In this document: positions 1-64,000 of the stretch, piece after piece | How positions within the stretch are numbered: position 1 is the stretch's first letter | Layout: every line of letters starts with the position of its first letter | NCBI RefSeq assembly: GCF_002754935.1 | Contig: NZ_CP018092.1 | Location: 2,108,001 to 2,172,000, forward strand | DNA from: Thermostichus lividus PCC 6715 | GTDB lineage: Bacteria; Cyanobacteriota; Cyanobacteriia; Thermosynechococcales; Thermosynechococcaceae | DNA: 64,000 bases | Reading direction: 5' to 3' | The notes under the pieces: generated by a model | The model's input: the letters and a program-made list of their open reading frames with translations, nothing else | Databases searched by the model: none | What the model was told of the DNA's origin: nothing | Made by a program: the position numbers and the translations under genes

Positions 1-741
1 CTGTACCTCAGTGCCCTGAATGTCTAACTGAACTCGACCGTAGAGGGCATCCCGCTGCACCTGCTGATAGGTTTGCAAGCTACCCACATCGCACCAATAG
101 GCATCGGTAATGTACCCGTACATGGGCACGTCTGCCTGGAGCAACAGGGGAAACAAATCTCGAGAAAAGTCCCGCTCTGTCCCGCCGCTGAGATAGTCCA
201 TCACGGTTGGACTGAGCAGGTACATACCGGTGTTGACAGTATCTGTAAAGACTTCCCCCGCTGAGGGCTTCTCGAGAAAGCGGCGAATCCGCCCCTCCTC
301 ATCCGTAAAGACAATCCCGAATTCCTTGGGATTGGACACTCGAGCTAAGATCAAGGTAACGGGAGCACGGTGTTGGTGGTGAAAGCGAATGGCCTCGCTG
401 AGGTTCACATCCGTAATGCTGTCGCCACTGACCACCAAGAAGGGATCCGCCAGCAGGTGGGCAATATTTTTCACAGAGCCAGCGGTACCAAGGGGCTGCT
501 CTTCCTCAACCACATAGCTCAGGTGCACCCCAAACTCACTGCCATCCCCAAAATAATCGCGCACAACATCAGGGAGATAGTGCAGGGTCATCACCACATC
601 ATCTAGGCCGTGGCTGCGCAGCAGATTGAGAATGTGCTCTGCAATAGGACGATTGACCACTGGCACCATTGGCTTGGGCAAGTCGCAAGTGAGGGGGCGC
701 AGCCGTGTACCACTGCCTCCAGCCATGAGGACGACGCGCAA
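1..741 (-). CDS. Sugar-nucleotide pyrophosphorylase (mannose-1-phosphate guanylyltransferase family), C-terminus cut by window edge
   Basis: The visible 247 residues are the N-terminal NTP-transferase domain. The signature MAGGSGTRLRPLT and the following KPMVP lie at the very start, and VVSGDSITD supplies the metal-binding Asp region. Enzymes of this family make NDP-sugars (GDP-mannose or similar) for polysaccharide and glycan synthesis in the cytosol. Cyanobacterial members often continue into a phosphomannomutase-like half, but that part would lie left of the window and cannot be seen. The best start is TTG at 741, because a strong AAGGAGGTGA Shine-Dalgarno sits 5 nt before it and it gives MRVVLMAGGSG; GTG at 747 overlaps that Shine-Dalgarno and ATG at 726 would drop conserved residues. 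The gene is divergent from hrcA. Family is secure; the exact sugar is inferred. Confidence 0.85.
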   Translation of the reverse strand, partial: MRVVLMAGGSGTRLRPLTCDLPKPMVPVVNRPIAEHILNLLRSHGLDDVVMTLHYLPDVVRDYFGDGSEFGVHLSYVVEEEQPLGTAGSVKNIAHLLADPFLVVSGDSITDVNLSEAIRFHHQHRAPVTLILARVSNPKEFGIVFTDEEGRIRRFLEKPSAGEVFTDTVNTGMYLLSPTVMDYLSGGTERDFSRDLFPLLLQADVPMYGYITDAYWCDVGSLQTYQQVQRDALYGRVQLDIQGTEVQ

Positions 742-943
742 CTTCACCTCCTTCCGCTGTGTCTTGACGGGTATCCTTACTTTCTAGTCTAGGGGACACC
801 CTAGGGGCAACTAGACCCCAGACCTAAGATTGCAATGATTATTTAGATGCGGCACCTGTAGGATTTTGCATTGCTGAATCAGCGTTCACTGGTTTATAGA
901 TAAAAGGAAGCACGGACGATCAACGTTAGGGATGTGTGGGGTT

Positions 944-2014
944 ATGACGATTGAACTGAACGATCGCCAGAAGCAAATTCTTGGTGCCACCATCAACCAC
1001 TACATTGCAACGGCAGAACCCGTTGGCTCTAAGGCGATCGCCACCGAATATAACCTTAAGGTTAGCCCCGCCACGGTGCGCAATATTATGCTGCTGCTAG
1101 AACGCAGTGGCCTGCTTTACCAACCCCACACCTCCGCCGGCCGTGTTCCCTCGGACTCTGGCTACCGTCTCTACGTTGATGAGTTAGTTCAGCCTATCCC
1201 CGATGTGGCGCAAAAAGCTGAGTCCCTCTTGGCCGAGCAGTTTTTGTGGGGGCGCTATCGCTTGGAAGTAATTTTGCGTCAAGCTGCTCAACTGTTATCT
1301 GATCTGAGTGGATACATTACATTAATTTCCTTGCCCAACAGTCTAGAGCGGCGCATCCGTTTAATTCAACTGGTGGCGCTGGATGCGCAACAGGTGATGG
1401 TTATCCTAGTGCTGGATAGCTATGAAACCCAATCGGCAGTCATTTCCTTGCCCAGTGAACCGCAAGAGATTGACCTGCGGGATCGGACATTGCAGGTGTT
1501 AACAAATTTTTTGAACCATCAATTGCGGGGGCGATCGCTAGTTGATTTAACGCTCATTGACTGGCAGCAATTAGACCTTGACTTTCAGGACTATGGCCAA
1601 AACCTCCAGTCCCTGTTTCAACAACTGAGCCAACGCTATGCCCAAGAAGGCACCTCCCTTGTGGTCAGTGGTCTTGCCGATGTGTTGCAGCAACCGGAAT
1701 TCTCGCAGGTGGAACAAGTGCAAATGCTCTTGCACCTCCTTGAGGATCAGCAGGATCAGCTCACTCCTTTGATCAGCCCCGATCACACCGCCTCTTCCCA
1801 AGTGCAAATTCGCATTGGCACTGAAAATGCCCTTGCGCCAATGCACTGCTGCACCTTGGTCTATTCCTGCTACTGCTGCAGGAACGCCCCCGTTGGCACG
1901 ATTGGTATTCTTGGGCCAACACGCATGTCCTACGCTCGTATCATTCCCTTGGTGGCCACGGCTGCCGATTACCTTTCCGAGCAGGTCAGCCGTTCCTATG
2001 CCGTCTCAGGATAG
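944..2014 (+). CDS. hrcA: Heat-inducible transcription repressor HrcA
   Basis: HrcA represses groESL and other chaperone operons by binding CIRCE inverted repeats. The protein has an N-terminal winged-helix domain (about residues 1-80; motifs ATVRNIM and TSAGRVPSD are typical), a GAF-like middle and a C-terminal segment ending in NAPVGTIGILGPTRMSY, a conserved HrcA block. I choose ATG at 944, giving MTIELNDRQKQIL; ATG at 932 adds four residues. Length (356 aa) fits the family. No CIRCE element is visible upstream or elsewhere in this window, so its targets lie outside. The stop is followed 37 nt later by the ycf23 start on the same strand, suggesting co-transcription. Confidence 0.93.
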   Translation: MTIELNDRQKQILGATINHYIATAEPVGSKAIATEYNLKVSPATVRNIMLLLERSGLLYQPHTSAGRVPSDSGYRLYVDELVQPIPDVAQKAESLLAEQFLWGRYRLEVILRQAAQLLSDLSGYITLISLPNSLERRIRLIQLVALDAQQVMVILVLDSYETQSAVISLPSEPQEIDLRDRTLQVLTNFLNHQLRGRSLVDLTLIDWQQLDLDFQDYGQNLQSLFQQLSQRYAQEGTSLVVSGLADVLQQPEFSQVEQVQMLLHLLEDQQDQLTPLISPDHTASSQVQIRIGTENALAPMHCCTLVYSCYCCRNAPVGTIGILGPTRMSYARIIPLVATAADYLSEQVSRSYAVSG

Positions 2015-2051
2015 GATAGAACAACGACTATTATTTGGAAGTTTCAAGTTT

Positions 2052-2792
2052 ATGCTGCATCCGCGTTTAGCTGCTGCATTTGCCCAGCGCTCAGTACTGA
2101 AGATCATTAGTGGCCTCAACAATTTTGATGGCGATCGCGTTCGTGCGGTGGTCACCGCCGCAGAGCATGGCGGAGCCACATTGGTGGATATTGCTGCTGA
2201 TCCAGATCTCGTGCGGATTGCCCAAGAGGTTACCACGCTGCCCATTTGTGTGTCTGCGGTGGATCCGTGCCTGCTGGTGAAGGCAGTTGCAGCAGGTGCA
2301 GATCTCGTAGAAATTGGCAACTACGATAGTTTTTATGCCCAAGGCCGTGTCTTCAGTGCCACGGAAGTTCTTGAACTGACCCGGCAAACCCGTTCCTTGC
2401 TGCCTCAAATTATGCTCTCGGTGACAGTGCCCCACACTTTGCCGCTGGATGAACAGGTAACCCTAGCGGAATCCTTAGTAGAGGCGGGCGCGGATGTCAT
2501 CCAAACGGAGGGGGGAACGAGCAGTCAACCGCGCCATAGTGGCACTCTAGGTCTAATTGAAAAGGCTGCTCCGACCCTTGCGGCGGCCTACGAAATCTCT
2601 CAGGCCGTCTCCATTCCCGTTCTCTGTGCGTCTGGCTTGTCAGCTGTCACCATTCCCTTGGCGATCGCCAGTGGTGCTGCTGGGGTTGGCGTTGGCTCGG
2701 CGGTGAACCAACTCAACAGCGAAGTCGCCATGATTGCCAGTGTCCGTGCCCTAGCGGACGCCCTTCATCGCGCTGTGGCCGTTGCCCCCTAA
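2052..2792 (+). CDS. ycf23: Ycf23 / DUF561 family protein
   Basis: A 246-residue TIM-barrel-like protein of the DUF561/Ycf23 family, conserved in cyanobacteria and red-algal plastids. Family marks are VLKIISGLNNFD near the N-terminus, GADLVEIGNYDSFY in the middle and a phosphate-binding-like GAAGVGVGSAVN near the C-terminus. The biochemical role is not established. ATG at 2052 is chosen because it has a GGAAG motif upstream and starts just before the conserved domain; a longer frame reaches back into hrcA but that extension is antisense-free shadow sequence. It lies downstream of hrcA and 15 nt before the next gene, so the three probably form one transcript. Confidence 0.85.
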   Translation: MLHPRLAAAFAQRSVLKIISGLNNFDGDRVRAVVTAAEHGGATLVDIAADPDLVRIAQEVTTLPICVSAVDPCLLVKAVAAGADLVEIGNYDSFYAQGRVFSATEVLELTRQTRSLLPQIMLSVTVPHTLPLDEQVTLAESLVEAGADVIQTEGGTSSQPRHSGTLGLIEKAAPTLAAAYEISQAVSIPVLCASGLSAVTIPLAIASGAAGVGVGSAVNQLNSEVAMIASVRALADALHRAVAVAP

Positions 2793-2807
2793 CACTCCCT
2801 AGCAGCA

Positions 2808-3805
2808 GTGGTCAAGCCCTCCCGTTTGGCGCTCAACTGTGCGGAACGCCTGTTTGAGGCTGCTGCCGAACGGGAACGCTTTTTGGCAGCATTGTTCATC
2901 CCTCAGCCCTTACCGCCAGCGATCCTCTGGCGCCAGGATCCCCCTACCCCCTCGCCGTTTCCAGTCCTTCCTCCTCTCCCTTGGCAACCCCCATGGGTGA
3001 GCCGACTGGCCGTGGGCACTCGGGCGGGGCAACATCCACTCCACCAAGCAGGTGCCTACTACTGCCTAGATAGCTCCTCCGTTTTTGCGGCTGTTCCCCT
3101 CCTTTCCTTGCCCCCCTCCCCTAGCCTGATCATTGATGTTTGTGCAGCGCCGGGAGGCAAAAGTCTATTGGCATGGCGCGCCCTCAAGCCCGATTACTTA
3201 CTTTGCAATGAAGCAATCCCTAAGCGCCTAGGGATGTTAATTAGTAACCTCAAACGCTGTCGTGTTCATCCAGTGGGGGTCACCTGCTGTGATAGTGCCG
3301 ATTTAGCAGCAACCCTGCCTCAGACGGCTGAGGTGGTGATCGTCGATGCCCCGTGTTCCGGCCAGTCCCTGCTAGCCAAAGGCCAGACCGCTGAGGGCTG
3401 TTTCCATCCCCTGACCCTGCGCCATAATCAACGCCGTCAAAAACGAATTCTGGCGGCAGCGGCGGCGTTGGTGCGCCCCCAAGGCTGGCTCCTCTACAGC
3501 ACCTGTACCTTTAGTCGCGAAGAAAACGAAGAGGTGGCCAAGTGGTTTAGTGCCAAGTATCCCCAATTTATCCCCAGACTGTTCCCCAACTGGCTGCCTA
3601 TCAGTCTCACCTAAGTGAGTTGCCTTGCTATCGCCTCTGGCCGCAGCAGCAGGAAGGCGCAGGAGCCTTTACCATCCTGTGGCAGCATCAAGGCGAGGGA
3701 GAGCCAACTCCAATGCCCGAACTGAGCAACTGGTTGTGTTGGCAAGCTACAACTGATGCGGTCGAGGCCGCTGACCCGTCTGCCGCCAGTGCAGATAATC
3801 CTTGA
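2808..3805 (+). CDS. NSUN/RsmB-type RNA cytosine-C5 methyltransferase, C-terminus in a shifted frame
   Basis: The protein is a SAM-dependent methyltransferase of the Fmu/Sun/RsmB/RsmF group, which makes m5C in rRNA or tRNA. The SAM-binding motif DVCAAPGGKSLLAW and the two catalytic-cysteine motifs VDAPCSGQ and YSTCTFSREENEE are intact. GTG at 2808 is the start. The frame ends at 3612-3614, but the usual C-terminal block (CYRLWPQQQEGAGAF) continues in the next frame to a TGA at 3803-3805. Adding one C to the CCCC tract at 3584-3587 joins the two parts into a 332-residue protein. This is either a sequencing/assembly error or a true one-base deletion; the truncated 268-residue form would still hold both cysteines. 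The 3' end overlaps the convergent Nudix gene. Confidence 0.82.
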
Positions 3806-4196
3806 GAATTTGCGCGTGATCAAAGCAAAGGGAAGACGGCAACTGATCAAGGGGTACAATATGCACAGCCTTTGCATCGTCTGCCGCGACGGGCGTACCG
3901 TGGGCTGTGGCAATAAACACTGTACTGAGGGTGTGCTGGCGGGGATCTCGAGCAGGATTTGAGTACACATATAGTAATTCTTGGAGTGTGATCTCAAGGC
4001 TCACTTCTTCACGAGCTTCGCGCTGGGCGGCCACCTCCACCGATTCGCCGTAGTCCACAAAGCCTCCCGGAATAGCCCAACCTAAGGGAGGATAGCGGCG
4101 CTCAATCAGGAGAATGGGTCGCTGGGGATAATCTAACAGTTCAATGATGATGTCAACTGTGGGTGCAGGATTGCGGTACATCGACGAAGGCTTCAT
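3747..4196 (-). CDS. NUDIX hydrolase
   Basis: A single-domain Nudix protein (149 aa from ATG 4196) with the box GGFVDYGESVEVAAQREA followed by REEVSLE; the usual Gly near the end of the box is Ser. Nudix enzymes cleave nucleoside diphosphates linked to another group (ADP-ribose, NADH, oxidised nucleotides). The context WAIPGGFVDYGE resembles ADP-ribose pyrophosphatases, but the substrate is not proven. ATG 4196 gives MKPSSMYRNPAPTVDI; ATG 4181 is also possible, and a frame start at 4235 would overlap the divergent neighbour's start. Only 37 bp separate the two divergent starts. The C-terminal end overlaps the shifted tail of the upstream methyltransferase. Confidence 0.88.
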   Translation of the reverse strand: MKPSSMYRNPAPTVDIIIELLDYPQRPILLIERRYPPLGWAIPGGFVDYGESVEVAAQREAREEVSLEITLQELLYVYSNPARDPRQHTLSTVFIATAHGTPVAADDAKAVHIVPLDQLPSSLCFDHAQILKDYLHWRQTGQRPRPHQL

Positions 4197-4233
4197 GGTA
4201 CGGTAGCAAGGATAGGGTAACGCAACAGGGGAC

Positions 4234-5577
4234 ATGGCGGCAGAACAGGATATTGTTGTTCTCAGTAATGGCCCCGGGGAGTTGGCAACGTGGGTGTATC
4301 CCTACGTTACGGCTCTGCGGCAGGAGGCTACAGATCAGGTTCGCATCTCGGTCGTAATGGTGCCCTGTCCCCATGCCAGTGGCCGCGAGGCGGACATTGC
4401 CCGCCGCTATCCTGGGGTGGATCGGGTGTTGCCGGTGCAAGAATTTTGGCGATTATTGTGCACCAAAACGACCTCTAGCGGTTGGGACTGGCTCCCTCAC
4501 GGGGTTGTGGTTTTTCTAGGCGGCGATCAACTGTTTGCGGTGCTGCTGGCGAAACGCTTAGGCTATCGCTGTATTCTCTACTGTGAATGGCAGGCGCGTT
4601 GGCACCGCTGGGTCGATGTGATTGCTCTGCGCCGTCCGCTGCCGCTGCCACCAACCCGTGCCCATGTGGCGGTTATTGGAGATCTGATGACCGATGTGCA
4701 AACCCTTGGGCGTGGGGAGCAACCGCAGGTGCACCAAGACTTGGGCATAGCAGCCGACACACCGTTGGTTGCACTGATGGCGGGGTCAAAGCCAAATAAG
4801 CTCAAACTGGGGGTGCCCCTCTGCTTGGCGATCGCCGATCATTTAGCCACGGTGAACCCGCCTGTTGCATGTGTCATTCCTGTGGCGCCCACCCTCACCC
4901 TCGAGACCTTGGGTCGCTATGCTGACCCGCAGCATAACCCCGATCTAAAGCACATTGCTGGCACAACGGCTCAACTGCAGCAACCACTAGAGGGCATTCC
5001 CTACCTTGAAACTCCCAAGGGCACCAAGGTGTATTTGTGGCAGCAATTACCCAATTATCCGCTGCTGCGCCAAGTGGCGATCGCCGTCACAACCGTTGGT
5101 GCCAACACTGCTGAGCTAGCGGCCTTAAATGTGCCCATGATCGTGCTCCTGCCTGCACAACAACTGCGGGTACAGCGGGCGCATCCTTGGGATGGATTGG
5201 CGGGGTTACTGGTGGCGCTGCCTGCCATTGGTCGGCACTGGACCGCCTTGGTGTTTTGGGCATTAGTGGCCAAAGGGTTAGGTTGGCGGCAGTTCTGGCA
5301 ACTCCTTCAAGCCCCAGAGATGGATTGGCAACTGGTCAAGCAAGGCTTGGGCTACAAAGCGTGGCCAAACCTGTGGGCACAGCAAGAAATCGTACCGGAG
5401 CTCGTCGGCCCCCTTGATCCCCACGCAGTGGCACAGCAGATTCTTTACTACTTAGAGCATCCCCAAGACTTGGTTGCCATGAAAGCGGCATTACAGAACG
5501 TCGTAGGAGACCCTGGAGCAGCAGCAAAGCTAGTGGACTTAACGTTAAAGATTGCAGACAAGGGACATCGCCTCTAG
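4234..5577 (+). CDS. LpxB-like glycosyltransferase (lipid-A-disaccharide synthase-related)
   Basis: A 447-residue protein with the GT-B fold features of lipid-A-disaccharide synthase relatives: an N-terminal IVVLSNGPGELATWVYPYV loop, VALMAGSKPNKLKLG at the start of the second domain, and VTTVGANTAELAALNVPMIVLLP, the donor-binding GTNTAE-like motif. Such proteins are widespread in cyanobacteria beside or instead of classical LpxB; the acceptor is unknown. The start MAAEQDIVVLSNGPGE is fixed by the conserved glycine loop. A second, different LpxB-related protein is encoded at 55646-56839, and lpxD at 21691-22707, so outer-membrane lipid genes are scattered here. The gene is divergent from the Nudix gene and convergent with nfeD. 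Confidence 0.82.
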   Translation: MAAEQDIVVLSNGPGELATWVYPYVTALRQEATDQVRISVVMVPCPHASGREADIARRYPGVDRVLPVQEFWRLLCTKTTSSGWDWLPHGVVVFLGGDQLFAVLLAKRLGYRCILYCEWQARWHRWVDVIALRRPLPLPPTRAHVAVIGDLMTDVQTLGRGEQPQVHQDLGIAADTPLVALMAGSKPNKLKLGVPLCLAIADHLATVNPPVACVIPVAPTLTLETLGRYADPQHNPDLKHIAGTTAQLQQPLEGIPYLETPKGTKVYLWQQLPNYPLLRQVAIAVTTVGANTAELAALNVPMIVLLPAQQLRVQRAHPWDGLAGLLVALPAIGRHWTALVFWALVAKGLGWRQFWQLLQAPEMDWQLVKQGLGYKAWPNLWAQQEIVPELVGPLDPHAVAQQILYYLEHPQDLVAMKAALQNVVGDPGAAAKLVDLTLKIADKGHRL

Positions 5578-5617
5578 CGCATTGTTACCACTACAGGACT
5601 ACCCCTTGGGGAGTTCA

Positions 5618-6046
5618 TCATGAAATGGTGTCTTCGGGCACCACAATGAGGGTCGTGCCTTGGCGGCCAATAACAATCACTCGCTGATTCTCGGCGATCG
5701 CCAGATGGGGATCATCACACCGCGCTTGCCACGAAATGCCATCGTAAAGTACCCGCCCTGTTTCCCCCGGCAAAATTTGGCTAATCGTTTGTGCTTCAGC
5801 CCCCTCTTTGAGAATTGGGGCAGTGCGTTTCGGCTGATAGCGGCGCATTAGGAAGACCACCACCACCGATAGCAGAATCCAGAGCACCACCTGTAGGGGA
5901 AAACTGGGAATTAGAAACGAGGTGAAGGCCACAATCAATGCACTGATGCCGAGGGTGGCTTCCACAAAAGCGGTGGGCAGAAAAAACTCCATCAAAAAGA
6001 GAATGACTGCCGCAATACACCAGATCCAGAAGGGTGACAGCGCCAT
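5618..6046 (-). CDS. NfeD family membrane protein
   Basis: A 142-residue protein with an N-terminal hydrophobic region of three to four helices (FWIWCIAAVILFLMEFFLP, then two more by residue 70) followed by a small C-terminal OB-fold-like domain (about 80-140; GETGRVLYDGISWQA, NQRVIVIGRQGTTLIV). This is the short NfeD form, usually linked to SPFH/stomatin proteins or membrane quality control. No SPFH gene is visible beside it. The ATG at 6046 is preferred over GTG 6049. It is convergent with the LpxB-like gene, 40 bp apart, with no clear terminator between them. Confidence 0.85.
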   Translation of the reverse strand: MALSPFWIWCIAAVILFLMEFFLPTAFVEATLGISALIVAFTSFLIPSFPLQVVLWILLSVVVVFLMRRYQPKRTAPILKEGAEAQTISQILPGETGRVLYDGISWQARCDDPHLAIAENQRVIVIGRQGTTLIVVPEDTIS

Positions 6047-6187
6047 CACTATCGTTACTCTTGCAAGCCCAAAGTTTCATTTCAACCATAGCTTAAGATG
6101 GCCGCCATGGTCGGAACTGAACCCAGCCGTGTGGCGTCAGGTAACCTACGCTGAAAAGACACCACGTCTGTCAGTATGTAATTAATC

Positions 6188-6577
6188 ATGAAATCCACGC
6201 GAGTAATCATAATGACTAACTTTTTTGTGCCACTGTTGGTGGGAATACTGACCTTGGGAGTGCTGGCCACATGGCTTTGGCGACCCGGTACGCCCCCTGT
6301 ATCCCAGAACGATCGCACCGACACGACTCACCTGATGGCCGATGCGCCCCCCCGGATGATGAGGGCACACCACCCCGCCGCGGATAAGCTAGGATCCCCC
6401 GAATGGGTTCTAAGGCAGACCAGTGCTGGGACGAATGTGGTCGGTAAGTCAGCGGTTTCAGCGGGGATTTTTCGCCTTTGGTCGTGGCTTACGCTTTATT
6501 GCCCGCCATCGTTTGTGGGCCTACCTCCTGCTACCGGCGATCGTGAGTTTTTTACTGGGCACAGCCTTGATTATTAG
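6188..6577 (+). CDS. Possible small membrane protein, unrecognised
   Basis: An open frame with one clear hydrophobic helix near the N-terminus (FVPLLVGILTLGVLATWLW) followed by a polar tail. An internal ATG at 6212 gives MTNFFVPLLVG and is the more natural start. The last 50 residues lie out of frame over the start of the EI24 gene and have no protein-like character, so either the true protein is shorter or the frame is broken before its end. I recognise no family. Position directly upstream of the EI24 gene on the same strand is the only contextual support. Confidence 0.3.
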   Translation: MKSTRVIIMTNFFVPLLVGILTLGVLATWLWRPGTPPVSQNDRTDTTHLMADAPPRMMRAHHPAADKLGSPEWVLRQTSAGTNVVGKSAVSAGIFRLWSWLTLYCPPSFVGLPPATGDREFFTGHSLDY

Positions 6578-7193
6578 CGCTTTCGTGGCGGTGCAAACCC
6601 TTGGGGAACAATGGGTAGTGGTGCCCTTGGGGTCATGGCAGTGGCTCTACGATGCGGTTGTGGATGTGGTCGCCGTGGCGATCGCTCTCTTTTTGGCACT
6701 AATTGGCTACCAAACCCTCATTCCATTGGTGGTGATTCCCTTCTTGGGCCCACTTCTCAATCGTGTAGAGAAAATTACAACCGGCCATACCATTGAGGTG
6801 GGTTGGCGGCGAGACCTCTTCAATACCATTGTGGGCGGCTGGTTTGCCCTGCGGGACGCACTTGTGCAACTGGTTTGTTTACTACTGTCGTTCCTGTGTG
6901 GCCCACTGCAACCCATCGTAATGGTGCTAGTCAATAGCTACTTCTTTGGGCGAGGGAGTTTTGATTATCCGCTGGAAAAGCACAGTAGAACCCTTAAGGA
7001 ACGCCAAGTTTTAACCCGAGCCTACACCCCAGAAATCTACGGCCTTGGTTTGGCACAGTGTCTGGGTCTATTGGTTCCCCTTGCAGGAATGGTGCTCGTG
7101 CCCGCAGTGGGGGTGGTTGCCGCCGCCCTCTTAATTCAAGAGCGAGACCCCAACACCGCCCTGTCAGTCTCCCCTGCGCTGCCTCAGCGTTAA
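6423..7193 (+). CDS. EI24 domain (CysZ-like) membrane protein
   Basis: A 256-residue integral membrane protein of the EI24/CysZ/DUF540 superfamily. Visible helices lie at about residues 30-55 ([20 protein letters not shown]), 75-105, 145-170 and 205-235, with the family's [14 protein letters not shown] start and [15 protein letters not shown] block between them. CysZ proteins move sulfate, but cyanobacterial members have no proven substrate and no cys genes are nearby. The start may be GTG 6423 (AAGG 7 nt upstream) or ATG 6435. It overlaps the doubtful small frame at 6188-6577 and lies upstream of rpiA. Confidence 0.8.
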
Positions 7194-7330
7194 CGTTGCC
7201 TGAGTGCGGGAGAGGTCAAGGTACCGTTGAACAGTTCTCGCGAAGTTCCCAAGCCATCATACCGGAGCATCGGTTATGCCCTGCTCCACTATGCTATTGT
7301 GCTGTTTGGGAAATGTATGGGAGCTTGGGC

Positions 7331-8038
7331 ATGAGTCAAGACGCCGTTAAACAAATGAAGCAAGCGGTGGCCAAAGCGGCTGCGGATCGCGTCCAGTCGG
7401 GCATGGTGGTGGGGCTAGGTACGGGTTCAACCACTGCCTTTGTGATTGAATTCTTGGGCGATCGCCTGCGCAACGGCGAGCTGAGCAATATTCGCGGTGT
7501 GCCCACCTCCTTTCAAGCCTCGGTACTGGCAAAGCAGTACGGTATCCCCCTCGTCACCCTCGATGATGTCACTAAAATTGATGTTGCCATTGACGGTGCG
7601 GATGAAGTAGATCCAGCTAAAAACTTAATCAAAGGGGGGGGTGCCGCTCATACCCGCGAGAAAATTGTTGACTCGCTGGCGGATCAATTCCTTGTGGTCG
7701 TGGATAGCAGCAAACTTGTAGAACGGCTTGGTTCAACATTTCCAGTTCCTGTCGAGGTCTTGCCCCTTGCCCTGAGTCCTGTTAGCCGTGCCTTAACCGC
7801 CTTGGGAGGCAAACCAGAACTGCGCATGGGGGTTAAGAAAGATGGGCCTGTGATTACTGACCAAGGTAACTTTGTATTAGACGTAACCTTTGCCGAGATT
7901 GCGGATGCCGCAGCCCTAGAAAAGACGATCAACAATATTCCTGGGGTGCTTGAAAATGGTCTCTTTGTCAATGTGGCCGATGTCGTTCTGGTGGGTGAAC
8001 TTGTAGAGGGGCAGCCTCGTGTTCGCGAAGTAGTCTAG
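7331..8038 (+). CDS. rpiA: Ribose-5-phosphate isomerase A
   Basis: RpiA interconverts ribose-5-phosphate and ribulose-5-phosphate in the Calvin cycle and pentose phosphate pathway. The 235-residue protein contains [13 protein letters not shown] (phosphate loop), IDGADEVDP with the catalytic Asp residues, and [12 protein letters not shown] with the catalytic Lys/Glu region. ATG 7331 is chosen since it gives [11 protein letters not shown] and has GGAG upstream; ATG 7313 would add six residues. The frame runs open far upstream but that part overlaps the EI24 gene and is not protein-like. A 138-bp gap separates it from the EI24 gene, and dnaG follows 42 bp later. Confidence 0.96.
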
Positions 8039-8080
8039 TCTCCCGTCTTCCCCAGTGGGGATCAGCTATCCTGAAAACCT

Positions 8081-10153
8081 ATGGATATTCCCCGTCTCCA
8101 CCCCGATACCATTGAAGCCGTGCGTGAAGCCGTCAACATCGTCGATGTAGTGGCAGCGCATGTTGTGTTGAGCAAACGGGGACGGGAGTACGTTGGCTGT
8201 TGCCCCTTCCACGACGAAAAAACTCCTAGCTTCACGGTTAGCCCCAGCAAAGGGTTTTATTACTGCTTTGGCTGTGGGGCGGGGGGGAATGCCATTAAGT
8301 TCCTGATGGAACTGCAAAAACGCTCCTTTGGCGATGTGGTACTGGAGTTAGCTCAGCAGTATCAGGTGCCGGTGCGAACGCTAGACGCCGCCCACAAACA
8401 AGCGCTACAGGTGCGTTTATCCCTTCAAGAGCAACTCTACGAACTTCTGGCGATCGCGACTAGTTTTTATGAACACGCTCTGCGCCAACCCATCGGTGAG
8501 GCTGCCTACACCTATCTGCGGCAGCAGCGCCACTTAACGGAAGCGACAATTCAGCACTTTCGCCTAGGGTATGCACCCGCTGGTTGGCAGGTTATCTATA
8601 GCTATCTTGTTGAGCAAAAGGGCTATCCCGCTAGCTTGGTTGAACAGGCAGGGCTGATTGTCCCCCGACGCACTGCCGACGGCTACTACGACCGTTTTCG
8701 CGATCGCCTGATGATCCCCATTATGGACAGCCAAGGACGGGTGGTGGGCTTTGGCGGTCGCACCCTCAGCAACGAGGAGCCGAAATACCTCAACTCCCCC
8801 GAAACCCCCATTTTTAATAAGGGGCAGTTGCTCTTTGGCTTGGATAAAGCGCGGCAAACCATTGTTCATAAGGATCAAGCGGTTGTGGTCGAAGGCTATT
8901 TTGATGTCATGGCGCTGCACCAAGCAGGGTTAACCCAAGCAGTGGCCAGCCTTGGTACTGCCCTCAGCCAAGCCCAGATTAAACTGCTTCTGCGCTACAC
9001 CGAGTCCAAGCAGATTATCCTCAATTTCGATGCCGATACCGCAGGACAACGCGCCACCGATCGCGCCATTGGTGAAGCGGCAGACTTGGCTTACCGTGGC
9101 GATCTGACTCTACGGATTTTAACCCTACCCGCCGGTAAAGATGCCGCCGAATTTTTAGCACAAGCAACGGGCGATCGCTACCAAACCCTGCTGGATACCG
9201 CTCCCCTTTGGCTAGACTGGCAACTGGACACCACCCTTGCCCGGTACGATCTGAACCAAAGTGATCAGTTCCACCAAGCCAGCCAAGCGCTCACTCAACT
9301 GCTAGGAAAATTACCCAATGCCGCCCTGCGCAGTCACTATATCCACCGCTGTGCCGAGTTACTGGGGCGCGGTGACAGTCGCCTCATTCTGCGCTTAGAG
9401 GAATCCCTGCGGCAACAGGTACGGGGGCAACGGTGGCAGGGACGATCCCAAAAATGGCAACGCCCAGCGGACTACAACCTCCGCCAAGCTGCCGAAGAAC
9501 AATTGCTGCGACTGTACCTCCACCGGGGTGACTATCGCCCCCTCATTCGCCAGACTCTACAGGCACGGGATATTGAGTTTAGCCTATCCCACCATCGCTG
9601 GCTGTGGCGGCAAATTTTAGCCATTGAGGAAGATCTCTGCGCTGGTTTACCTGCTCCCGATGATCCCTATACAGCCGAATGGCTGCTGTCCCCGACTACC
9701 GATACCGCCACACGCCTCACAGAGGTAGATTTGGTCAGCCGCCTCTTTGATGCCATCAGTGAAGATAACCACGCCAACATGATTGCCCCCCTGCTGCACC
9801 TTGATGAAATCACTGCCGTTAGCTTAGAGCGACCCGAATTAACCATCCAAGCAACTGCCGCCGTCTTGGAGCGCATTGCCGTCGAGAAACGCTGTCGCTA
9901 TCTTTTGCAGTCTTGGCAAGAAACTGTAGCTCTCATTTTAAGTGAGGCTCCCGCTAGTGAAGCTCTCCGCCAATACCTTGAGCGCATGATCACCAGCCCT
10001 AGTACCGACATTCAGAGTATTCCCGGCATTGATGCGGATCGCCTACAGGCTTTAGAGCAATTGCGCCACGACTATTACCAGCACCGCCAGTATTTGCAGC
10101 AATTAGACGAAGAACGCTGCCCACCCTTCAATGCAATCCGCAGCTTGTCCTAG
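8081..10153 (+). CDS. dnaG: DNA primase
   Basis: DnaG synthesises RNA primers at the replication fork. Domains in order: CHC2 zinc finger (residues about 35-70; CPFHDEKTPSF and YYCFGCGAGGN), RNA polymerase/Toprim core (about 230-350; GRVVGFGGRTL, VVVEGYFDVMAL, LNFDADTAG), and a C-terminal helicase-binding region rich in Leu/Gln. Length 690 aa is slightly above the bacterial average, as in other cyanobacteria. ATG 8081 gives MDIPRLHPDTIEAVRE, matching the family start. In many bacteria dnaG sits with rpsU and rpoD; here it follows rpiA, so that operon is not conserved. Confidence 0.97.
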   Translation: MDIPRLHPDTIEAVREAVNIVDVVAAHVVLSKRGREYVGCCPFHDEKTPSFTVSPSKGFYYCFGCGAGGNAIKFLMELQKRSFGDVVLELAQQYQVPVRTLDAAHKQALQVRLSLQEQLYELLAIATSFYEHALRQPIGEAAYTYLRQQRHLTEATIQHFRLGYAPAGWQVIYSYLVEQKGYPASLVEQAGLIVPRRTADGYYDRFRDRLMIPIMDSQGRVVGFGGRTLSNEEPKYLNSPETPIFNKGQLLFGLDKARQTIVHKDQAVVVEGYFDVMALHQAGLTQAVASLGTALSQAQIKLLLRYTESKQIILNFDADTAGQRATDRAIGEAADLAYRGDLTLRILTLPAGKDAAEFLAQATGDRYQTLLDTAPLWLDWQLDTTLARYDLNQSDQFHQASQALTQLLGKLPNAALRSHYIHRCAELLGRGDSRLILRLEESLRQQVRGQRWQGRSQKWQRPADYNLRQAAEEQLLRLYLHRGDYRPLIRQTLQARDIEFSLSHHRWLWRQILAIEEDLCAGLPAPDDPYTAEWLLSPTTDTATRLTEVDLVSRLFDAISEDNHANMIAPLLHLDEITAVSLERPELTIQATAAVLERIAVEKRCRYLLQSWQETVALILSEAPASEALRQYLERMITSPSTDIQSIPGIDADRLQALEQLRHDYYQHRQYLQQLDEERCPPFNAIRSLS

Positions 10154-10313
10154 CCTTGCTATCAAGAGTCTTTCGAGTGCACCAGCCATAGCCGATAAGT
10201 ACCCTCATAGGTGCGAAAGAATCTAAGCCAACTGACTAACAGTGTGACATCCTCCCGACGCTGATGTTTCGCATACACCGCGGGACTTATCGCTCCCCGA
10301 ACCTCTCATTAAG

Positions 10314-11183
10314 TTAACGATTGGGTTGAGAGTCTAGCCACATTGCGAGATCGTTAAAGTCTTGGAAATCGAGAAGAGCTTCTCCTAAAGCATCCAACTG
10401 TTCGAGAGATAGCCCACGGATATGTTGAACCACGGCATCGGGTAGTGTCCCGAATCGGCGGCGGAGTTGGCGGAGAATAAGCGTACATTCTCCCTCCAGT
10501 TGTCCTTCTTGTCGCCCTTCTTGTCGGCCACGCTGAAGCCCAATTTTCTCTCCCTCTCGTTGTCCTTCTTGAAGAATTTCTTGGTAAATCACGGATTCGC
10601 GCATCATTCCCTCCCGAAAAATCGCTTGAATCAGCTCCTTACTGTACTGTAACCCAGCGAGCAGTTGAACGATGGTACTCAACTCTTGCCGGGTCTGCTT
10701 GGAGTCAATCTGACGAATCTGGTCAGCAACGGCTTGCAACAAACCAGCTTCGTTATTTGTTTTCCCCAACACTGCAAAGGGCAATAGACCAGGAATGGCA
10801 AAAAATTGCCGTGGGTCTTCTTCCCAGAGTTTCACCACTCGGTAGCGATGAGTGGTGTTTGGCCACTCAAAGACATCGGGCACCTGCACCCGTGTTCGTC
10901 GCAGCAGAATTAAGACTTGGACAATCTCGCATTGGTAAGTGCGATAGAGCCTCAGCCAGTAGTCCAGCATCCGTAAGGGTAGGGCTGGCTCTGGTTCGAC
11001 CTGAAATTCTAGATGCAGAATGCAGTGTTGCGTTCGCACGAGGGTGACGGCATCTGCACGAATCGGTTCAAGGTTCAGTTCGGTTTTGAGAACTGAAACA
11101 TTTTCTGAGACATCGTTGAGAAGCCACTGGGTAAAGGCGGTAGGGTATTGTTCAGCAAGGTATTTACAGAGGTTATCTCGCAT
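10314..11183 (-). CDS. Rpn family (PDDEXK) nuclease / putative transposase with DUF4351 tail
   Basis: A 289-residue protein of the recombination-promoting nuclease (Rpn/YhgA-like) group common in cyanobacteria. The PD-(D/E)XK core is seen in the N-terminal half (an Asp in EPIRADAVT and the HLEFQVE strand), then a charged heptad region with repeated REGEKIG/RQEGRQEG units at about 225-250, then a DUF4351-like tail (LRRRFGTLPDAVVQHIRGLS). ATG 11183 gives MRDNLCKYLAEQYPTAF, the usual start; a longer frame to 11231 is unlikely. Such genes are mobile-element-like passengers of uncertain role. It is convergent with dnaG across a 160-bp gap in which I see no clear terminator. Confidence 0.83.
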   Translation of the reverse strand: MRDNLCKYLAEQYPTAFTQWLLNDVSENVSVLKTELNLEPIRADAVTLVRTQHCILHLEFQVEPEPALPLRMLDYWLRLYRTYQCEIVQVLILLRRTRVQVPDVFEWPNTTHRYRVVKLWEEDPRQFFAIPGLLPFAVLGKTNNEAGLLQAVADQIRQIDSKQTRQELSTIVQLLAGLQYSKELIQAIFREGMMRESVIYQEILQEGQREGEKIGLQRGRQEGRQEGQLEGECTLILRQLRRRFGTLPDAVVQHIRGLSLEQLDALGEALLDFQDFNDLAMWLDSQPNR

Positions 11184-11344
11184 TCCCCCAGTGTATCGAG
11201 AATGCACCCCACAGCCATCATGTTGCCGCAAACGGTCTTCAAGAGCCTAGAGCAGTTAAGTCTGCAGCGAAATACGTCCCTCTGACTTGGGAGATGCGAG
11301 CTTACATATCCAAGCGAGAGCGAGATTTCTATGACCGCAAAGGG

Positions 11345-13774
11345 CTAAAGTGGCCATGTCCAGTGGCTAAACTCCGGCTTATCGATCCCAAACTCGTAGG
11401 CGTAGTTGCGGGCTTCAATCTGCATATTGCGGAATTTTTCCTTGGCATGGGCACCGGCCACCTGCAACTCGGGCAGCCGGTCAATGGCATCGATCGCCAA
11501 GCTAAAGCGGTCAATTTCATTGTTAATCGCTAGCTCGAGGGGGGTGTTAATGTTGCCTTTCTCTTTATAGCCACGCACATGCAGGTTGACGTGGTTATAA
11601 CGGCGGTAGGTGAGGCGGTGAATCAGCCATGGATAACCGTGGAAGTTGAAAATAATTGGCCGATCTAGTGTGAATAGGCTATCAAAATCGCGATCGCTCA
11701 GGCCGTGGGGATGCTCTGTTTCCGGTTGCAACTTAAATAAATCCACAACGTTAATGTAGCGGATTTTCAGGTCGGGAAACTCTTGCCGCAGCAGGGCGAT
11801 CGCCGCCAAGGCTTCTTGGGTGGGAATATCCCCCGCGCTGGCCATCACCAGATCCGGCTCATAGCCTTGATCATTACTAGCCCAATCCCAAATTCCCAAT
11901 CCCTTCGTGCAGTGCTTAATGGCCGCATCCATATCCATGTACTGCAAATGCAATTGCTTATCCGACACAATGACATTCACATAGTTTTTGCTACGCAAAC
12001 AGTGATCCGCCACCGATAGCAAGGAGTTGACATCGGGCGGTAGATAAATTCGCGTCACCGCTGCACTCTTGTTACAGACCACATCCAAAAAGCCCGGATC
12101 TTGATGAGTGAAGCCATTGTGATCCTGCCGCCACACCGTCGAGGTGATCAATAAGTTCAACGAAGCAATATCAGCGCGCCACGACAGTTCATTGCAGATA
12201 CTCAGCCACTTGGCATGCTGATTAAACATTGAGTCAATGACATGCACAAAAGACTCATAGGTGGAAAAGAAGCCGTGCCGTCCTGTTAACAGGTAGCCCT
12301 CTAGCATCCCTTCCATGGTGTGCTCACTGAGCATTTCAATGACACGACCATCGGTGGATAACTCACCGCCATCTTCATCCTCTTCAAAGAATTCAGCAAT
12401 CCAGAATTTTTTGCTAACTTCATAAATGGCATTAAGTTTGTTTGAAGTGTTTTCATCAGGACCAAAGACGCGGAAATTCGTCATGTTTTGGCGCATCACA
12501 TCCCGCAGGAAAACGCCAAGGGGTCGTGTGTTTTCCACTTCTAGTTGGGCAGGCTTCTCAACGGTAATACCATACTCCCGGAAATCTGGCATTTTTAGGT
12601 CTTTGCGGAGCAGCCCCCCATTGGCATGAGGGTTCATCCCCATGCGGTAGGTGCCGGTTGGTGCCAGTGCTTTTAGATCAGGGCGAAAGGTTCCCTTATC
12701 ATCAAATAAATCTTCCGGATGGTAACTGCGCAACCACTTCTCCAGCAATTGCAGGTTTGCGGGGTTGCTGTGCACATCGGCCATGGGCACTTGGTGTGCT
12801 CGCCAGAACCCTTCTACCTTCCGTCCATTCACTTCAGCCGGCCCTGTCCAGCCCTTGGGTGTCCGCAAAATAATCATCGGCCAGCGGGGTAGAGGCGTTA
12901 CCCCCTGCTCCCGAGCTGCCTGTTGAATTTCCTTAATTTTGTTTACACAGTACTCTAGGGTTGCCGCCATTGCTTGGTGCATTGAGGGACGGTCAGAGCC
13001 TTCGACAAAGCAAGGTTCATAACCATAACCGCGAAAGAGATGCTCGAGATCGGCGTGGGGAATACGCGCCAATAGTGTGGGGTTGTTAATTTTGTAGCCA
13101 TTCAGGTGCAAAATTGGCAGGACTGCGCCATCGCGTACAGGGTTCAGGAACTTATTAATGTGCCACGAGGTAGCCAGTGGCCCTGTTTCCGATTCGCCAT
13201 CTCCTACCACTGCGGCCACAATCAGGTTGGGATTGTCAAAAGCAGCACCACAGGCATGGGAGAGCACATAACCCAGTTCTCCCCCTTCGTGAATTGAGCC
13301 GGGGGTTTCTGGGGTGCAGTGGCTACCCACACCGCCAGGAAATGAAAACTGCTTGAAAAATTTTTTGAGGCCGTGCTCATCTTCACTAATGTTGTGGTAA
13401 ATCTCGGAATAACTTCCTTCGAGATACACAGGCGCTAAGACACCGGGGGCACCGTGGCCGGGACCCGCCAGAAAAATAATCTCTTGTTGATATTTTTTAA
13501 TAATGCGGTTGAGATGAATGTAGATAAAAGAAAGTCCAGGGCTGGCTCCCCAATGCCCCAAGAGGCGTTTCTTAATGTGCTCTGGTTGCAGGGGAACTTT
13601 GAGCAGGGGGTTGTCCCGCAGGTAAATCATGCCTACCGCAAGGTAATTACAGGCACGGAAGTAAGCATCGATGGCATCCACTTCTGCAGCACTGAGGGGC
13701 TGACCCTCAATAGTGGCGCGGGCAATCCCAAACGCACGAATTGATTGAGTTGTGGGGGAGAGAGCGCTAACCAT
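11345..13774 (-). CDS. xfp: Phosphoketolase (xylulose-5-phosphate/fructose-6-phosphate)
   Basis: A thiamine-diphosphate enzyme that splits xylulose-5-P or fructose-6-P with phosphate to acetyl-phosphate plus an aldose phosphate, giving cyanobacteria a carbon-saving shunt. The 809-residue length is typical. Seen: [18 protein letters not shown], the TPP motif [11 protein letters not shown]...[10 protein letters not shown], and [12 protein letters not shown] 13774 is chosen because GAGGGA precedes it by about 5 nt; an ATG at 13786 would place that Shine-Dalgarno inside the gene. Acetate kinase or phosphotransacetylase is not adjacent. The 279-bp gap to tatD upstream (13775-14053) shows no gene; it should hold this gene's promoter. 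Confidence 0.96.
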
Positions 13775-14053
13775 AAATTCCCTCATACATCAACTGTTGA
13801 AGCCACGACAGCCTGCTTCAGAACTCAAAAGATAAAACAAAATGCACAGACTATCTGCTCTTTCGCCAGACTGGTACAGGCTGTTGATTCGCCAGAATGA
13901 TTCTGATGCAACGTTTCTAGAGAAAAATATCTGAAGAAAGGGCGAACCCGAGCTGCGGTTCCAGCTCGTACAAACTTCACTACACCTTTGATCCTAAACC
14001 GGCAGACTCTGGTAGTGAGGAAATACCCTGAATGTTTTAACGAATGAGCGGTT

Positions 14054-14872
14054 CTAAGGGTCAACACGCCCGGCCTGAGTCTCTAGCATTTCTGGTGGCG
14101 GCAGGCGAAAAAGGCGGCAGGCATTGATTGTTGTTTGTACCCCTAGCTCAGCTACATCACACTGACGAAGTGCTGCAATCGCTGAGGCCACAAAGCGAAC
14201 ATAACTGGGTTCATTACGCTTTTCCCCCCGCTTGGGGACAGGCGCAAGGAATGGACAATCAGTTTCAATGAGGAGGCGATCGCCCGGAACCATTTGCGCC
14301 GCCGCCTGAATTTGCTTAGCATTTTTGAAGGTTACCGTGCCACTAAAGCTAATGTATAGCCCTAGCTCTAAGAACCATTCCGTTTCCTCTGGTGTGCCGC
14401 CCCAGCAGTGCATGACCCCTTGTAGTGATCCGTACTGACGTTGAAACTGCTGCAACACATTCCGGGTTGCTGCCGCCGCCTCACGGCAATGAATAATGAC
14501 AGGCAAACTAAGGGAATGAGCCACTGCCAACTGCGCCCAAAACGCTTCCTCTTGCTGAGACTGATTGTTCGCTTTATAAAAGTCTAAGCCAGTCTCACCA
14601 ATGGCAACAACCTTGGGATCACTGGCAGCAAGGGAGGCAATAGTACTAGCCAGATCAGGATGCCACTGATCTGTATCTAGGGGATGCAAACCCACGGCCA
14701 TAAAGAGTTCTGGAAATTTTACCGTTAGGGCTTGAATGTCGGTAAACTCCGTTGGTTCAACACAGGAATGTACCAACCTGACGACCCCTGCTTCCCGCCA
14801 CCGCTGAGCTACAGTCTCTAAGTCGGCAGCAAAATTAGCAAAATTCAGATGGACGTGGGTATCCACCAGCAT
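14054..14872 (-). CDS. tatD: TatD family metal-dependent hydrolase/DNase
   Basis: A TIM-barrel amidohydrolase-type nuclease. All metal/catalytic motifs are present: DTHVHLNF at the N-terminus, [27 protein letters not shown] and [11 protein letters not shown]. Length 272 aa is about the family norm of 255-270. The role is DNA repair or 3'-5' exonuclease turnover; in cyanobacteria it is usually annotated simply as TatD. It starts 13 nt downstream of the rpsT stop, so rpsT-tatD form one operon. Confidence 0.93.
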
Positions 14873-14885
14873 AAAAATATAAAAA

Positions 14886-15179
14886 TTAGGAAGGTTGGGT
14901 TGCTTTGTTGAAAATTCGGCTTAAGCGAGCTTTACGACGAGCACCTGTATTCCGATGAAGCACGCCGCACTTAACTGCCTTATCAATTTTGCTCACCACA
15001 GTGCTTAAACGTTGGTTCACCTCTGCTAACTGCTCGGGTGAAGGGTTGGCCGTGTATTGACTGAGGGCATTGAGGTAGTTTTTCGTCAGAGTATGTACTG
15101 CAGAGCGGTAGGATTTGTTACGGAGGCGATTGCGCTCGGCAATTTGAGCGCGCTTGGCAGCAGATTTAATGTTGGCCAC
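14886..15179 (-). CDS. rpsT: 30S ribosomal protein S20
   Basis: A 97-residue basic protein starting [21 protein letters not shown], the invariant S20 beginning, and ending in the conserved [18 protein letters not shown] block that contacts the 5' domain of 16S rRNA. Its length fits cyanobacterial S20. It heads an operon with tatD. The 246 bases upstream (15180-15425) should hold the promoter; they include a 14-bp tandem duplication (aatgagcggatcag, 15322-15349) of no obvious meaning. Confidence 0.97.
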
Positions 15180-15469
15180 GGGTCACCTTAGACAGCGATA
15201 ATCAACACAGTGTTTAGAACAAACACTCATTATAGCGGTTTTGCGCCTCTTAGCGTTATCGGCTCTCCATTGGTAGAGCGCAAATAACTGGATTACTCTG
15301 CTGCTAGCTGCACTCTGGCAAAATGAGCGGATCAGAATGAGCGGATCAGGATTCGCTAGCATCTCAACAAAGAACTCCGGTACACCAAGAGGATAGAGAA
15401 GCAAGAGTTCTTTCAGAATCCCCATGTCTGCTCCCCAACCACCTTGCCCGGTTTGTCAGCCAACTCATG

Positions 15470-15814
15470 TGTAGGACTGCCCGGGACCGGATTTGGGGTG
15501 GTAACTGTCGCTGTCCCACCTCAGTACAGCTCCCAGACATGCTCGTGTTGCGGCCATTTGGTCAAGGCATCCCTCAGCACTCGTCCTCATTTGTGCCAGT
15601 GCGGAACTGTGCTGGACAGAGACCCCAACGCAACTATCAAGATTTTGGAGCTAGGTTGACGTACTGTAGGGCACACAGAACCTTACGCCGGTGGAGAGGA
15701 GGCCGCTACTCATCTTCTGGAGACAGCGGTTGAGCACGTCACCTCGTTGAAGCAGGAACCTTCATCGGCGACGATGGAATCCCCTTCCTGAGCGCAGTGA
15801 AGGGAGGATGTCAA
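15470..15814 (+). mobile_element. IS200/IS605-type tnpB remnant (C-terminal zinc ribbon plus right end), class A
   Basis: Only the C-terminus of a TnpB (OrfB) protein remains: VAVPPQYSSQTCSCCGH, CQCGTVLDRDPNATIKILELG, then an in-frame TGA at 15657-15659, then the same frame continues RTVGHTEPYAGGEEAA to a stop at 15789-15791. The four cysteines of the zinc ribbon are present, but the RuvC-like catalytic part is missing. After the stop comes a hairpin (CCCTTC/GAAGGG) and the end GGGAGGATGTCAA, which resembles the right ends of the elements at 25420-25678 and 58271-58528. The sequence has lost tnpA and most of tnpB, so it is a dead relic. Confidence 0.75.
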
Positions 15815-15869
15815 TGATCGCAAATCTTTGAGGCACTTTAACATGATTGAGATAGGCGATGGAATTTTT

Positions 15870-16977
15870 CTAGGCATCGGTTTGCTGCCGCAAGTACGCT
15901 TGAATGAATCTATCAATATCGCCGTCCATCACATCTTGCACAGCGGTGCTCTCTACCTCAGTGCGCAGGTCTTTAACCAACTGGTAGGGGTGAAACACGT
16001 AGTTACGGATTTGCGTGCCCCACGCGGCTTCCACGGCATCGCCGCGAATATCGGCAATCTCTTTCGCTTTTTGCTCTTGGGCAATCACCAGTAACTTTGC
16101 CTTGAGGATGGCCAGTGCCTTTTCTTTGTTTTGCAGTTGCGATCGCTCCTGAGTGCAGCGCACAGCTAGGCCAGTGGGTTTATGGACAATGCGCACCGCC
16201 GTTTCCACCTTGTTGACATTTTGCCCTCCTTTGCCGCCACTGCGGGACGTCGTGATCTCTAGGTCTGTTTCTGGAATCTCAAGGGTGACGGACTGATCCA
16301 ACTCTGGCATGACATCCACGCCAGCAAAACTAGTCTGCCGCTTGCCATTGGCGTTAAAGGGAGAAATTCGCACCAAGCGATGCGTTCCCTTTTCTGAGCG
16401 TAAATAGCCGTAGGCATAGCGACCTTTAACTTCCAACGTTACAGACTTAATGCCAGCTTCTTCCCCCTCTGATAATTCAGCAATGTGGGTTTGGTACCCC
16501 TGTCGCTCTGCCCAGCGAGTGTACATACGCAGCAGCATTTCCACCCAGTCTTGGGCATCGGTGCCCCCTGCTCCAGCATTAATCGTTAGGATGGCATTAT
16601 TTTTATCGTAGGGGCCATTCAGAAGCTGTTCTAGTTCCCAACGACTGAGTTTTGCCTCTAGCTGTTGCAGCAGGGCGATCGCCTCATCGTAAAGCCCCGG
16701 ATCACTCTCTAGCTCCAGCAGTTCCAGCGCAGCTTCAACATGCTCAACACTCTTTTGCCAGCTTGAGAGTTGCGCTAGAGCTTCCTTAGCCTCAGTAAGC
16801 TGTTGCAGAGTCGCTTGGGCAGCAGCTTGATCAGTCCAAAAGTCAGGCTGGGCTGCCGTATGCTCAAGATCGTGAATCTTAGCGGTGAGCGCCGCAGGGT
16901 CAAAGATAGTGCTGGGCTTGACCCAGACGAGTGTTCAGAGCTGTCAAATCTCGCTTTAAGGCACTAAGATCAATCAT
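15870..16977 (-). CDS. prfB: Peptide chain release factor 2, with programmed +1 frameshift
   Basis: RF2 ends translation at UGA and UAA. The short first frame starts at ATG 16977 ([14 protein letters not shown]) and after 25 codons reaches CTT TGA C; +1 slippage continues as [15 protein letters not shown] and runs to the stop at 15870, giving 368 residues, the normal RF2 length. Seen are [15 protein letters not shown] with the SPF tripeptide that reads UGA, and [15 protein letters not shown] with the catalytic GGQ. Autoregulation by RF2 level is expected from the frameshift. A caller ignoring the shift would start this gene at an internal ATG (16544) and lose the first 140 residues or so. Confidence 0.95.
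16898..16908 (-). promoter_or_regulatory. Programmed +1 ribosomal frameshift site of prfB
   Basis: On the minus strand the sequence reads TAT CTT TGA C, identical to the slippery core of E. coli prfB, with the in-frame UGA at 16902-16900. Slippage of tRNA-Leu from CUU to UUU skips one base and resumes at GAC. The upstream internal Shine-Dalgarno-like AGGGGG of E. coli is not present: the codons before TAT are GGT CAA GCC CAG CAC. The position after codon 25 matches the site in other bacteria. Confidence 0.93.
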
Positions 16978-17233
16978 TGGCCAACAATAGCAAACTGTTG
17001 ATTAGATGGGGACTCCTCTATAGTATAGGCGAGTATAGGCGCGACAGGGGCTTAAGGAAACGGTTTGGCCGTGGCGAAAGCGCAAGATACAGTTCTTGCA
17101 TCTATGGTATATGGAGCGCGGTCGCAACCCTTAGCACACCAGTGTCGAACCCATGCAGGATTCATCAGCAGTCAACAAACCCTACGGCAAGGAGCACGAC
17201 ATAATAGAAATTAGGTTCTGAGGTTTTGCCCCT

Positions 17234-17500
17234 ATGGCTGCGTTTTACAACTGGTATCGGACATTGCTACGTCACCCTAAATACCGCTGGCTCATCATTA
17301 TTGCTAGTTTTGTCTATCTATTCAGCCCTATCGATATTGCCCCAGATTTGATTCCTGTGATTGGCCAGTTGGATGACATTACCGTAATGATGATTTTGGC
17401 CAGTGAGGTCACCCAGATTGTTATTGAGCATCTCAAAAGCAAAAAAAGTCGCGCGGATGTGCCAAGAACCACGGTTGATGTGGAGGCAGAAGCCCTCTAA
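17234..17500 (+). CDS. DUF1232 (YkvA-type) small membrane-associated protein
   Basis: An 88-residue protein with the DUF1232 core: one hydrophobic helix (WLIIIASFVYLFSPIDIAPD) followed by LIPVIGQLDDITVMMILA, containing the family's SPIDLIPD-like and G-LDD motifs. The function is unknown; members are single-pass or peripheral membrane proteins. ATG 17234 is a good start before FYNWYRTLLRHPKYRW. It is followed 81 bp later by hemB on the same strand. The 256 bases before it (divergent from prfB) hold a short repeated gtataggcg motif and no gene that I can support. Confidence 0.85.
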   Translation: MAAFYNWYRTLLRHPKYRWLIIIASFVYLFSPIDIAPDLIPVIGQLDDITVMMILASEVTQIVIEHLKSKKSRADVPRTTVDVEAEAL

Positions 17501-17575
17501 AATGCAGCACGGAAATGGGATAATCAACCTGATCGTGTTTGCTAGACACTTTTTAGCGCATTCCATTTTAATTGA

Positions 17576-18568
<993 letters not shown>

Positions 18569-18574
18569 GTTCAG

Positions 18575-19129
18575 TTAGGTTGAGGAGACGGGTTGCCGCA
18601 ATTGTTGGGTCGTCTGAAGCCAACTGGTAATCAGTTTGTCTAGCCGCTCGTCCAGTTTAGCGTCCTTGAGTTGACCTGTTGGCGTAAACGCTTGCCACGC
18701 TTGACCGATCGCCACCTGCTCTGGAATTACCCATGCATGTACCCAGCGGAGAATCACCCGCAGGTCGTTGAGGGCGTTACTGTTTGCCTGGCCACCCAGC
18801 ACACTGATCATGGCGACCACCTTGCCACTGAGTTCCGGAAAGCTCAGCAGGTCAAGGGAATTCTTCAGCACCCCACTAACACTACCGTGGTACTCAGGGG
18901 TCACCAGCAGAATGCCGTCCGCTGCCGTAACTTTGGCCTGAAATACTGCTACATCGGGGTGATCGGGGTAGTGATCCGCTCCAGTACAGAAGGGGAGGTT
19001 CAGTTGCCGTAGATCCAGCCGCTCTACGGTGGCTCCCTGAGCCGCTGCTTTGGCGATCGCTGCGTCCAAGGCCATTTGTGAGTAAGAGCCATCCCGTAAA
19101 CTACCCGCCCAGCCAATAAACTTCGGCAT
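18575..19129 (-). CDS. NAD(P)H-dependent FMN reductase
   Basis: A 184-residue flavodoxin-like protein of the NADPH-dependent FMN reductase family. The FMN phosphate loop is GSLRDGSYSQMAL near the N-terminus; TPEYHGSVSGVLKNSLD carries the typical PEYN/H-x-S motif at about residues 78-95. These enzymes reduce flavins or quinones with NADPH; a specific substrate cannot be assigned. Unlike ArsH, it lacks a long N-terminal extension. It lies between convergent hemB and a coiled-coil gene transcribed in the same direction. Confidence 0.88.
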   Translation of the reverse strand: MPKFIGWAGSLRDGSYSQMALDAAIAKAAAQGATVERLDLRQLNLPFCTGADHYPDHPDVAVFQAKVTAADGILLVTPEYHGSVSGVLKNSLDLLSFPELSGKVVAMISVLGGQANSNALNDLRVILRWVHAWVIPEQVAIGQAWQAFTPTGQLKDAKLDERLDKLITSWLQTTQQLRQPVSST

Positions 19130-19191
19130 AAAACAAACTCATAACGACTATGAATTAGTATAGCGAACCCCGATCGATCTCTCAATTACGT

Positions 19192-20232
19192 CTAGGGGCT
19201 GCTTCCTGATGGTAGGGAATTGAGTGGCGTGGGCTTATCCGCCGCCATTTGGGTAATCACCTGTTGCAGTTGACTAATCACCCGTTCCGCTGCGCTATAG
19301 CGATCCTTCCAATGCTGAATGGCGGTTTCCTGCTCGCGGGCTTGTTGGGCTTGATGCAGAATTTGCTCTTGAAGCTCGGCTACCTGAGCTTCCAACTTTT
19401 GGAGGCGTGCCTGTTGCTGCGTGGAGCGACCTTCTATCTCTTGGGTGTAGTGTTGCACTTTCATGTATTGCAGCCGCTGAAGCTGGTACTCTTGCTCCAG
19501 GTCTTGCAGCGTCTTTTGGGTTTTCAAGAGGGTTTTACTAAGCCCCTGAATTACTGTATTTTTGCTGGACTCTTGACCTTGAGTTTGTTGCAGGGCACTA
19601 ATGACTCGTTCTTGGGTCTCAATCAGGTAATTGGCTTGAGTCAGGCGACTGCTCAGATCACGGATGTCATTTTCGCGATCGCTAAGTTCTTGTTGCAGTT
19701 GCTCTAGGCGAGTTTGGAGCAGCCCTTTTTCTTCATGAGCTTGCCGTTGCTGCGATTCCAGTAATTGTAAGTCGTGCTCCCGTTGCCGCAGCAACCGATG
19801 ACTGTTGACTAATTTTGCTTCGAGAGCATCTTGAATGTGCAGCAGCCGATCCACCTCCTGATGTAAGTGCTGAATTTCAGTTTGCGATTGTTGCACCATG
19901 ATCTCCAAAGATTGGCGACGACTGGTCATTTCTGCTAACTGGTGGGCGCAGGTGGCTTGGGAGTGAAGCTGTTCTTGTAGGGTGAGGATGGCCTGCTGCT
20001 GGATGAGGGCGGTTTCTTCAGTGCGGGCTAGCAAGTCTTCTAGAAACTGCTGATTACGGAGTTGTTGCTTGAGTTCATCAATATAGGTTTGACATTGATC
20101 AAGGATCTGCTCTAGTTGTTGGACACGCTGTTGGGGGCTATCGGCAACAGAATGAGCCAGTGTCACTTGGTTCTCAGTCACAAGTGGATTCCACGGAAAG
20201 CTCAATTGCTGTGGCAGCGTCAGGTCATCCAT
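19192..20232 (-). CDS. Long coiled-coil protein of unknown function
   Basis: A 346-residue protein that is almost wholly predicted coiled coil from about residue 30 to 330: continuous heptads rich in Gln, Leu and Glu (for example QQRVQQLEQILDQCQTYIDE and LLRQREHDLQLLESQQRQ). There is no signal peptide or membrane helix, and no enzymatic motif. The short N-terminal head (MDDLTLPQQLSFPWNPL) is non-helical. Structural or scaffold roles in cell shape or chromosome handling would be typical, but nothing in the context points to one. The high Gln content is common in cyanobacterial coiled coils. Confidence 0.75.
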   Translation of the reverse strand: MDDLTLPQQLSFPWNPLVTENQVTLAHSVADSPQQRVQQLEQILDQCQTYIDELKQQLRNQQFLEDLLARTEETALIQQQAILTLQEQLHSQATCAHQLAEMTSRRQSLEIMVQQSQTEIQHLHQEVDRLLHIQDALEAKLVNSHRLLRQREHDLQLLESQQRQAHEEKGLLQTRLEQLQQELSDRENDIRDLSSRLTQANYLIETQERVISALQQTQGQESSKNTVIQGLSKTLLKTQKTLQDLEQEYQLQRLQYMKVQHYTQEIEGRSTQQQARLQKLEAQVAELQEQILHQAQQAREQETAIQHWKDRYSAAERVISQLQQVITQMAADKPTPLNSLPSGSSP

Positions 20233-20557
20233 ACTAGTCTCCTTTGTGACTGCGCCAGCTTATACCCATTATTGAACCAACTATAAATTTATTATGACAA
20301 TCAAGAAAAAACCAACAAAAAACATCCTCTTGAGTCGAGACCTAAAACGAGTCCAGCTTAAACTAGACCTTGAGCATCACCGGCTGTGTAACTGGTGACG
20401 AGGATTGAACAAAATTAGCAACGCATTCCCCCACCTCGGAACAGGTGGGGGTCAAGGAGCGGCGGTTTCTATGGTATAATGCTATACATTTTTAGGACTA
20501 CCGTTGCGGTGAACATCGTTTTGACTCAAAATTAGCATAGAGTATAGAATAAGGCTC
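20233..20557. other. Intergenic region with hairpins, no gene seen
   Basis: This 325-bp gap separates the divergent coiled-coil gene and a decayed gene. It is AT-rich in its first half. I see a possible -10 (TATAAT, 20475-20480), a second candidate promoter (TTGACT near 20521 with TAGAAT 18 bp on) just before the following gene, and an inverted repeat at 20428-20451 listed separately. No coding frame is supported. Confidence 0.5.
20428..20451 (+). repeat. 9-bp perfect inverted repeat, possible solo right end of an IS200/IS605-type element
   Basis: CCCCCACCT and AGGTGGGGG flank a 6-base loop. The setting att-CCCCCACC...GGTGGGGG-tcaa resembles the right-end hairpin of the elements at 25420-25678 and 58271-58528 (aatCCCCCACC...GGTGGGAGtgtcaa). 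No T-run follows on either strand, so it is not a standard terminator. Assignment to the element family is tentative. Confidence 0.45.
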
Positions 20558-21058
20558 ATGAAACGTTCCCCTAGATATCGAGGTAAAGCCTACAGCTACA
20601 GCGTATTTGCTCAATGGCTATCCTTGTCCCTTGGTATCCTTACTTTCATCATTATTGCCAACAAAATAAATAAACAAGCAGCTAATCTATTTTTGTCAAC
20701 CGATGCATCAAGACAAATAGCAATCAATACACCAACAGTATTTAGTATTTCACCTTTAGTTCCTCCAATTCATCGCATTCCAAAAGCATCTGAAATTAGT
20801 GGCTCAGGACTATCTCAAGTCAACTTTGAAAAAATAGATTTTGATGGTAAACATATTCCTTACACTGGAACATCGGTTAGAAGATTAGCTGCGATTTTGT
20901 CTCAACGTGCTACTACTGAGCAAGACAAAGCTAGAATTACTTATGTTTGGATTACCCATAACATTCGTTACGATGTCCAAACCTTTATAACAAAGAATTA
21001 CCGGATAGTTTCTGCTGAAGACGTGTTGAGAGATCGTCAAGCTATTTGCTCAGGATAA
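20558..21058 (+). pseudogene. Truncated transglutaminase-like protein
   Basis: The frame encodes an N-terminal membrane anchor (LSLSLGILTFIIIANKI) and a linker, then the start of a transglutaminase-like domain: AKITYVW-type helix (DKARITYVWITHNIRYDV) and SAEDVLRDRQAICSG. In this family the block is normally CSGYA and continues with the catalytic His and Asp strands. Here TAA follows CSG directly, so the catalytic Cys is the last-but-two residue and the rest is absent. The next 80 bases show no continuation. Base composition is markedly more AT-rich than neighbours, and AAA/AAT/ATT codons dominate, suggesting foreign origin or relaxed selection. Most likely a dead gene. Confidence 0.7.
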
Positions 21059-21138
21059 ATCCCATTATAAATATATTCAGCAGCCTTATGAACTAGCAGC
21101 AACATTTCAGGTTCGATCTCAGGGATTCAAACATTGAG

Positions 21139-21618
21139 ATGCTGAATTTAGAAGAATACTGGAAAGTACTAGAATTCACCCTAGACGCTTCTATTGAAGA
21201 AATCAAGTTAGCTTACCGTCGGCTGGTACGTCGTTGGCATCCTGACTTGTACCCCCATGATTCAGTTCTAAAAACAAACGCTGAAGAGAATATCAAAAAA
21301 ATTAATATCGCCTATGAAAAGCTTCTGGAATACAAAGATCAACAGTGTCAAGCAATTTCGGATTCAACAACATCTTCTTCTGGTGATCTTAGTGTTCAGA
21401 CTCGCGCTACTGGTGCAGTAGAGTTTTATAGTGACAAGCATCATGTTTGGTTGAGTAGCAGCGATGATGGTACCCTACGACTCTGGGAATTGCCCAACCC
21501 CGTGGAGAGCACCTTTTGGGTATCATATATCCTCGAAACAGGAAACACGCTTAGCGGGCGTGAGCATGGATCAAGACATTCCTATTGCAGAACGCTTACA
21601 AGCAGACTCTGCGGTTAG
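21139..21618 (+). CDS. J-domain protein, C-terminus chimeric or broken
   Basis: The first 70 residues form a good J-domain: LNLEEYWKVLEF, LAYRRLVRRWHPDLYP with the HPD tripeptide that stimulates DnaK, and INIAYEKLLEYK. After a Ser/Thr linker comes a single WD40-like strand pair (VWLSSSDDGTLRLWELPNP), after which the reading frame loses protein character. In the next frame, downstream codons read IPIAERLQADSAVRLQKQPLYK, which looks protein-like, so the C-terminal half is probably a frameshifted or recombined remnant. Like its upstream neighbour it is AT-rich. A functional short DnaJ-like co-chaperone is possible but not likely. Confidence 0.5.
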   Translation: MLNLEEYWKVLEFTLDASIEEIKLAYRRLVRRWHPDLYPHDSVLKTNAEENIKKINIAYEKLLEYKDQQCQAISDSTTSSSGDLSVQTRATGAVEFYSDKHHVWLSSSDDGTLRLWELPNPVESTFWVSYILETGNTLSGREHGSRHSYCRTLTSRLCG

Positions 21619-21690
21619 GCTTCAGAAACAACCCTTGTATAAACCGTGGGCGATCGCAAGCATTGTACAAATAGCCGAAGCAGTTTTTGT

Positions 21691-22707
21691 TCACTCTTTC
21701 AGTTTTGCTTCAAGGGTACGCACGCGCTTCAGGAGGTCGGGTAACTGTTTGAGTGCAGCAGAAACTCGTAAATAAAGACGTTGCTCCATGGCAGGAATGC
21801 CCCCCATGCGGGCGTTGGCTGGTACAGAGCCACTGATGCCTGATTTGGCAGAGACGATGGCGCGATCGCCAATAGTGAGGTGCCCCGCTACCCCCACTTG
21901 CCCCGCTAAAATCACCTGATCACCAATATGAGTAGAGCCAGCCAGTCCTACTTGGGCGCAGAGAATCGTATTTTTACCAATGGTGCAGTTGTGTGCCACC
22001 ATGGTCAGGTTATCAATTTTACTGCCTGCCCCTACGGTGGTGGCACCGAGAGTCGCTCGATCAATGGTGGTACTGGCGCCAATTTCGACATCATCCTCCA
22101 CGGTGACTGTCCCCACTTGGGGAATTTTATAGTGCCGCCCATCCGGCAGAGGTACATAGCCAAAGCCATCTCCCCCCAAAACCACACCATTTTGCAAGAT
22201 GACGCGATCGCCCAGTTGCACGCCTTCGCGCAGGGCACAATGGCTGTGGATTAAGCACTCAGCCCCCACAACCACGTTGTCATACAGGGTGCAGTGACTA
22301 TGAATCACGGTGCGATCGCCAATGCGGACGCGATCGCCAATGACTGTATAAGGGCCAATGGTGACCTCTGCCCCCAGCTCCACGTCTGCCCCCAGAATAG
22401 CGGTGGGATGAATCTTGCCCAAGGGTTGGGGTTGGGGATAAAACAACTCAATACACTTGGCAAAGGCAAGATAGGGATGAGGCACCCGTAACAATGGACA
22501 GGCTGCTGCCCCTTGGAAATCAGCCCCCACAAACACAGCAGCGGCAGACGTCGTTTGCAATAGCGGTGTGTACTTCGGATTCGCCAAAAATGACACATCG
22601 GTTGCTGTTGCGGCTTCAAGGGGGGCGACCCCCAACACTGGGCGATCGCTAAGCTCAACTGCATCTAGGGAGGCACCAAACCGTTCCGCCAGTTCACCAA
22701 GCCGCAT
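21691..22707 (-). CDS. lpxD: UDP-3-O-acylglucosamine N-acyltransferase
   Basis: LpxD adds the second acyl chain in lipid A synthesis. The 338-residue protein has the N-terminal uridine-binding domain (LGVAPLEAATATDVSFLANPKY) then many left-handed beta-helix hexapeptides (IGPYTVIGDRVRIGDRTVIH and onwards), with the catalytic His in NLTMVAHNCTIG, and a C-terminal helix. ATG 22707 is preferred: GGAG lies 6-7 nt upstream, and it gives MRLGELAERFGASL; a GTG at 22719 is in frame. lpxA, lpxC or fabZ are not adjacent. The 222-bp divergent gap to nblA should hold both promoters. Confidence 0.95.
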   Translation of the reverse strand: MRLGELAERFGASLDAVELSDRPVLGVAPLEAATATDVSFLANPKYTPLLQTTSAAAVFVGADFQGAAACPLLRVPHPYLAFAKCIELFYPQPQPLGKIHPTAILGADVELGAEVTIGPYTVIGDRVRIGDRTVIHSHCTLYDNVVVGAECLIHSHCALREGVQLGDRVILQNGVVLGGDGFGYVPLPDGRHYKIPQVGTVTVEDDVEIGASTTIDRATLGATTVGAGSKIDNLTMVAHNCTIGKNTILCAQVGLAGSTHIGDQVILAGQVGVAGHLTIGDRAIVSAKSGISGSVPANARMGGIPAMEQRLYLRVSAALKQLPDLLKRVRTLEAKLKE

Positions 22708-22885
22708 ACTTGTCTCCACATCTGCCGTTGTTGCTCAGTCTAGCAGGTCTGTAGTGCTCAAACAGCGCATCCGCGATCGCCCACCACTGGCGATACCCTG
22801 CCACTAGTTGAAGAAACTGTTCATCTTGGACACTTTCTTCAGGAAGAGGATGCTATTCATTGAGTGGCAACTTTGTCAATGTGTT

Positions 22886-22902
22886 TGTTATATTTTTTAA
22901 CA
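22886..22902 (+). promoter_or_regulatory. Inverted repeat upstream of nblA
   Basis: TGTTA and TAACA flank 7 A/T bases; the repeat overlaps TATATT at 22889-22894, a plausible -10 that would give a leader of about 40 nt. It is not an exact NtcA site (GTA-N8-TAC); the spacing is one base too long and the half-sites differ. Its T-N11-A layout would also suit a LysR-type protein. Tentative. Confidence 0.35.
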
Positions 22903-22941
22903 TGCACATACCATGTTTAATGGAGTAAGGAGTTACGTCCT

Positions 22942-23127
22942 ATGGAACAACGATTCCCAGAGCTGAACGTTGATCTCAGCTTCGAGCAGGAGTTCCAAAT
23001 GCGAGTGATGGAGGAGCAGGTCGGTGCCATGAGTCTTCAGCAAACCCGTGAGCTACTGCTGCAAGCCTCGCGGCTGCTAATGATGAAAGATAACGTCATT
23101 CGCTCCCTTGTCAAACGCGCTGCCTAG
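22942..23127 (+). CDS. nblA: Phycobilisome degradation protein NblA
   Basis: NblA is a small adaptor that binds phycobiliproteins and presents them to a ClpC-containing protease during nutrient starvation. The 61-residue protein shows the family pattern: LSFEQEFQMRVMEEQV (helix 1), then MSLQQTRELLLQASRLLMMKDNVIRSLVK (helix 2, described here by its ends only). An AAGGAG Shine-Dalgarno lies at 22927-22932. Upstream, TGTTA and TAACA form an inverted repeat (22886-22902) overlapping a TATATT (22889-22894) that could be a -10; a regulator could act there. clpC, its functional partner in the literature, is in this window at 47497. Confidence 0.88.
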   Translation: MEQRFPELNVDLSFEQEFQMRVMEEQVGAMSLQQTRELLLQASRLLMMKDNVIRSLVKRAA

Positions 23128-23407
23128 GCTACAGGATGTGGGGCTGACCTCCTGCTTCACCTTGCTTCGTTGCCAGAATCAAGTAGGGGCTGTGGGGCTG
23201 AACCACCATTTCCTGAGCGGCTATATGATCGAATAGGTACTAGTAGGTACTAACATCTGGCTAATATCTGGCGAATCACGCCTTTTACTCTCTTAAGAAG
23301 ATTATTCGTTACTTATTTGTGCTATTGAGTATTTGACTGGCACTAGTTTTTGGAACCTAGAGCTGGGGTTATTGGTATCAAGCAAAAATCGATACCATAG
23401 AAAAACT

Positions 23408-23481
23408 GGGGCTGTAGCTCAGCAGGATAGAGCGAGCGCCTCCTAAGCGCTAGGCCGTGCGTTCAAATCGCACCAGTCCCG
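23408..23481 (+). tRNA. tRNA-Arg(CCU)
   Basis: A complete cloverleaf: acceptor GGGGCTG pairs with CAGTCCC (one G-U), D-arm GCTC/GAGC, anticodon arm AGCGC-CTCCTAA-GCGCT giving anticodon CCU (codon AGG), T-arm GTGCG-TTCAAAT-CGCAC. The CCA end is not encoded; the discriminator base is G. It lies alone between nblA and the sugar-phosphate transferase. Confidence 0.95.
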
Positions 23482-23587
23482 TTCCTCACCTGTGGTACTT
23501 CACTGGGACGTATGGCAAAGCTGATCATCTTGTCCAGCGTTGGCTTAGGGATGCGTCCCAAAGAAAGCATTTAATTTGAGGGGTGGC

Positions 23588-25014
23588 CTAATAGGCACCT
23601 TCACCAAACAGCACAATGCGCACGGTTTCCACCAAGATTTCAAGATCAAGGTTCAGTGACCAGTTGTCGATGTAGTACAGGTCGAGGCGGGCAGCCTCAT
23701 CAAAGTGACCAATGTGAGAGCGCCCAGAAATTTGCCACAGCCCAGTAATACCGGGTATAACGTGGTGACGAATGTGGTGCCACGAGTTAAAACGAGCCAC
23801 ATCCCGCAACGGCAGAGGGCGCGGCCCCACTAAACTCATGTCGCCCCAGAGAACGTTAAACAGTTGTGGCAACTCATCAATGCTGGTTTTGCGCAGAAAT
23901 GCCCCTAAAGGAGTGCGGCGGGGATCGTTTTTGAGCTTGAAGAGCACTCCATCCGCCGATTCGTTTTGGGCTTCTAGTTCTGCCTGAAGCTTGGCAGCAT
24001 CGGCACGCATAGTGCGAAACTTCCACATTTGAAAGACACGACCGTGCAAGCCTACCCGCTCTTGGCGAAAAAACACAGGCCCTGGAGATGTCAGCTTAAT
24101 GGCGATCGCCACCCCTATGAATAAGGGAGCCAGCAGCAACACCCCTACCAAGGCAAGGACAACATCGAGGTAGCGCTTGAGGCGGTATTCCCAGCCATTG
24201 AGGTAGGTCATATCGACCCGCAGGGTGGGCAACGCCGCCACAATTTCTGGCGTGCCACGGCGGTAGAGCATTTCTAGGCTAGAGGGAACCAGCCGCAGCG
24301 GAATACCATACTGCCGTAGTTGCCAGTACAGTGTTGAGGCCAAGTGGGTAGGTGGTAGCCCCTCCACCACCACTTCTTGGGCGTGACTATCAAGAATCTG
24401 TTGCAGCGTCTCAGCATCGTGTGCCGTCGCCGCAGCGGCCATACCGACAATCCTGTAATTTTCCTTGCGCTGTAGCATCTTGCTTAGCACGTCTTGGCGG
24501 TGCTCCGGCGCAATTAAGAAGACTCGCACCTGTTGCCGTGAACGCAATACCTTAAACATAAGGCTAACCACTAGGCGCAGACCCACAGCAAACACAACAC
24601 TCATGCCCCACGCGCTAAAAAAAAGAGACCGGGGCAAGTCCAACTTGGGATCGTAAAAGTAGCCGATCGCCAAAATCAGCAGATACCCCAAGCTCACTAC
24701 TTTGGCCAATCGCAAATAGTTTTTCCAATGGCCATGGGGATGGTACAGGCCACTCAGCGCCACCAGTAGCAACAGTGCCGCTGCCAACACCCAGAAAATG
24801 CTGGGAAGCCCCAGAAACTGCCACCAGACCAGTTCCGGTGGAATGGGGGCATAGAGACGATTCAGTTGCAACCCAATTTTCCAAGCGAGCACAAGGGCAA
24901 GAAGATCACTGAGGAGTAACAGAAGGGTTCGAGGGGTCTCCGCACCGAACCACTTCCCCCCGACGGGGATCGGATGTCTCGCTTAATCTGAGAGAAGGAA
25001 TGAGGCTCAGCCAT
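23588..25014 (-). CDS. Polyprenyl-phosphate sugar-1-phosphate transferase (exopolysaccharide initiation), frameshifted near the 5' end
   Basis: The C-terminal half is the bacterial sugar transferase domain: [49 protein letters not shown] and GPRPLPLRD; the N-terminal half has four to five membrane helices and a Rossmann-like CoA-binding fold ([10 protein letters not shown]). It transfers a sugar phosphate to undecaprenyl phosphate to begin polysaccharide units at the inner membrane. The true start is probably ATG 25014 ([20 protein letters not shown]), but this frame must lose one base to join [20 protein letters not shown]. The C6 tract at 24956-24961 (G6 on the coding strand) is one short; restoring it gives 475 residues. 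Without it only GTG 24892 is available, cutting the first helix. Confidence 0.85.
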
Positions 25015-25176
25015 CACTGTCTGCAACTGCTAGGAACATTTGCGTAACCTGCCTAACACAGAGAGTAGGGGCTTGCAACAGCACTTCAGTCATCTTGCCA
25101 GAGAACTAGAAGCCTACAGGACGGTTTACAAGCGCCCCGATGGCTTTAATCTCTAGTTCACATCGGGTAGGGCTGG

Positions 25177-25383
25177 AAGCCCCGTACTTCAGTACGGGGA
25201 GGAAAGCTCCTTTAGCAACTTTAGTTGCTTTAGGTTATAATTGTAGTGCGGACACCAGAAACAGCTGTTCAGGGCACTGGTAACGGTCGATTGGGGGTGC
25301 TGTAAACCACCCCAGAGGCTCGTGGTTGGCTTGCTAACTGCAGGGCTACTAAAAGCTCCCTGCTTTAGCTGGGAGTAGTTTAC
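25177..25383 (+). mobile_element. Non-autonomous IS200/IS605-type element, class B
   Basis: The left end carries the hairpin CCCCGTAC-ttca-GTACGGGG followed by gcaactttagttgc and TTATAAT; the right end is CTCCCTGC...GCTGGGAG then TAGTTTAC. Its right third (agaggctcgtggttggc, then ttgctaactgcagggctac) matches the 3' end of the tnpB remnant at 62305-62764 (tggttggcgtgccaactg, then cagggctac) and both finish in TAGTTTAC. So this is an internal-deletion derivative of that tnpB element, retaining both ends but no gene. Confidence 0.65.
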
Positions 25384-25419
25384 ATCCACGTGATATAGCA
25401 ATTTTAGCGGTAAGGCACA

Positions 25420-25678
25420 CACACAGAAGGATAGCTTGGTAGCCCCGTACTTTAGTACGGGGTGGAAAAGCCCTCAAGCAACTTTAGTTGCTTTGGTATA
25501 ATAGAACTACCTAAAGTTGGTGCAAAACCCGACAGGTAGTAGCCAGAAAACCCAAAAGTAAGCAGAACTTTGGGGCTTTGCCTCAAGGAACTGTGTAGGG
25601 GTGGTTTGCTCACGCCTTTACGAGTTCGTTTGTGAACTGCGTAAGAATCCCCCGACTTTAGTCGGTGGGAGTGTCAAA
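25420..25678 (+). mobile_element. 259-bp non-autonomous IS200/IS605-type element, class A, copy 1
   Basis: The element runs from cacacagaaggatagcttgg to GGTGGGAGTGTCAAA. It holds a left hairpin (CCCCGTAC-ttta-GTACGGGG), a second inverted repeat GCAACT-tt-AGTTGC, a TATAAT-like motif (25497-25502), the conserved block aagcagaact...ctttgcctc...aggaactgtgtaggggt, and a right hairpin CCCCCGAC-ttta-GTCGGTGGG. A collinear copy of almost the same length lies inverted at 58271-58528. No reading frame of note is present. The right end matches the tail of the tnpB remnant at 15470-15814, which suggests the same helper family. It may also be transcribed as a structured RNA. Confidence 0.75.
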
Positions 25679-25863
25679 CGATACGGATAGCGGTGGCTGC
25701 CCTACCAAGATTCATCGCAGTGCGCTGCCCATAGCCGTTGAGGCTTGGGGGTGCTGTTCGCGTAGCGTGCCGCAGGCATAGCAACGGGTGATTAGAGGGA
25801 GCAATGAAGGGCATCTAGGAAATAGGCAGACATGTCTTAGGCGATACTGGTTTGATGCTAAAC

Positions 25864-25944
25864 ATGACGTGGGCATTCAAGCTAGAACCAACTGCTGAGC
25901 AGGCTTCAGAGATTGAAGACACTAAAGCAACACAGGCGAACTGA
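25864..25944 (+). pseudogene. 5' fragment of an IS200/IS605 tnpB
   Basis: ATG at 25864 opens MTWAFKLEPTAEQASEIEDT, the usual N-terminus of TnpB proteins (F-K-L-E-P-T-x-x-Q). Similarity stops after about 20 residues and the frame ends at a TGA, inside the 3' end of the convergent ABC gene. It is a truncated relic and completes a 0.75-kb cluster of element debris together with the two non-autonomous elements upstream. The bases between (25679-25863) include a palindromic tgccgcaggca repeat seen in many cyanobacteria. Confidence 0.6.
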
Positions 25945-26566
25945 TGGGAACAAGGCAGCCGTCTTCAAGTTGCCAACAGCGATCGCTAATCTCCTGCAAT
26001 TCCGTGGCCTCGTGGGTCACCACTAATAAGCTCCAATGCTCCTTGAGGCGGCACAGCACCTGTACCAGTTGCTGGCGCATTGACCAATCTAAGCCAGCGG
26101 TGGGTTCATCGAGCAGCAGCAGGTAGGGTTGGCGGATGAGTTGCACAGCGAGGGCAAGGCGGCGCTGTTGCCCCCCACTGAGAGACTCGGGGCGAGTGTG
26201 CAAGGGCAAGTGATCGAGGCCAACATCTGCAAGGGCGCGATACACGTTCTCATAGGGAATCTCGGGATGGCCAAAGCGGAGTTCTTCAAGAAGGGTGCTG
26301 CCGCAAAAATAGCGATCGGGGAACTGAAACACTAATCCTGCCAACTGCTGTAACTGCTCAGGCGTGAGTACCTGCTCGTGCCACTGAATCACCCCCCGAC
26401 TTGGGTGGGCTAAGCCCGCTAAAATTTCTAGTAACGTGGTTTTGCCGGAACCACTCGAGCCGATAATGAGTCCTAATTCGCCCATGTCTAAGTCTAAGTT
26501 GACATCGCTTAAGATGGGCTGTGGTGTAGCCGCAGGATGATAGCTGAGATGGCGAATAGTAAACAA
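25922..26566 (-). CDS. ABC transporter ATP-binding protein (single-domain)
   Basis: A 214-residue ATPase with Walker A GSSGSGKTTLLEILAG, Q-loop VFQFPDRYFCG, signature LSGGQQRRLALA, Walker B LLLLDEPTAGLD and switch His VVTHEA. The Q-loop region FQFPD and short length resemble the ECF/cobalt-type ATPases (CbiO/EcfA); no T-component gene is adjacent, so the substrate is unknown. The start is probably TTG 26566 (MFTIRHLSYHP), with GGAG 8-9 nt upstream. It is divergent from the TPR gene with only 22 bp between starts, leaving little room for two separate promoters. Confidence 0.87.
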   Translation of the reverse strand: MFTIRHLSYHPAATPQPILSDVNLDLDMGELGLIIGSSGSGKTTLLEILAGLAHPSRGVIQWHEQVLTPEQLQQLAGLVFQFPDRYFCGSTLLEELRFGHPEIPYENVYRALADVGLDHLPLHTRPESLSGGQQRRLALAVQLIRQPYLLLLDEPTAGLDWSMRQQLVQVLCRLKEHWSLLVVTHEATELQEISDRCWQLEDGCLVPISSPVLL

Positions 26567-26588
26567 GATGCAGACTCCGGAGGGAATA

Positions 26589-27482
26589 ATGGTACAACCA
26601 ATACGCAAACAGCGGTTATGGCAACGTCTTGCTCTTTATCTTAGTGGGGCGATCGCCCCTTGGGTACTCAGTACAGCGGCGCTAGCTGGTGATCCGTTCC
26701 GCAGTGGCACTCAAGCACGCCCTATCTCCGAGCAAACCGAGGCGGTTTTTTTAGCCCTCTTCCGCGATGGCAACTATGTGAAAGGTAAAGAACTCTTGCC
26801 TGCTGCCCTTGAGCGCGATCGCCAAGAACCCCTCACCCTCGCCTTAGCCGCCACCATTGCCTACCTCAATGAGGATTGGGCTGCCTACAAGCGCTATGCC
26901 GAAGATACCCTGCGGGTTGCCCAAACCTTGACCAGTCGTGATCCACTGCGGGGCAATCTCTACCAAGCGGTGGGGCATTTTCTAATTGCTGGCTATGAAA
27001 TTTCCGATGCCGGCTCGGGGCCGGTGCTGGGGGCTTCAGCCGCCCTGTTACGGGTGCAGCGGGTACTAGATCACATTAACCGTGCTCAGGCTGTTAACCC
27101 CCAAGACCCAGAGCTAAACCTCATCCGTGGCTTTATGGAATGGGGCATTGCCAGCAATGTGGGGTTTGTGAGTATGGATCGCGCCATTGAAACCCTACAA
27201 ACCTATGCCGCTCCTTCCTATCTGCGGTATCGGGGGCTAGCACTAGTTTACCGCGATCGTCGTCAATGGTCAGCGGCCTTGGATGCGGTGAATCAGGCCT
27301 TGGCGGCAGCTCCCAACAACCCGGAACTGTTATATCTAAAGGCACAGATTTTGATGGCCAGCGGTGACACGACCCAAAGTCGGCACTACTTTCAGCAGGC
27401 ACTGGCTAAAGAGCAACAGCTACCACGGGGAATCCGCGAAGAAATTCAGCGGCGCAGTCGGCGGGTGCTCCCCCAAGGCTGA
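26589..27482 (+). CDS. TPR-containing secreted protein, Sll0314/Alr1548 family
   Basis: A 297-residue protein with a signal peptide (basic RKQRLWQRLALYLSGAIAP then a cleavage region at TAALAGDPF) and then tetratricopeptide-like helices: a conserved N-terminal block (EQTEAVFLALFRDGNYVKG), LNLIRGFMEWGIASNVGF, and two clear TPRs at about 210-280 (QWSAALDAVNQALAAAPNNP, ELLYLKAQILMASGD). The family is limited to cyanobacteria and its function is not known; periplasmic location is inferred. ATG 26589 with GGAGG 6 nt upstream is chosen over ATG 26568. Confidence 0.82.
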   Translation: MVQPIRKQRLWQRLALYLSGAIAPWVLSTAALAGDPFRSGTQARPISEQTEAVFLALFRDGNYVKGKELLPAALERDRQEPLTLALAATIAYLNEDWAAYKRYAEDTLRVAQTLTSRDPLRGNLYQAVGHFLIAGYEISDAGSGPVLGASAALLRVQRVLDHINRAQAVNPQDPELNLIRGFMEWGIASNVGFVSMDRAIETLQTYAAPSYLRYRGLALVYRDRRQWSAALDAVNQALAAAPNNPELLYLKAQILMASGDTTQSRHYFQQALAKEQQLPRGIREEIQRRSRRVLPQG

Positions 27483-27500
27483 TCAGAGGAGATGGCGTGA

Positions 27501-28622
27501 TTACTGATCCAGGGCATCTCTGAGGCCATCACCAACGAGGTTAAAGCAAAGAACGGTGATGATAATCAGGCTTGCGGGTGACCATACTAGCCACGGCTGT
27601 AACACCAAAATCGAGGCATTGGTTGCCAAGGAGAGCATATTTCCCCAGGAGGGATCCGGCTGCTGAATGCCTAAGCCAATTAAGCTCAGGACAGACTCAG
27701 CCACAATAAAACTGGGGATAGACAGGGTGGCAGCAATAATCACATAGGTGGCGGTCTGCGGGATAATGTGGCGAACAATAATGTAAAGCGATCGCCCGCC
27801 CATGACCTGAGCTGCTTGCACAAAGCCCATTGCTTTTAGCCCTAGTACCTGACCGCGAATCACCCGCGCTAGGCCAGCCCAGCTCACAAAGGAGGTGATA
27901 ATGGTAATCAGTAAAAACCGCTCGGCGCTACTGAGTCCTGGGGGAAGCACGGCGGCCAAGGCCACCAGCAGATAGATCGTGGGTAAGGTCATCAGGACTT
28001 CCACGCCGCGCATCAGGATAGCATCTAACCAGCCACCAAAATACCCAGAGATTGCCCCGACTAAAATGCCGATGGGGAAGGCGATCGCCACCCCCACTAA
28101 ACCAATACTGAGGCTGATGCGCGCCCCAAACAAAAGACGGCTGAACTGATCTCGCCCTTGGTCATCCGTGCCCAGAATATTCCAATAGCCAGCCCCGATC
28201 GTTCCAAACAAGTGGCGATCGCTAGGGAAGCCTGCAAAAATGGTACGCGGCTCAATGGCTGGATTGGTAAGGCTCCAGCGGGTAGGCAACGGCAGGGTCA
28301 GCTCTAAAAAGCGGTAGGGACTGCCCTTGACAAAGAGACGGATGGGGGAGGGGGCTTGTCGATCCACAATGAGGGGACGCTCTCCTGTTTCCAAACTGAC
28401 AGGCCCCAAGCGGGTGGGATAGACGTGGGGACCGAGCCATTCCCCCGCCGGCGATCGCCAGTAAATTCGGGTCGGTGGCAAAAGGGCACCATCCTCTTGG
28501 AAGGCGTAGGGGTTATAGGGAGCAACAAAATCAGCGGCGATCGCTAACAGGTAAAACGCCACTAAAACCCCTAAGCCAAATATCACTAGGGGATTGCGGC
28601 GTAATGTTTGCCATGGAGTCAT
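27501..28622 (-). CDS. Peptide/nickel-type ABC transporter permease (DppC-like)
   Basis: A 373-residue inner-membrane permease of the DppC/OppC group. The first helix (VIFGLGVLVAFYLLAIAADF) is followed by a long periplasmic segment (about residues 40-165), typical of the OppC N-terminal extension, with FGTIGAGYWNILGTDDQGRD before the core. The core has five helices and the EAA loop (AAQVMGGRSLYIIVRHIIPQ). ATG 28622 has GGAGG 5 nt upstream. Partner genes (DppB, ATPases, binding protein) are not adjacent, so it probably works with components encoded elsewhere, as is common in cyanobacteria. Confidence 0.9.
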   Translation of the reverse strand: MTPWQTLRRNPLVIFGLGVLVAFYLLAIAADFVAPYNPYAFQEDGALLPPTRIYWRSPAGEWLGPHVYPTRLGPVSLETGERPLIVDRQAPSPIRLFVKGSPYRFLELTLPLPTRWSLTNPAIEPRTIFAGFPSDRHLFGTIGAGYWNILGTDDQGRDQFSRLLFGARISLSIGLVGVAIAFPIGILVGAISGYFGGWLDAILMRGVEVLMTLPTIYLLVALAAVLPPGLSSAERFLLITIITSFVSWAGLARVIRGQVLGLKAMGFVQAAQVMGGRSLYIIVRHIIPQTATYVIIAATLSIPSFIVAESVLSLIGLGIQQPDPSWGNMLSLATNASILVLQPWLVWSPASLIIITVLCFNLVGDGLRDALDQ

Positions 28623-28700
28623 CCACACCTCCGAAACTCCCCAGACTTCACCTAGGGACTTCCCGCAAGGAATGTTATATATGGAGCCACTGCTTCCAGT

Positions 28701-29513
28701 TTAGCCTAGGTCTGTGGCATGGAATGCACTAGAGCGCAACATATGAAGGGCAGGGGCAATTTGAATCCCTTGGTCTGTTGCATAGGCCACTTCAGGATAG
28801 GGTGGACTGGGCGGCTCAGGGGTGCGCGCGACAAAGTCAGCAATCCGCAGCTGCGTTGCCGCCATCTCTAGGGTCATAATCCACGCCCTGCTATTTCCCT
28901 TTGCCCCCGCATGGGCAACCCCTCGCAGACGACCCCAGATAATAATATCACCCGCAGCAATTACACTCGCCCCCGCATTGACATCGCCAAGCACGATGAC
29001 ACTGGCACCGTGGCAAATTTCCATACCTGAGCGCAGAGTCGTTTTCAGGTAGAGGGGACTGACAGCAGCCTCCTCGTCAGTCGTTGCTGCAATTAGAGGG
29101 GGAACCGGCGGAGCGCCTTGCTGAACGCTGTAACCGAGGGTCGCCGCAGCGATCGCCGTTTGCCGCCGCTCTGTTATCACTTGCACCAGTTGCAAGCGCT
29201 TCTCCCCAAGAGCCTCCGCCAATTGTTGAATCTGGCTTTGATCCATCAGCCGCTGGCCACAGTGACACTCCACCGCTAGCATCCCAGCCCAGAGTGGTTC
29301 TTGGGAATCTAGGCGAATCTGGATCTGCGGCCATAGATCCACCCATTCCAAGTGAGCGGGTAACGTCATTTTCAAGCATTCTTGAGCGTACTCAAGGCCA
29401 ATCTCAGGCAGTTGGGCTGGCTCGAGTCCCGCAAACGTGTCTGGAGTCTCGGTCAGATCCGGCACCACAGGCTCTTGGTGCTCAGGCGTTGGTGTGCTTG
29501 CAATCTCACTCAT
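28701..29513 (-). CDS. minC: Septum site-determining protein MinC
   Basis: MinC inhibits FtsZ assembly away from midcell. The 270-residue protein has a proline-rich N-terminal stretch, a variable MinC N-domain (EWVDLWPQIQIRL, MLAVECHCGQRLMD) and the well-conserved beta-helix C-domain: LRSGMEICHGASVIVLGDVN, AGASVIAAGDIIIWGRLRGV, AHAGAKGN and RIADFVAR, which bind MinD. ATG 29513 starts MSEIASTPTPEHQEP. In many cyanobacteria minD and minE follow minC; here the next gene downstream is an ABC permease, so the min cluster is split or rearranged. Confidence 0.92.
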   Translation of the reverse strand: MSEIASTPTPEHQEPVVPDLTETPDTFAGLEPAQLPEIGLEYAQECLKMTLPAHLEWVDLWPQIQIRLDSQEPLWAGMLAVECHCGQRLMDQSQIQQLAEALGEKRLQLVQVITERRQTAIAAATLGYSVQQGAPPVPPLIAATTDEEAAVSPLYLKTTLRSGMEICHGASVIVLGDVNAGASVIAAGDIIIWGRLRGVAHAGAKGNSRAWIMTLEMAATQLRIADFVARTPEPPSPPYPEVAYATDQGIQIAPALHMLRSSAFHATDLG

Positions 29514-29555
29514 GAGATTCGCCGTCCGGTTCCGTCTTAGCAAGAGGCGTCGATA

Positions 29556-30338
29556 TCAAGGATTGCCCACCCGCAACCGTTGCGTAATGAGTACCATGCC
29601 AGTGTCACGGATTAGAGCCACGGAAATCCAGCGATTGCCCGGCTGCTGAGGGGCGCGGCCAACTTTGAAAATTCCCCCCGCCGCCAGTAACTCAAGCTTG
29701 ACTGGCCCAGGATTTGTGTAGGTTTGGGCATTAATGGGCTGATCGCTGGCAGCCCCCAGCAAAATGGCATTGCCGATAGGTTCCTGCACAATGGCATCGA
29801 GGGTAAAGTCTTCTCCGGGACGTACCTGCTGCGGTAGTGAAAACTGCACTGTGGGCGGCGTACTGCCAATGCTAATGGTGGTCTTTTCGCTGGTAATGTC
29901 TTGACGCAGGATTTTGCCATTTCGGATGGTCTGGGTGGCTTGGAGGGTGCCACGAATCGTTTGGGGGCGATCGCCAGAGCCGCCCTTGCCGTCAATAGTG
30001 GTGGTCACCTCCACAACCCAATCCTCTCCTTGCTGCTGCCAGCGATCCACACGGGTACTGTAGCGGATTTCAGCGTAGGGCTGCCAAAACAAAGGCAACT
30101 GCTGCCGCAAAATTTGAGCTGTTAGACCGTCTGGCGTACTGAAGCTCGGGTCATAAAAGGCCATCACCGCGTCAATATTTTTTTGACTGGCGGCACTATC
30201 TAGACCTGTCACCACCGCTTGCACACTCTCGGGAACAGCAGTAGTCGCCTGAGCAGTGGGTGCTGCCCAACTCTGGCTGTGCCCGGCACCGAGTAATACG
30301 GTCAACCCAATGAGTGGAACGAGTAAACCCCTGCGCAT
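29556..30338 (-). CDS. Secreted NTF2/SnoaL-like conserved cyanobacterial protein
   Basis: A 260-residue protein with a signal peptide (MRRGLLVPLIGLTVLLGAGH, cleavage near SWAAPTA). Residues 45-150 look like an NTF2/SnoaL-type cone fold used to bind or process small ligands (SAASQKNIDAVMAFYDPSF, EIRYSTRVDRWQQQ, RGTLQATQTIRNGKI). The second half is a beta-rich domain (VQFSLPQQVRPGEDFTLDAI) ending KVGRAPQQPGNRWISVAL. Periplasmic location is inferred; no function is established. It lies 42 bp upstream of minC in the same direction and could be co-transcribed. Confidence 0.72.
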   Translation of the reverse strand: MRRGLLVPLIGLTVLLGAGHSQSWAAPTAQATTAVPESVQAVVTGLDSAASQKNIDAVMAFYDPSFSTPDGLTAQILRQQLPLFWQPYAEIRYSTRVDRWQQQGEDWVVEVTTTIDGKGGSGDRPQTIRGTLQATQTIRNGKILRQDITSEKTTISIGSTPPTVQFSLPQQVRPGEDFTLDAIVQEPIGNAILLGAASDQPINAQTYTNPGPVKLELLAAGGIFKVGRAPQQPGNRWISVALIRDTGMVLITQRLRVGNP

Positions 30339-30408
30339 CCTTTACCGCCTTTATCAGTCATTTGCTCTACCCTACACAGAACTATCGTTGTTTGGCTCTA
30401 GCGTGGCG

Positions 30409-31260
30409 CTATTTATCGTCATCAAAATTAGCTGAGTTATCCTGCTCATCCACCGGGGGGCGATCGATGGGCTGGTAAGGCACGTACTCGCTACCGTCAT
30501 TGGTTACGTCGGGACGCGGACGGGGAGGACGCCGCCGCCGTGGGCGATCGGTCGTTTCTGGGGAAGGGGTCGTGGGGGGGCGCTGACTTGGCGGACGAGA
30601 TGGTGGACGGTAGGGTTCATCCACAATATCATCCACAGGGGAGATAGGGGGTGCAGGGCGGGGGCGACGGGAGGGGGGACGGCGCACCGATCGCTCTGGC
30701 GGTGAGGCAGGACGGGAGCTAGAACTACTGCGGCGCGAGGGCAACCGACCCACGGGTGGGCTATCGTCAAACTCGTCGTCCTCGTCGTAGCGAGAGCGAG
30801 CAGCGTCCCGGCTACCACGAATACGCCGAACAGGGGGATAGTCGTCTTCCTCCTCGTCATCGTAGGGTTCAAGCTCTTCTAATTCTGCCCGATAGCTGTA
30901 GCTACGACTCACTGGCCGTTCTTCATCCACGATGGGGGTGTTGCGCCGTGCCTGTTCCGTGGCAGCGCGCCGCAGGCGAATACTTTCGTAGGCAAAGAAC
31001 GCAGCGGTTCCCGTGAGTAAAAATTGACCAAACAACAGAATGGGATCGAGCCGCCACCCCTGAAAAAAGAGAATGCCGCCACACAGCAACGCCACCGCAG
31101 CAAAGAAGATATCGTGATCCCGGGCTAACTCTGGCTGAATTGAGCGCAGGAAGTATAGGAGTGCCCCTGCAACTGCCAAACCGATGCCCAGAATGCCAGC
31201 AGGGCCGAGTCCAACATTAACAATTTGGCCAAGGAGCGGGGAAAAGAAAACGTGTGTCAT
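30409..31260 (-). CDS. ycf66: Ycf66 family protein
   Basis: A 283-residue protein with the Ycf66 N-terminal domain: three to four hydrophobic helices (VNVGLGPAGILGIGLAVAGA, LYFLRSIQPELARDHDIFF, WRLDPILLFGQFLLTGTAAF, FFAYESIRLRR). The rest, from about residue 110, is a low-complexity tail of Arg, Pro, Ser and Asp with acidic patches (EPYDDEEEDDYP). Ycf66 is found in cyanobacteria and some plastids; its role is unknown, possibly in photosynthetic membranes. ATG 31260 is preferred; ATG 31302 would add 14 residues. psbX lies just upstream on the same strand, so a psbX-ycf66 transcript is likely. Confidence 0.87.
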   Translation of the reverse strand: MTHVFFSPLLGQIVNVGLGPAGILGIGLAVAGALLYFLRSIQPELARDHDIFFAAVALLCGGILFFQGWRLDPILLFGQFLLTGTAAFFAYESIRLRRAATEQARRNTPIVDEERPVSRSYSYRAELEELEPYDDEEEDDYPPVRRIRGSRDAARSRYDEDDEFDDSPPVGRLPSRRSSSSSRPASPPERSVRRPPSRRPRPAPPISPVDDIVDEPYRPPSRPPSQRPPTTPSPETTDRPRRRRPPRPRPDVTNDGSEYVPYQPIDRPPVDEQDNSANFDDDK

Positions 31261-31385
31261 TCCAGCCGGAGGGCGAAGGGGCAAGGTAGGGCACAGAGCC
31301 ATAGCCTAATGATTAGACTATGACCCTTATTTTAACGAATAGCGCTAGGTATCTTGTGCGCGGCGCAGACGGCGCAATGTCTCGC

Positions 31386-31508
31386 CTAGGAGCGCTGGAC
31401 TTTATCCACTTGGCTAAAAATCAATAGTGCACCAAAGGCAGCCCCCAGCACAATTGCCCCCGCCAACAGGCCAATGAAGAATCCTTTCAGCGAAGGGGTA
31501 ATGGTCAA
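31386..31508 (-). CDS. psbX: Photosystem II reaction centre protein X
   Basis: A 40-residue single-helix membrane protein: the core TITPSLKGFFIGLLAGAIVL, then GAAFGALLIFSQVDKVQRS before TAG at 31388-31386. It matches thermophilic-cyanobacterial PsbX closely at both ends. PsbX is a peripheral low-mass subunit near cytochrome b559 in PSII. The start corresponding to the known protein is a TTG at 31508 (the third of three consecutive TTG codons); ATG 31541 or 31538 in the same frame would add 10-11 residues and cannot be excluded. No strong Shine-Dalgarno is seen for any of these starts. Confidence 0.88.
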   Translation of the reverse strand: MTITPSLKGFFIGLLAGAIVLGAAFGALLIFSQVDKVQRS

Positions 31509-31613
31509 CAACAATGAGTAAGCAGACAGCGAGTGCATCATGGCGTCCGATCCAATCCCTACGTCAAAGCAACATTAGGATTTTAACAAAATGTGGTTGG
31601 GATTCCTAAGGGG

Positions 31614-32621
31614 CTATACCCAATTGCGCCACGCCCGCAGCCGCACCATGATCTTGCTCCACCATCCCCGACTGCGCAGCCGCTCCCACAAGGAGATCAC
31701 CGGCATCCCTTGGGCGTGGTTACGTGGCACCAGGCCAATGTTTGCGCCAGTGGGTCGTAGCGATCGCCCCATGACCATTGCCGCTTCCCGTGCCTGCTCC
31801 TGGGGGTTCACAAAGGAAAGAGTCGGTGCCGGTAGAACCCGAGCCAAGGCACAGAACCGATCGTTGGGATAGTTTTTGACGGCGCCTTCCACCACTAGCG
31901 TGGCTGACTCACCGCCATCCACCGCCGTGGCATCGGTGACCCCCTGCTGGAGTAAAAACTCCTGTAGTTGGAGGAACGAAAGCCCCACTGAGCCGCCATT
32001 TCCTCGACCATCACTGACAACAAAGACATATTCATTGCTGCGTCGTCCCAAAATGGCCTTGGGAGAGGTGCGATCGCTAGCATTTACCGGCAGTTTATTG
32101 CCCTGCTCTAAGAGCTGCTGGGAACCACTGACAACATTAAAGGGATTGCGGGGCAACTTCCCCCGATAGAATTCCATTCCCCCTGCGGCAGGAAAGTGAA
32201 CAAGGGCTGGATAGCCGCCCTCGTAGGGACGTACCACCTTGCCATTGACCACATAGGCCCCCAAGACCCCTGCTGGAATACTCCCCCGTCCTGTCAAGCA
32301 GGTTTCGCGCAGAGCGCTATAGCCAATACCGTTAGGGGTTACCTGCCCCATTACCCACGCTTGATAGTCCCGCCATGAGCTGAGGGAACGAGTCTCCAGC
32401 CACCGAAAAAAGTTCGTGTTCATCGCCACTACTGCGCCAGTGCGCCGGGCAAAGGCAGCAGTGGTTTCGAGGGAGGTATCTTGGCGACCTGGGGTGGCTT
32501 CGGTCATGACCACCGCGTACTCAGCCATGGGGGCAGCCACCATATACACCTGTGTTTGATCCACCATGTGGGTGGAGTAGTGCACTGTTGCCAACACAGA
32601 CACAAACGGGAGGCTGAGCAT
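31614..32621 (-). CDS. Phosphodiester glycosidase family protein (NAGPA-like domain)
   Basis: A 335-residue protein whose core is the phosphodiester glycosidase (DUF2233/NAGPA) domain: GAVVAMNTNFF near residue 65, YVVNGKVVRPYEGGYPALV, SPKAILGRRSNEYVFVVSDG and the catalytic-region TDATAVDGGESATLVVEG at about 235-250. An N-terminal hydrophobic segment (MLSLPFVSVLATVHYSTHM) suggests export. Relatives remove GlcNAc or other groups from phosphodiesters or act on cell-wall glycans; the cyanobacterial substrate is not known. A basic C-terminal tail (RSRGWWSKIMVRLRAWRNW) is notable. Confidence 0.87.
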   Translation of the reverse strand: MLSLPFVSVLATVHYSTHMVDQTQVYMVAAPMAEYAVVMTEATPGRQDTSLETTAAFARRTGAVVAMNTNFFRWLETRSLSSWRDYQAWVMGQVTPNGIGYSALRETCLTGRGSIPAGVLGAYVVNGKVVRPYEGGYPALVHFPAAGGMEFYRGKLPRNPFNVVSGSQQLLEQGNKLPVNASDRTSPKAILGRRSNEYVFVVSDGRGNGGSVGLSFLQLQEFLLQQGVTDATAVDGGESATLVVEGAVKNYPNDRFCALARVLPAPTLSFVNPQEQAREAAMVMGRSLRPTGANIGLVPRNHAQGMPVISLWERLRSRGWWSKIMVRLRAWRNWV

Positions 32622-32721
32622 GGTGGTCTCCAGTGACAGGGCTACCCTAGCTGACGTAGGTTAGACGCTCTTGGTTCTACTCTACGCTCTTAGCAAATAC
32701 AACAGCAAAGGGCGGATCCGC

Positions 32722-33468
32722 CTAGGGGGTATCCCCTTGGGGATATTGCTGCCACAATTGGGTGCTTTCTCGCAAGCTGTGGTAGTCACCATTCCCCAGA
32801 ATCAGGTGATCCAGCACCGGAATCCCCATGAGTTGGCCTGCTTGCAACATCTGCTTCGTTAGCTCAAGATCTGCCTGACTTGCCTCTAGATTCCCAGAGG
32901 GATGGTTGTGCGCCATAATCAGCCGACTCGCATTACGGCGAACGGCCTCCCGAAAAATTTCGCGGGGATGGGCAAGGGTCTCGGTTGCCGTCCCGACACT
33001 GATCACATGACTGCCGAGCAGACGATGCCGCACGTCTAGCAAGAGCACAGCAAAGCGCTCCGTGGCCTGCCACATTAAGTCAGCACTAAGGACGGCAGCA
33101 GCCAGCGCCGGATCGTTAATCAGGGTTTGCTCACTAGGCCGCGATTGAAAGACGCGTTTTCCTAGCTCAACGGCGGCCAAAATGGTCGTTGCTTTGGCCG
33201 GGCCCACTCCAGGGATTGCCATGAGCTCTTCGGGGGTGATGTCCCGCAGCCCACTGACGGCATCGGTTCCTTCACTACTATTCTGCGCTAGGTGCTTGAG
33301 AATAAACTGCCCCAAGCCGATAGCAGAGAGTTTACCCGGACCTTGACCGGTGCCCAATAGAATGGCCAGCAATTCAGCGGAACTCAGGTGGCGAGAGCCA
33401 TGACTCAAGAGTTTCTCGCGGGGGCGATCGCCCGTGGGTAGATCGGTAACACGCAATGAGTAGGACAT
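32722..33468 (-). CDS. radC: RadC family JAB-domain protein
   Basis: A 248-residue protein with an N-terminal helix-hairpin-helix region ([36 protein letters not shown]) and a C-terminal JAB/MPN metalloprotease-like domain whose metal motif [14 protein letters not shown] is complete, with the upstream Glu in [13 protein letters not shown]. Despite its name, a role in DNA repair is not well supported; it may act on genome-maintenance complexes or mobile elements. ATG 33468 gives [19 protein letters not shown]; a TTG two codons earlier is also in frame. Confidence 0.92.
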
Positions 33469-33803
33469 CGCCAAGCGGGGTCAGCAACGGCAGTAAGAAT
33501 TACTTCCCACAGCATACCAAGGGATGCCATGGGTGTGTCGCCTAATTGACTGGCACAAATAGATCAATAATTAGTTGACTTTTATTTGCATTTGATCAAC
33601 ACTAGGGACAGCAAAGAACAGAATTACTCTGTTTATCCTCAATGAACTTGCTGCGAATCATCTCCTTGCTTTCATTGGTCAAGGGGCAGTCTCTTGCTGC
33701 TGCCAACCTAGGGAGGCAGATACTGCCTGTTTGGCCAAAATCCCCTTAAAAAGTGTCTTTGAGGTTGCTAGATCCAACAAAATCATCAGTTGAGGAGTGA
33801 GTT
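33469..33803. other. Divergent intergenic region, promoter area of the porin gene
   Basis: 335 bp between radC and the porin gene. Two TTGACT motifs (33546-33551 and near 33575) lie in an AT-rich stretch, but neither has a convincing -10 at the right distance. A GAGGAG Shine-Dalgarno lies just before the porin ATG. I see no gene, hairpin or element here. Confidence 0.5.
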
Positions 33804-35621
33804 ATGGCACGACCGTTATGGGCTTGTCTAGGGCTGGCAGTGGTTCCAGTCAGTTGGACATTGCCCGCACTAGCTGCTAATAAATTGCAACACACTTTAG
33901 AAAGTGTGTCACCAAATTCAGCAGAATATTTTGAGACTAATAATCAACAGGTTCCTGAGCCTGTGACAGTGATTGCCCAAAATCGGCGCCCGGCGGCTCC
34001 CGTGCCCTCGGTGGCAGAGCTAGACTCTGGTGCAGTCCTTCCCACTCCATCGCAGCCTCAAGATCAGAGCCTTGGCATTCGCCGCAACTTACCCCAGGTG
34101 ACCTCGGTCAACCAGTTGTCGGATGTGCGCCCGACCGACTGGGCCTATCAAGCCTTAGCCTCCTTGGTCGAAAAATACGGTTGCATTGCGGGCTATCCGG
34201 ATGGCACCTTCCGTGGGAACCGCGCCGCCACCCGTTATGAACTAGCGGCTGCCTTAAACGCTTGCTTGGATGTAATCAGCGATCGCTTTGCGACGAAGGA
34301 AGACCTCGCCACCCTGCAAAAACTGATGCAGGAATTTGCCAACGAACTGGCGCTAGTGAAGGGTCGGGTCACCAACCTAGAAGGCCGGGTTGCCAACCTA
34401 GAGGCCACCCAGTTTGCCACGATGACGGTGCTGCGTAGTTCTGTGCTGGTCAGCGTGTCCGATGTTCTATCGGGGACTTTTGCCGTTCCTGCACCTCTGA
34501 GTGGCCCCAGCATCAATGACAATCCCGTTGTTACCTACCGCGCTCGTTTTAACTTTGATACGAGTTTTTCAGGGAAAGACGTGTTGCGGGTGCGACTTCA
34601 GGCAGCTAATATGCCAGCCTATCAGGCGGTTACTGGCACAAACATGGCGCGTCTAGCCTACGACACCAATACCGCAGGTGCCTTTCGCGTTGATGATCTC
34701 TATTACCGCACCCCCCTTGGCGATCGCCTCTTTCTGGCCTTTGATGCCAATGCGGGTAACTTTGATAAGAACGTGTTTGTCTTTAACCCGCTACTGCAAT
34801 CCGATGAAACCGGTTCTCTGACGCGCTTTGGTCGTTTTAATCCCATTTATCGCATTGCGGGTGGTGGTGCGGGTCTGTCCCTGCGCTACAAAATTCTTGA
34901 AAATAAAGAGCGAGGAACGGGGATAGACTTTAACCTTAGCTACCAAGCCCCACGGGCTAATCTACCGTTTGATCGGTCGGTTAATCCTCCAGGCCCCAAT
35001 AATGCCCTAGGTAATGACAATGGCTTCTTCAATGGTGCCTACGGTGCCCTAGCTCAGTTAGACCTGCGGCCAGCAAAAAATATGGCCTTTGGTTTCACCT
35101 ATGTCCGATCCTTTGGCACAAACGTTGCTGGAGGCACGGGGAGCAGTGGCTTTGCTGGGTCTGCGGCCAACCCCACGGGGGTCAATGACCGCAATACTGC
35201 CGCCGATAGCTTTGGCTTTCAGTTCACCTATCGCCCCATCCAGAAATTTAATGTGGCTGGTTGGGTCGGGTACTCAGATGTGCGTATTGTGCAAAATCAG
35301 GCTGATTTTGTTGCAGGTGCCAGAAATGCGGAGGTGCTGAACTGGGCGGTTAGTGCTGCTGTGCCTGATCTGCTGAGCAAAGGGGATGTCTTGGGGATTA
35401 TCTTTGGTCAGCCGCCGCAAACGATCAATGTCAGAAATACGTTTGGTGGGTTTGCCCCCTCGACGGCATTTAATTCCTACCACATTGAAGGGTTATACCG
35501 CTATCGGGTCTCGCCAAACATTGCTATTACCCCAGGGATCATTGCGTTGGTGAACCCCAACAGCAACAGCAACAATTCCCCCATCATCTTAGGGGTGGTG
35601 CGCACCACCTTTACCTTCTAA
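33804..35621 (+). CDS. Iron-uptake/SLH-domain porin (OprB-type outer membrane protein)
   Basis: A 605-residue outer membrane protein of the cyanobacterial SLH-porin family (SomA/iron-uptake porins). Order: signal peptide (ending near PALAANK), linker with Pro-rich segment, SLH domain at about 105-165 (LSDVRPTDWAYQALASLVEK, GCIAGYPDGTFRGNRAATRY) which anchors to peptidoglycan-linked pyruvylated polymer, a coiled-coil stretch (LALVKGRVTNLEGRVANLEA), then an OprB-like beta-barrel to the C-terminal Phe (VRTTFTF), the signal for BAM insertion. Members are the main small-solute and iron channels of cyanobacterial outer membranes. A Rho-independent terminator follows at 35643. Confidence 0.93.
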   Translation: MARPLWACLGLAVVPVSWTLPALAANKLQHTLESVSPNSAEYFETNNQQVPEPVTVIAQNRRPAAPVPSVAELDSGAVLPTPSQPQDQSLGIRRNLPQVTSVNQLSDVRPTDWAYQALASLVEKYGCIAGYPDGTFRGNRAATRYELAAALNACLDVISDRFATKEDLATLQKLMQEFANELALVKGRVTNLEGRVANLEATQFATMTVLRSSVLVSVSDVLSGTFAVPAPLSGPSINDNPVVTYRARFNFDTSFSGKDVLRVRLQAANMPAYQAVTGTNMARLAYDTNTAGAFRVDDLYYRTPLGDRLFLAFDANAGNFDKNVFVFNPLLQSDETGSLTRFGRFNPIYRIAGGGAGLSLRYKILENKERGTGIDFNLSYQAPRANLPFDRSVNPPGPNNALGNDNGFFNGAYGALAQLDLRPAKNMAFGFTYVRSFGTNVAGGTGSSGFAGSAANPTGVNDRNTAADSFGFQFTYRPIQKFNVAGWVGYSDVRIVQNQADFVAGARNAEVLNWAVSAAVPDLLSKGDVLGIIFGQPPQTINVRNTFGGFAPSTAFNSYHIEGLYRYRVSPNIAITPGIIALVNPNSNSNNSPIILGVVRTTFTF

Positions 35622-35642
35622 GGGTTCTCTAGCGAGAGTATC

Positions 35643-35674
35643 AGGAGCCTGTCCGCAAGGAGGCTCCTTTTTTC
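35643..35674 (+). terminator. Rho-independent terminator of the porin gene
   Basis: A 7-bp GC-rich stem (AGGAGCC/GGCTCCT, 12-base loop) is followed by a run of T. It starts 22 nt after the porin stop and lies between this gene and convergent proA. Confidence 0.88.
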
Positions 35675-35690
35675 ATAGTTATTTTTATAG

Positions 35691-36986
35691 TTAAAGGTCG
35701 CGGTGCTGAAAGGGTTTTGCGCCGTCACCGCTATAACTGGCAACGATATGGCCATCCCCCACCAGTTGATATTTATAGGTCACCAGACCCTCTAGACCCA
35801 CAGGCCCACGGGGCGGCAGTTTATGGGTGCTAATCCCCACTTCAGCACCAAAGCCATAGCGAAATCCATCCGCAAAGCGGGTGGAGCAGTTATGAAACAC
35901 ATTAGCGGCATCCACATCCTGTAAAAAACGCTCGGCAGTGGCAGGGTTCTCGGTGACAATGGCTTCGGTGTGGCCAGAGCCATAGGTGGCAATGTGCTCG
36001 AGGGCGGCCTCTAGGTTAGCCACTACTTTAATGGCAAGGATGAGGTCGCAGTATTCCGTTGTCCAATCAGCTTCGCTGGCCAAGGTCATTGGCACAAGGT
36101 GGCAGGCAAGGGCATCGCCGCGCAATTCAACCCCCGCTTGGCTCAGGGCGGCGGCAACCTTGGGTAAAAATTCATCGGCAATACCACGATGCACCAGTAG
36201 GGTTTCAATGGCATTGCAGGCGGCGGGGTACTGGGTTTTGGCATCTACGGTGATGGCGATCGCCTTGTCGAGATCAGCGGCCACATCCACGTAAAGATGG
36301 CAGAGGCCATCGGCATGACCCAGGACGGGAATACGGGTATTGTTTTGAATGTAGCGGACAAACTCGTTCGACCCCCGCGGAATGATCAGATCGACCCACT
36401 CCTCCAACTGCAATAGCTCTGTGATCTCGGCGCGGCGCATTAACAGGGCGATCGCCCCGGCGGGTACCGCAGAGGTTGCCAATCCCTGCTGAATCGCCTG
36501 CATAATGGCTTGGCAGGAGCGGCTCGCCTCCTGACCCCCCTTGAGAATAGCGCCATTGCCCGATTTAATAGCCAGTGCGGCAATTTGCATCACCGCATCT
36601 GGGCGGGCTTCAAAGATTACCCCCAGCACACCGAGGGGGCAGGTAACCCGACTGAGAATGAGGCCATCATCTAACTGGCGATGCAGTTGCCGTTGCCCTA
36701 GGGGATCCGGCAGTGCCGCCACTTGGCGCACCCCGGCGATCGCGGCTGCCAATTTACTAGGACTGAGTTCTAAGCGCGCGTAAAGGGAGGGAGTTAGACC
36801 ATTTGCTCGCGCCTGTTCGCAGTCAGTGCGGTTTGCCGCTAAAATCTCAGGGGTTGCGGCCTCCAGCGCCACCGCGACAGCTTCTAGCGCCTGATTCCGA
36901 GCCGCAGCATCAAGGCTTGCCAATAGGCGAGCGCATTCGTGAACCGCTTTCACCCGCTGGACAAGGGAAGATTCCGTAACTGGCAT
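35691..36986 (-). CDS. proA: Gamma-glutamyl phosphate reductase
   Basis: ProA reduces gamma-glutamyl phosphate with NADPH to glutamate semialdehyde in proline synthesis. The 431-residue aldehyde-dehydrogenase-fold protein shows [29 protein letters not shown], the nucleophile Cys in [14 protein letters not shown], and the C-terminal [20 protein letters not shown] and [14 protein letters not shown] 36986 gives [15 protein letters not shown]; an ATG at 37001 is also in frame. proB is not adjacent. It is divergent from glgA, sharing a 122-bp promoter region. Confidence 0.96.
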
Positions 36987-37108
36987 AGATGAAAAGAGCA
37001 TGAGAACCGTCTAGAGGGATCCTACGCTAAATTGCCCCGTAGGTATGGTAGGGTAACGGCAATTACATTGCGCTAGGGTGAACCCCACGCTAGAAGTTCA
37101 GGAGGATC

Positions 37109-38539
37109 ATGCGGATTTTATTTGTTGCTGCCGAAGCTGCCCCCTTAGCGAAAGTGGGGGGAATGGGGGATGTTGTTGGTTCCCTGCCGAAAGTATTACG
37201 GCGGATGGGTCATGATGTGCGAATCTTTATGCCCTACTACGGTTTTTTGCCCGATAAGATCGAGATTCCTAAAGACCCTATTTGGACTGGCTTTGCCATG
37301 TTTCAAACATTCCATGTCTATGAAACGGTGTTACCCGGTTCAGACGTGCCGCTGTATCTCTTTGGCCATCCCAGCTTTAATCCCCGCCGTGTGTATTACG
37401 GTGAAGACGAGGACTGGCGGTTTACCTTGTTTGCCAATGGGGCGGCAGAGTTTGCGTGGAATTACTGGAAACCCCAGATTATTCACTGCCATGACTGGCA
37501 CACGGGCATGATTCCGGTTTGGATGCACCAAGACCCAGATATTACGACGGTGTTCACCATCCATAACCTCGCCTACCAAGGGCCGTGGCGGTGGCGGCTC
37601 GAGCAAATGACGTGGTGCCCATGGTACATGCAAGGGCACAATACAATGGCGGCAGCGGTGCAGTACGCCGATCGCGTCAATACAGTTTCGCCGACCTACG
37701 CTGAGCAAATTAAGACCCCAGAGTACGGTGAAAAGCTAGAAGGACTGCTCTCGTTTATTAGTGGTAAGCTGTCGGGCATTCTGAACGGGATTGATCCGGA
37801 GGTGTTTGACCCCAGTAGCGATCGCGCCTTGGTACAAAACTTCTCGGTGGATACCCTAGACAAGCGCAAAGCCAACAAAATTGCCCTCCAAGAAGAGCTA
37901 GGGTTAGAGGTCAATGCGGGGCGATTTCTGGTGGGGATGGTCACCCGCCTAGTGGAGCAAAAGGGGCTGGACTTACTTCTGCAAGTACTGGATCGCTTCT
38001 TGGCCTACACCGATAGCCAGTTTGTGCTCCTCGGCACCGGCGATCGCTACTACGAAACCCAGATGTGGCAGATCGCGTCGCGCTTTCCTGGTCGCTGTAG
38101 CGTTCAGTTGCTCTACAGCGATGTGCTGTCGCGGCGGATTTATGCTGGCTCCGATGCGTTTACCATGCCCAGCCGCTTTGAGCCGTGCGGTATTGCCCAG
38201 ATGATTGCCCTGCGCTACGGCTGTGTGCCAATTGTCCGGCGCACCGGCGGGTTGGTGGATACCGTATCCCACCACGATCCCGAGGCAAAAACCGGCACCG
38301 GCTACTGCTTTGATCGCTACGAACCCCTCGACTTTTACACCTGCTTAGTGCGGGCGTGGGAAGGGTTCCGCTATAAGCCGGAGTGGCAGGCACTGCAACA
38401 GCGAGGGATGCGCGAGGACTTTAGCTGGACAAAATCAGCGTTGGCCTACAACGCCCTCTACAACTCAATTTATGGTTTGCCGCCGGAGGCCATGCCCACC
38501 CCGCCATTGCATCTACCGACAGGAGCGCTTACGTCGTAG
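37109..38539 (+). CDS. glgA: Glycogen (starch) synthase, ADP-glucose type
   Basis: GlgA extends glycogen from ADP-glucose. The 476-residue GT5 protein starts [20 protein letters not shown], with the ADP-glucose-binding [10 protein letters not shown] loop, then [31 protein letters not shown], the second Lys/Arg region [13 protein letters not shown] and the C-terminal [23 protein letters not shown] lies 5-6 nt before ATG 37109. Immediately downstream, 4 nt after its stop, is the recombinase-like gene; translational coupling is possible. Confidence 0.97.
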
Positions 38540-38542
38540 TAC

Positions 38543-39824
38543 TTGCCAACAGTGGTCATTATTGCCTACGAGTACATTGACCCCCTCTGGCAACCCCTAC
38601 CAGAGGCATATCCGTGGGGAAGCGAGATTGATCGCTGGGTTTTGGATGTGGAACCCCATCGCCCCCAATTGCGGCAGTTGCTTGCCCACCTGCAACCGGG
38701 CTATTGGTTACTGCCCAGCTTGAGTGTGTTGGGCACGTCTATTCCTGAGGTGAACGATCGCCTCAAGCACCTCGAAGCAGCAGGGGTGACGGTCATTGCC
38801 TTGGCCGAGGGCTACGTGAGCGATCGCCCTGTCCCTGCCGATCGCTTGTTAAACCTCTGGCAGCACGTCAAAGAGCAGCTCCATCGCCAAACTCTACGCC
38901 ATGGCCATGCCCGCAATCGCCTCAAACATCAGCCGCCCCCCGGACGTGCCCCCTACGGCTACCGGCGTGGTAAAGACCATTACGTGGTGGATCGCGCCGC
39001 GGCGGTGGTGGTCAAAGATTTTGTCGAGCACTTTTTGCTGTACGGCTCCTTAAGTGCGGCGGTTCGCTTTATTGCGGCTGCCCATCAAAAAACCATTAGC
39101 GTTACCACGGCTCGGCGCTGGCTGACGCATCCTGTGTATCGCGGTCATCTGCGCTACCAAGGCCAGACGGTTATCCGCAATACCCACACTCCCCTGATCT
39201 CTGCGGATGAAGCAGCGCAAGTGGATCGCCTCTTGCGGCGTAACCGTGGGTTGCCCCGCCGCAGTGCTAGCGCCCCCCACCCCCTTGCTGGCTTAGTGGT
39301 GTGTGGGCAATGCCACCACCGCTTTGGCCGTATCCAAGTGAGTGGCTATCGCCAAGCACCCCAGTACTGCTATCTGCGGCCCCTGCACTGCCCCCAGCGG
39401 CCAAAATGCCGCAGTATTCCCTACCAGAGGGCACTGGAAACGGTCATTGCGCAAATTTGTCAGTGCTTGCCGCCGGCGATCGCCCAACTGGCGCAGCCCC
39501 CTCTCACCTACCAGAGGCCATCGGCCAAATCCAACAGCACCTTGACCAATTGCAAGACCTAGAAACAATAGGTCTTTTAGATGCCGAGACGGCGCAACTC
39601 CGCCGCTATAAATTGCAGGCACAGCTCTCGCAGCTACAGGATCAGCAAGCCCAACTCCCCCCAGAAATCTGATACAGTTAGTGGTCACCCTCAGCCAACC
39701 CCAGTTTTGGTACCAGCTTTCCGCGGCAGAGCAGCGGTTTTACTTTCGTGAATTTTTGCGAGGGATTGAAGTACGGAGTCCGCCGCAGGAACAATGGCAA
39801 ATACACCTTCAGTTCATTTTCTAG
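38543..39824 (+). CDS. Serine-recombinase-like protein with degenerate resolvase domain, frameshifted twice in the C-terminus
   Basis: Domains: an N-terminal resolvase-like fold (1-100) lacking the canonical catalytic Y-x-R-V-S motif and with SVLGTS where active enzymes have SRLGRS; a Recombinase domain (about 130-240; GRAPYGYRRGKDHYVVDRAA, RRWLTHPVYRGHLRYQG); a zinc ribbon (LVVCGQCHHRF, then two more Cys); and a coiled-coil tail. The first frame ends at 39562, but the tail continues in frame 39301-39672 (QIQQHLDQLQDLETIGLLDA) and then to TAG 39822-39824 (FWYQLSAAEQRFYFREFLRG). One extra C at the C5 tract 39497-39501 and one at the C6 tract 39657-39662 would give 427 continuous residues. Start TTG 38543 is uncertain. 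Role unknown; recombination activity is doubtful. Confidence 0.72.
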
Positions 39825-40834
39825 ATTCTAGAGTTTCTAGCGCTGTGCAGTGGCAGTGGTTTGTTTATACTGAGCCGTTACGGGAACCCCTAGCAACCGC
39901 ACAAGGCGTGTGGCGATCGCGCCAAGGCATTTACCTACGGCTGCAAAATGAGCAGGGTCAGATAGGCTACGGCGAAATTGCCCCCCTGCCGAGGTGGGGC
40001 ACAGAATCCCTAGGGGCAGCTATTGCCCTTTGTCAGGAACTGCCACCCCAGTTAACCCCTGAGATCATTGCCGCCATTCCCGATGACTTGCCCGCCGCCC
40101 AGTTTGGGTTTGCGACCGCTTGGCAGAGTGTTGGCCGCTTACCCTATACCCTAGGGAACTGGCCGCTGTGTGGGTTGCTCAGCAATGGCTCCCGGGCACT
40201 ACAGGAGTGGCACCTAGGGTGGCAACAGGGCTACCGCACCTTTAAGTGGAAAGTGGGGGTGGATTCCCCAGCCCACGAACAGGCCATCCTTACAGAGCTG
40301 TTAGCACAACTGCCGGCTGGGGTAACGCTGCGGCTGGATGCCAATGGCAGTTGGGACTGGCACACCGCTGTGCAGTGGTTACGGTGGCTAGACCGATGGC
40401 CAGTAGAGCGGATTGAATGGGTGGAACAACCCTTGCCAGCCGCTGACTGGGAGAGCCTAGAGAGGTTAGCCCAAGGGTTTGCAATTCCTGTTGCCCTCGA
40501 TGAAAGTGTGGTGAGCTGGCGGCAACTCCAGCAGTGGCACGCGCGGCAATGGCCGGGACTGTACGTCATCAAACCCGCTCTATTCGGTGCGCCAGCGCGG
40601 TTAAACCACTTGCTGGCCCAAGGGCTGCCCTTGACGCAATTGGTGTTTTCCTCCGCTCTGGAAGGGGCGATCGCCCGCACGGCTATTTTTAACCTCTTAC
40701 AAATATGGCAACCCCAGCACGCCCTTGGCTTTGGCGTGGATCGCTGGCGACCCGTTACTCTCCTGACCTCCTTGGCAGACTACGCCAGTGAGTGGCAACG
40801 CCTTGACAATTATGGTAAAAATTACTATAAGTGA
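39794..40834 (+). CDS. menC: o-Succinylbenzoate synthase
   Basis: MenC, an enolase-superfamily dehydratase, makes o-succinylbenzoate in phylloquinone/menaquinone synthesis, needed for photosystem I. The 346-residue protein carries the catalytic KWKVG (Lys pair), RLDANGSWD, EWVEQPL, ALDESV and VIKPAL motifs that hold Mg and the second base. AGGA lies just before ATG 39794. Its start overlaps the last 31 bases of the preceding gene. menA is also in this window, far away. Its last codons hold the promoter/operator of the NAD operon. Confidence 0.9.
   Translation: MANTPSVHFLDSRVSSAVQWQWFVYTEPLREPLATAQGVWRSRQGIYLRLQNEQGQIGYGEIAPLPRWGTESLGAAIALCQELPPQLTPEIIAAIPDDLPAAQFGFATAWQSVGRLPYTLGNWPLCGLLSNGSRALQEWHLGWQQGYRTFKWKVGVDSPAHEQAILTELLAQLPAGVTLRLDANGSWDWHTAVQWLRWLDRWPVERIEWVEQPLPAADWESLERLAQGFAIPVALDESVVSWRQLQQWHARQWPGLYVIKPALFGAPARLNHLLAQGLPLTQLVFSSALEGAIARTAIFNLLQIWQPQHALGFGVDRWRPVTLLTSLADYASEWQRLDNYGKNYYK
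40803..40831 (+). promoter_or_regulatory. Sigma70-type promoter with overlapping 21-bp inverted repeat, NAD operon
   Basis: TTGACA (40803-40808) and TATAAG (40826-40831) are separated by exactly 17 bp, the best promoter I see in the window. Between and over the -10 lies a dyad: TTATGGTAA and TTACTATAA (40810-40830) around AAA, with one mismatch between arms. A repressor here would block RNA polymerase. The site lies within the last codons of menC and about 28 bp before pncB. NrtR, encoded two genes on, is the natural candidate ligand; that link is inference. Confidence 0.75.
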
Positions 40835-40858
40835 ACTAGCCTCTTTCTCCCCAGCACC

Positions 40859-42172
40859 ATGACCAGTTTCACCGTTGCTGCCAGTGACTACAGCCTCCTA
40901 ACGGATTTGTACCAAGTGACGATGGCAGCAGCTTACGCGGGGGAGGGCTTGGCCATGCTGCCCGCTAGCTTTGAGGTAACGGTGCGCCGCCTGCCGCGGG
41001 GGCATACCTACTTGGTGGCGATGGGGTTAGCCCAAGTGCTGGACTACCTCAGCCAGTTTTGCCTTACCCCCGAGCAGATCGAGTATTTGCAAGGTTTAGC
41101 CGTCTTTGAGCGGGCACCAGCAGCGTTTTGGGAACTGCTGCACGACAGTCGCTTTCAAGGCACCGTGTGGGCTGTGCCGGAAGGAACCGTTGTGTTTGCC
41201 CAAGAGCCGCTCCTGCGCATCGAAGCCCCACTATGGCAGGCGCAGTGGGTGGAAACCTTTATCCTCAATACCCTCAACTACCAAACCTTGATTGCCACCC
41301 GTGCCTCGCGGTTGCGGCAACTGGTGGGAGACACCGTGGCACTGCTAGAGTTTGGGACGCGGCGTGCCTTTAGCCCCCAAGCCTCCCTTTGGGCAGCGCG
41401 GGCGGCCTTAGCCGCAGGATTTAATGCCACCTCCAATGTGTTGGCCGCGCAGCAATTGGGCGTTGCCCCCACCGGTACCATGGCGCACTCGCTGGTGATG
41501 GCGATCGCCACCACTATAGGAACCGAGCAAGATGCGTTTACTGTATTTTTGCGCTACTACCCCGATGCTGCTCTCCTAGTGGATACCTACGATACCTTAA
41601 GTGCTGTGGCCACCTTGGCCAACCGTGAAGCGGCTGGCGAACTGCAAGTGCAAGCCGTGCGCATTGACTCCGGCGATCTGGTGAGCCTCTCTCAAAAAAT
41701 TCGCCAGTTGTTGCCCCACGCCAAAATTGTGGCCAGTGGTGATTTAGACGAAGCAGAAATTCGGCGACTGCTGACGGCGGGTGCCACCATTGATGCCTAC
41801 GGCATTGGCACGAAGCTCGTTACGGGTGATCCGGTGAATGGGGTCTATAAACTTGTGGAGATCAATGGCCATGGTGTGATGAAACGCTCCAGTGGCAAAG
41901 GGACACTGCCCGGTCGCAAGCAAATTTATCGCCGCCCCAGCGGTGATTACCTCGCCCTTGCAGATGAAGCCGATGTCTGGGGTACACCCCTGCTTGAGCA
42001 AGTGATGCAAGATGGTCAGCCCTTAATCCCCGTAGAGTCTGTCCGTACGATTGGCGATCGCCATCGAAGTAGCCTGAGTGCCCTCCCCCCCACCGTGCAG
42101 GAAACCCCCCAGCCAGTGGTCTATTCACCGGCACTAGACGCCCTAGTCCAGCAGTTACGGAGCCAGCCATGA
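40859..42172 (+). CDS. pncB: Nicotinate phosphoribosyltransferase
   Basis: PncB converts nicotinate and PRPP (with ATP) to nicotinate mononucleotide in NAD salvage. The 437-residue protein begins with the family block LLTDLYQVTMAAAYAGEG and shows LEFGTRRAFSPQASLWAARA, GTMAHSLVMAI, the QAVRIDSGDL active-site strand and GTKLVTGDPVNGVYKLVE. First gene behind the strong promoter at 40803. Its stop overlaps the nadD start by four bases (ATGA), so the two are translationally coupled. Confidence 0.95.
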   Translation: MTSFTVAASDYSLLTDLYQVTMAAAYAGEGLAMLPASFEVTVRRLPRGHTYLVAMGLAQVLDYLSQFCLTPEQIEYLQGLAVFERAPAAFWELLHDSRFQGTVWAVPEGTVVFAQEPLLRIEAPLWQAQWVETFILNTLNYQTLIATRASRLRQLVGDTVALLEFGTRRAFSPQASLWAARAALAAGFNATSNVLAAQQLGVAPTGTMAHSLVMAIATTIGTEQDAFTVFLRYYPDAALLVDTYDTLSAVATLANREAAGELQVQAVRIDSGDLVSLSQKIRQLLPHAKIVASGDLDEAEIRRLLTAGATIDAYGIGTKLVTGDPVNGVYKLVEINGHGVMKRSSGKGTLPGRKQIYRRPSGDYLALADEADVWGTPLLEQVMQDGQPLIPVESVRTIGDRHRSSLSALPPTVQETPQPVVYSPALDALVQQLRSQP

Positions 42173-42723
42173 GGATTGCGCTGTTTGGCACCAGTGCCGA
42201 TCCGCCAACCACTGCCCATGGTGATATTTTGCAGTGGCTGAGCGATCGCTACGACCGCGTCCTTGTTTGGGCAGCGGACAACCCCTTTAAGGTTCAGCAA
42301 ACCCCCTTACCCCTACGCCAAACCATGCTGGGTCTGCTCGTGCAGCATCTGAATTGCCCCAACATTGAGCACCGTGCTGAACTCAGCCATCGTTACACTC
42401 TGCACTCTGTAGAGGCAGCGCGCGCCCAGTGGCCCCAAGACTCCTTCACCTTGGTCGTGGGCAGTGATGTCTTGCCTAAACTCCGCCACTGGTATCGGGT
42501 GGAAGACCTGTTACGGCAGGTCAGCCTGCTGGTTTTGCAACGCCCCGGGGTGGTGATTGATCGTGAGGACTGGCAAGCCTTGCAGACGCTTTGCCACCAC
42601 TTGGAGCTGGCCAACTATCGTGGCCCACAGGTCTCCTCAACAACCTATCGCCAAGAAGGCGACCCCCAGCAACTCCTACCCGCGATCGCGCAGTATATCC
42701 AACAGCAAGGACTCTACTCTTAG
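42169..42723 (+). CDS. nadD: Nicotinate-nucleotide adenylyltransferase
   Basis: NadD adenylylates nicotinate mononucleotide to deamido-NAD. The 184-residue protein has the nucleotidyltransferase HxGH-like loop as FGTSADPPTTAHGDILQWL, WAADNPFKVQ, VVGSDVLPKLRHWYR and the C-terminal SSTTYRQEGDPQQLLP (ISST-like motif). The start is fixed by the overlap with pncB. It completes, with PncB and NadE, the Preiss-Handler path in one operon. Confidence 0.93.
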   Translation: MRIALFGTSADPPTTAHGDILQWLSDRYDRVLVWAADNPFKVQQTPLPLRQTMLGLLVQHLNCPNIEHRAELSHRYTLHSVEAARAQWPQDSFTLVVGSDVLPKLRHWYRVEDLLRQVSLLVLQRPGVVIDREDWQALQTLCHHLELANYRGPQVSSTTYRQEGDPQQLLPAIAQYIQQQGLYS

Positions 42724-42726
42724 CAT

Positions 42727-43434
42727 ATGACCTCCGCCTTAGCCGAATTTGTTGTTGGTGTTGACAACGTAATTTTCTCGGTGGATACCGATGCAAATCG
42801 CCTGTTGGTGCTGTTGGTGCAGCGACAACACTGGCCGTTTGCTGGCGAGTGGAGCCTACCGGGCACCCTTGTCCGGCACGGAGAGTCCTTAGAAGCCGCC
42901 GCCTACCGCACCCTAGCGGAAAAAATTTGTGTCAATAACCTCTACCTTGAGCAGCTTTATACCTTTGGCGGCCCTGGGCGGGATCCCCGCGAAGCAGACA
43001 CCGCCTACGGAACACGCTATCTCTCTGTGAGTTACTTTGCCTTGGTGCGTTTTGCCGATGCCCAACTCATTGCCACCGGCGAGTCCCGTGTGCAGTGGTT
43101 TACGGTGCACAGCTGTCCCCCCTTAGCCTTTGACCACAGCATGATTCTGGCCTATGGTCACCGCCGCCTGTGCAACAAACTAGAGTACAGCCCCGTCGCT
43201 TTTGACGTACTGCCAGAGTACTTTACCCTCAATGATCTGTACCAGCTCTATAGCACAGTCCTTGGTCCCAATTTTTCCGATTATTCTAACTTCCGCTCGC
43301 GGCTACTTAAATTGGGCATTTTGCAGGATACACAGCAAAAAGTCATTCGGGGTGCGGGTCGTCCGGCTACCCTCTACCGCTTCGATCGCGAGGCCTTTGC
43401 CCCCCTCAAAGATAAGCCCTTAGTGTTTGTATAG
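42727..43434 (+). CDS. nrtR: NrtR-type NAD-responsive transcription regulator (Nudix + winged helix)
   Basis: A 235-residue protein: a Nudix-like domain (about 1-140; VDNVIFSVDTDANRLLVLLV, FAGEWSLPGTLVRHGESLEA) followed by a winged-helix DNA-binding domain (about 150-230; FTLNDLYQLYSTVLG, NFRSRLLKLGIL, GAGRPATLYRFD). The Nudix box is degenerate (EAAAYRTLAEKI in place of REUXEE), as in NrtR, which senses ADP-ribose or NAD products instead of cleaving them. It sits 3 nt after nadD and 16 nt before nadE, and probably represses this operon through the dyad at 40810-40830. An enzymatic Nudix role cannot be fully excluded. Confidence 0.88.
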   Translation: MTSALAEFVVGVDNVIFSVDTDANRLLVLLVQRQHWPFAGEWSLPGTLVRHGESLEAAAYRTLAEKICVNNLYLEQLYTFGGPGRDPREADTAYGTRYLSVSYFALVRFADAQLIATGESRVQWFTVHSCPPLAFDHSMILAYGHRRLCNKLEYSPVAFDVLPEYFTLNDLYQLYSTVLGPNFSDYSNFRSRLLKLGILQDTQQKVIRGAGRPATLYRFDREAFAPLKDKPLVFV

Positions 43435-43450
43435 CTGTTTAGGAGGTTGT

Positions 43451-45166
43451 ATGGCAGTGCATCTGTGGATGGCCCAGCTTAACCCCATCGTTGGCGACCT
43501 CAGCGGGAATGCTCGGGCGATCGCCCAAGGGGTAAAAGCACTGCATCATCGCCAGCCGGTGGACGTGGTCATTACCTCAGAGCTAGCACTGTGTGGTTAC
43601 CCGCCCAAGGATCTCTTACTAAACCGCTATTTCATTGACAATATCCAAAAAGAGCTAGACGCACTGGCCCAAGCCTTGCCCCCCAACGTAGCGGTGCTCG
43701 TGGGAACCGTACTGCCCAATCCGGCAGCCAGCCGTAACGGCGAAAAGCCGCTATACAATGGTGCGGCGCTGTTGCAGGGGGGAACGGTACAGCGAGTCTT
43801 TGCCAAGCAACTGCTGCCCACCTACGATGTATTTGATGAAAGCCGCTATTTTGCCCCCGGCGATACCAATAATCTATGGCGGTTGCAAACCAGTAGCGAC
43901 TGCCTCACCATTGGTGTCACCATCTGTGAAGACCTTTGGAATAACGAAGCCTTTTGGGGAGAGCGGCACTACCAGAAAAATCCGGTCGCAGAGTTGGCGG
44001 CCCAAGGAGCAGAGTTGATTGTCAACCTGTCTGCCTCTCCCTACTGTGTGGCTAAACCCAAGTTGCGGCAGGCCTTAATTGAGCATACGGTCCAGCAGTA
44101 CGGCTGTCCCCTGATATATGTAAACCAAGTAGGGGGAAATGATGATCTGATTTTTGATGGCACCAGCCTTGCGGTGAGCCGTACGGGGGCAGTGGTGAGC
44201 CAAGCCCATAGTTTTCAAGAGGATTGGTTGCCGGTGGTGTGGGACAACGGAGATTTACAACCCACCACGGTTGCCCCGCGGCCAGCCACAGAAGCCGCAG
44301 AAATTTGGCAAGCCTTAGTCCTAGGTGTCAGGGACTATGCCCGCAAGTGTAGCTTTGAGCGGGTGGTGATTGGCCTCAGTGGCGGTATTGACTCTGCCTT
44401 GGTGGCGGCGATCGCCACGGCAGCAGTGGGTCACGAGAACGTTTTAGGGGTGTTGATGCCCTCTCCTTACAGTTCTGTACACTCCATTACCGATGCCAAG
44501 GATCTGGCGCTCAACTTGGGGATCCAGACCGCACAGTTACCCATTGCCCCCCTGATGGAAACCTATCACCACGTCCTAACACCCCTGTTTGCCCAGACCA
44601 CTCCGGGGGTGGCCGAGGAAAATATCCAAGCCCGCATCCGCGGTACCCTGCTGATGGCGATCGCCAACAAATTTGGCCACCTCCTCATTTCTACAGGGAA
44701 TAAGTCCGAATTGGCGGTGGGCTACTGCACCCTTTACGGGGACATGAGTGGCGGCCTGGCGGCCATTGCCGATGTCCCCAAAACCCGTGTTTATGAACTT
44801 TGCCACTGGCTCAACCAGCAGGCGAGCCAAGGGACACCGATTCCCGAACTCACCCCTCGGGGCAATGGGGTCATTCCCGTCGCCATTCTGACGAAGGCTC
44901 CTAGCGCCGAACTCAAGCCCAATCAAACCGATCAAGATACGCTGCCCCCCTACGATGTGCTAGATGGCATCCTCGCGCTGATGATCGATCGCCACTACTC
45001 AGACAGCGACATTGCTGACCAAGGCTATGACCTTGCTCTTGTGCAGCGGGTGCGGCAGATGGTGCAGCGGGCTGAATTTAAGCGGCAACAGGCAGCTCCG
45101 GGTCTAAAAATTACCGATCGCGCCTTTGGTTCAGGCTGGCGGATGCCCATTGCTGCGCGTTGGTAA
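43451..45166 (+). CDS. nadE: NAD+ synthase, glutamine-hydrolysing
   Basis: NadE amidates deamido-NAD to NAD, taking ammonia from glutamine. The 571-residue protein has an N-terminal nitrilase-like amidase domain with the Glu/Lys/Cys triad in SELALCGYPPKDLLL, FAKQLLPTYDVFDE and GVTICEDLWNNEAFW, then the synthetase domain with the P-loop GLSGGIDSALVAAIA and STGNKSELAVGYCTLYGDMS. ATG 43451 is chosen since AGGAGG lies 5 nt upstream; earlier in-frame codons overlap nrtR. Last gene of the pncB-nadD-nrtR-nadE operon; malic enzyme follows 67 bp later. Confidence 0.96.
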   Translation: MAVHLWMAQLNPIVGDLSGNARAIAQGVKALHHRQPVDVVITSELALCGYPPKDLLLNRYFIDNIQKELDALAQALPPNVAVLVGTVLPNPAASRNGEKPLYNGAALLQGGTVQRVFAKQLLPTYDVFDESRYFAPGDTNNLWRLQTSSDCLTIGVTICEDLWNNEAFWGERHYQKNPVAELAAQGAELIVNLSASPYCVAKPKLRQALIEHTVQQYGCPLIYVNQVGGNDDLIFDGTSLAVSRTGAVVSQAHSFQEDWLPVVWDNGDLQPTTVAPRPATEAAEIWQALVLGVRDYARKCSFERVVIGLSGGIDSALVAAIATAAVGHENVLGVLMPSPYSSVHSITDAKDLALNLGIQTAQLPIAPLMETYHHVLTPLFAQTTPGVAEENIQARIRGTLLMAIANKFGHLLISTGNKSELAVGYCTLYGDMSGGLAAIADVPKTRVYELCHWLNQQASQGTPIPELTPRGNGVIPVAILTKAPSAELKPNQTDQDTLPPYDVLDGILALMIDRHYSDSDIADQGYDLALVQRVRQMVQRAEFKRQQAAPGLKITDRAFGSGWRMPIAARW

Positions 45167-45233
45167 GAGTGAGGAGTGCTATCATAAGCGGGTGCCTCGC
45201 AACATTAAACGATTTGACTGAGCCGCATTACCC

Positions 45234-46625
45234 ATGGCTGACCTGACCCCGAATCCTAGTTTTAGCCTCACCTTACGCCTTGAAATTCCCCAACAACCCG
45301 GTATGTTGGCGAGTGTCTTGCAAGTCATTGGTCAAGAAAAGGGACATGTAGGGCAAATTAGCCTGATTCAGCATACTCGCAGTGCGCTTGTCCGCGATAT
45401 TACAGTAGCCGCCGCCAGTACTGAACATGCCGCCGCCATTGTGAATGCCGTCAAGCAAGAGACTGCAGCGAAGGTGTTGGACGTTTTTGACCGCACTTTC
45501 CGGCTCCATGAGGGGGGTAAAATTACCGTCACCAGCAAACTTCCCCTTCACGATCAAGATGATTTGGCCATGGCCTACACCCCCGGGGTAGGACGGATTT
45601 CGCGGGCGATCGCCGAAGAGCCAGCCCTTGTCCATCGCCTCACCATCAAGAACCATACCGTTGCCATTGTCACCGATGGCAGTGCCGTCTTAGGCTTGGG
45701 CAACATCGGTCCAGAGGCAGCACTGCCGGTGATGGAGGGCAAAGCGATGCTCTTCCAAGAGTTTGCCAGTCTGGATGCCTTTCCCATTTGTTTGGCGACC
45801 CAGGATGTTGATGAAATTGTAGCAACAGTCAAGCGCATTGCCCCCGTCTTTGGCGGTGTGAATCTTGAGGATATTAGTGCGCCGCGCTGCTTTGAAATTG
45901 AGCAACGGCTGCAGGCAGAGCTGGATATTCCCGTCTTCCACGATGACCAGCACGGTACCGCCATTGTCACCCTTGCGGCTCTCAACAATGCCCTTAAGGT
46001 GGTCAAAAAATCCTTGGCAGACGTGCGCATTGTCATCAATGGCGCCGGGGCTGCTGGCATTGCCATTGCGCGTCTTCTCAAAAAAGCAGGCGCGACAACC
46101 ATTTTGTTGTGCGACTCCCAAGGAATTGTTTCCCACGATCGCCCCCACCTCAGCGGGGCAAAGCAGGAATTTGCAGTTGCAACAACAGGAACCTTGGCCG
46201 ATGCCCTCCAAGGAGCAGACGTGTTCTTGGGGGTGAGTGTCCCGGGCGTAGTCACCCTAGACATGATTCAATCGATGGCCAAGGATGCCATTGTTTTTGC
46301 GATGGCCAACCCCATTCCAGAAATTCAACCAGAATTGATCTATAACCATGTGGCCGTTGTGGCCACAGGTCGGAGTGATTATCCCAATCAGATCAACAAC
46401 GTACTGGCCTTTCCGGGGGTGTTTAAGGGCGCCCTTGCCTGTCGTGCCGCTGCTATGACAACAACAATGTACCTTGAAGCTGCTCAGGCGATCGCCGCGT
46501 TGATTAGTCCTAACGAGCTGCAGCCAGACTACATCATTCCCTCCGTTTTTGATCGTCGCGTTGCCAATGTCGTTGCTACCGCGGTTGAACAGTGTGCGCG
46601 ATCGCAGGGGTTGGCGCGCTGTTAA
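45234..46625 (+). CDS. NAD(P)-dependent malic enzyme with N-terminal ACT domain
   Basis: Malic enzyme decarboxylates malate to pyruvate with reduction of NAD(P). The first 80 residues are an ACT regulatory domain (LRLEIPQQPGMLASVLQVIG), then the malic N-domain with YTPGVGRISRAI, TDGSAVLGLGNIGPEAALPV, and HDDQHGTAIVTLAALNNAL, and the Rossmann domain with INGAGAAGIAIARLLKKAG. The 463-residue length fits ACT-containing prokaryotic malic enzymes. Cofactor preference cannot be read. Its 3' end overlaps the convergent HAD gene by 50 bp. Position after the NAD operon may be functional but could be chance. Confidence 0.94.
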   Translation: MADLTPNPSFSLTLRLEIPQQPGMLASVLQVIGQEKGHVGQISLIQHTRSALVRDITVAAASTEHAAAIVNAVKQETAAKVLDVFDRTFRLHEGGKITVTSKLPLHDQDDLAMAYTPGVGRISRAIAEEPALVHRLTIKNHTVAIVTDGSAVLGLGNIGPEAALPVMEGKAMLFQEFASLDAFPICLATQDVDEIVATVKRIAPVFGGVNLEDISAPRCFEIEQRLQAELDIPVFHDDQHGTAIVTLAALNNALKVVKKSLADVRIVINGAGAAGIAIARLLKKAGATTILLCDSQGIVSHDRPHLSGAKQEFAVATTGTLADALQGADVFLGVSVPGVVTLDMIQSMAKDAIVFAMANPIPEIQPELIYNHVAVVATGRSDYPNQINNVLAFPGVFKGALACRAAAMTTTMYLEAAQAIAALISPNELQPDYIIPSVFDRRVANVVATAVEQCARSQGLARC

Positions 46626-47301
46626 GCAGCTCCTCCAAGGCTGCCTCTGTAAAATCCTGAATACAGACCTCGGCACCCGCCTGCCGTAGCGCCGATTCCG
46701 CTTCGGTGGTGAGCACGCCCCAACAGGTCATCCCTGCCCGTACAGCCGCCATCACTCCCGAGACCGCATCCTCAAACACCACACACTGCTGCGGTGGCAC
46801 CCCCAACCGTTGTGCTACTAACAGATAGCATTCCGGATCCGGTTTGCCCCGCCGCACATCCTGCTCCATCACCACCGTGTCGAAAAACGCCCCGACCCCC
46901 TCGCACGAGAGCACCAATTCCACATTGGCTGCACAGGCGGAGGTGCCCACCCCCAAGCGGTAGCCCCGAGCCTTAGCTGCGTTGAGAAAGGAGAGCAAGC
47001 CAGGCAACAACTGCAGATGCGGCGCCAGCAGCTCCCGAAACACCGCTTCCTTTCCCGCGCCCCAGCGCTGTACTTCCTCGGTACTCGGGGATCGCCCCAG
47101 GAGTTCCGGCAATAGTTCGGCATTGCGCTTTCCTCCCATCTGGCGCAATTGTCCTAAATCAACGTGCCCCCGCAGTTCTGGGGTACGTTCCACATAAACC
47201 TCCCATGCCTTCATGTGGTAAGGCATGGTGTGACAAATCACCCCGTCCATGTCAAAAATGAGGGCACGGGGACTCGACAACAAGACATCATGAATGCGCA
47301 T
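46576..47301 (-). CDS. HAD-superfamily hydrolase, beta-phosphoglucomutase-like
   Basis: A 241-residue HAD phosphatase/phosphomutase: nucleophile motif FDMDGVICHTMPYH at residue about 18, a helical cap (ELLPELLGRSPSTEEVQRWG), motif II GVGTSACAANVELV, motif III Lys in DVRRGKPDPECYL and motif IV VFEDAVSGVMAAVRAGM. The fold matches beta-phosphoglucomutase or sugar-phosphate phosphatases; the substrate is not known. The C-terminal 16 residues overlap the end of malic enzyme in the opposite direction. Divergent from clpC with about 195 bp between. Confidence 0.9.
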   Translation of the reverse strand: MRIHDVLLSSPRALIFDMDGVICHTMPYHMKAWEVYVERTPELRGHVDLGQLRQMGGKRNAELLPELLGRSPSTEEVQRWGAGKEAVFRELLAPHLQLLPGLLSFLNAAKARGYRLGVGTSACAANVELVLSCEGVGAFFDTVVMEQDVRRGKPDPECYLLVAQRLGVPPQQCVVFEDAVSGVMAAVRAGMTCWGVLTTEAESALRQAGAEVCIQDFTEAALEELLNSAPTPAIAHTVQPR

Positions 47302-47496
47302 TTATACTCAGCGTGGTTAAGGCAACACCTGTAGTCTATCCTGAGTGACCCCGTTGAATGCCGATACGGGCAACCGAACCTGCAAAGAAATGGAGTCAAC
47401 GTCTACAGTAGTGGTAAGTTTGCACACAAAAACGGGTCAAAATGAACGTGTTAATATTAGTGTTACCAGCACGCAGGAGCCATTAGGGGAAGGGTC

Positions 47497-49972
47497 ATGT
47501 TTGAGCGGTTCACAGAAAAAGCCATTAAAGTCATCATGCTGGCACAGGAAGAGGCACGCCGCCTTGGTCATAACTTTGTCGGCACTGAACAAATCCTCCT
47601 CGGTCTGATTGGCGAAGGTACCGGTGTTGCGGCTAAAGTCTTGCGATCTATGGGGGTTAACCTCAAAGATGCCCGCATTGAAGTGGAAAAAATCATTGGC
47701 CGGGGGTCGGGCTTCGTAGCCGTGGAAATTCCCTTTACCCCCCGTGCCAAACGTGTTTTAGAACTATCCCTTGAAGAAGCTCGCCAACTAGGGCACAACT
47801 ACATTGGCACTGAGCACCTGCTACTAGGCTTAATCCGCGAAGGCGAAGGCGTTGCAGCGCGGGTGCTGGAAAACTTGGGGGTTGATCTGTCTAAGGTGCG
47901 CACCCAAGTCATTCGGATGCTTGGAGAAACTGCCGAAGTTGCCGCTGGTGCCAGTCAAGGCCGGACAAAAACCCCAACCCTCGACGAGTTTGGTGCCAAT
48001 CTCACCCAGATGGCCATCGATGGCAAGCTCGATCCCGTGGTGGGTCGTCAGAAAGAAATTGAGCGGGTGATTCAGATTCTGGGTCGCCGCACTAAAAATA
48101 ACCCTGTTCTGATCGGGGAACCCGGTGTCGGCAAAACTGCCATTGCCGAAGGCTTAGCCCAACGAATTGCCAACAACGACGTGCCGGATATTCTCAATGA
48201 AAAGCGCGTCGTCACCCTCGATATTGGCCTCTTGGTGGCGGGCACTAAGTATCGTGGCGAGTTTGAAGAGCGGCTCAAGAAAATTATGGACGAAATTCGC
48301 CAAGCGGGTAACGTCATCCTCGTGATTGATGAGGTGCACACCCTCATTGGTGCTGGCGCTGCCGAAGGTGCCATTGATGCTGCCAACATTCTCAAACCTG
48401 CGCTTGCCCGCGGTGAATTACAGTGCATTGGTGCCACAACCCTGGATGAGTACCGCAAGCATATTGAGCGGGATGCAGCTCTAGAGCGACGCTTTCAGCC
48501 GGTGATGGTGGGTGAACCTTCAGTGGAGGAAACCATCGAGATTCTCTATGGTTTGCGCGAGCGCTACGAGAAGCACCACAAGTTAAAAATCTCCGATGAA
48601 GCGCTTGAAGCGGCAGCAAAACTCTCTGACCGCTACATTAGCGATCGCTACTTGCCGGACAAAGCCATTGACCTCATTGACGAAGCCGGCTCGCGGGTAC
48701 GGTTAATTAACTCCCAACTGCCGCCTGCGGCAAAAGATCTGGACAAAGAACTGCGGCAAGTGCTCAAAGAAAAAGACGATGCCGTACGGGCACAAAACTT
48801 TGACAAAGCCGGGGAGCTGCGCGATCGCGAGATGGAGCTGAAAGCCCAAATTCGCGCCATTGCCCAGCAGAAAAAAACCGAGGCAACCACCGGTGAAGAA
48901 GAGACCCCAGTGGTCACCGAAGAGGACATTGCCCACATTGTGGCCTCTTGGACCGGTGTGCCCGTGAGCAAACTCACCGAAACCGAGTCGGAAAAAACTG
49001 CTGCACATGGAGGATACCCTGCACCAGCGGGTGATTGGCCAAGACGAAGCGGTGAAGGCCATCTCTCGCGCCATTCGCCGGGCGCGCGTGGGGCTGAAAA
49101 ACCCAAACCGTCCCATTGCCAGCTTTATCTTTTCCGGGCCCACGGGCGTGGGTAAGACCGAGTTGACCAAAGCCTTGGCTGCCTACTTCTTTGGCTCGGA
49201 AGAGGCCATGATTCGCCTCGATATGTCTGAGTACATGGAGCGGCATACAGTTTCTAAGCTCATTGGTTCGCCTCCGGGGTATGTAGGCTACAACGAAGGG
49301 GGTCAACTCACCGAAGCCGTGCGGCGGCGGCCCTACACCGTGGTGCTTTTTGATGAAATTGAAAAAGCCCACCCCGATGTCTTTAACTTGCTGCTGCAAA
49401 TTCTCGAAGATGGGCGGCTCACTGACTCTAAAGGGCGCACCGTAGATTTCAAAAACACCCTGTTGATCATGACCTCAAACATTGGTTCCAAGGTCATTGA
49501 AAAAGGAGCAGGGGGTCTTGGCTTTGAGTTGGGCACTGAAGATGCTGCCGAATCTCAGTACAACCGCATCCGCTCCCTCGTCAACGAAGAACTCAAGCAG
49601 TATTTCCGCCCTGAGTTCCTCAACCGGCTAGATGAAATTATTGTCTTCCGTCAACTCACGAAAGACGAAGTCAAGCAGATTGCCGATATTCTGCTCAAGG
49701 AAGTGTTCTCGCGACTGACCGAGAAGGGGATTACCCTCGAAGTCACCGATCGCTTCAAGGAGCGGCTCATTGATGAGGGCTACAACCCCAGTTACGGAGC
49801 ACGACCCCTACGGCGGGCAATTATGCGGTTACTGGAAGATACCCTTGCCGAGGAAATGCTCTCCGGTCGCATCCGCGAAGGGGATACAGCCCTGATTGAT
49901 ATCAACGAGTCAGGACAAGTGAGCATTCAGCCGCAACAACGCCGTGAGCTTTTACCCCAATCAGTTGAATAA
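47497..49972 (+). CDS. clpC: ATP-dependent Clp protease ATP-binding subunit ClpC, split by one extra A
   Basis: ClpC is the Hsp100 unfoldase for ClpP/ClpR, essential in cyanobacteria and a partner of NblA. Order: N-domain repeats ([19 protein letters not shown]), AAA1 ([30 protein letters not shown]), UVR linker ([16 protein letters not shown]), AAA2 ([35 protein letters not shown]). The first frame ends at 49155; the second ([18 protein letters not shown]) runs to 49972. At 48991 the sequence is G-A6-CTG; with five A the frame reads [13 protein letters not shown] and gives 824 residues. Read as printed, the protein stops after AAA1. Sequencing error is most likely; slippage is the alternative. 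Confidence 0.93.
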
Positions 49973-49989
49973 TTGCGGCGAGATCTGCC

Positions 49990-51732
49990 ATGCCTGATGC
50001 TACGGATACCCTTGAGGTCGAGTCAACATCGCCCTTAATCGACAGTGGTTGGCGAACGATTCGCCCGTTGGGTGCCTACCAGCTTCAGGGGCTGGCATGG
50101 GTTGATCCCCAAGCGTTGTGGTTACGCCAACTTCCCCGCTTACCCTTTTGCCAAGCAACCTTGGGTGCCAGCTTCTTGGCATTGGATCGGGTGCGGGGAT
50201 TTATTTTGCTCATCAACGCTGAAAATGACCACAGTGAGATTCTCAACCCCTATACCCTTGAGCCATTTTTAGATGCTGCGGGGTTATGCCTGTTCCAAGA
50301 CTCGCTCTGGTTCTGTCGTGAAGAGACCCTTTACCGCTGCTATTTACCGGATTGGCAGGTGGAGCAGGTGCTGCGCTGTAGTTACCCGATTTACGGTGTT
50401 GCCGTGGATGAAGGGGGTATTTACGTTGCCTGCCAAAAGTCTGGCTACATCCATTGCTTTGAGCACACGACGGGTAAAGAGGCATTTCGCTTACCGGCTC
50501 CTGGAATTGGCGAAGAAAATTTGGCCTTGCACGGGGGCGATCTGTGGGTCAGCGATCGCCTCGAGCAGTCGGTGTATTGCCTGAATCGCCAAACCGGTGA
50601 CATTAAAGGGGTCGCCCTGACTCCCTTTGCCCAGCCCACCGCCTTGACCTTTGATAAGGCGGGTCAGCCATGGGTGGCCTATGGGGGCGACGAACCCTAT
50701 TTGCGCGATAACCCCAACAACCGTGATACCCCCCTTGAGATTGCCCACCGCGATATTTGTGTGATTCATCCCCTTGTTTTTAGCTCTGGGCAACACTACA
50801 CCCTCTCCAATGGCTATCTACTAGAGATGGCTTATTTGGAAGAGATTTCTCCCCTAGATGCGTGCCAACTGGATAACTTGGAGTGGCGCATTGCCTTGCC
50901 TGCTAACTCTCTACGCCAAAAACTGTTGCGAGTAGAGCCACTGGGCACGCCATTTCGGCTAGAGACGGTCGCTGATCAGCAGGTCGCCATCTTTGATTTT
51001 CCGGAGTTACGTCCCTACGAAGCCCGCTTTTTTGGCTGGCGAGCATGGTTAGAAGTACGGGGGATCAAGTATCACCTCACCCCAGCGGATATTGATGAGT
51101 CTTTGCCGCTGCCAGAGGGGTTTGCCGAGCAATACCTTGTGGACAATGATGAGCTGGCAATGGATAAGCCCATTGTGCAGGAGGCGGCGCGAGTGGCGGT
51201 AGGGACTGAAACCAACATTCTGCGCAAGATGCTGAAAATTCGCAACTATGTTTACGATCGCCTCAGCTATGCCCTGCGCCCAAAAATTGAAACCCCAGAT
51301 TTAGTGCTAGAGCGCGGAGTTGGCTCCTGTGGCGAATACGTAGGGGTGCTCTTGGCTCTGGCTCGCCTAAACGGCATTGCCTGCCGTACCGTAGGACGTT
51401 ATAAGTGCCCGCCGCATCCCGAACAGCGCGGTATTCCCTTGGAACCTACCTACAACCATGTTTGGCTGGAGTTTTATGTCCCTGGAATCGGTTGGCTACC
51501 TATGGAGTCAAACCCTGATGATGTGGTGGAACGAGGCCCTTACCCTACCCGATTTTTTATGGGTCTGCCCTGGTACCACGTCGAAGCCAGTAAAGGGATG
51601 CGTTTTGAAACCACAAACTATCGCGATCGCGGTGTGCGTCTGGGCGACTTAGCCCTGAATCATGTTCGCTTTACCATTCATGGGGAGTTAGGGGCACCAT
51701 CTACACCCCAAAGGCACAGCAGCGAGGCTTAG
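49990..51732 (+). CDS. Transglutaminase-like protein with N-terminal beta-propeller-like region
   Basis: A 580-residue cytosolic protein (no signal peptide). Residues 30-250 contain repeated strands like a small beta-propeller (LAWVDPQALWLRQLPRL, IYGVAVDEGGIYVACQKSG, LALHGGDLWVSDRLEQSV). Residues about 390-540 form a transglutaminase-like domain with the catalytic Cys in GVGSCGEYVGVLLALARLNG, His in YNHVWLEFYVPGIGWLPM and the acidic partner in ESNPDDV. Such proteins may be peptidases or amidases; the substrate is unknown. It starts 17 nt after clpC and is likely co-transcribed. The combination is uncommon outside cyanobacteria. Confidence 0.75.
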   Translation: MPDATDTLEVESTSPLIDSGWRTIRPLGAYQLQGLAWVDPQALWLRQLPRLPFCQATLGASFLALDRVRGFILLINAENDHSEILNPYTLEPFLDAAGLCLFQDSLWFCREETLYRCYLPDWQVEQVLRCSYPIYGVAVDEGGIYVACQKSGYIHCFEHTTGKEAFRLPAPGIGEENLALHGGDLWVSDRLEQSVYCLNRQTGDIKGVALTPFAQPTALTFDKAGQPWVAYGGDEPYLRDNPNNRDTPLEIAHRDICVIHPLVFSSGQHYTLSNGYLLEMAYLEEISPLDACQLDNLEWRIALPANSLRQKLLRVEPLGTPFRLETVADQQVAIFDFPELRPYEARFFGWRAWLEVRGIKYHLTPADIDESLPLPEGFAEQYLVDNDELAMDKPIVQEAARVAVGTETNILRKMLKIRNYVYDRLSYALRPKIETPDLVLERGVGSCGEYVGVLLALARLNGIACRTVGRYKCPPHPEQRGIPLEPTYNHVWLEFYVPGIGWLPMESNPDDVVERGPYPTRFFMGLPWYHVEASKGMRFETTNYRDRGVRLGDLALNHVRFTIHGELGAPSTPQRHSSEA

Positions 51733-51767
51733 GGTACCCTAGAAGATAGCCTGCTAGCTAATTTTGT

Positions 51768-52385
51768 ATGTCCCTCCATCCTGATGATCCCCTTGATCAT
51801 GACCTCGCAGATTTAGATGCCGTTGTTCTCAGGCCAGAAGAAGAGCGGACTGAGCCGGTTAATATCCTAATTCGCGAGATGGATATTGACGACATTGCCC
51901 CTGTGTTTCATCTGGGTGAAGCCCTATTCACCAGTGATCTTTACCCCTCCCTGTACCGTATTTGGGATGAGTGGGAGGTGATTGGCTTTTACAATACGGA
52001 CCCTGAATACTGCTTAGTGGCAGAAGCAGACACCCACGTTGCGGGATTTGTCCTAGGAACCATCATTAGTAAAGCGCCGTGGGTCTATGGGTATATCAAC
52101 TGGCTAGGGGTACACCCTGACTACCAGCGGCGAGGGGTGGCCGATAAACTGGTGGATAAGCTCATTGAGCGGATGATTGAAGAGGGGGCACGGTTTATGC
52201 TGGTGGATACTGACCCGGCCAATACTCCAGCAGTTAAGTTTTTTACGCGCAAAGGGTTTGGCAATCCCCGTCGGCATGTCTTCTTTTCCCTGAATTTAAC
52301 CAAGCATGAGATTTACGGTCGCTTGATTGCCTACGAGCGCGATCGCTCAGAGCGGCTCACCTATCGGCGGCCACGACGGCGTTGA
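51768..52385 (+). CDS. GNAT-family N-acetyltransferase (RimI-like)
   Basis: A 205-residue protein with an acidic N-terminal extension of about 35 residues and then a GNAT fold: VNILIREMDIDDIAPVFHLG, YGYINWLGVHPDYQRRGVAD with the acetyl-CoA loop (QRRGVA), and LVDTDPANTPAVKFFTRKGF. It resembles RimI-type alanine acetyltransferases, but substrate is uncertain. The C-terminus is Arg-rich (LTYRRPRRR). It lies 35 nt after the transglutaminase-like gene in the same direction. Confidence 0.86.
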   Translation: MSLHPDDPLDHDLADLDAVVLRPEEERTEPVNILIREMDIDDIAPVFHLGEALFTSDLYPSLYRIWDEWEVIGFYNTDPEYCLVAEADTHVAGFVLGTIISKAPWVYGYINWLGVHPDYQRRGVADKLVDKLIERMIEEGARFMLVDTDPANTPAVKFFTRKGFGNPRRHVFFSLNLTKHEIYGRLIAYERDRSERLTYRRPRRR

Positions 52386-52449
52386 GCAAACTTGTGTTTG
52401 GCGCATTCAAGATTTTATTGTTCTAGTTCCCTTGGAGGTTCGTTGTAGC

Positions 52450-52716
52450 GTGACTCGTTTTCCCTTCACTCGTTCCACAGTGCCAGTGCCCTCCCATATT
52501 CACTATGAATCGCTGCTGCAGATTTTAGAGCAGGCTTCACTCACATCGCTCCCTCCCTCATCCCCTGCCTACCAGCAACTACATGCAGCCGTAATTCATT
52601 TGCGCAAAGCGCTGCGCCTGCAAAAACAGTTTGAAGAGGAGTGGCAACTGACCGGCGGCACCGTAGATTATCAATGGTCTGTGAACCGCCATCTCCCTAA
52701 GGATTACAACACGTAG
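52450..52716 (+). CDS. DUF5340-type small cyanobacterial protein
   Basis: An 88-residue protein beginning at GTG 52450, with GGAGG 11 nt upstream. Core: PSHIHYESLLQILEQASL, then a helical stretch YQQLHAAVIHLRKALRLQKQ, matching the pattern of cyanobacterial DUF5340 proteins (LPSHIHYELLLQLLE...LRKALAQQKQ). No signal peptide or catalytic motif. A longer frame from 52327 exists but overlaps the GNAT gene and is not protein-like. The 3' end overlaps convergent menA by 13 bp. Function unknown. Confidence 0.65.
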   Translation: MTRFPFTRSTVPVPSHIHYESLLQILEQASLTSLPPSSPAYQQLHAAVIHLRKALRLQKQFEEEWQLTGGTVDYQWSVNRHLPKDYNT

Positions 52717-53624
52717 CCCAACCCCAACAGTAAACTACTCCAAAAATGAAGTTGTACAGCAATAAATTTCGACTCTTTGATCTGCTCTGGTACAGCGTGA
52801 AAGTGGTGTAACCGCTGGCATAAATAAATCGCCCACGGCAGGGAGCTAAGGGCAAGAAGGGTTGGCCATGGCACCTCCAGCCACACGACACTCGCTACCA
52901 ACCAAGCATAGAAGACAATGCAGCCTCCATAGACGAACTGAGCACTGCGAGCCGTTCCCAGCCGTACCACGGGCGATCGCTTCCCTGCGGCAATATCATC
53001 GGCCACTTGGTGGAAGTGAGAGCAAAACAGGATGAGGGTTGTTGTCAAGCCATTCAACACGGCTACCGGCAGAATGCTGCTGGACCATGTTTGGGTCTGG
53101 CTATAGTAGGCTGCGGCGATCGCCAGCGGACCAAAGCACACAAAACAAATCGGTTCACCAAGGCCAAGGTATCCTAAGCGAAAGGGTGGCCCTTGATAGC
53201 TGTAGCCCAAAGCGCAGCATAGCAGAACCATGACGAATACCGTTGCATCCTGTTGCCACCAGCTAATCGCCATAATCGCCACTAGCCCTAGCCCGAGGCA
53301 GAGGTTGCTCAAGCCAAAAATGACCTCCTTTTTACCCGTTAAATTGACCACTGAGTGGTACTTGTGGCGGTCAATTCCTGTCTCAGCGTCAAACACATCA
53401 TTACTGAGATTCAGCCAGACAAGAATAAGAACTGCGGCACTCAAAAATAGGCCAAAGGGGAGTAATTGTAAGTGTCCCGTTTGCCGCCACGCAATGGCAC
53501 TGCCTAACCAAATGGGCATCACCGCCACACTATACATCGGCAGCTTAATCGCCGCCCACCACAAACGGAAACGATCCTTGCTGTTTGCCTCAATCACACG
53601 CTTCACAGTGTCAGACTGCACCAA
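52704..53624 (-). CDS. menA: 1,4-Dihydroxy-2-naphthoate phytyl/prenyltransferase
   Basis: MenA attaches the phytyl chain to dihydroxynaphthoate in phylloquinone synthesis, in the membrane. The 306-residue UbiA-type protein has eight to nine helices and both Asp-rich motifs: NDVFDAETGIDRHK at about residue 78 and FCSHFHQVADDIAAGKRSP at about 200. LWWAAIKLPMYSVAVMPIWL is the usual first helix. menC is also present here at 39794. Convergent with DUF5340 by a 13-bp overlap; the RHH gene is upstream on the same strand. Confidence 0.93.
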   Translation of the reverse strand: MVQSDTVKRVIEANSKDRFRLWWAAIKLPMYSVAVMPIWLGSAIAWRQTGHLQLLPFGLFLSAAVLILVWLNLSNDVFDAETGIDRHKYHSVVNLTGKKEVIFGLSNLCLGLGLVAIMAISWWQQDATVFVMVLLCCALGYSYQGPPFRLGYLGLGEPICFVCFGPLAIAAAYYSQTQTWSSSILPVAVLNGLTTTLILFCSHFHQVADDIAAGKRSPVVRLGTARSAQFVYGGCIVFYAWLVASVVWLEVPWPTLLALSSLPWAIYLCQRLHHFHAVPEQIKESKFIAVQLHFWSSLLLGLGYVL

Positions 53625-53642
53625 AACAGCATACCACCCAAC

Positions 53643-54023
53643 CTAATGCCCATAGATTTCCCGCTTGGCCGCAAGAATGGCTTGCCGCAGCGCTGGGTTA
53701 CTGAGTTTGTAACTATAAACCCCCAAATCTCGGGCGATCGCCACCAATTGCGATCGGTTGAGCGCCTCCAAATCCGCCAACGTCAAACACGCGATCTCTG
53801 GTTGCGGAGGTTGCAGTTGAGCTTGCAGAGCCACCACCTGCTTTTCCAACGTCGTTAAGCGTTGTAGAACTGTTGGGCAAGTGAGTTGTGGTGGCTGAAA
53901 ATGCTGCTGCAGAATAACGCGGATAGCTTGACTCAACGAGCCGTACCCCTGCTGTGCTTGCCAACACTGTAGAGCCGCGTAAAGCTCCGGATCAAGACTA
54001 AGGGCAACTTTCTTACGAGACAT
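53643..54023 (-). CDS. Ribbon-helix-helix-like DNA-binding protein with C-terminal Rho_N-like segment
   Basis: A 126-residue protein. The first 45 residues match a ribbon-helix-helix fold (KKVALSLDPELYAALQCWQA, GYGSLSQAIRVILQQHF), as in CopG/Arc regulators. A Leu/Gln coiled coil follows (LQRLTTLEKQVVALQAQL), then a C-terminal segment LEALNRSQLVAIARDLGVY that resembles Rho N-terminal/SAP-like helices. It is probably a transcription regulator; the target is not known, though self-control is likely. ATG 54023 is chosen (AGG 8 nt upstream). A hairpin plus U-tract sits just upstream of this start; see the leader entry. Confidence 0.7.
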   Translation of the reverse strand: MSRKKVALSLDPELYAALQCWQAQQGYGSLSQAIRVILQQHFQPPQLTCPTVLQRLTTLEKQVVALQAQLQPPQPEIACLTLADLEALNRSQLVAIARDLGVYSYKLSNPALRQAILAAKREIYGH

Positions 54024-54034
54024 AGACAAAACCT

Positions 54035-54114
54035 AAAAAAAACCGACAAACTTACTTGCAGTCTGTCGGCTCGTTGTGTGTTCCCTGTTGATGACTCGGA
54101 TAGTACTGAGTCAT
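54035..54114 (-). terminator. Leader hairpins with intrinsic terminator just before the RHH gene (attenuator or sRNA end)
   Basis: On the minus strand CCGACA and TGTCGG (54069-54043) form a stem that is followed by eight U (54042-54035), only 12 nt before the RHH ATG. A second perfect inverted repeat, ATGACTC/GAGTCAT (54091-54114), lies upstream of it and could form an alternative or companion hairpin. An intrinsic terminator in this place either ends a small RNA made from the 54120-54380 region or attenuates the RHH gene. No other gene upstream needs terminating here. Confidence 0.6.
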
Positions 54115-54382
54115 ATTCTAGTATTACTGATGTCGCAGCAAAATGCCAGTGACGGTGATCACAACTTAAGATGAATCCTTTGTGCTCTCAAAACTAGTTT
54201 ACTAAGGGTTGCCACCGTACCCCTTAATAAAAAATATAAATATAATCTTTTCAATAATCCTGAATAATTAATGCTTACCCATCTACCCCAACCTCGATAC
54301 ATCCTATCAGAGTGGGACGCAATTCAAGGGCCACACTCTATGCGCTAGCATGAGCGTTGGATAATTTACTGAGGAACATGAG

Positions 54383-54859
54383 ATGGATTCGCTTTGGAGT
54401 AGTGCTGCGATCGCCTACCTACACTACCTCAGCTTTATGGTTGCCTTTGCGGCATTAGTGGTTGAGCACCTGACGTTGCGCAAAGAGTTGGAACTCAAGC
54501 AAGCATGGCGCCTCGTCATTACGGATGGTCTTTACGGCATTGCTGCCATTACCGTACTGGTGACCGGAATCTTACGAGTGTTGTACTTTGGCAAAGGCAC
54601 AGCCTACTACCTCAGCAATCCTGTGTTTCATCTGAAGGTTGGCTTTTTTATCCTTGTAGGGCTTCTCTCGCTTTACCCAACCATTTCCTTTTTGTTATGG
54701 CTCAAACCACTTCGGCAAGGGCAAGTGCCCACCCTTGAGTTAGCGGCGGTGCAACGCCTAACTTGGGTTATCCGCGCTGAACTGGCATTTCTCAGTGGTA
54801 TTCCCCTTTTGGCGGCCATGATGGCACGGGGAATTGGTCTCGAGTGGGTTCAGAGCTAA
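54383..54859 (+). CDS. DUF2214 family membrane protein
   Basis: A 158-residue protein with four helices: YLHYLSFMVAFAALVVEHL, LYGIAAITVLVTGILRVLYF, FHLKVGFFILVGLLSLYPTI and a last one at about 130-150 (RAELAFLSGIPLLAAMMARG). The pattern, with His in helix 1 and FGKGTAYYLSNPVFHLK between helices 2 and 3, is that of DUF2214, which may be a haem-binding or electron-transfer-like fold but has no assigned role. The upstream 359-bp gap (54024-54382) holds the RHH leader on the other strand and, in its AT-rich part, likely promoter sequence. Confidence 0.85.
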   Translation: MDSLWSSAAIAYLHYLSFMVAFAALVVEHLTLRKELELKQAWRLVITDGLYGIAAITVLVTGILRVLYFGKGTAYYLSNPVFHLKVGFFILVGLLSLYPTISFLLWLKPLRQGQVPTLELAAVQRLTWVIRAELAFLSGIPLLAAMMARGIGLEWVQS

Positions 54860-54905
54860 AGGGGTAATTGATAGCCCAATCTTAGTGCTAAATTAGCGCA
54901 GAGTC

Positions 54906-55619
54906 TTAACGGGAGCGATATTGGGCGTAGCGATCGCCAAGCCAAGGCCAATTGACCACCTGCCACCACGCTTCTAAGTACTGATCGCGGCGATTGCGGT
55001 AGGTGAGGTAGTAGGCGTGCTCCCACAAATCATTTCCCAACAGGGGTATATCCCCCCGCATCAGGGGCGAGTCTTGGTTAGGAGTGGTATAAATTTTCAG
55101 GCGGTTTTCGGGGGTCAACACCAGCCAGACCCAACCACTGCCAAACTGGCGCAGGCCAGCCGTCTGAAACTGGTCTTGAAATTCGCTAAAGGAGCCAAAG
55201 GTGGCCGCAATGTCGTCAGCTAAGGCACCTGTGGGTTCGCCGCCCCCTGCGGGACTCATGCTCTGCCAGAAGAGGGAATGGTTGGCATGGCCACCCCCAT
55301 GGTTACGCACGGTGGTTTGAATCGCAGCGGGGAGTTGCCCAATGTGCCTCAGCAGGTCTTCAATTGGTAGTTGCTGCCATTGGCGGTAGGGGGCAAGGGC
55401 ACGATTCAGGGTTTTCACGTAGGCGGCATGATGCTTGTCATGGTGCAATTCCATGGTTTCAGCATCAATGTACGGCTCTAGGGCATCGTAGGGGTAGGGC
55501 AAGGGCGGCAGGGTGTAAGGTTCAGGACTGTCTTGCGCCCAGGCAGGCGAGGTCGGTAGCAGGGTGAGGGTCGTGGCGCTGAAGAATAACCGTAGGGTTT
55601 GACGACGACTGAGAAGCAT
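54906..55619 (-). CDS. sodA: Exported superoxide dismutase, Mn/Fe type (Mn-like)
   Basis: SOD removes superoxide. The 237-residue protein has an N-terminal signal with a twin-arginine-like start (LSRRQTLRLFFSA) and cleavage near SPAWAQDSP, so it should act in the periplasm or thylakoid lumen. Metal ligands are seen in MELHHDKHHAAYV, GGGHANHSLFWQS and NDLWEHAYYLTYRN. The residues GGHANHSLFW and FGSGWVWLVL favour manganese. ATG 55619 is preferred over 55631. Convergent with the DUF2214 gene. Confidence 0.93.
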   Translation of the reverse strand: MLLSRRQTLRLFFSATTLTLLPTSPAWAQDSPEPYTLPPLPYPYDALEPYIDAETMELHHDKHHAAYVKTLNRALAPYRQWQQLPIEDLLRHIGQLPAAIQTTVRNHGGGHANHSLFWQSMSPAGGGEPTGALADDIAATFGSFSEFQDQFQTAGLRQFGSGWVWLVLTPENRLKIYTTPNQDSPLMRGDIPLLGNDLWEHAYYLTYRNRRDQYLEAWWQVVNWPWLGDRYAQYRSR

Positions 55620-55645
55620 AACAGAATACAACTCTTTTTTTCAGA

Positions 55646-56839
55646 TTAAACTGCGCTGAGTCGCTGGAGAAGGGCATGGGCAATTCGCGCACCAGCACCC
55701 GCCCTGCCCATGCGCTCTACGCCATTGTTGTAAGCCTGTTGACGTTGGGTCGCATCTTGCCAGATTCGGTAGAGGGTAGGCATCGCATCACGCGGATCCT
55801 CAAGGTAATAAAGGGAGGAGCCAAGTAATTGCTGCTGACGGCGGGCAAAGGCGCGGGTAAATTGAGGCCCCTGCCCCGCAAAGGTGATCACGGGCTTTCC
55901 TAAGCCCACGGCTTGCTCTGTGGCTGTTCCGGCTAGGGCAATGCCACCATCGGCCCAGTGCAAAAACTCCCGAAAGTGGTGCTGGCTCAGTATCAGTTGT
56001 AGGTGGCCATACTGCCGTGCTTGGGCAGCTGCTAACGGACTGGGCATCCCCTGCCACTGGCCAAGGCTCTCCTCAAAAACGCCAATCTCTAAACCGGGAC
56101 TGATGGCCGCTAGAAGCACGATCGCCTCATCGGCATAGGGGATGAGACTATTGAGAATTAGTTGCCAGTTGCGGTAGGCTTCAGGGGCGCGGGAGCCGGG
56201 CAATAGCACAATGGTCTTGGGGTGAAAGGGGGACGGCTCCGGAGGTGGCATCACCAAGTCCAGCATGGGGTTACCACAATCATTGGCGGCAATACCTAAG
56301 CGCTGCAACCCCTGAGCAGTACGCGAATCTCGCGGAAAGACTCCCCAGCAGCGCCGCGATCGCAACAGCCACTGCTCCCAAGGCAAGTAATCACTGCCCG
56401 CCCAGCCTGCGCCCCACCAAGCGGCACCGTCAAGGTAATAGTCTGATTTCGCTGTGCCCACAAAGCTGTAGGGACAGCCGCTGAGGTAGGCAAAGAGCAG
56501 CGGCACCACATCGCCTACAGCTAAGACATGCCCCCCGTCCTTAGACCATTGTTGCAGGGCACTGAATTGCTGGCCTAAAAGGGAGACCAAACCCGCCCGC
56601 AGATCCTGCCACAGTTGCCGCCAATCCATGTAGATAAACCCACCGGAGGGCAGAGTTTTGCCCGTTTGCAGGAGTGGAATGCCGCAGCGTTGGTACGCCA
56701 GACCTTCGCCCACTAAGGGGAGTGCCGTCATCTCCATCTCGGGGCAACCTTGTTGCAACGGTTGCAAAATAGCGGTGGCGATCGCATCTTCGCCGTGGCC
56801 ATTACTCACACACAACAGTCGTCGGCGGGACGCACTCAT
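55646..56839 (-). CDS. Lipid-A-disaccharide synthase-related protein (TIGR03492 type)
   Basis: A 397-residue protein of the cyanobacterial LpxB-related family: N-terminal [59 protein letters not shown] and the donor-site [19 protein letters not shown]. Nucleotide-sugar transfer is inferred; the acceptor is unknown. It differs from the LpxB-like protein at 4234. Start ATG 56839 overlaps the selO stop (ATGA), so the two genes are translationally coupled. Confidence 0.87.
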
Positions 56840-58263
56840 GCCTTCATTGCTGCCAAGGTAGCGTTGAACAACGCCCAATCGTTCTCGGTGTCAATAGCCT
56901 GCCAAATGGTCTCAATGCGAGGTTGCGTCAGGATCACGAGAGGATTGGCTGCCGCTAGGGTGGCGGGGATGGCGTTGCGCTCTTCTGGCGTAGCCTCCTG
57001 TAACAGTTGCACGTACGTCGCCTTCCATGGCCCCAGTAGGGTCTGATCAGCGCTAGACAGGGTCGGACTCTCCCGGAAAATATGCCCAGCATCCACAACC
57101 CACTGCGCTGAAAACTCCTGCCGCAGGCTGACAAAAAACTGTGGATAGCTGATGGTGCTACGGCTGAGAAACTCTTGCGTCTGCTCCACTAGCAGGGAGC
57201 CGCGCTCCACGGGTAGCGTCTGCCAGCCGAGACGGCGCAGCATTTGTTTGAGGTAGGTGTGGCGGCAGCGATCGCCAAAGGATTGCAGAGCTGCTTGCAT
57301 GGCCTCAAGGGGCATCACAAACGACAGGGGGGCTTGCAGCTTTTCTAAATTCCAAACACAAATAGCCGGCTGATTGCCGTAGGCATAGCGACCGTAGTAA
57401 TCAAAATAGGCCGCCGTAAAGCCCAGATCGTAGCGCTCTAAAAACCTGTAGGGGCCATAGTCAAAACTCTCGCCGGTAATGGCCATGTTGTCGGTGTTGA
57501 GTACGCCATGGCAAAACCCCGCTGCCAGCCATGTTGCCGCCAAGTCCGCCGTGGCTGCCACGAGTTCCCGATAGAATTGGCCATACCGCTCTTTAGGATC
57601 AGAGATCTCCCCCAGATGGGGATAGTAGTAGTCAATAACATGATCTAGTAACTGGCGAATTAAGTCTGGTCGCTTCAAGTAGTGCAGGCGTTCAAAGGTG
57701 CCAAAGCGAATATGGGAGCGACCCAAGCGTACCAAAACACTAGAGCGGGTTGGCGATGGCTCATCTCCCCGCCACAGGGACTCCCCCGTTTCAATGAGGC
57801 TGAGACTGCGAAATGTGGGCACCCCCAGCCGATGGAGTAGTTCACTGGCCAGTACCTCGCGCACGCCTCCTTTGAGGGTCAGCCGCCCATCCCCTCCTCG
57901 AGAATAGGGGGTTGTGCCCGATCCTTTGGTTCCTAGATCGTACAGGTAACCATCGACACCGCGAAATTGGCCGTAGAGAAACCCTCGCCCATCGCCTAAG
58001 CGGGGGTTGTACTCCCCAAATTGGTAGCCGTGGTAGCGCATGGCCAACAATGGCTCTCGTCCCTGAAACTGGCCAAAGGCTGCAATGAAGTCACTATTCG
58101 TAACGCTGGCAGGATTTAACCCCATCAAAGGCAGCAGATCATCATTGCGAAACCGCAGCCAGTGCTCCGGAAAACTCGCTGCTTGGACTTCGTCCCAATA
58201 CTCAGCCCCAAGGGAGAGAAAGGCAGGCTCGTAGGCAAGGGTTTGAAAGGCGTGGAGGGGCAT
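56836..58263 (-). CDS. selO: Protein adenylyltransferase SelO (YdiU/UPF0061)
   Basis: SelO is a pseudokinase-fold enzyme that AMPylates proteins, linked to redox stress. The 475-residue protein shows [20 protein letters not shown] near the N-terminus, [20 protein letters not shown] with the ATP-binding residues, and [20 protein letters not shown] with the metal-binding Asn and Asp. No C-terminal selenocysteine-like Cys motif is seen. ATG 58263 gives [14 protein letters not shown] 258-bp mobile element ends only 7 bp upstream of this ATG, so the native promoter has been displaced; the element must supply or transmit transcription. Confidence 0.93.
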
Positions 58264-58270
58264 AGCGTGT

Positions 58271-58528
58271 TTTGACACTCCCACCACCTAAAGGTGGGGG
58301 ATTCTTACGCAGTCCATAAACGAACTCATAAAGGCGTTGTCAAGACGCCCCTACACAGTTCCTAGAGGCAAAGCCCCAAGGTTCTGCTTACTTGTAACAA
58401 CTGTCGCCGATTGGGTTTTTCACCAAGGATGGCGACCAAGTATAGTTTAGCACAGAGCAACTAAAGTTGCTTTAGGGCTTTTCCTCTCCGTACTTTAGTA
58501 CGGAGCTACCAAGCTAACCCTCTGTGTG
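58271..58528 (-). mobile_element. 258-bp non-autonomous IS200/IS605-type element, class A, copy 2
   Basis: Read on the minus strand it runs from cacacagagggttagcttgg to GGTGGGAGTGTCAAA, collinear with copy 1 at 25420-25678: left hairpin CTCCGTAC/GTACGGAG, GCAACT-tt-AGTTGC, a divergent middle, then the conserved aagcagaacc, ctttgcctc and aggaactgtgtaggggc blocks, an aactgcgtaaga-like stretch and the right hairpin CCCCCACC-ttta-GGTGGTGGG. The compensating changes in stems (CCCC/GGGG versus CTCC/GGAG; CGAC/GTCG versus CACC/GGTG) show that base pairing is kept. It contains no gene. Its right end abuts selO. Confidence 0.75.
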
Positions 58529-58575
58529 GAGGGAACCGCTCCCCACTATACCGTCTTTGGCGGTAGGGTTCCCCC

Positions 58576-58607
58576 TTGACTCTCCAGTGGACTGGAGACT
58601 GAAGGAT
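58576..58607 (+). promoter_or_regulatory. MerR/CueR-type promoter-operator of the copper operon
   Basis: TTGACT (58576-58581) overlaps a dyad 58579-58600: CTCCAGT-gg-ACTGGAG in the core, extended to ACT/ACT outside with one mismatch. With AAGGAT (58602-58607) as a weak -10 the spacer is 20 bp. A dyad within an over-long spacer is the hallmark of MerR-family metal promoters, and the sequence resembles the zntA promoter of E. coli. It lies 27 bp before the HMA gene. No MerR gene is seen in this window. Confidence 0.65.
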
Positions 58608-58633
58608 AGAACTAACAGTAGGTATAACATGCC

Positions 58634-58834
58634 ATGGAACTCAAACTCTACGTCCCTGATATGGCCTGTAGCGCCTGTCGTGACACCATTACCGCTGCTA
58701 TTCAGGCCATTGATCCGGCGGTCACCGTGCGTGCCGATTTGGAAACAAAATGGCTCCAGATTGAGACCACTGCGCCCGAGCCAAGGGTTCGGCAGGTCAT
58801 CCAGCGGGCAGGCTATACCATCAAGGAGGTGTAA
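58634..58834 (+). CDS. Heavy-metal-associated (HMA) domain copper chaperone
   Basis: A 66-residue single HMA domain: [20 protein letters not shown] with the metal-binding MACSAC (CxxC), then [20 protein letters not shown] and a C-terminal [10 protein letters not shown]. It is a ferredoxin-fold Atx1-like protein that hands Cu(I) to the adjacent ATPase. The stop overlaps the copA ATG by one base (TAATG), so the pair is translationally coupled. First gene behind the MerR-type operator. Confidence 0.92.
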
Positions 58835-61095
58835 TGGCTCAAATTGCCTTTACCCTGCGGGGGATGCGTTGTGCTGCCTGTGGGAATATCGTTACTACAG
58901 CGGTGCAGCAAGTGCCCGGCGTGAGTCAGTGCGATGTTAGCTTTGGTGCAGCTCAAGCAATGGTGACCTACGATCCACAGCGGGTCAGTTGGCAGGCGAT
59001 CCAGCAGGCGATCGCCCAAGCGGGCTATGGGGCAGAACCGCTAGTGAATACCGACCTGTTAGCTGAGGCCACGGCTGAAGACAACGCCCAAGCGGTAACG
59101 ATGCAGGAACTGCAACACCGCTTGTTCTTGGCAGGGGGGGCAACCTTAGTGCTGGTGGTGGGCAGCCTTCCCATGATGCTGGGGGTGTCTATCCCATGGC
59201 TCCCGATGTGGCTGCATCACCCGTGGCTGCAACTGGCACTGACAACACCAATTCAGTTTTGGAGTGGGGAGTCATTCTATGGGGGGGCGTGGAAAGCACT
59301 GCGCTACCGCAGCGCCACCATGGATACCCTCGTGGCCTTGGGAACCAGTGCTGCCTATTTTTATTCCCTGTTTGCCACACTCTTTCCCTCAAGGGTTGAG
59401 CAGCACGGCCATGCTCCCGATGTGTATTACGAGGTGTCTGCCGTTGTGATCACGCTGATTTTACTGGGGCGATGGCTAGAGCACCGCGCTAAGGGGGAAA
59501 CCACCACTGCCCTTCGCAAGTTGATGGGGCTGCAACCGAGCACCGCCCGTGTTCTGCGCGATGGTATGGAGCAAGAGGTGCCAGTCAGCGCCGTTGGAGT
59601 GGGGGAGATTGTGGTGGTGCGTCCTGGGGAGAAAATTCCGGTGGATGGTGAGGTGATTGCCGGTGCTTCGACCGTGGATGAGGCGATGGTGACGGGGGAA
59701 AGTTTGCCGGTGGCTAAGGGAGTGGGGGACGAGGTGATTGGGGCGACCCTCAATCAAACAGGCAGCTTGCAGATCCGTGCCACCCGGGTGGGGCAAGAGA
59801 CGTTTTTGGCTCAAATTGTCCGCTTAGTACGGCAAGCCCAAGGTTCAAAAGCGCCGATTCAACGGCTGGCAGATCAAATCACGGCGTGGTTTGTGCCTGT
59901 GGTGATTGCGATCGCCATCGTGACCTTTATCCTCTGGTACAGCGTTGCGGGCAATGCCACCTTGGCACTCCTCACGACCATTGGAGTGCTCATTATTGCC
60001 TGTCCCTGTGCTTTGGGGTTAGCCACCCCCACCTCGATTATCGTGGCCACTGGCAAGGGGGCAGAGTATGGTGTTTTGTTTAAGACTGCTGCCAGCCTAG
60101 AGCAAGCCCAAGCCATCCAAGTCCTTGTCCTAGATAAAACCGGCACCCTGACCCAAGGCCATCCCACCGTTACGGACGTTATCACCCATGGGGCAGAACC
60201 ACTAGAGGTGCTCACCCTTGTGGCCTCTGTGGAATGGCACTCCGAACATCCCTTGGCAGTGGCAGTGGTGACCTACGCCCAATCCCAAGGGGTAACGCTG
60301 AAGGAGGTGACTGACTTTCAGGCGATCCCCGGCAGTGGCGTGGTTGCCACCGTGGCCACACAAACTGTCCATATCGGCACCCAGCGTTGGCTAGAGGAAC
60401 TGGGGATGGCAACCCACGAGTTCGCCGCCGCAGTGCACACCCTAGAGGCACAGGGCAAAACGGTGATTTGGCTGGCGATCGCCCAAGGGGTGGTGGGGGT
60501 GATGGCCATTGCAGATACGGTCAAACCGGAGGCGGCAGAGGTTGTGCGTACCTTACACGCCCTAGGGCTAAGGGTTGTCATACTCACCGGCGATCATCCC
60601 ACCACAGCTGCGGCCATTGCCCGGCAAGTGGGAATTGATCAGGTCTGTGCCGGTGTTCGCCCTGATCAAAAAGCAGCTACCATTGCGCAACTGCAAGCAG
60701 AGGGCAAGCGAGTCGCCATGGTCGGAGATGGCATTAATGATGCCCCCGCCTTAGCCCAAGCAGATGTCGGTATTGCCATTGGCACCGGCACGGATGTGGC
60801 GATCGCCACCAGTGACATCACCCTCATCTCCGGAGACCTCCACGGCATTGTCACTGCGATTCAACTGAGCCGTGCCACAATGCGCAATATCCGCCAAAAT
60901 CTCTTTTTTGCCTTTGTCTATAACGTGGCCGGTATTCCCATTGCCGCAGGCATTCTCTATCCCCTTTGGGGCTGGCTCCTGAATCCAATGGTGGCGGGGG
61001 CAGCGATGGCCTTTAGTTCGGTGTCCGTTGTCCTGAATGCCCTGCGCTTACGCCACTTTCGTCCCCAAGTCGTTTCCCTCAGGCATCCCTTATGA
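58834..61095 (+). CDS. copA: Copper-translocating P1B-type ATPase
   Basis: A 753-residue Cu(I) pump. Order: N-terminal HMA domain ([12 protein letters not shown]), eight membrane helices, actuator motif [10 protein letters not shown] at about 290, the ion-binding [14 protein letters not shown] at about 390, phosphorylation site [12 protein letters not shown] at about 432, [10 protein letters not shown], hinge [18 protein letters not shown], and [12 protein letters not shown]. The CPC and the later N/Y and M-S region ([30 protein letters not shown]) mark the copper subtype. Whether it is CtaA (import), PacS (thylakoid) or an efflux CopA cannot be told from sequence alone; the operator and chaperone favour copper-induced efflux. 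Ends overlapping a small membrane peptide. Confidence 0.95.
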
Positions 61096-61178
61096 CCCAG
61101 ACAATCACATTTTGGGCCACGCTAGTTGGGCTTGGCTTTCTCCTTGGGGTCACCTCTGGCCTCTTGCTGAGCAGTTGA
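61092..61178 (+). CDS. 28-residue single-helix membrane peptide coupled to copA
   Basis: An ATG inside the copA stop (ATGA overlap) opens [20 protein letters not shown] followed by TSGLLLSS and TGA. It is one hydrophobic helix with Gly spacing (G-x-G, G-V-x-S-G), and small polar ends. The overlap, fused tightly to copA, and the clean stop argue for translation. It matches none of the small photosynthetic subunits I know (PetN, PetL, PsbM, Psb30, PsaM). A P-type-ATPase accessory peptide, by analogy with KdpF, is my inference. Confidence 0.5.
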
Positions 61179-61191
61179 GGAGGGCTAGCCC

Positions 61192-62250
61192 CTAGCGCAA
61201 CCGTACATAACCTGCTTGTTCGATGGCAGATTGCCCTTGATTGGTCAACAGTAGGGCAGCATAGGCACGCCCCGCTTGGGCATCGGCACTGCCATCCGCC
61301 TTCACAATAACGAACAGTCGCCGCGTGATTGGGTAGCTGCCATCTTGAAAAGCACGAGCATTCAGACGATTCCGCTGAGCTGGGCAGCGCGCCGGTTCAA
61401 CGTAAGGCAGTTGATAGGGAGGCACAAAGGTATTAGCTTGACGACCCAAGGGTAAGGGGCGAATACTACACTGACCAACAATTTCCGGTGCAGAGCCGTA
61501 GTAAATCCCCCCAAGAGTGCTTGCAACGCGGCGAAGGCCATCGGTAGTGTCCCGCACCATAACCACATTGGAGCCTAGGAGCCGTTCCCCCAGCACCTCC
61601 TTGATAAAAAACTCGACCGTGCCGCCGTCCTCTGGTCGGCGCGAAAAGGCAGTAATGGCTAAGTTAGGTCCCCCCACTTGGCTCCAGTTGTTCACTTTAC
61701 CGGTGTAGATGTCTATCACTTGATTAACGGTGAGACCGGCAAGGGGAAGGTTGTGGTTGACGGCGATCGCCAAGCCATCGATCGCCACTGGAATAGCGTC
61801 AAGGGGAGTGCCTTGGCTCTGGGACTGCTGCCGTTCCTGATCATTGAGGGGGCGCGACGACTGAGAAAAGGCCAGTTGATTATTCAAGAGCATCCGAATA
61901 CCGCTGCCAGACCCTGGCGTACCCGTGGGCGGATCCACGTACCGCAGCCGAAAGTTAGGCCATACCGTTTGAATTAAGGGATCCACATCGCGGCGAATGG
62001 GTGCCCACGTGGTACTGCCCCCATAGTTAAAAACACCACTGGGCACCTCCCGAACTTCAGCAAAGGTCTCAACCGTGACGTCCGGCGTGCTGGGGGTTGA
62101 GCCGTCTTGAGTGAGTAGCTCCCCAAGAGGATTTCCCGTCTGAGAATTCAGTAACCGCATCACCAACACCCCTGCCACCCCCACAATAGCGATCGTAAAG
62201 ATGAGGGAGATTAGCAGCGGCAGCACATTATTGTTATTACCTTGGGACAT
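61192..62250 (-). CDS. PstS-type phosphate-binding protein, membrane-anchored
   Basis: A 352-residue PBP-like substrate-binding protein. One N-terminal helix (VLPLLISLIFTIAIVGVAGV) anchors it or acts as signal; the ligand domain begins at about residue 65: FNYGGSTTWAPIRRDVDPLI, SGSGIRMLLNNQLAFSQSSR, AVNHNLPLAGLTVNQVIDIY and TGKVNNWSQVGG, the typical phosphate-binding pattern. It lacks a lipobox Cys. Phosphate is likely but not certain. No pstCAB genes follow; the gene is convergent with the copper operon, 13 bp from the end of the 28-residue peptide. Confidence 0.85.
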   Translation of the reverse strand: MSQGNNNNVLPLLISLIFTIAIVGVAGVLVMRLLNSQTGNPLGELLTQDGSTPSTPDVTVETFAEVREVPSGVFNYGGSTTWAPIRRDVDPLIQTVWPNFRLRYVDPPTGTPGSGSGIRMLLNNQLAFSQSSRPLNDQERQQSQSQGTPLDAIPVAIDGLAIAVNHNLPLAGLTVNQVIDIYTGKVNNWSQVGGPNLAITAFSRRPEDGGTVEFFIKEVLGERLLGSNVVMVRDTTDGLRRVASTLGGIYYGSAPEIVGQCSIRPLPLGRQANTFVPPYQLPYVEPARCPAQRNRLNARAFQDGSYPITRRLFVIVKADGSADAQAGRAYAALLLTNQGQSAIEQAGYVRLR

Positions 62251-62304
62251 AGGTAGGATCGGCAAACACTCTGCCCTTAGACTATCCCAACTTCAGCTAA
62301 AAAC

Positions 62305-62764
62305 CGCAGGAGCCCTGCCCTTTGTCTGTAGGACAAGGGTCAGGAGGAATGTGGCTCTTGACTTTGATGATGTATCATAGCGCTACGGCTCAAGTCCTGA
62401 GTATCTCTTGCAAACTCAAGGTATCGCAGTCACAAGCCGCTAAGCTGGATGCCACGTTGTACTGGCAGGGGTTAACCTTGTGGTTGTGCCGCCGGCCTAC
62501 ACATCGCAGACTTGCCACAAGTGCCTGCATATTCATCCTGACCGGAGCAAATCCTATCGGTTGGGCAAGATGTTTACGTGCGGTCATTGTGGCTGGCAAG
62601 GGGATGCAGACTTTAACGGTGCGAATCTAATTGCGCTTTTGGAGCTGCCTGTAAACCAGCCTAGAGGTATGGCTGACGCCACCTACGGAGCGTGGTTGGC
62701 GTGCCAACTGCAGGGCTACCGAAAGCCCACGCTCTGTTCGTAGGAGGAGCGTCGGGTAGTTTAC
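62305..62764 (+). mobile_element. IS200/IS605-type element with internally deleted tnpB, class B
   Basis: A left hairpin (CCTTTGTC/GGACAAGG) precedes ATG 62370, which opens MYHSATAQVLSISCKLKVSQ, then SQAAKLDATL, a TnpB N-terminus. Near 62455-62470 the frame jumps to the C-terminal part: NLVVVPPAYTSQTCHKCLHI, FTCGHCGWQGDADFNGANLI, then ALLELP to the stop at 62743, with the zinc ribbon intact. The whole RuvC core is deleted. The right end is a hairpin then TAGTTTAC, the same end as the class B element at 25177-25383. It can no longer encode a working protein but keeps both ends. The 300-bp gap around it holds no other gene. Confidence 0.72.
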
Positions 62765-62829
62765 CAAGTACACTGAAGAATAGTGCTTGTACAGCCTAGT
62801 ATTTATCGCGTTGTTAGGAAAGCTATGTT

Positions 62830-64000
62830 ATGTCAGTGATTCAGGAGCTTCATCGGCAATTGGTTAAAAAAGAACGCTCCGCCACTGAAATTACCCAAGC
62901 CTATCTGGAGCGGATTCAGGCATTGGAGCCAACTCTGCACAGTTTTTTGACGGTGACTGGCGATCGCGCTCTTGAGCAAGCAGCAGCCGTGGATCGGCAG
63001 ATTGCTGCCGGTGAGACGATTGGTCTTTTGAGTGGTATTCCTTTGGCCATTAAGGACAACCTCTGCACCTACGGAGTTCGTACCACCTGTGCGTCAAAAA
63101 TGCTGGCTGACTTTGTGCCGCCTTACGAATCGACGGTGACGGCAAAACTGCACCAAGCGGGAGCGGTTATGCTGGGCAAAACCAATCTGGATGAGTTTGC
63201 CATGGGGAGCTCCACGGAAAACTCTGCCTTTGGCTTGACCGCCAATCCGTGGAACGTTGAATGCGTCCCCGGTGGCTCCTCGGGAGGCTCCGCTGCTGCC
63301 GTGGCTGCTGGAGAATGTGCCGCAGCCTTGGGGTCGGATACCGGGGGATCCATTCGCCAGCCGGCATCCTTTTGTGGGGTCGTCGGTCTCAAGCCCACCT
63401 ATGGGTTGGTGTCGCGCTACGGCTTGGTGGCCTACGCCTCCTCCTTGGATCAAATTGGGCCGTTGGCACCCACGGTTACCGATGCCGCGATTTTATTGGG
63501 GGCGATCGCTGGCCACGATCCTCGCGATGCCACCAGCTTAAAGGTACCGGTTCCAGACTATACCCAAGCGCTGCGGCCAGATCTCAAAGGACTGCGGGTT
63601 GGGGTGATTCAAGAAACCGTTAGCGAGGGGCTACAGCCAGAGGTGAAAACCGCCATTGAAGCGGCGCTGCAAACCCTCAAAGAATTAGGAGCCACCCTTA
63701 AGGAACTCTCCTGTCCCCGTTTTGCCTACGGCTTGCCCACCTATTACATCATTGCGCCGTCGGAAGCCTCCGCTAACCTAGCGCGCTACGATGGCGTTAA
63801 CTTTGGCTTCCGGGTTGAGGGGGCAGCGGATTTGCTAGAGATGTACACCCAAACCCGTGCCCAAGGCTTTGGGGCAGAGGTGAAGCGGCGGATCATGATT
63901 GGCACCTACGCCCTCTCGGCAGGCTACTACGATGCGTACTACCTGCGCGCGCAAAAAGTCCGCACCCTGATCAAAGAGGATTTTGCCAACGCTTTTGAGC
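62830..64000 (+). CDS. gatA: Glutamyl-tRNA(Gln)/aspartyl-tRNA(Asn) amidotransferase subunit A, cut by window edge
   Basis: GatA releases ammonia from glutamine for the GatCAB complex that corrects misacylated Glu-tRNA(Gln). The first 390 residues are visible: [20 protein letters not shown], the catalytic Lys in [10 protein letters not shown], the amidase signature [15 protein letters not shown] with the cis-Ser, and [15 protein letters not shown] with the nucleophile Ser. ATG 62830 has AGGAAA upstream; a second ATG at 62825 is out of frame. The reading frame is open to the end of the window. Confidence 0.96.

Follow-up and report, generated by a model that had tools for sequence, protein, structure and literature searches.

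The 21-bp dyad in the pncB promoter is, with high probability, the operator of NrtR, the regulator whose own gene stands third in the operon behind this promoter. Through this site NrtR would repress pncB-nadD-nrtR-nadE, and through a second copy nadA, until relieved by an NAD metabolite. The site lies in a stretch of 64,000 nucleotides, positions 2108001-2172000 in the genome of a hot-spring Thermosynechococcus, which we refer to as the window.

Structure of the site and the operon

The elements of the site, the operon genes and the preceding gene menC are listed below by window coordinates.

39794..40834, plus strand: menC, o-succinylbenzoate synthase, stop codon TGA at 40832-40834 (NCBIfam equivalog, 373.7 bits, cut-off 259)
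40803..40808, plus strand: -35 hexamer TTGACA (read directly)
40810..40830, plus strand: predicted NrtR operator, 21-bp dyad TTATGGTAAAAATTACTATAA (genome-wide match and conservation)
40826..40831, plus strand: -10 hexamer TATAAG, sharing bases with the right half-site (N17 from TTGACA)
40859..42172, plus strand: pncB, nicotinate phosphoribosyltransferase, at the head of the operon (NCBIfam NF006696, 565.9 bits, cut-off 503)
42169..42723, plus strand: nadD, nicotinate-nucleotide adenylyltransferase (NCBIfam NF000842, 239.4 bits, cut-off 167)
42727..43434, plus strand: nrtR, winged-helix protein with a Nudix-like domain, presumed to repress nadA and the operon it belongs to (Pfam, PDB homology)
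43451..45166, plus strand: nadE, glutamine-dependent NAD synthetase, at the end of the conserved operon (NCBIfam NF010588, 725.4 bits, cut-off 479)

The original prediction placed here a promoter of the form TTGACA-N17-TATAAG with a 21-bp dyad lying in the spacer and over the -10 hexamer, and direct reading confirms both the letters and their coordinates. The arms of the dyad, TTATGGTAA-AAA-TTACTATAA (40810-40830), are complementary at 8 of 9 pairs. The dyad sits within the final codons of menC and ends 28 bp before the pncB ATG at 40859. A search with TTGACA-N-dyad, allowing up to three mismatches, returned one match in the window and none in 100 shuffles. The pattern TTWTGGT-N7-ACTATAA has exactly two perfect matches in the 2.66-Mb closed genome, against about 0.02 expected from base composition by our own estimate. 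One is the site before pncB, and the other lies at 1393788-1393808 of the genome on the opposite strand, approximately 40 bp ahead of the nadA start.

The operon genes are closely packed, with nadD overlapping pncB by 4 bp, and the order pncB-nadD-nrtR-nadE is kept in most of 60 loci. A malic enzyme gene follows nadE after 67 bp (window 45234-46625; a possible N-terminal ACT domain scores below the Pfam cut-off). It was considered as a fifth gene of the operon and rejected, as it was not found behind nadE in relatives within the genus. Elsewhere in the window, clpC (47497-49972) is split into overlapping reading frames at 47497-49155 and 49007-49972. The break, near 48995-49006, coincides with six consecutive A, which makes an error in sequencing or a frameshift of recent date likely.

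Overlap of the operator with menC

Counting the window, 10 of 11 Thermosynechococcus genomes have the operator within the menC reading frame, so the MenC tail LDNYGKNYYK is written in promoter DNA. In nine of those ten, the menC stop falls 4 nt past the operator. The arrangement differs in G029 (L075), where a TnpA/TnpB-type element, IS200/IS605 by appearance, is inserted just upstream of the operator, between menC and pncB. There menC ends earlier, the operator and the -10 are intact, and the TTGACA -35 is replaced. In the sister-genus genome G066, TTGACA and the operator occupy the intergenic region upstream of pncB and menC is not upstream; nor was menC found upstream of pncB in the other families sampled. 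Since the operator occurs without menC upstream in G066 and in other families, the site appears older than the overlap, which we infer to be a genus-level accident of gene order.

This arrangement raises the question of how pncB is transcribed. Expression of pncB-nadE could come mainly from read-through of menC, leaving the internal promoter and operator minor or vestigial in Thermosynechococcus. Such read-through would suit two co-directional genes that are 24 bp apart with no terminator found between them, and a -10 that reads TATAAG and not TATAAT, but it fits poorly with a site of which no more than one of the 14 fixed letters has changed in any of the 11 genomes of the genus. It also fits poorly with the survival of the operator in G029 despite the TnpA/TnpB element inserted behind menC, and with the intergenic TTGACA and operator of G066. 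We therefore consider it unlikely that read-through predominates. Because read-through from menC into pncB may nevertheless occur, the further claim of the original prediction, that the position of the site gives the NAD genes control independent of menC, is one we put no higher than plausible.

Two other features of this region vary within the genus. In G043 (L074), menC is apparently broken by a change of frame or an early stop, although the 3' part of the gene survives together with the operator. Between glgA and menC, the window carries a recombinase-like reading frame (38543-39562) that matches Pfam Recombinase/Resolvase and whose N-terminal catalytic part is unmatched. A homologue stands upstream of menC in G096 and was not found in other members of the genus.

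Conservation at nadA and pncB

The original prediction depended on conservation of the dyad before the NAD genes of relatives, and we find it kept there at both nadA and pncB. The nadA comparison drew on 60 cyanobacteria, 46 with nrtR and 14 without, and covered approximately 900 bp ahead of nadA in each. The site is present in all 46 nrtR-positive genomes, with 13 or 14 of the 14 fixed positions matched and at a distance of 55-213 bp before the matched nadA start. Only one of the 14 nrtR-negative genomes has it (Fisher p ~3e-12, uncorrected for shared ancestry). That genome is G114, in which a contig breaks off within nadE, at the place expected for nrtR, and its nrtR therefore probably lies in an assembly gap. 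The nrtR-negative genome G014 has a remnant-like 11/14 match upstream of nadA.

For pncB, we built a weight matrix from the 46 nadA sites and no others and scored it on the 60 nrtR loci and on 80 named loci, with a threshold of at least 20 bits within 300 bp before pncB. The matrix finds a pncB site in 42/48 and 70/79 loci, respectively, two counts that share species and are not additive. Four further matrix sites lie ahead of nadD, each in a locus that lacks pncB. Across the 60 and 80 loci the matrix gives neither nrtR nor nadE a site of its own, and it scores no match in shuffled upstream sequences. The second target beside the pncB operon is nadA, and nadM was not found in the regulon. The operator reading gains from G004 and G177, where pncB is unlinked from nrtR and carries the site (G004 in two copies). 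The site was not found at the unlinked pncB of G005 or the distant pncB of G153, and G119, where pncB is linked to nrtR, has no recognisable site there. The two dyads in G004 (L046, 1438-1660) lie between pncB and a divergent gene for an isochorismatase-fold hydrolase, possibly a nicotinamidase by inspection, which suggests that NrtR may also control the hydrolase gene.

Co-occurrence at nadA alone cannot separate NrtR from a factor lost together with it, because pncB is missing in every tested NrtR-negative genome. The dyad might in principle belong to another transcription factor of NAD genes whose gains and losses happen to coincide with those of nrtR and pncB, and on the nadA counts the co-occurrence describes a whole module and not nrtR alone. 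Such a factor is very improbable, given that in most of the 60 loci the regulator gene present in the operon under control is nrtR, that genomes such as G112, G125, G020 and G060 retain nrtR and the nadA site without pncB, and that a cyanobacterial NrtR has already been reported to bind DNA and respond to ADP-ribose (PMC4666351). The reading of the dyad as the NrtR operator is supported.

The nrtR-negative genomes tested (G011, G030, G014, G055, G045 and others) are all without a recognisable pncB, and they keep nadA and, where tested, nadE. The salvage gene pncB and the regulator gene nrtR seem, from this gene content, to have been lost together.

An alignment of 122 pncB sites reveals mirrored arms, TTATGGT on the left and ACYATAA on the right, around an A/T-rich centre. 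The resulting consensus, TTATGGTnAAWTTnACYATAA, is a near-perfect palindrome, and several individual sites are fully palindromic, for example TTATGGTTAAAATAACCATAA. We also searched the window genome for further sites; these genome-wide counts come from pattern matching, the matrix having been applied to the upstream sequences of loci only. A third exact match, this one to the symmetric consensus, TTTTAGTACCAATTACTAAAA at genome position 1268018, lies inside a ChlN-like coding sequence by inspection (FFLVIGTK) and was rejected as a target. One-mismatch matches show no excess (2 per strand, against 3 and 1 for a reversed control pattern), and those at 234536 and 1891109 adjoin genes unrelated to NAD by inspection. 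With up to two mismatches, the symmetric pattern matches 71 times in the genome, below the 115 of the control, and so we do not claim a larger regulon.

Relation of the operator to the promoter elements

A strict sigma-70 scan misses the pncB promoter because its -10, TATAAG, ends in G and not T; TTGACA-N17-TATAAG is present by reading, and TATAAG is a sub-optimal -10. The exact TTGACA is found at the same spacing in 8 of the 11 Thermosynechococcus genomes (the window counted). The original prediction is weaker on the promoter than on the operator.

At nadA, the right arm always reads ACTATAA and the next base is T in 45 of 46 genomes, so that the arm constitutes a full TATAAT -10. Similarity to a -35 at the nadA sites is little different from background. 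Among the pncB sites with ACTATAA, 14 of 65 are preceded by a -35 that shares 5 or 6 letters with TTGACA, compared with a background rate of about 1% for such matches upstream of nadA. The overlap of the right arm with the -10, together with these -35 matches, indicates that the operator spans the core promoter, as the operator of a repressor would. That the likeness between sites reflects a shared core promoter only, a TATAAT and an A-rich spacer with no operator, is scarcely credible: the right half-site does include the -10 and A/T-rich spacers are common, but the two arms are similarly invariant, the left one (TTWTGGT) included, many pncB sites read ACCATAA without any TATAAT, and the nadA genes of NrtR-negative genomes are without the site.

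The absence of a clear -35 signal at the nadA promoter leads to a further proposal about how the NrtR operator acts. Operator and -10 would be the same DNA, with the nadA half-site kept at ACTATAAT for repressor and sigma factor alike, and NrtR occupancy might tune an unusual -10-driven promoter instead of acting as a simple on/off block. We regard this proposal as decidedly unlikely.

The regulator and a proposed mechanism

The operon was originally described as containing a Nudix/winged-helix regulator of the NrtR type, and its product proves to be a full-length NrtR homologue with a degenerate Nudix box. The protein (235 aa) matches the Pfam families NUDIX at residues 20-132 and NrtR_WHD at residues 158-219, both over the gathering cut-off, and also matches AraR_C. 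Homology to Shewanella NrtR and to BtAraR, the AraR of Bacteroides, in the PDB is near full length. Of the two Pfam models for the C-terminal domain, AraR_C scores 158 bits and NrtR_WHD 69 bits, which means only that the winged helix resembles the AraR branch; the gene context favours NAD. The operon and the location of all supported sites at NAD genes speak against a role as an AraR that controls arabinose genes. The NCBIfam NtrR equivalog model scores 134.4 bits against a cut-off of 400, a shortfall that excludes the protein from a narrow group and not from the NrtR family.

The Nudix box follows the pattern T-x5-E-x7-R[I/V/T]LxEK and is degenerate, a trait of NrtR. The glutamate after the arginine is present in 0 of 61 cyanobacterial sequences, and the second glutamate of the EE pair is replaced by lysine in 59 of the 61. 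Throughout the compared sets the protein keeps residues R33, R85 and H137, which map, via the PDB alignment, to the ligand contacts of AraR, namely Arg34, Arg86 and His131 (PMC4666351). As judged from these residues, the protein probably retains a ligand-binding pocket, and they leave the identity of the ligand unspecified. ADP-ribose suppresses DNA binding by the NrtR proteins of Synechocystis and Shewanella (PMC4666351), and by analogy we infer that it may be the effector in the window species.

We propose that an NrtR dimer binds the 21-bp palindrome and would thereby block RNA polymerase at the pncB-nadD-nrtR-nadE promoter, because the palindrome fills the spacer between -35 and -10 and its right half-site is the -10 itself. 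The second copy of the site would block nadA likewise. With two copies of the operator, the genes for salvage and the final steps (pncB, nadD and nadE) and the gene for de novo entry (nadA) would share one autoregulated switch. During NAD breakdown, ADP-ribose or a related NAD metabolite would occupy the degenerate Nudix pocket, and the ligand-bound NrtR would leave the DNA, allowing both transcription units to be expressed.

Comparison with known NrtR systems

These results tie NAD control in Thermosynechococcus to the promoters of pncB-nadD-nrtR-nadE and nadA, with a 21-bp target. They provide an operator consensus for the lineage as a whole, TTWTGGTnAAWTTnACYATAA, and across the sampled cyanobacterial families its occurrence at nadA tracks nrtR. 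The control of salvage versus de novo NAD synthesis in phototrophs thereby becomes directly testable. The general picture of NrtR is unchanged by the window site.

NrtR operators vary between lineages (PMC4666351), and the window system can be set beside four others. The NrtR of Mycobacterium smegmatis likewise has a palindromic operator, auto-repression and the EK change in the Nudix box; it controls nadA/B/C, and its operator, GTTTTCGA-N7-TCGAAAAC, is unrelated in sequence to the window dyad (PMC6800001). Bacteroides AraR, an arabinose regulator of the NrtR family (PDB 5bs6, 5ddg), gives the top PDB match and the top Pfam C-terminal score and has pocket residues in common with the window protein, but it regulates arabinose genes, whereas the neighbours and sites of the window protein are NAD genes. 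Shewanella oneidensis NrtR (PDB 3gz5, 3gz6, 3gz8) is homologous over residues 10-219 (E 1e-25) with the same order of its two domains, and is distant in sequence. The cyanobacterial NrtR regulon, with Synechocystis NrtR (Rodionov et al. 2008, via PMC4666351), is alike in its Nudix-like effector domain, its winged helix and its control of NAD genes; the window differs in species, in promoter geometry and in having its operator within the end of menC. The NrtR switch is thus already known from Synechocystis, where it responds to ADP-ribose, and the window is a new and well-supported instance of it.
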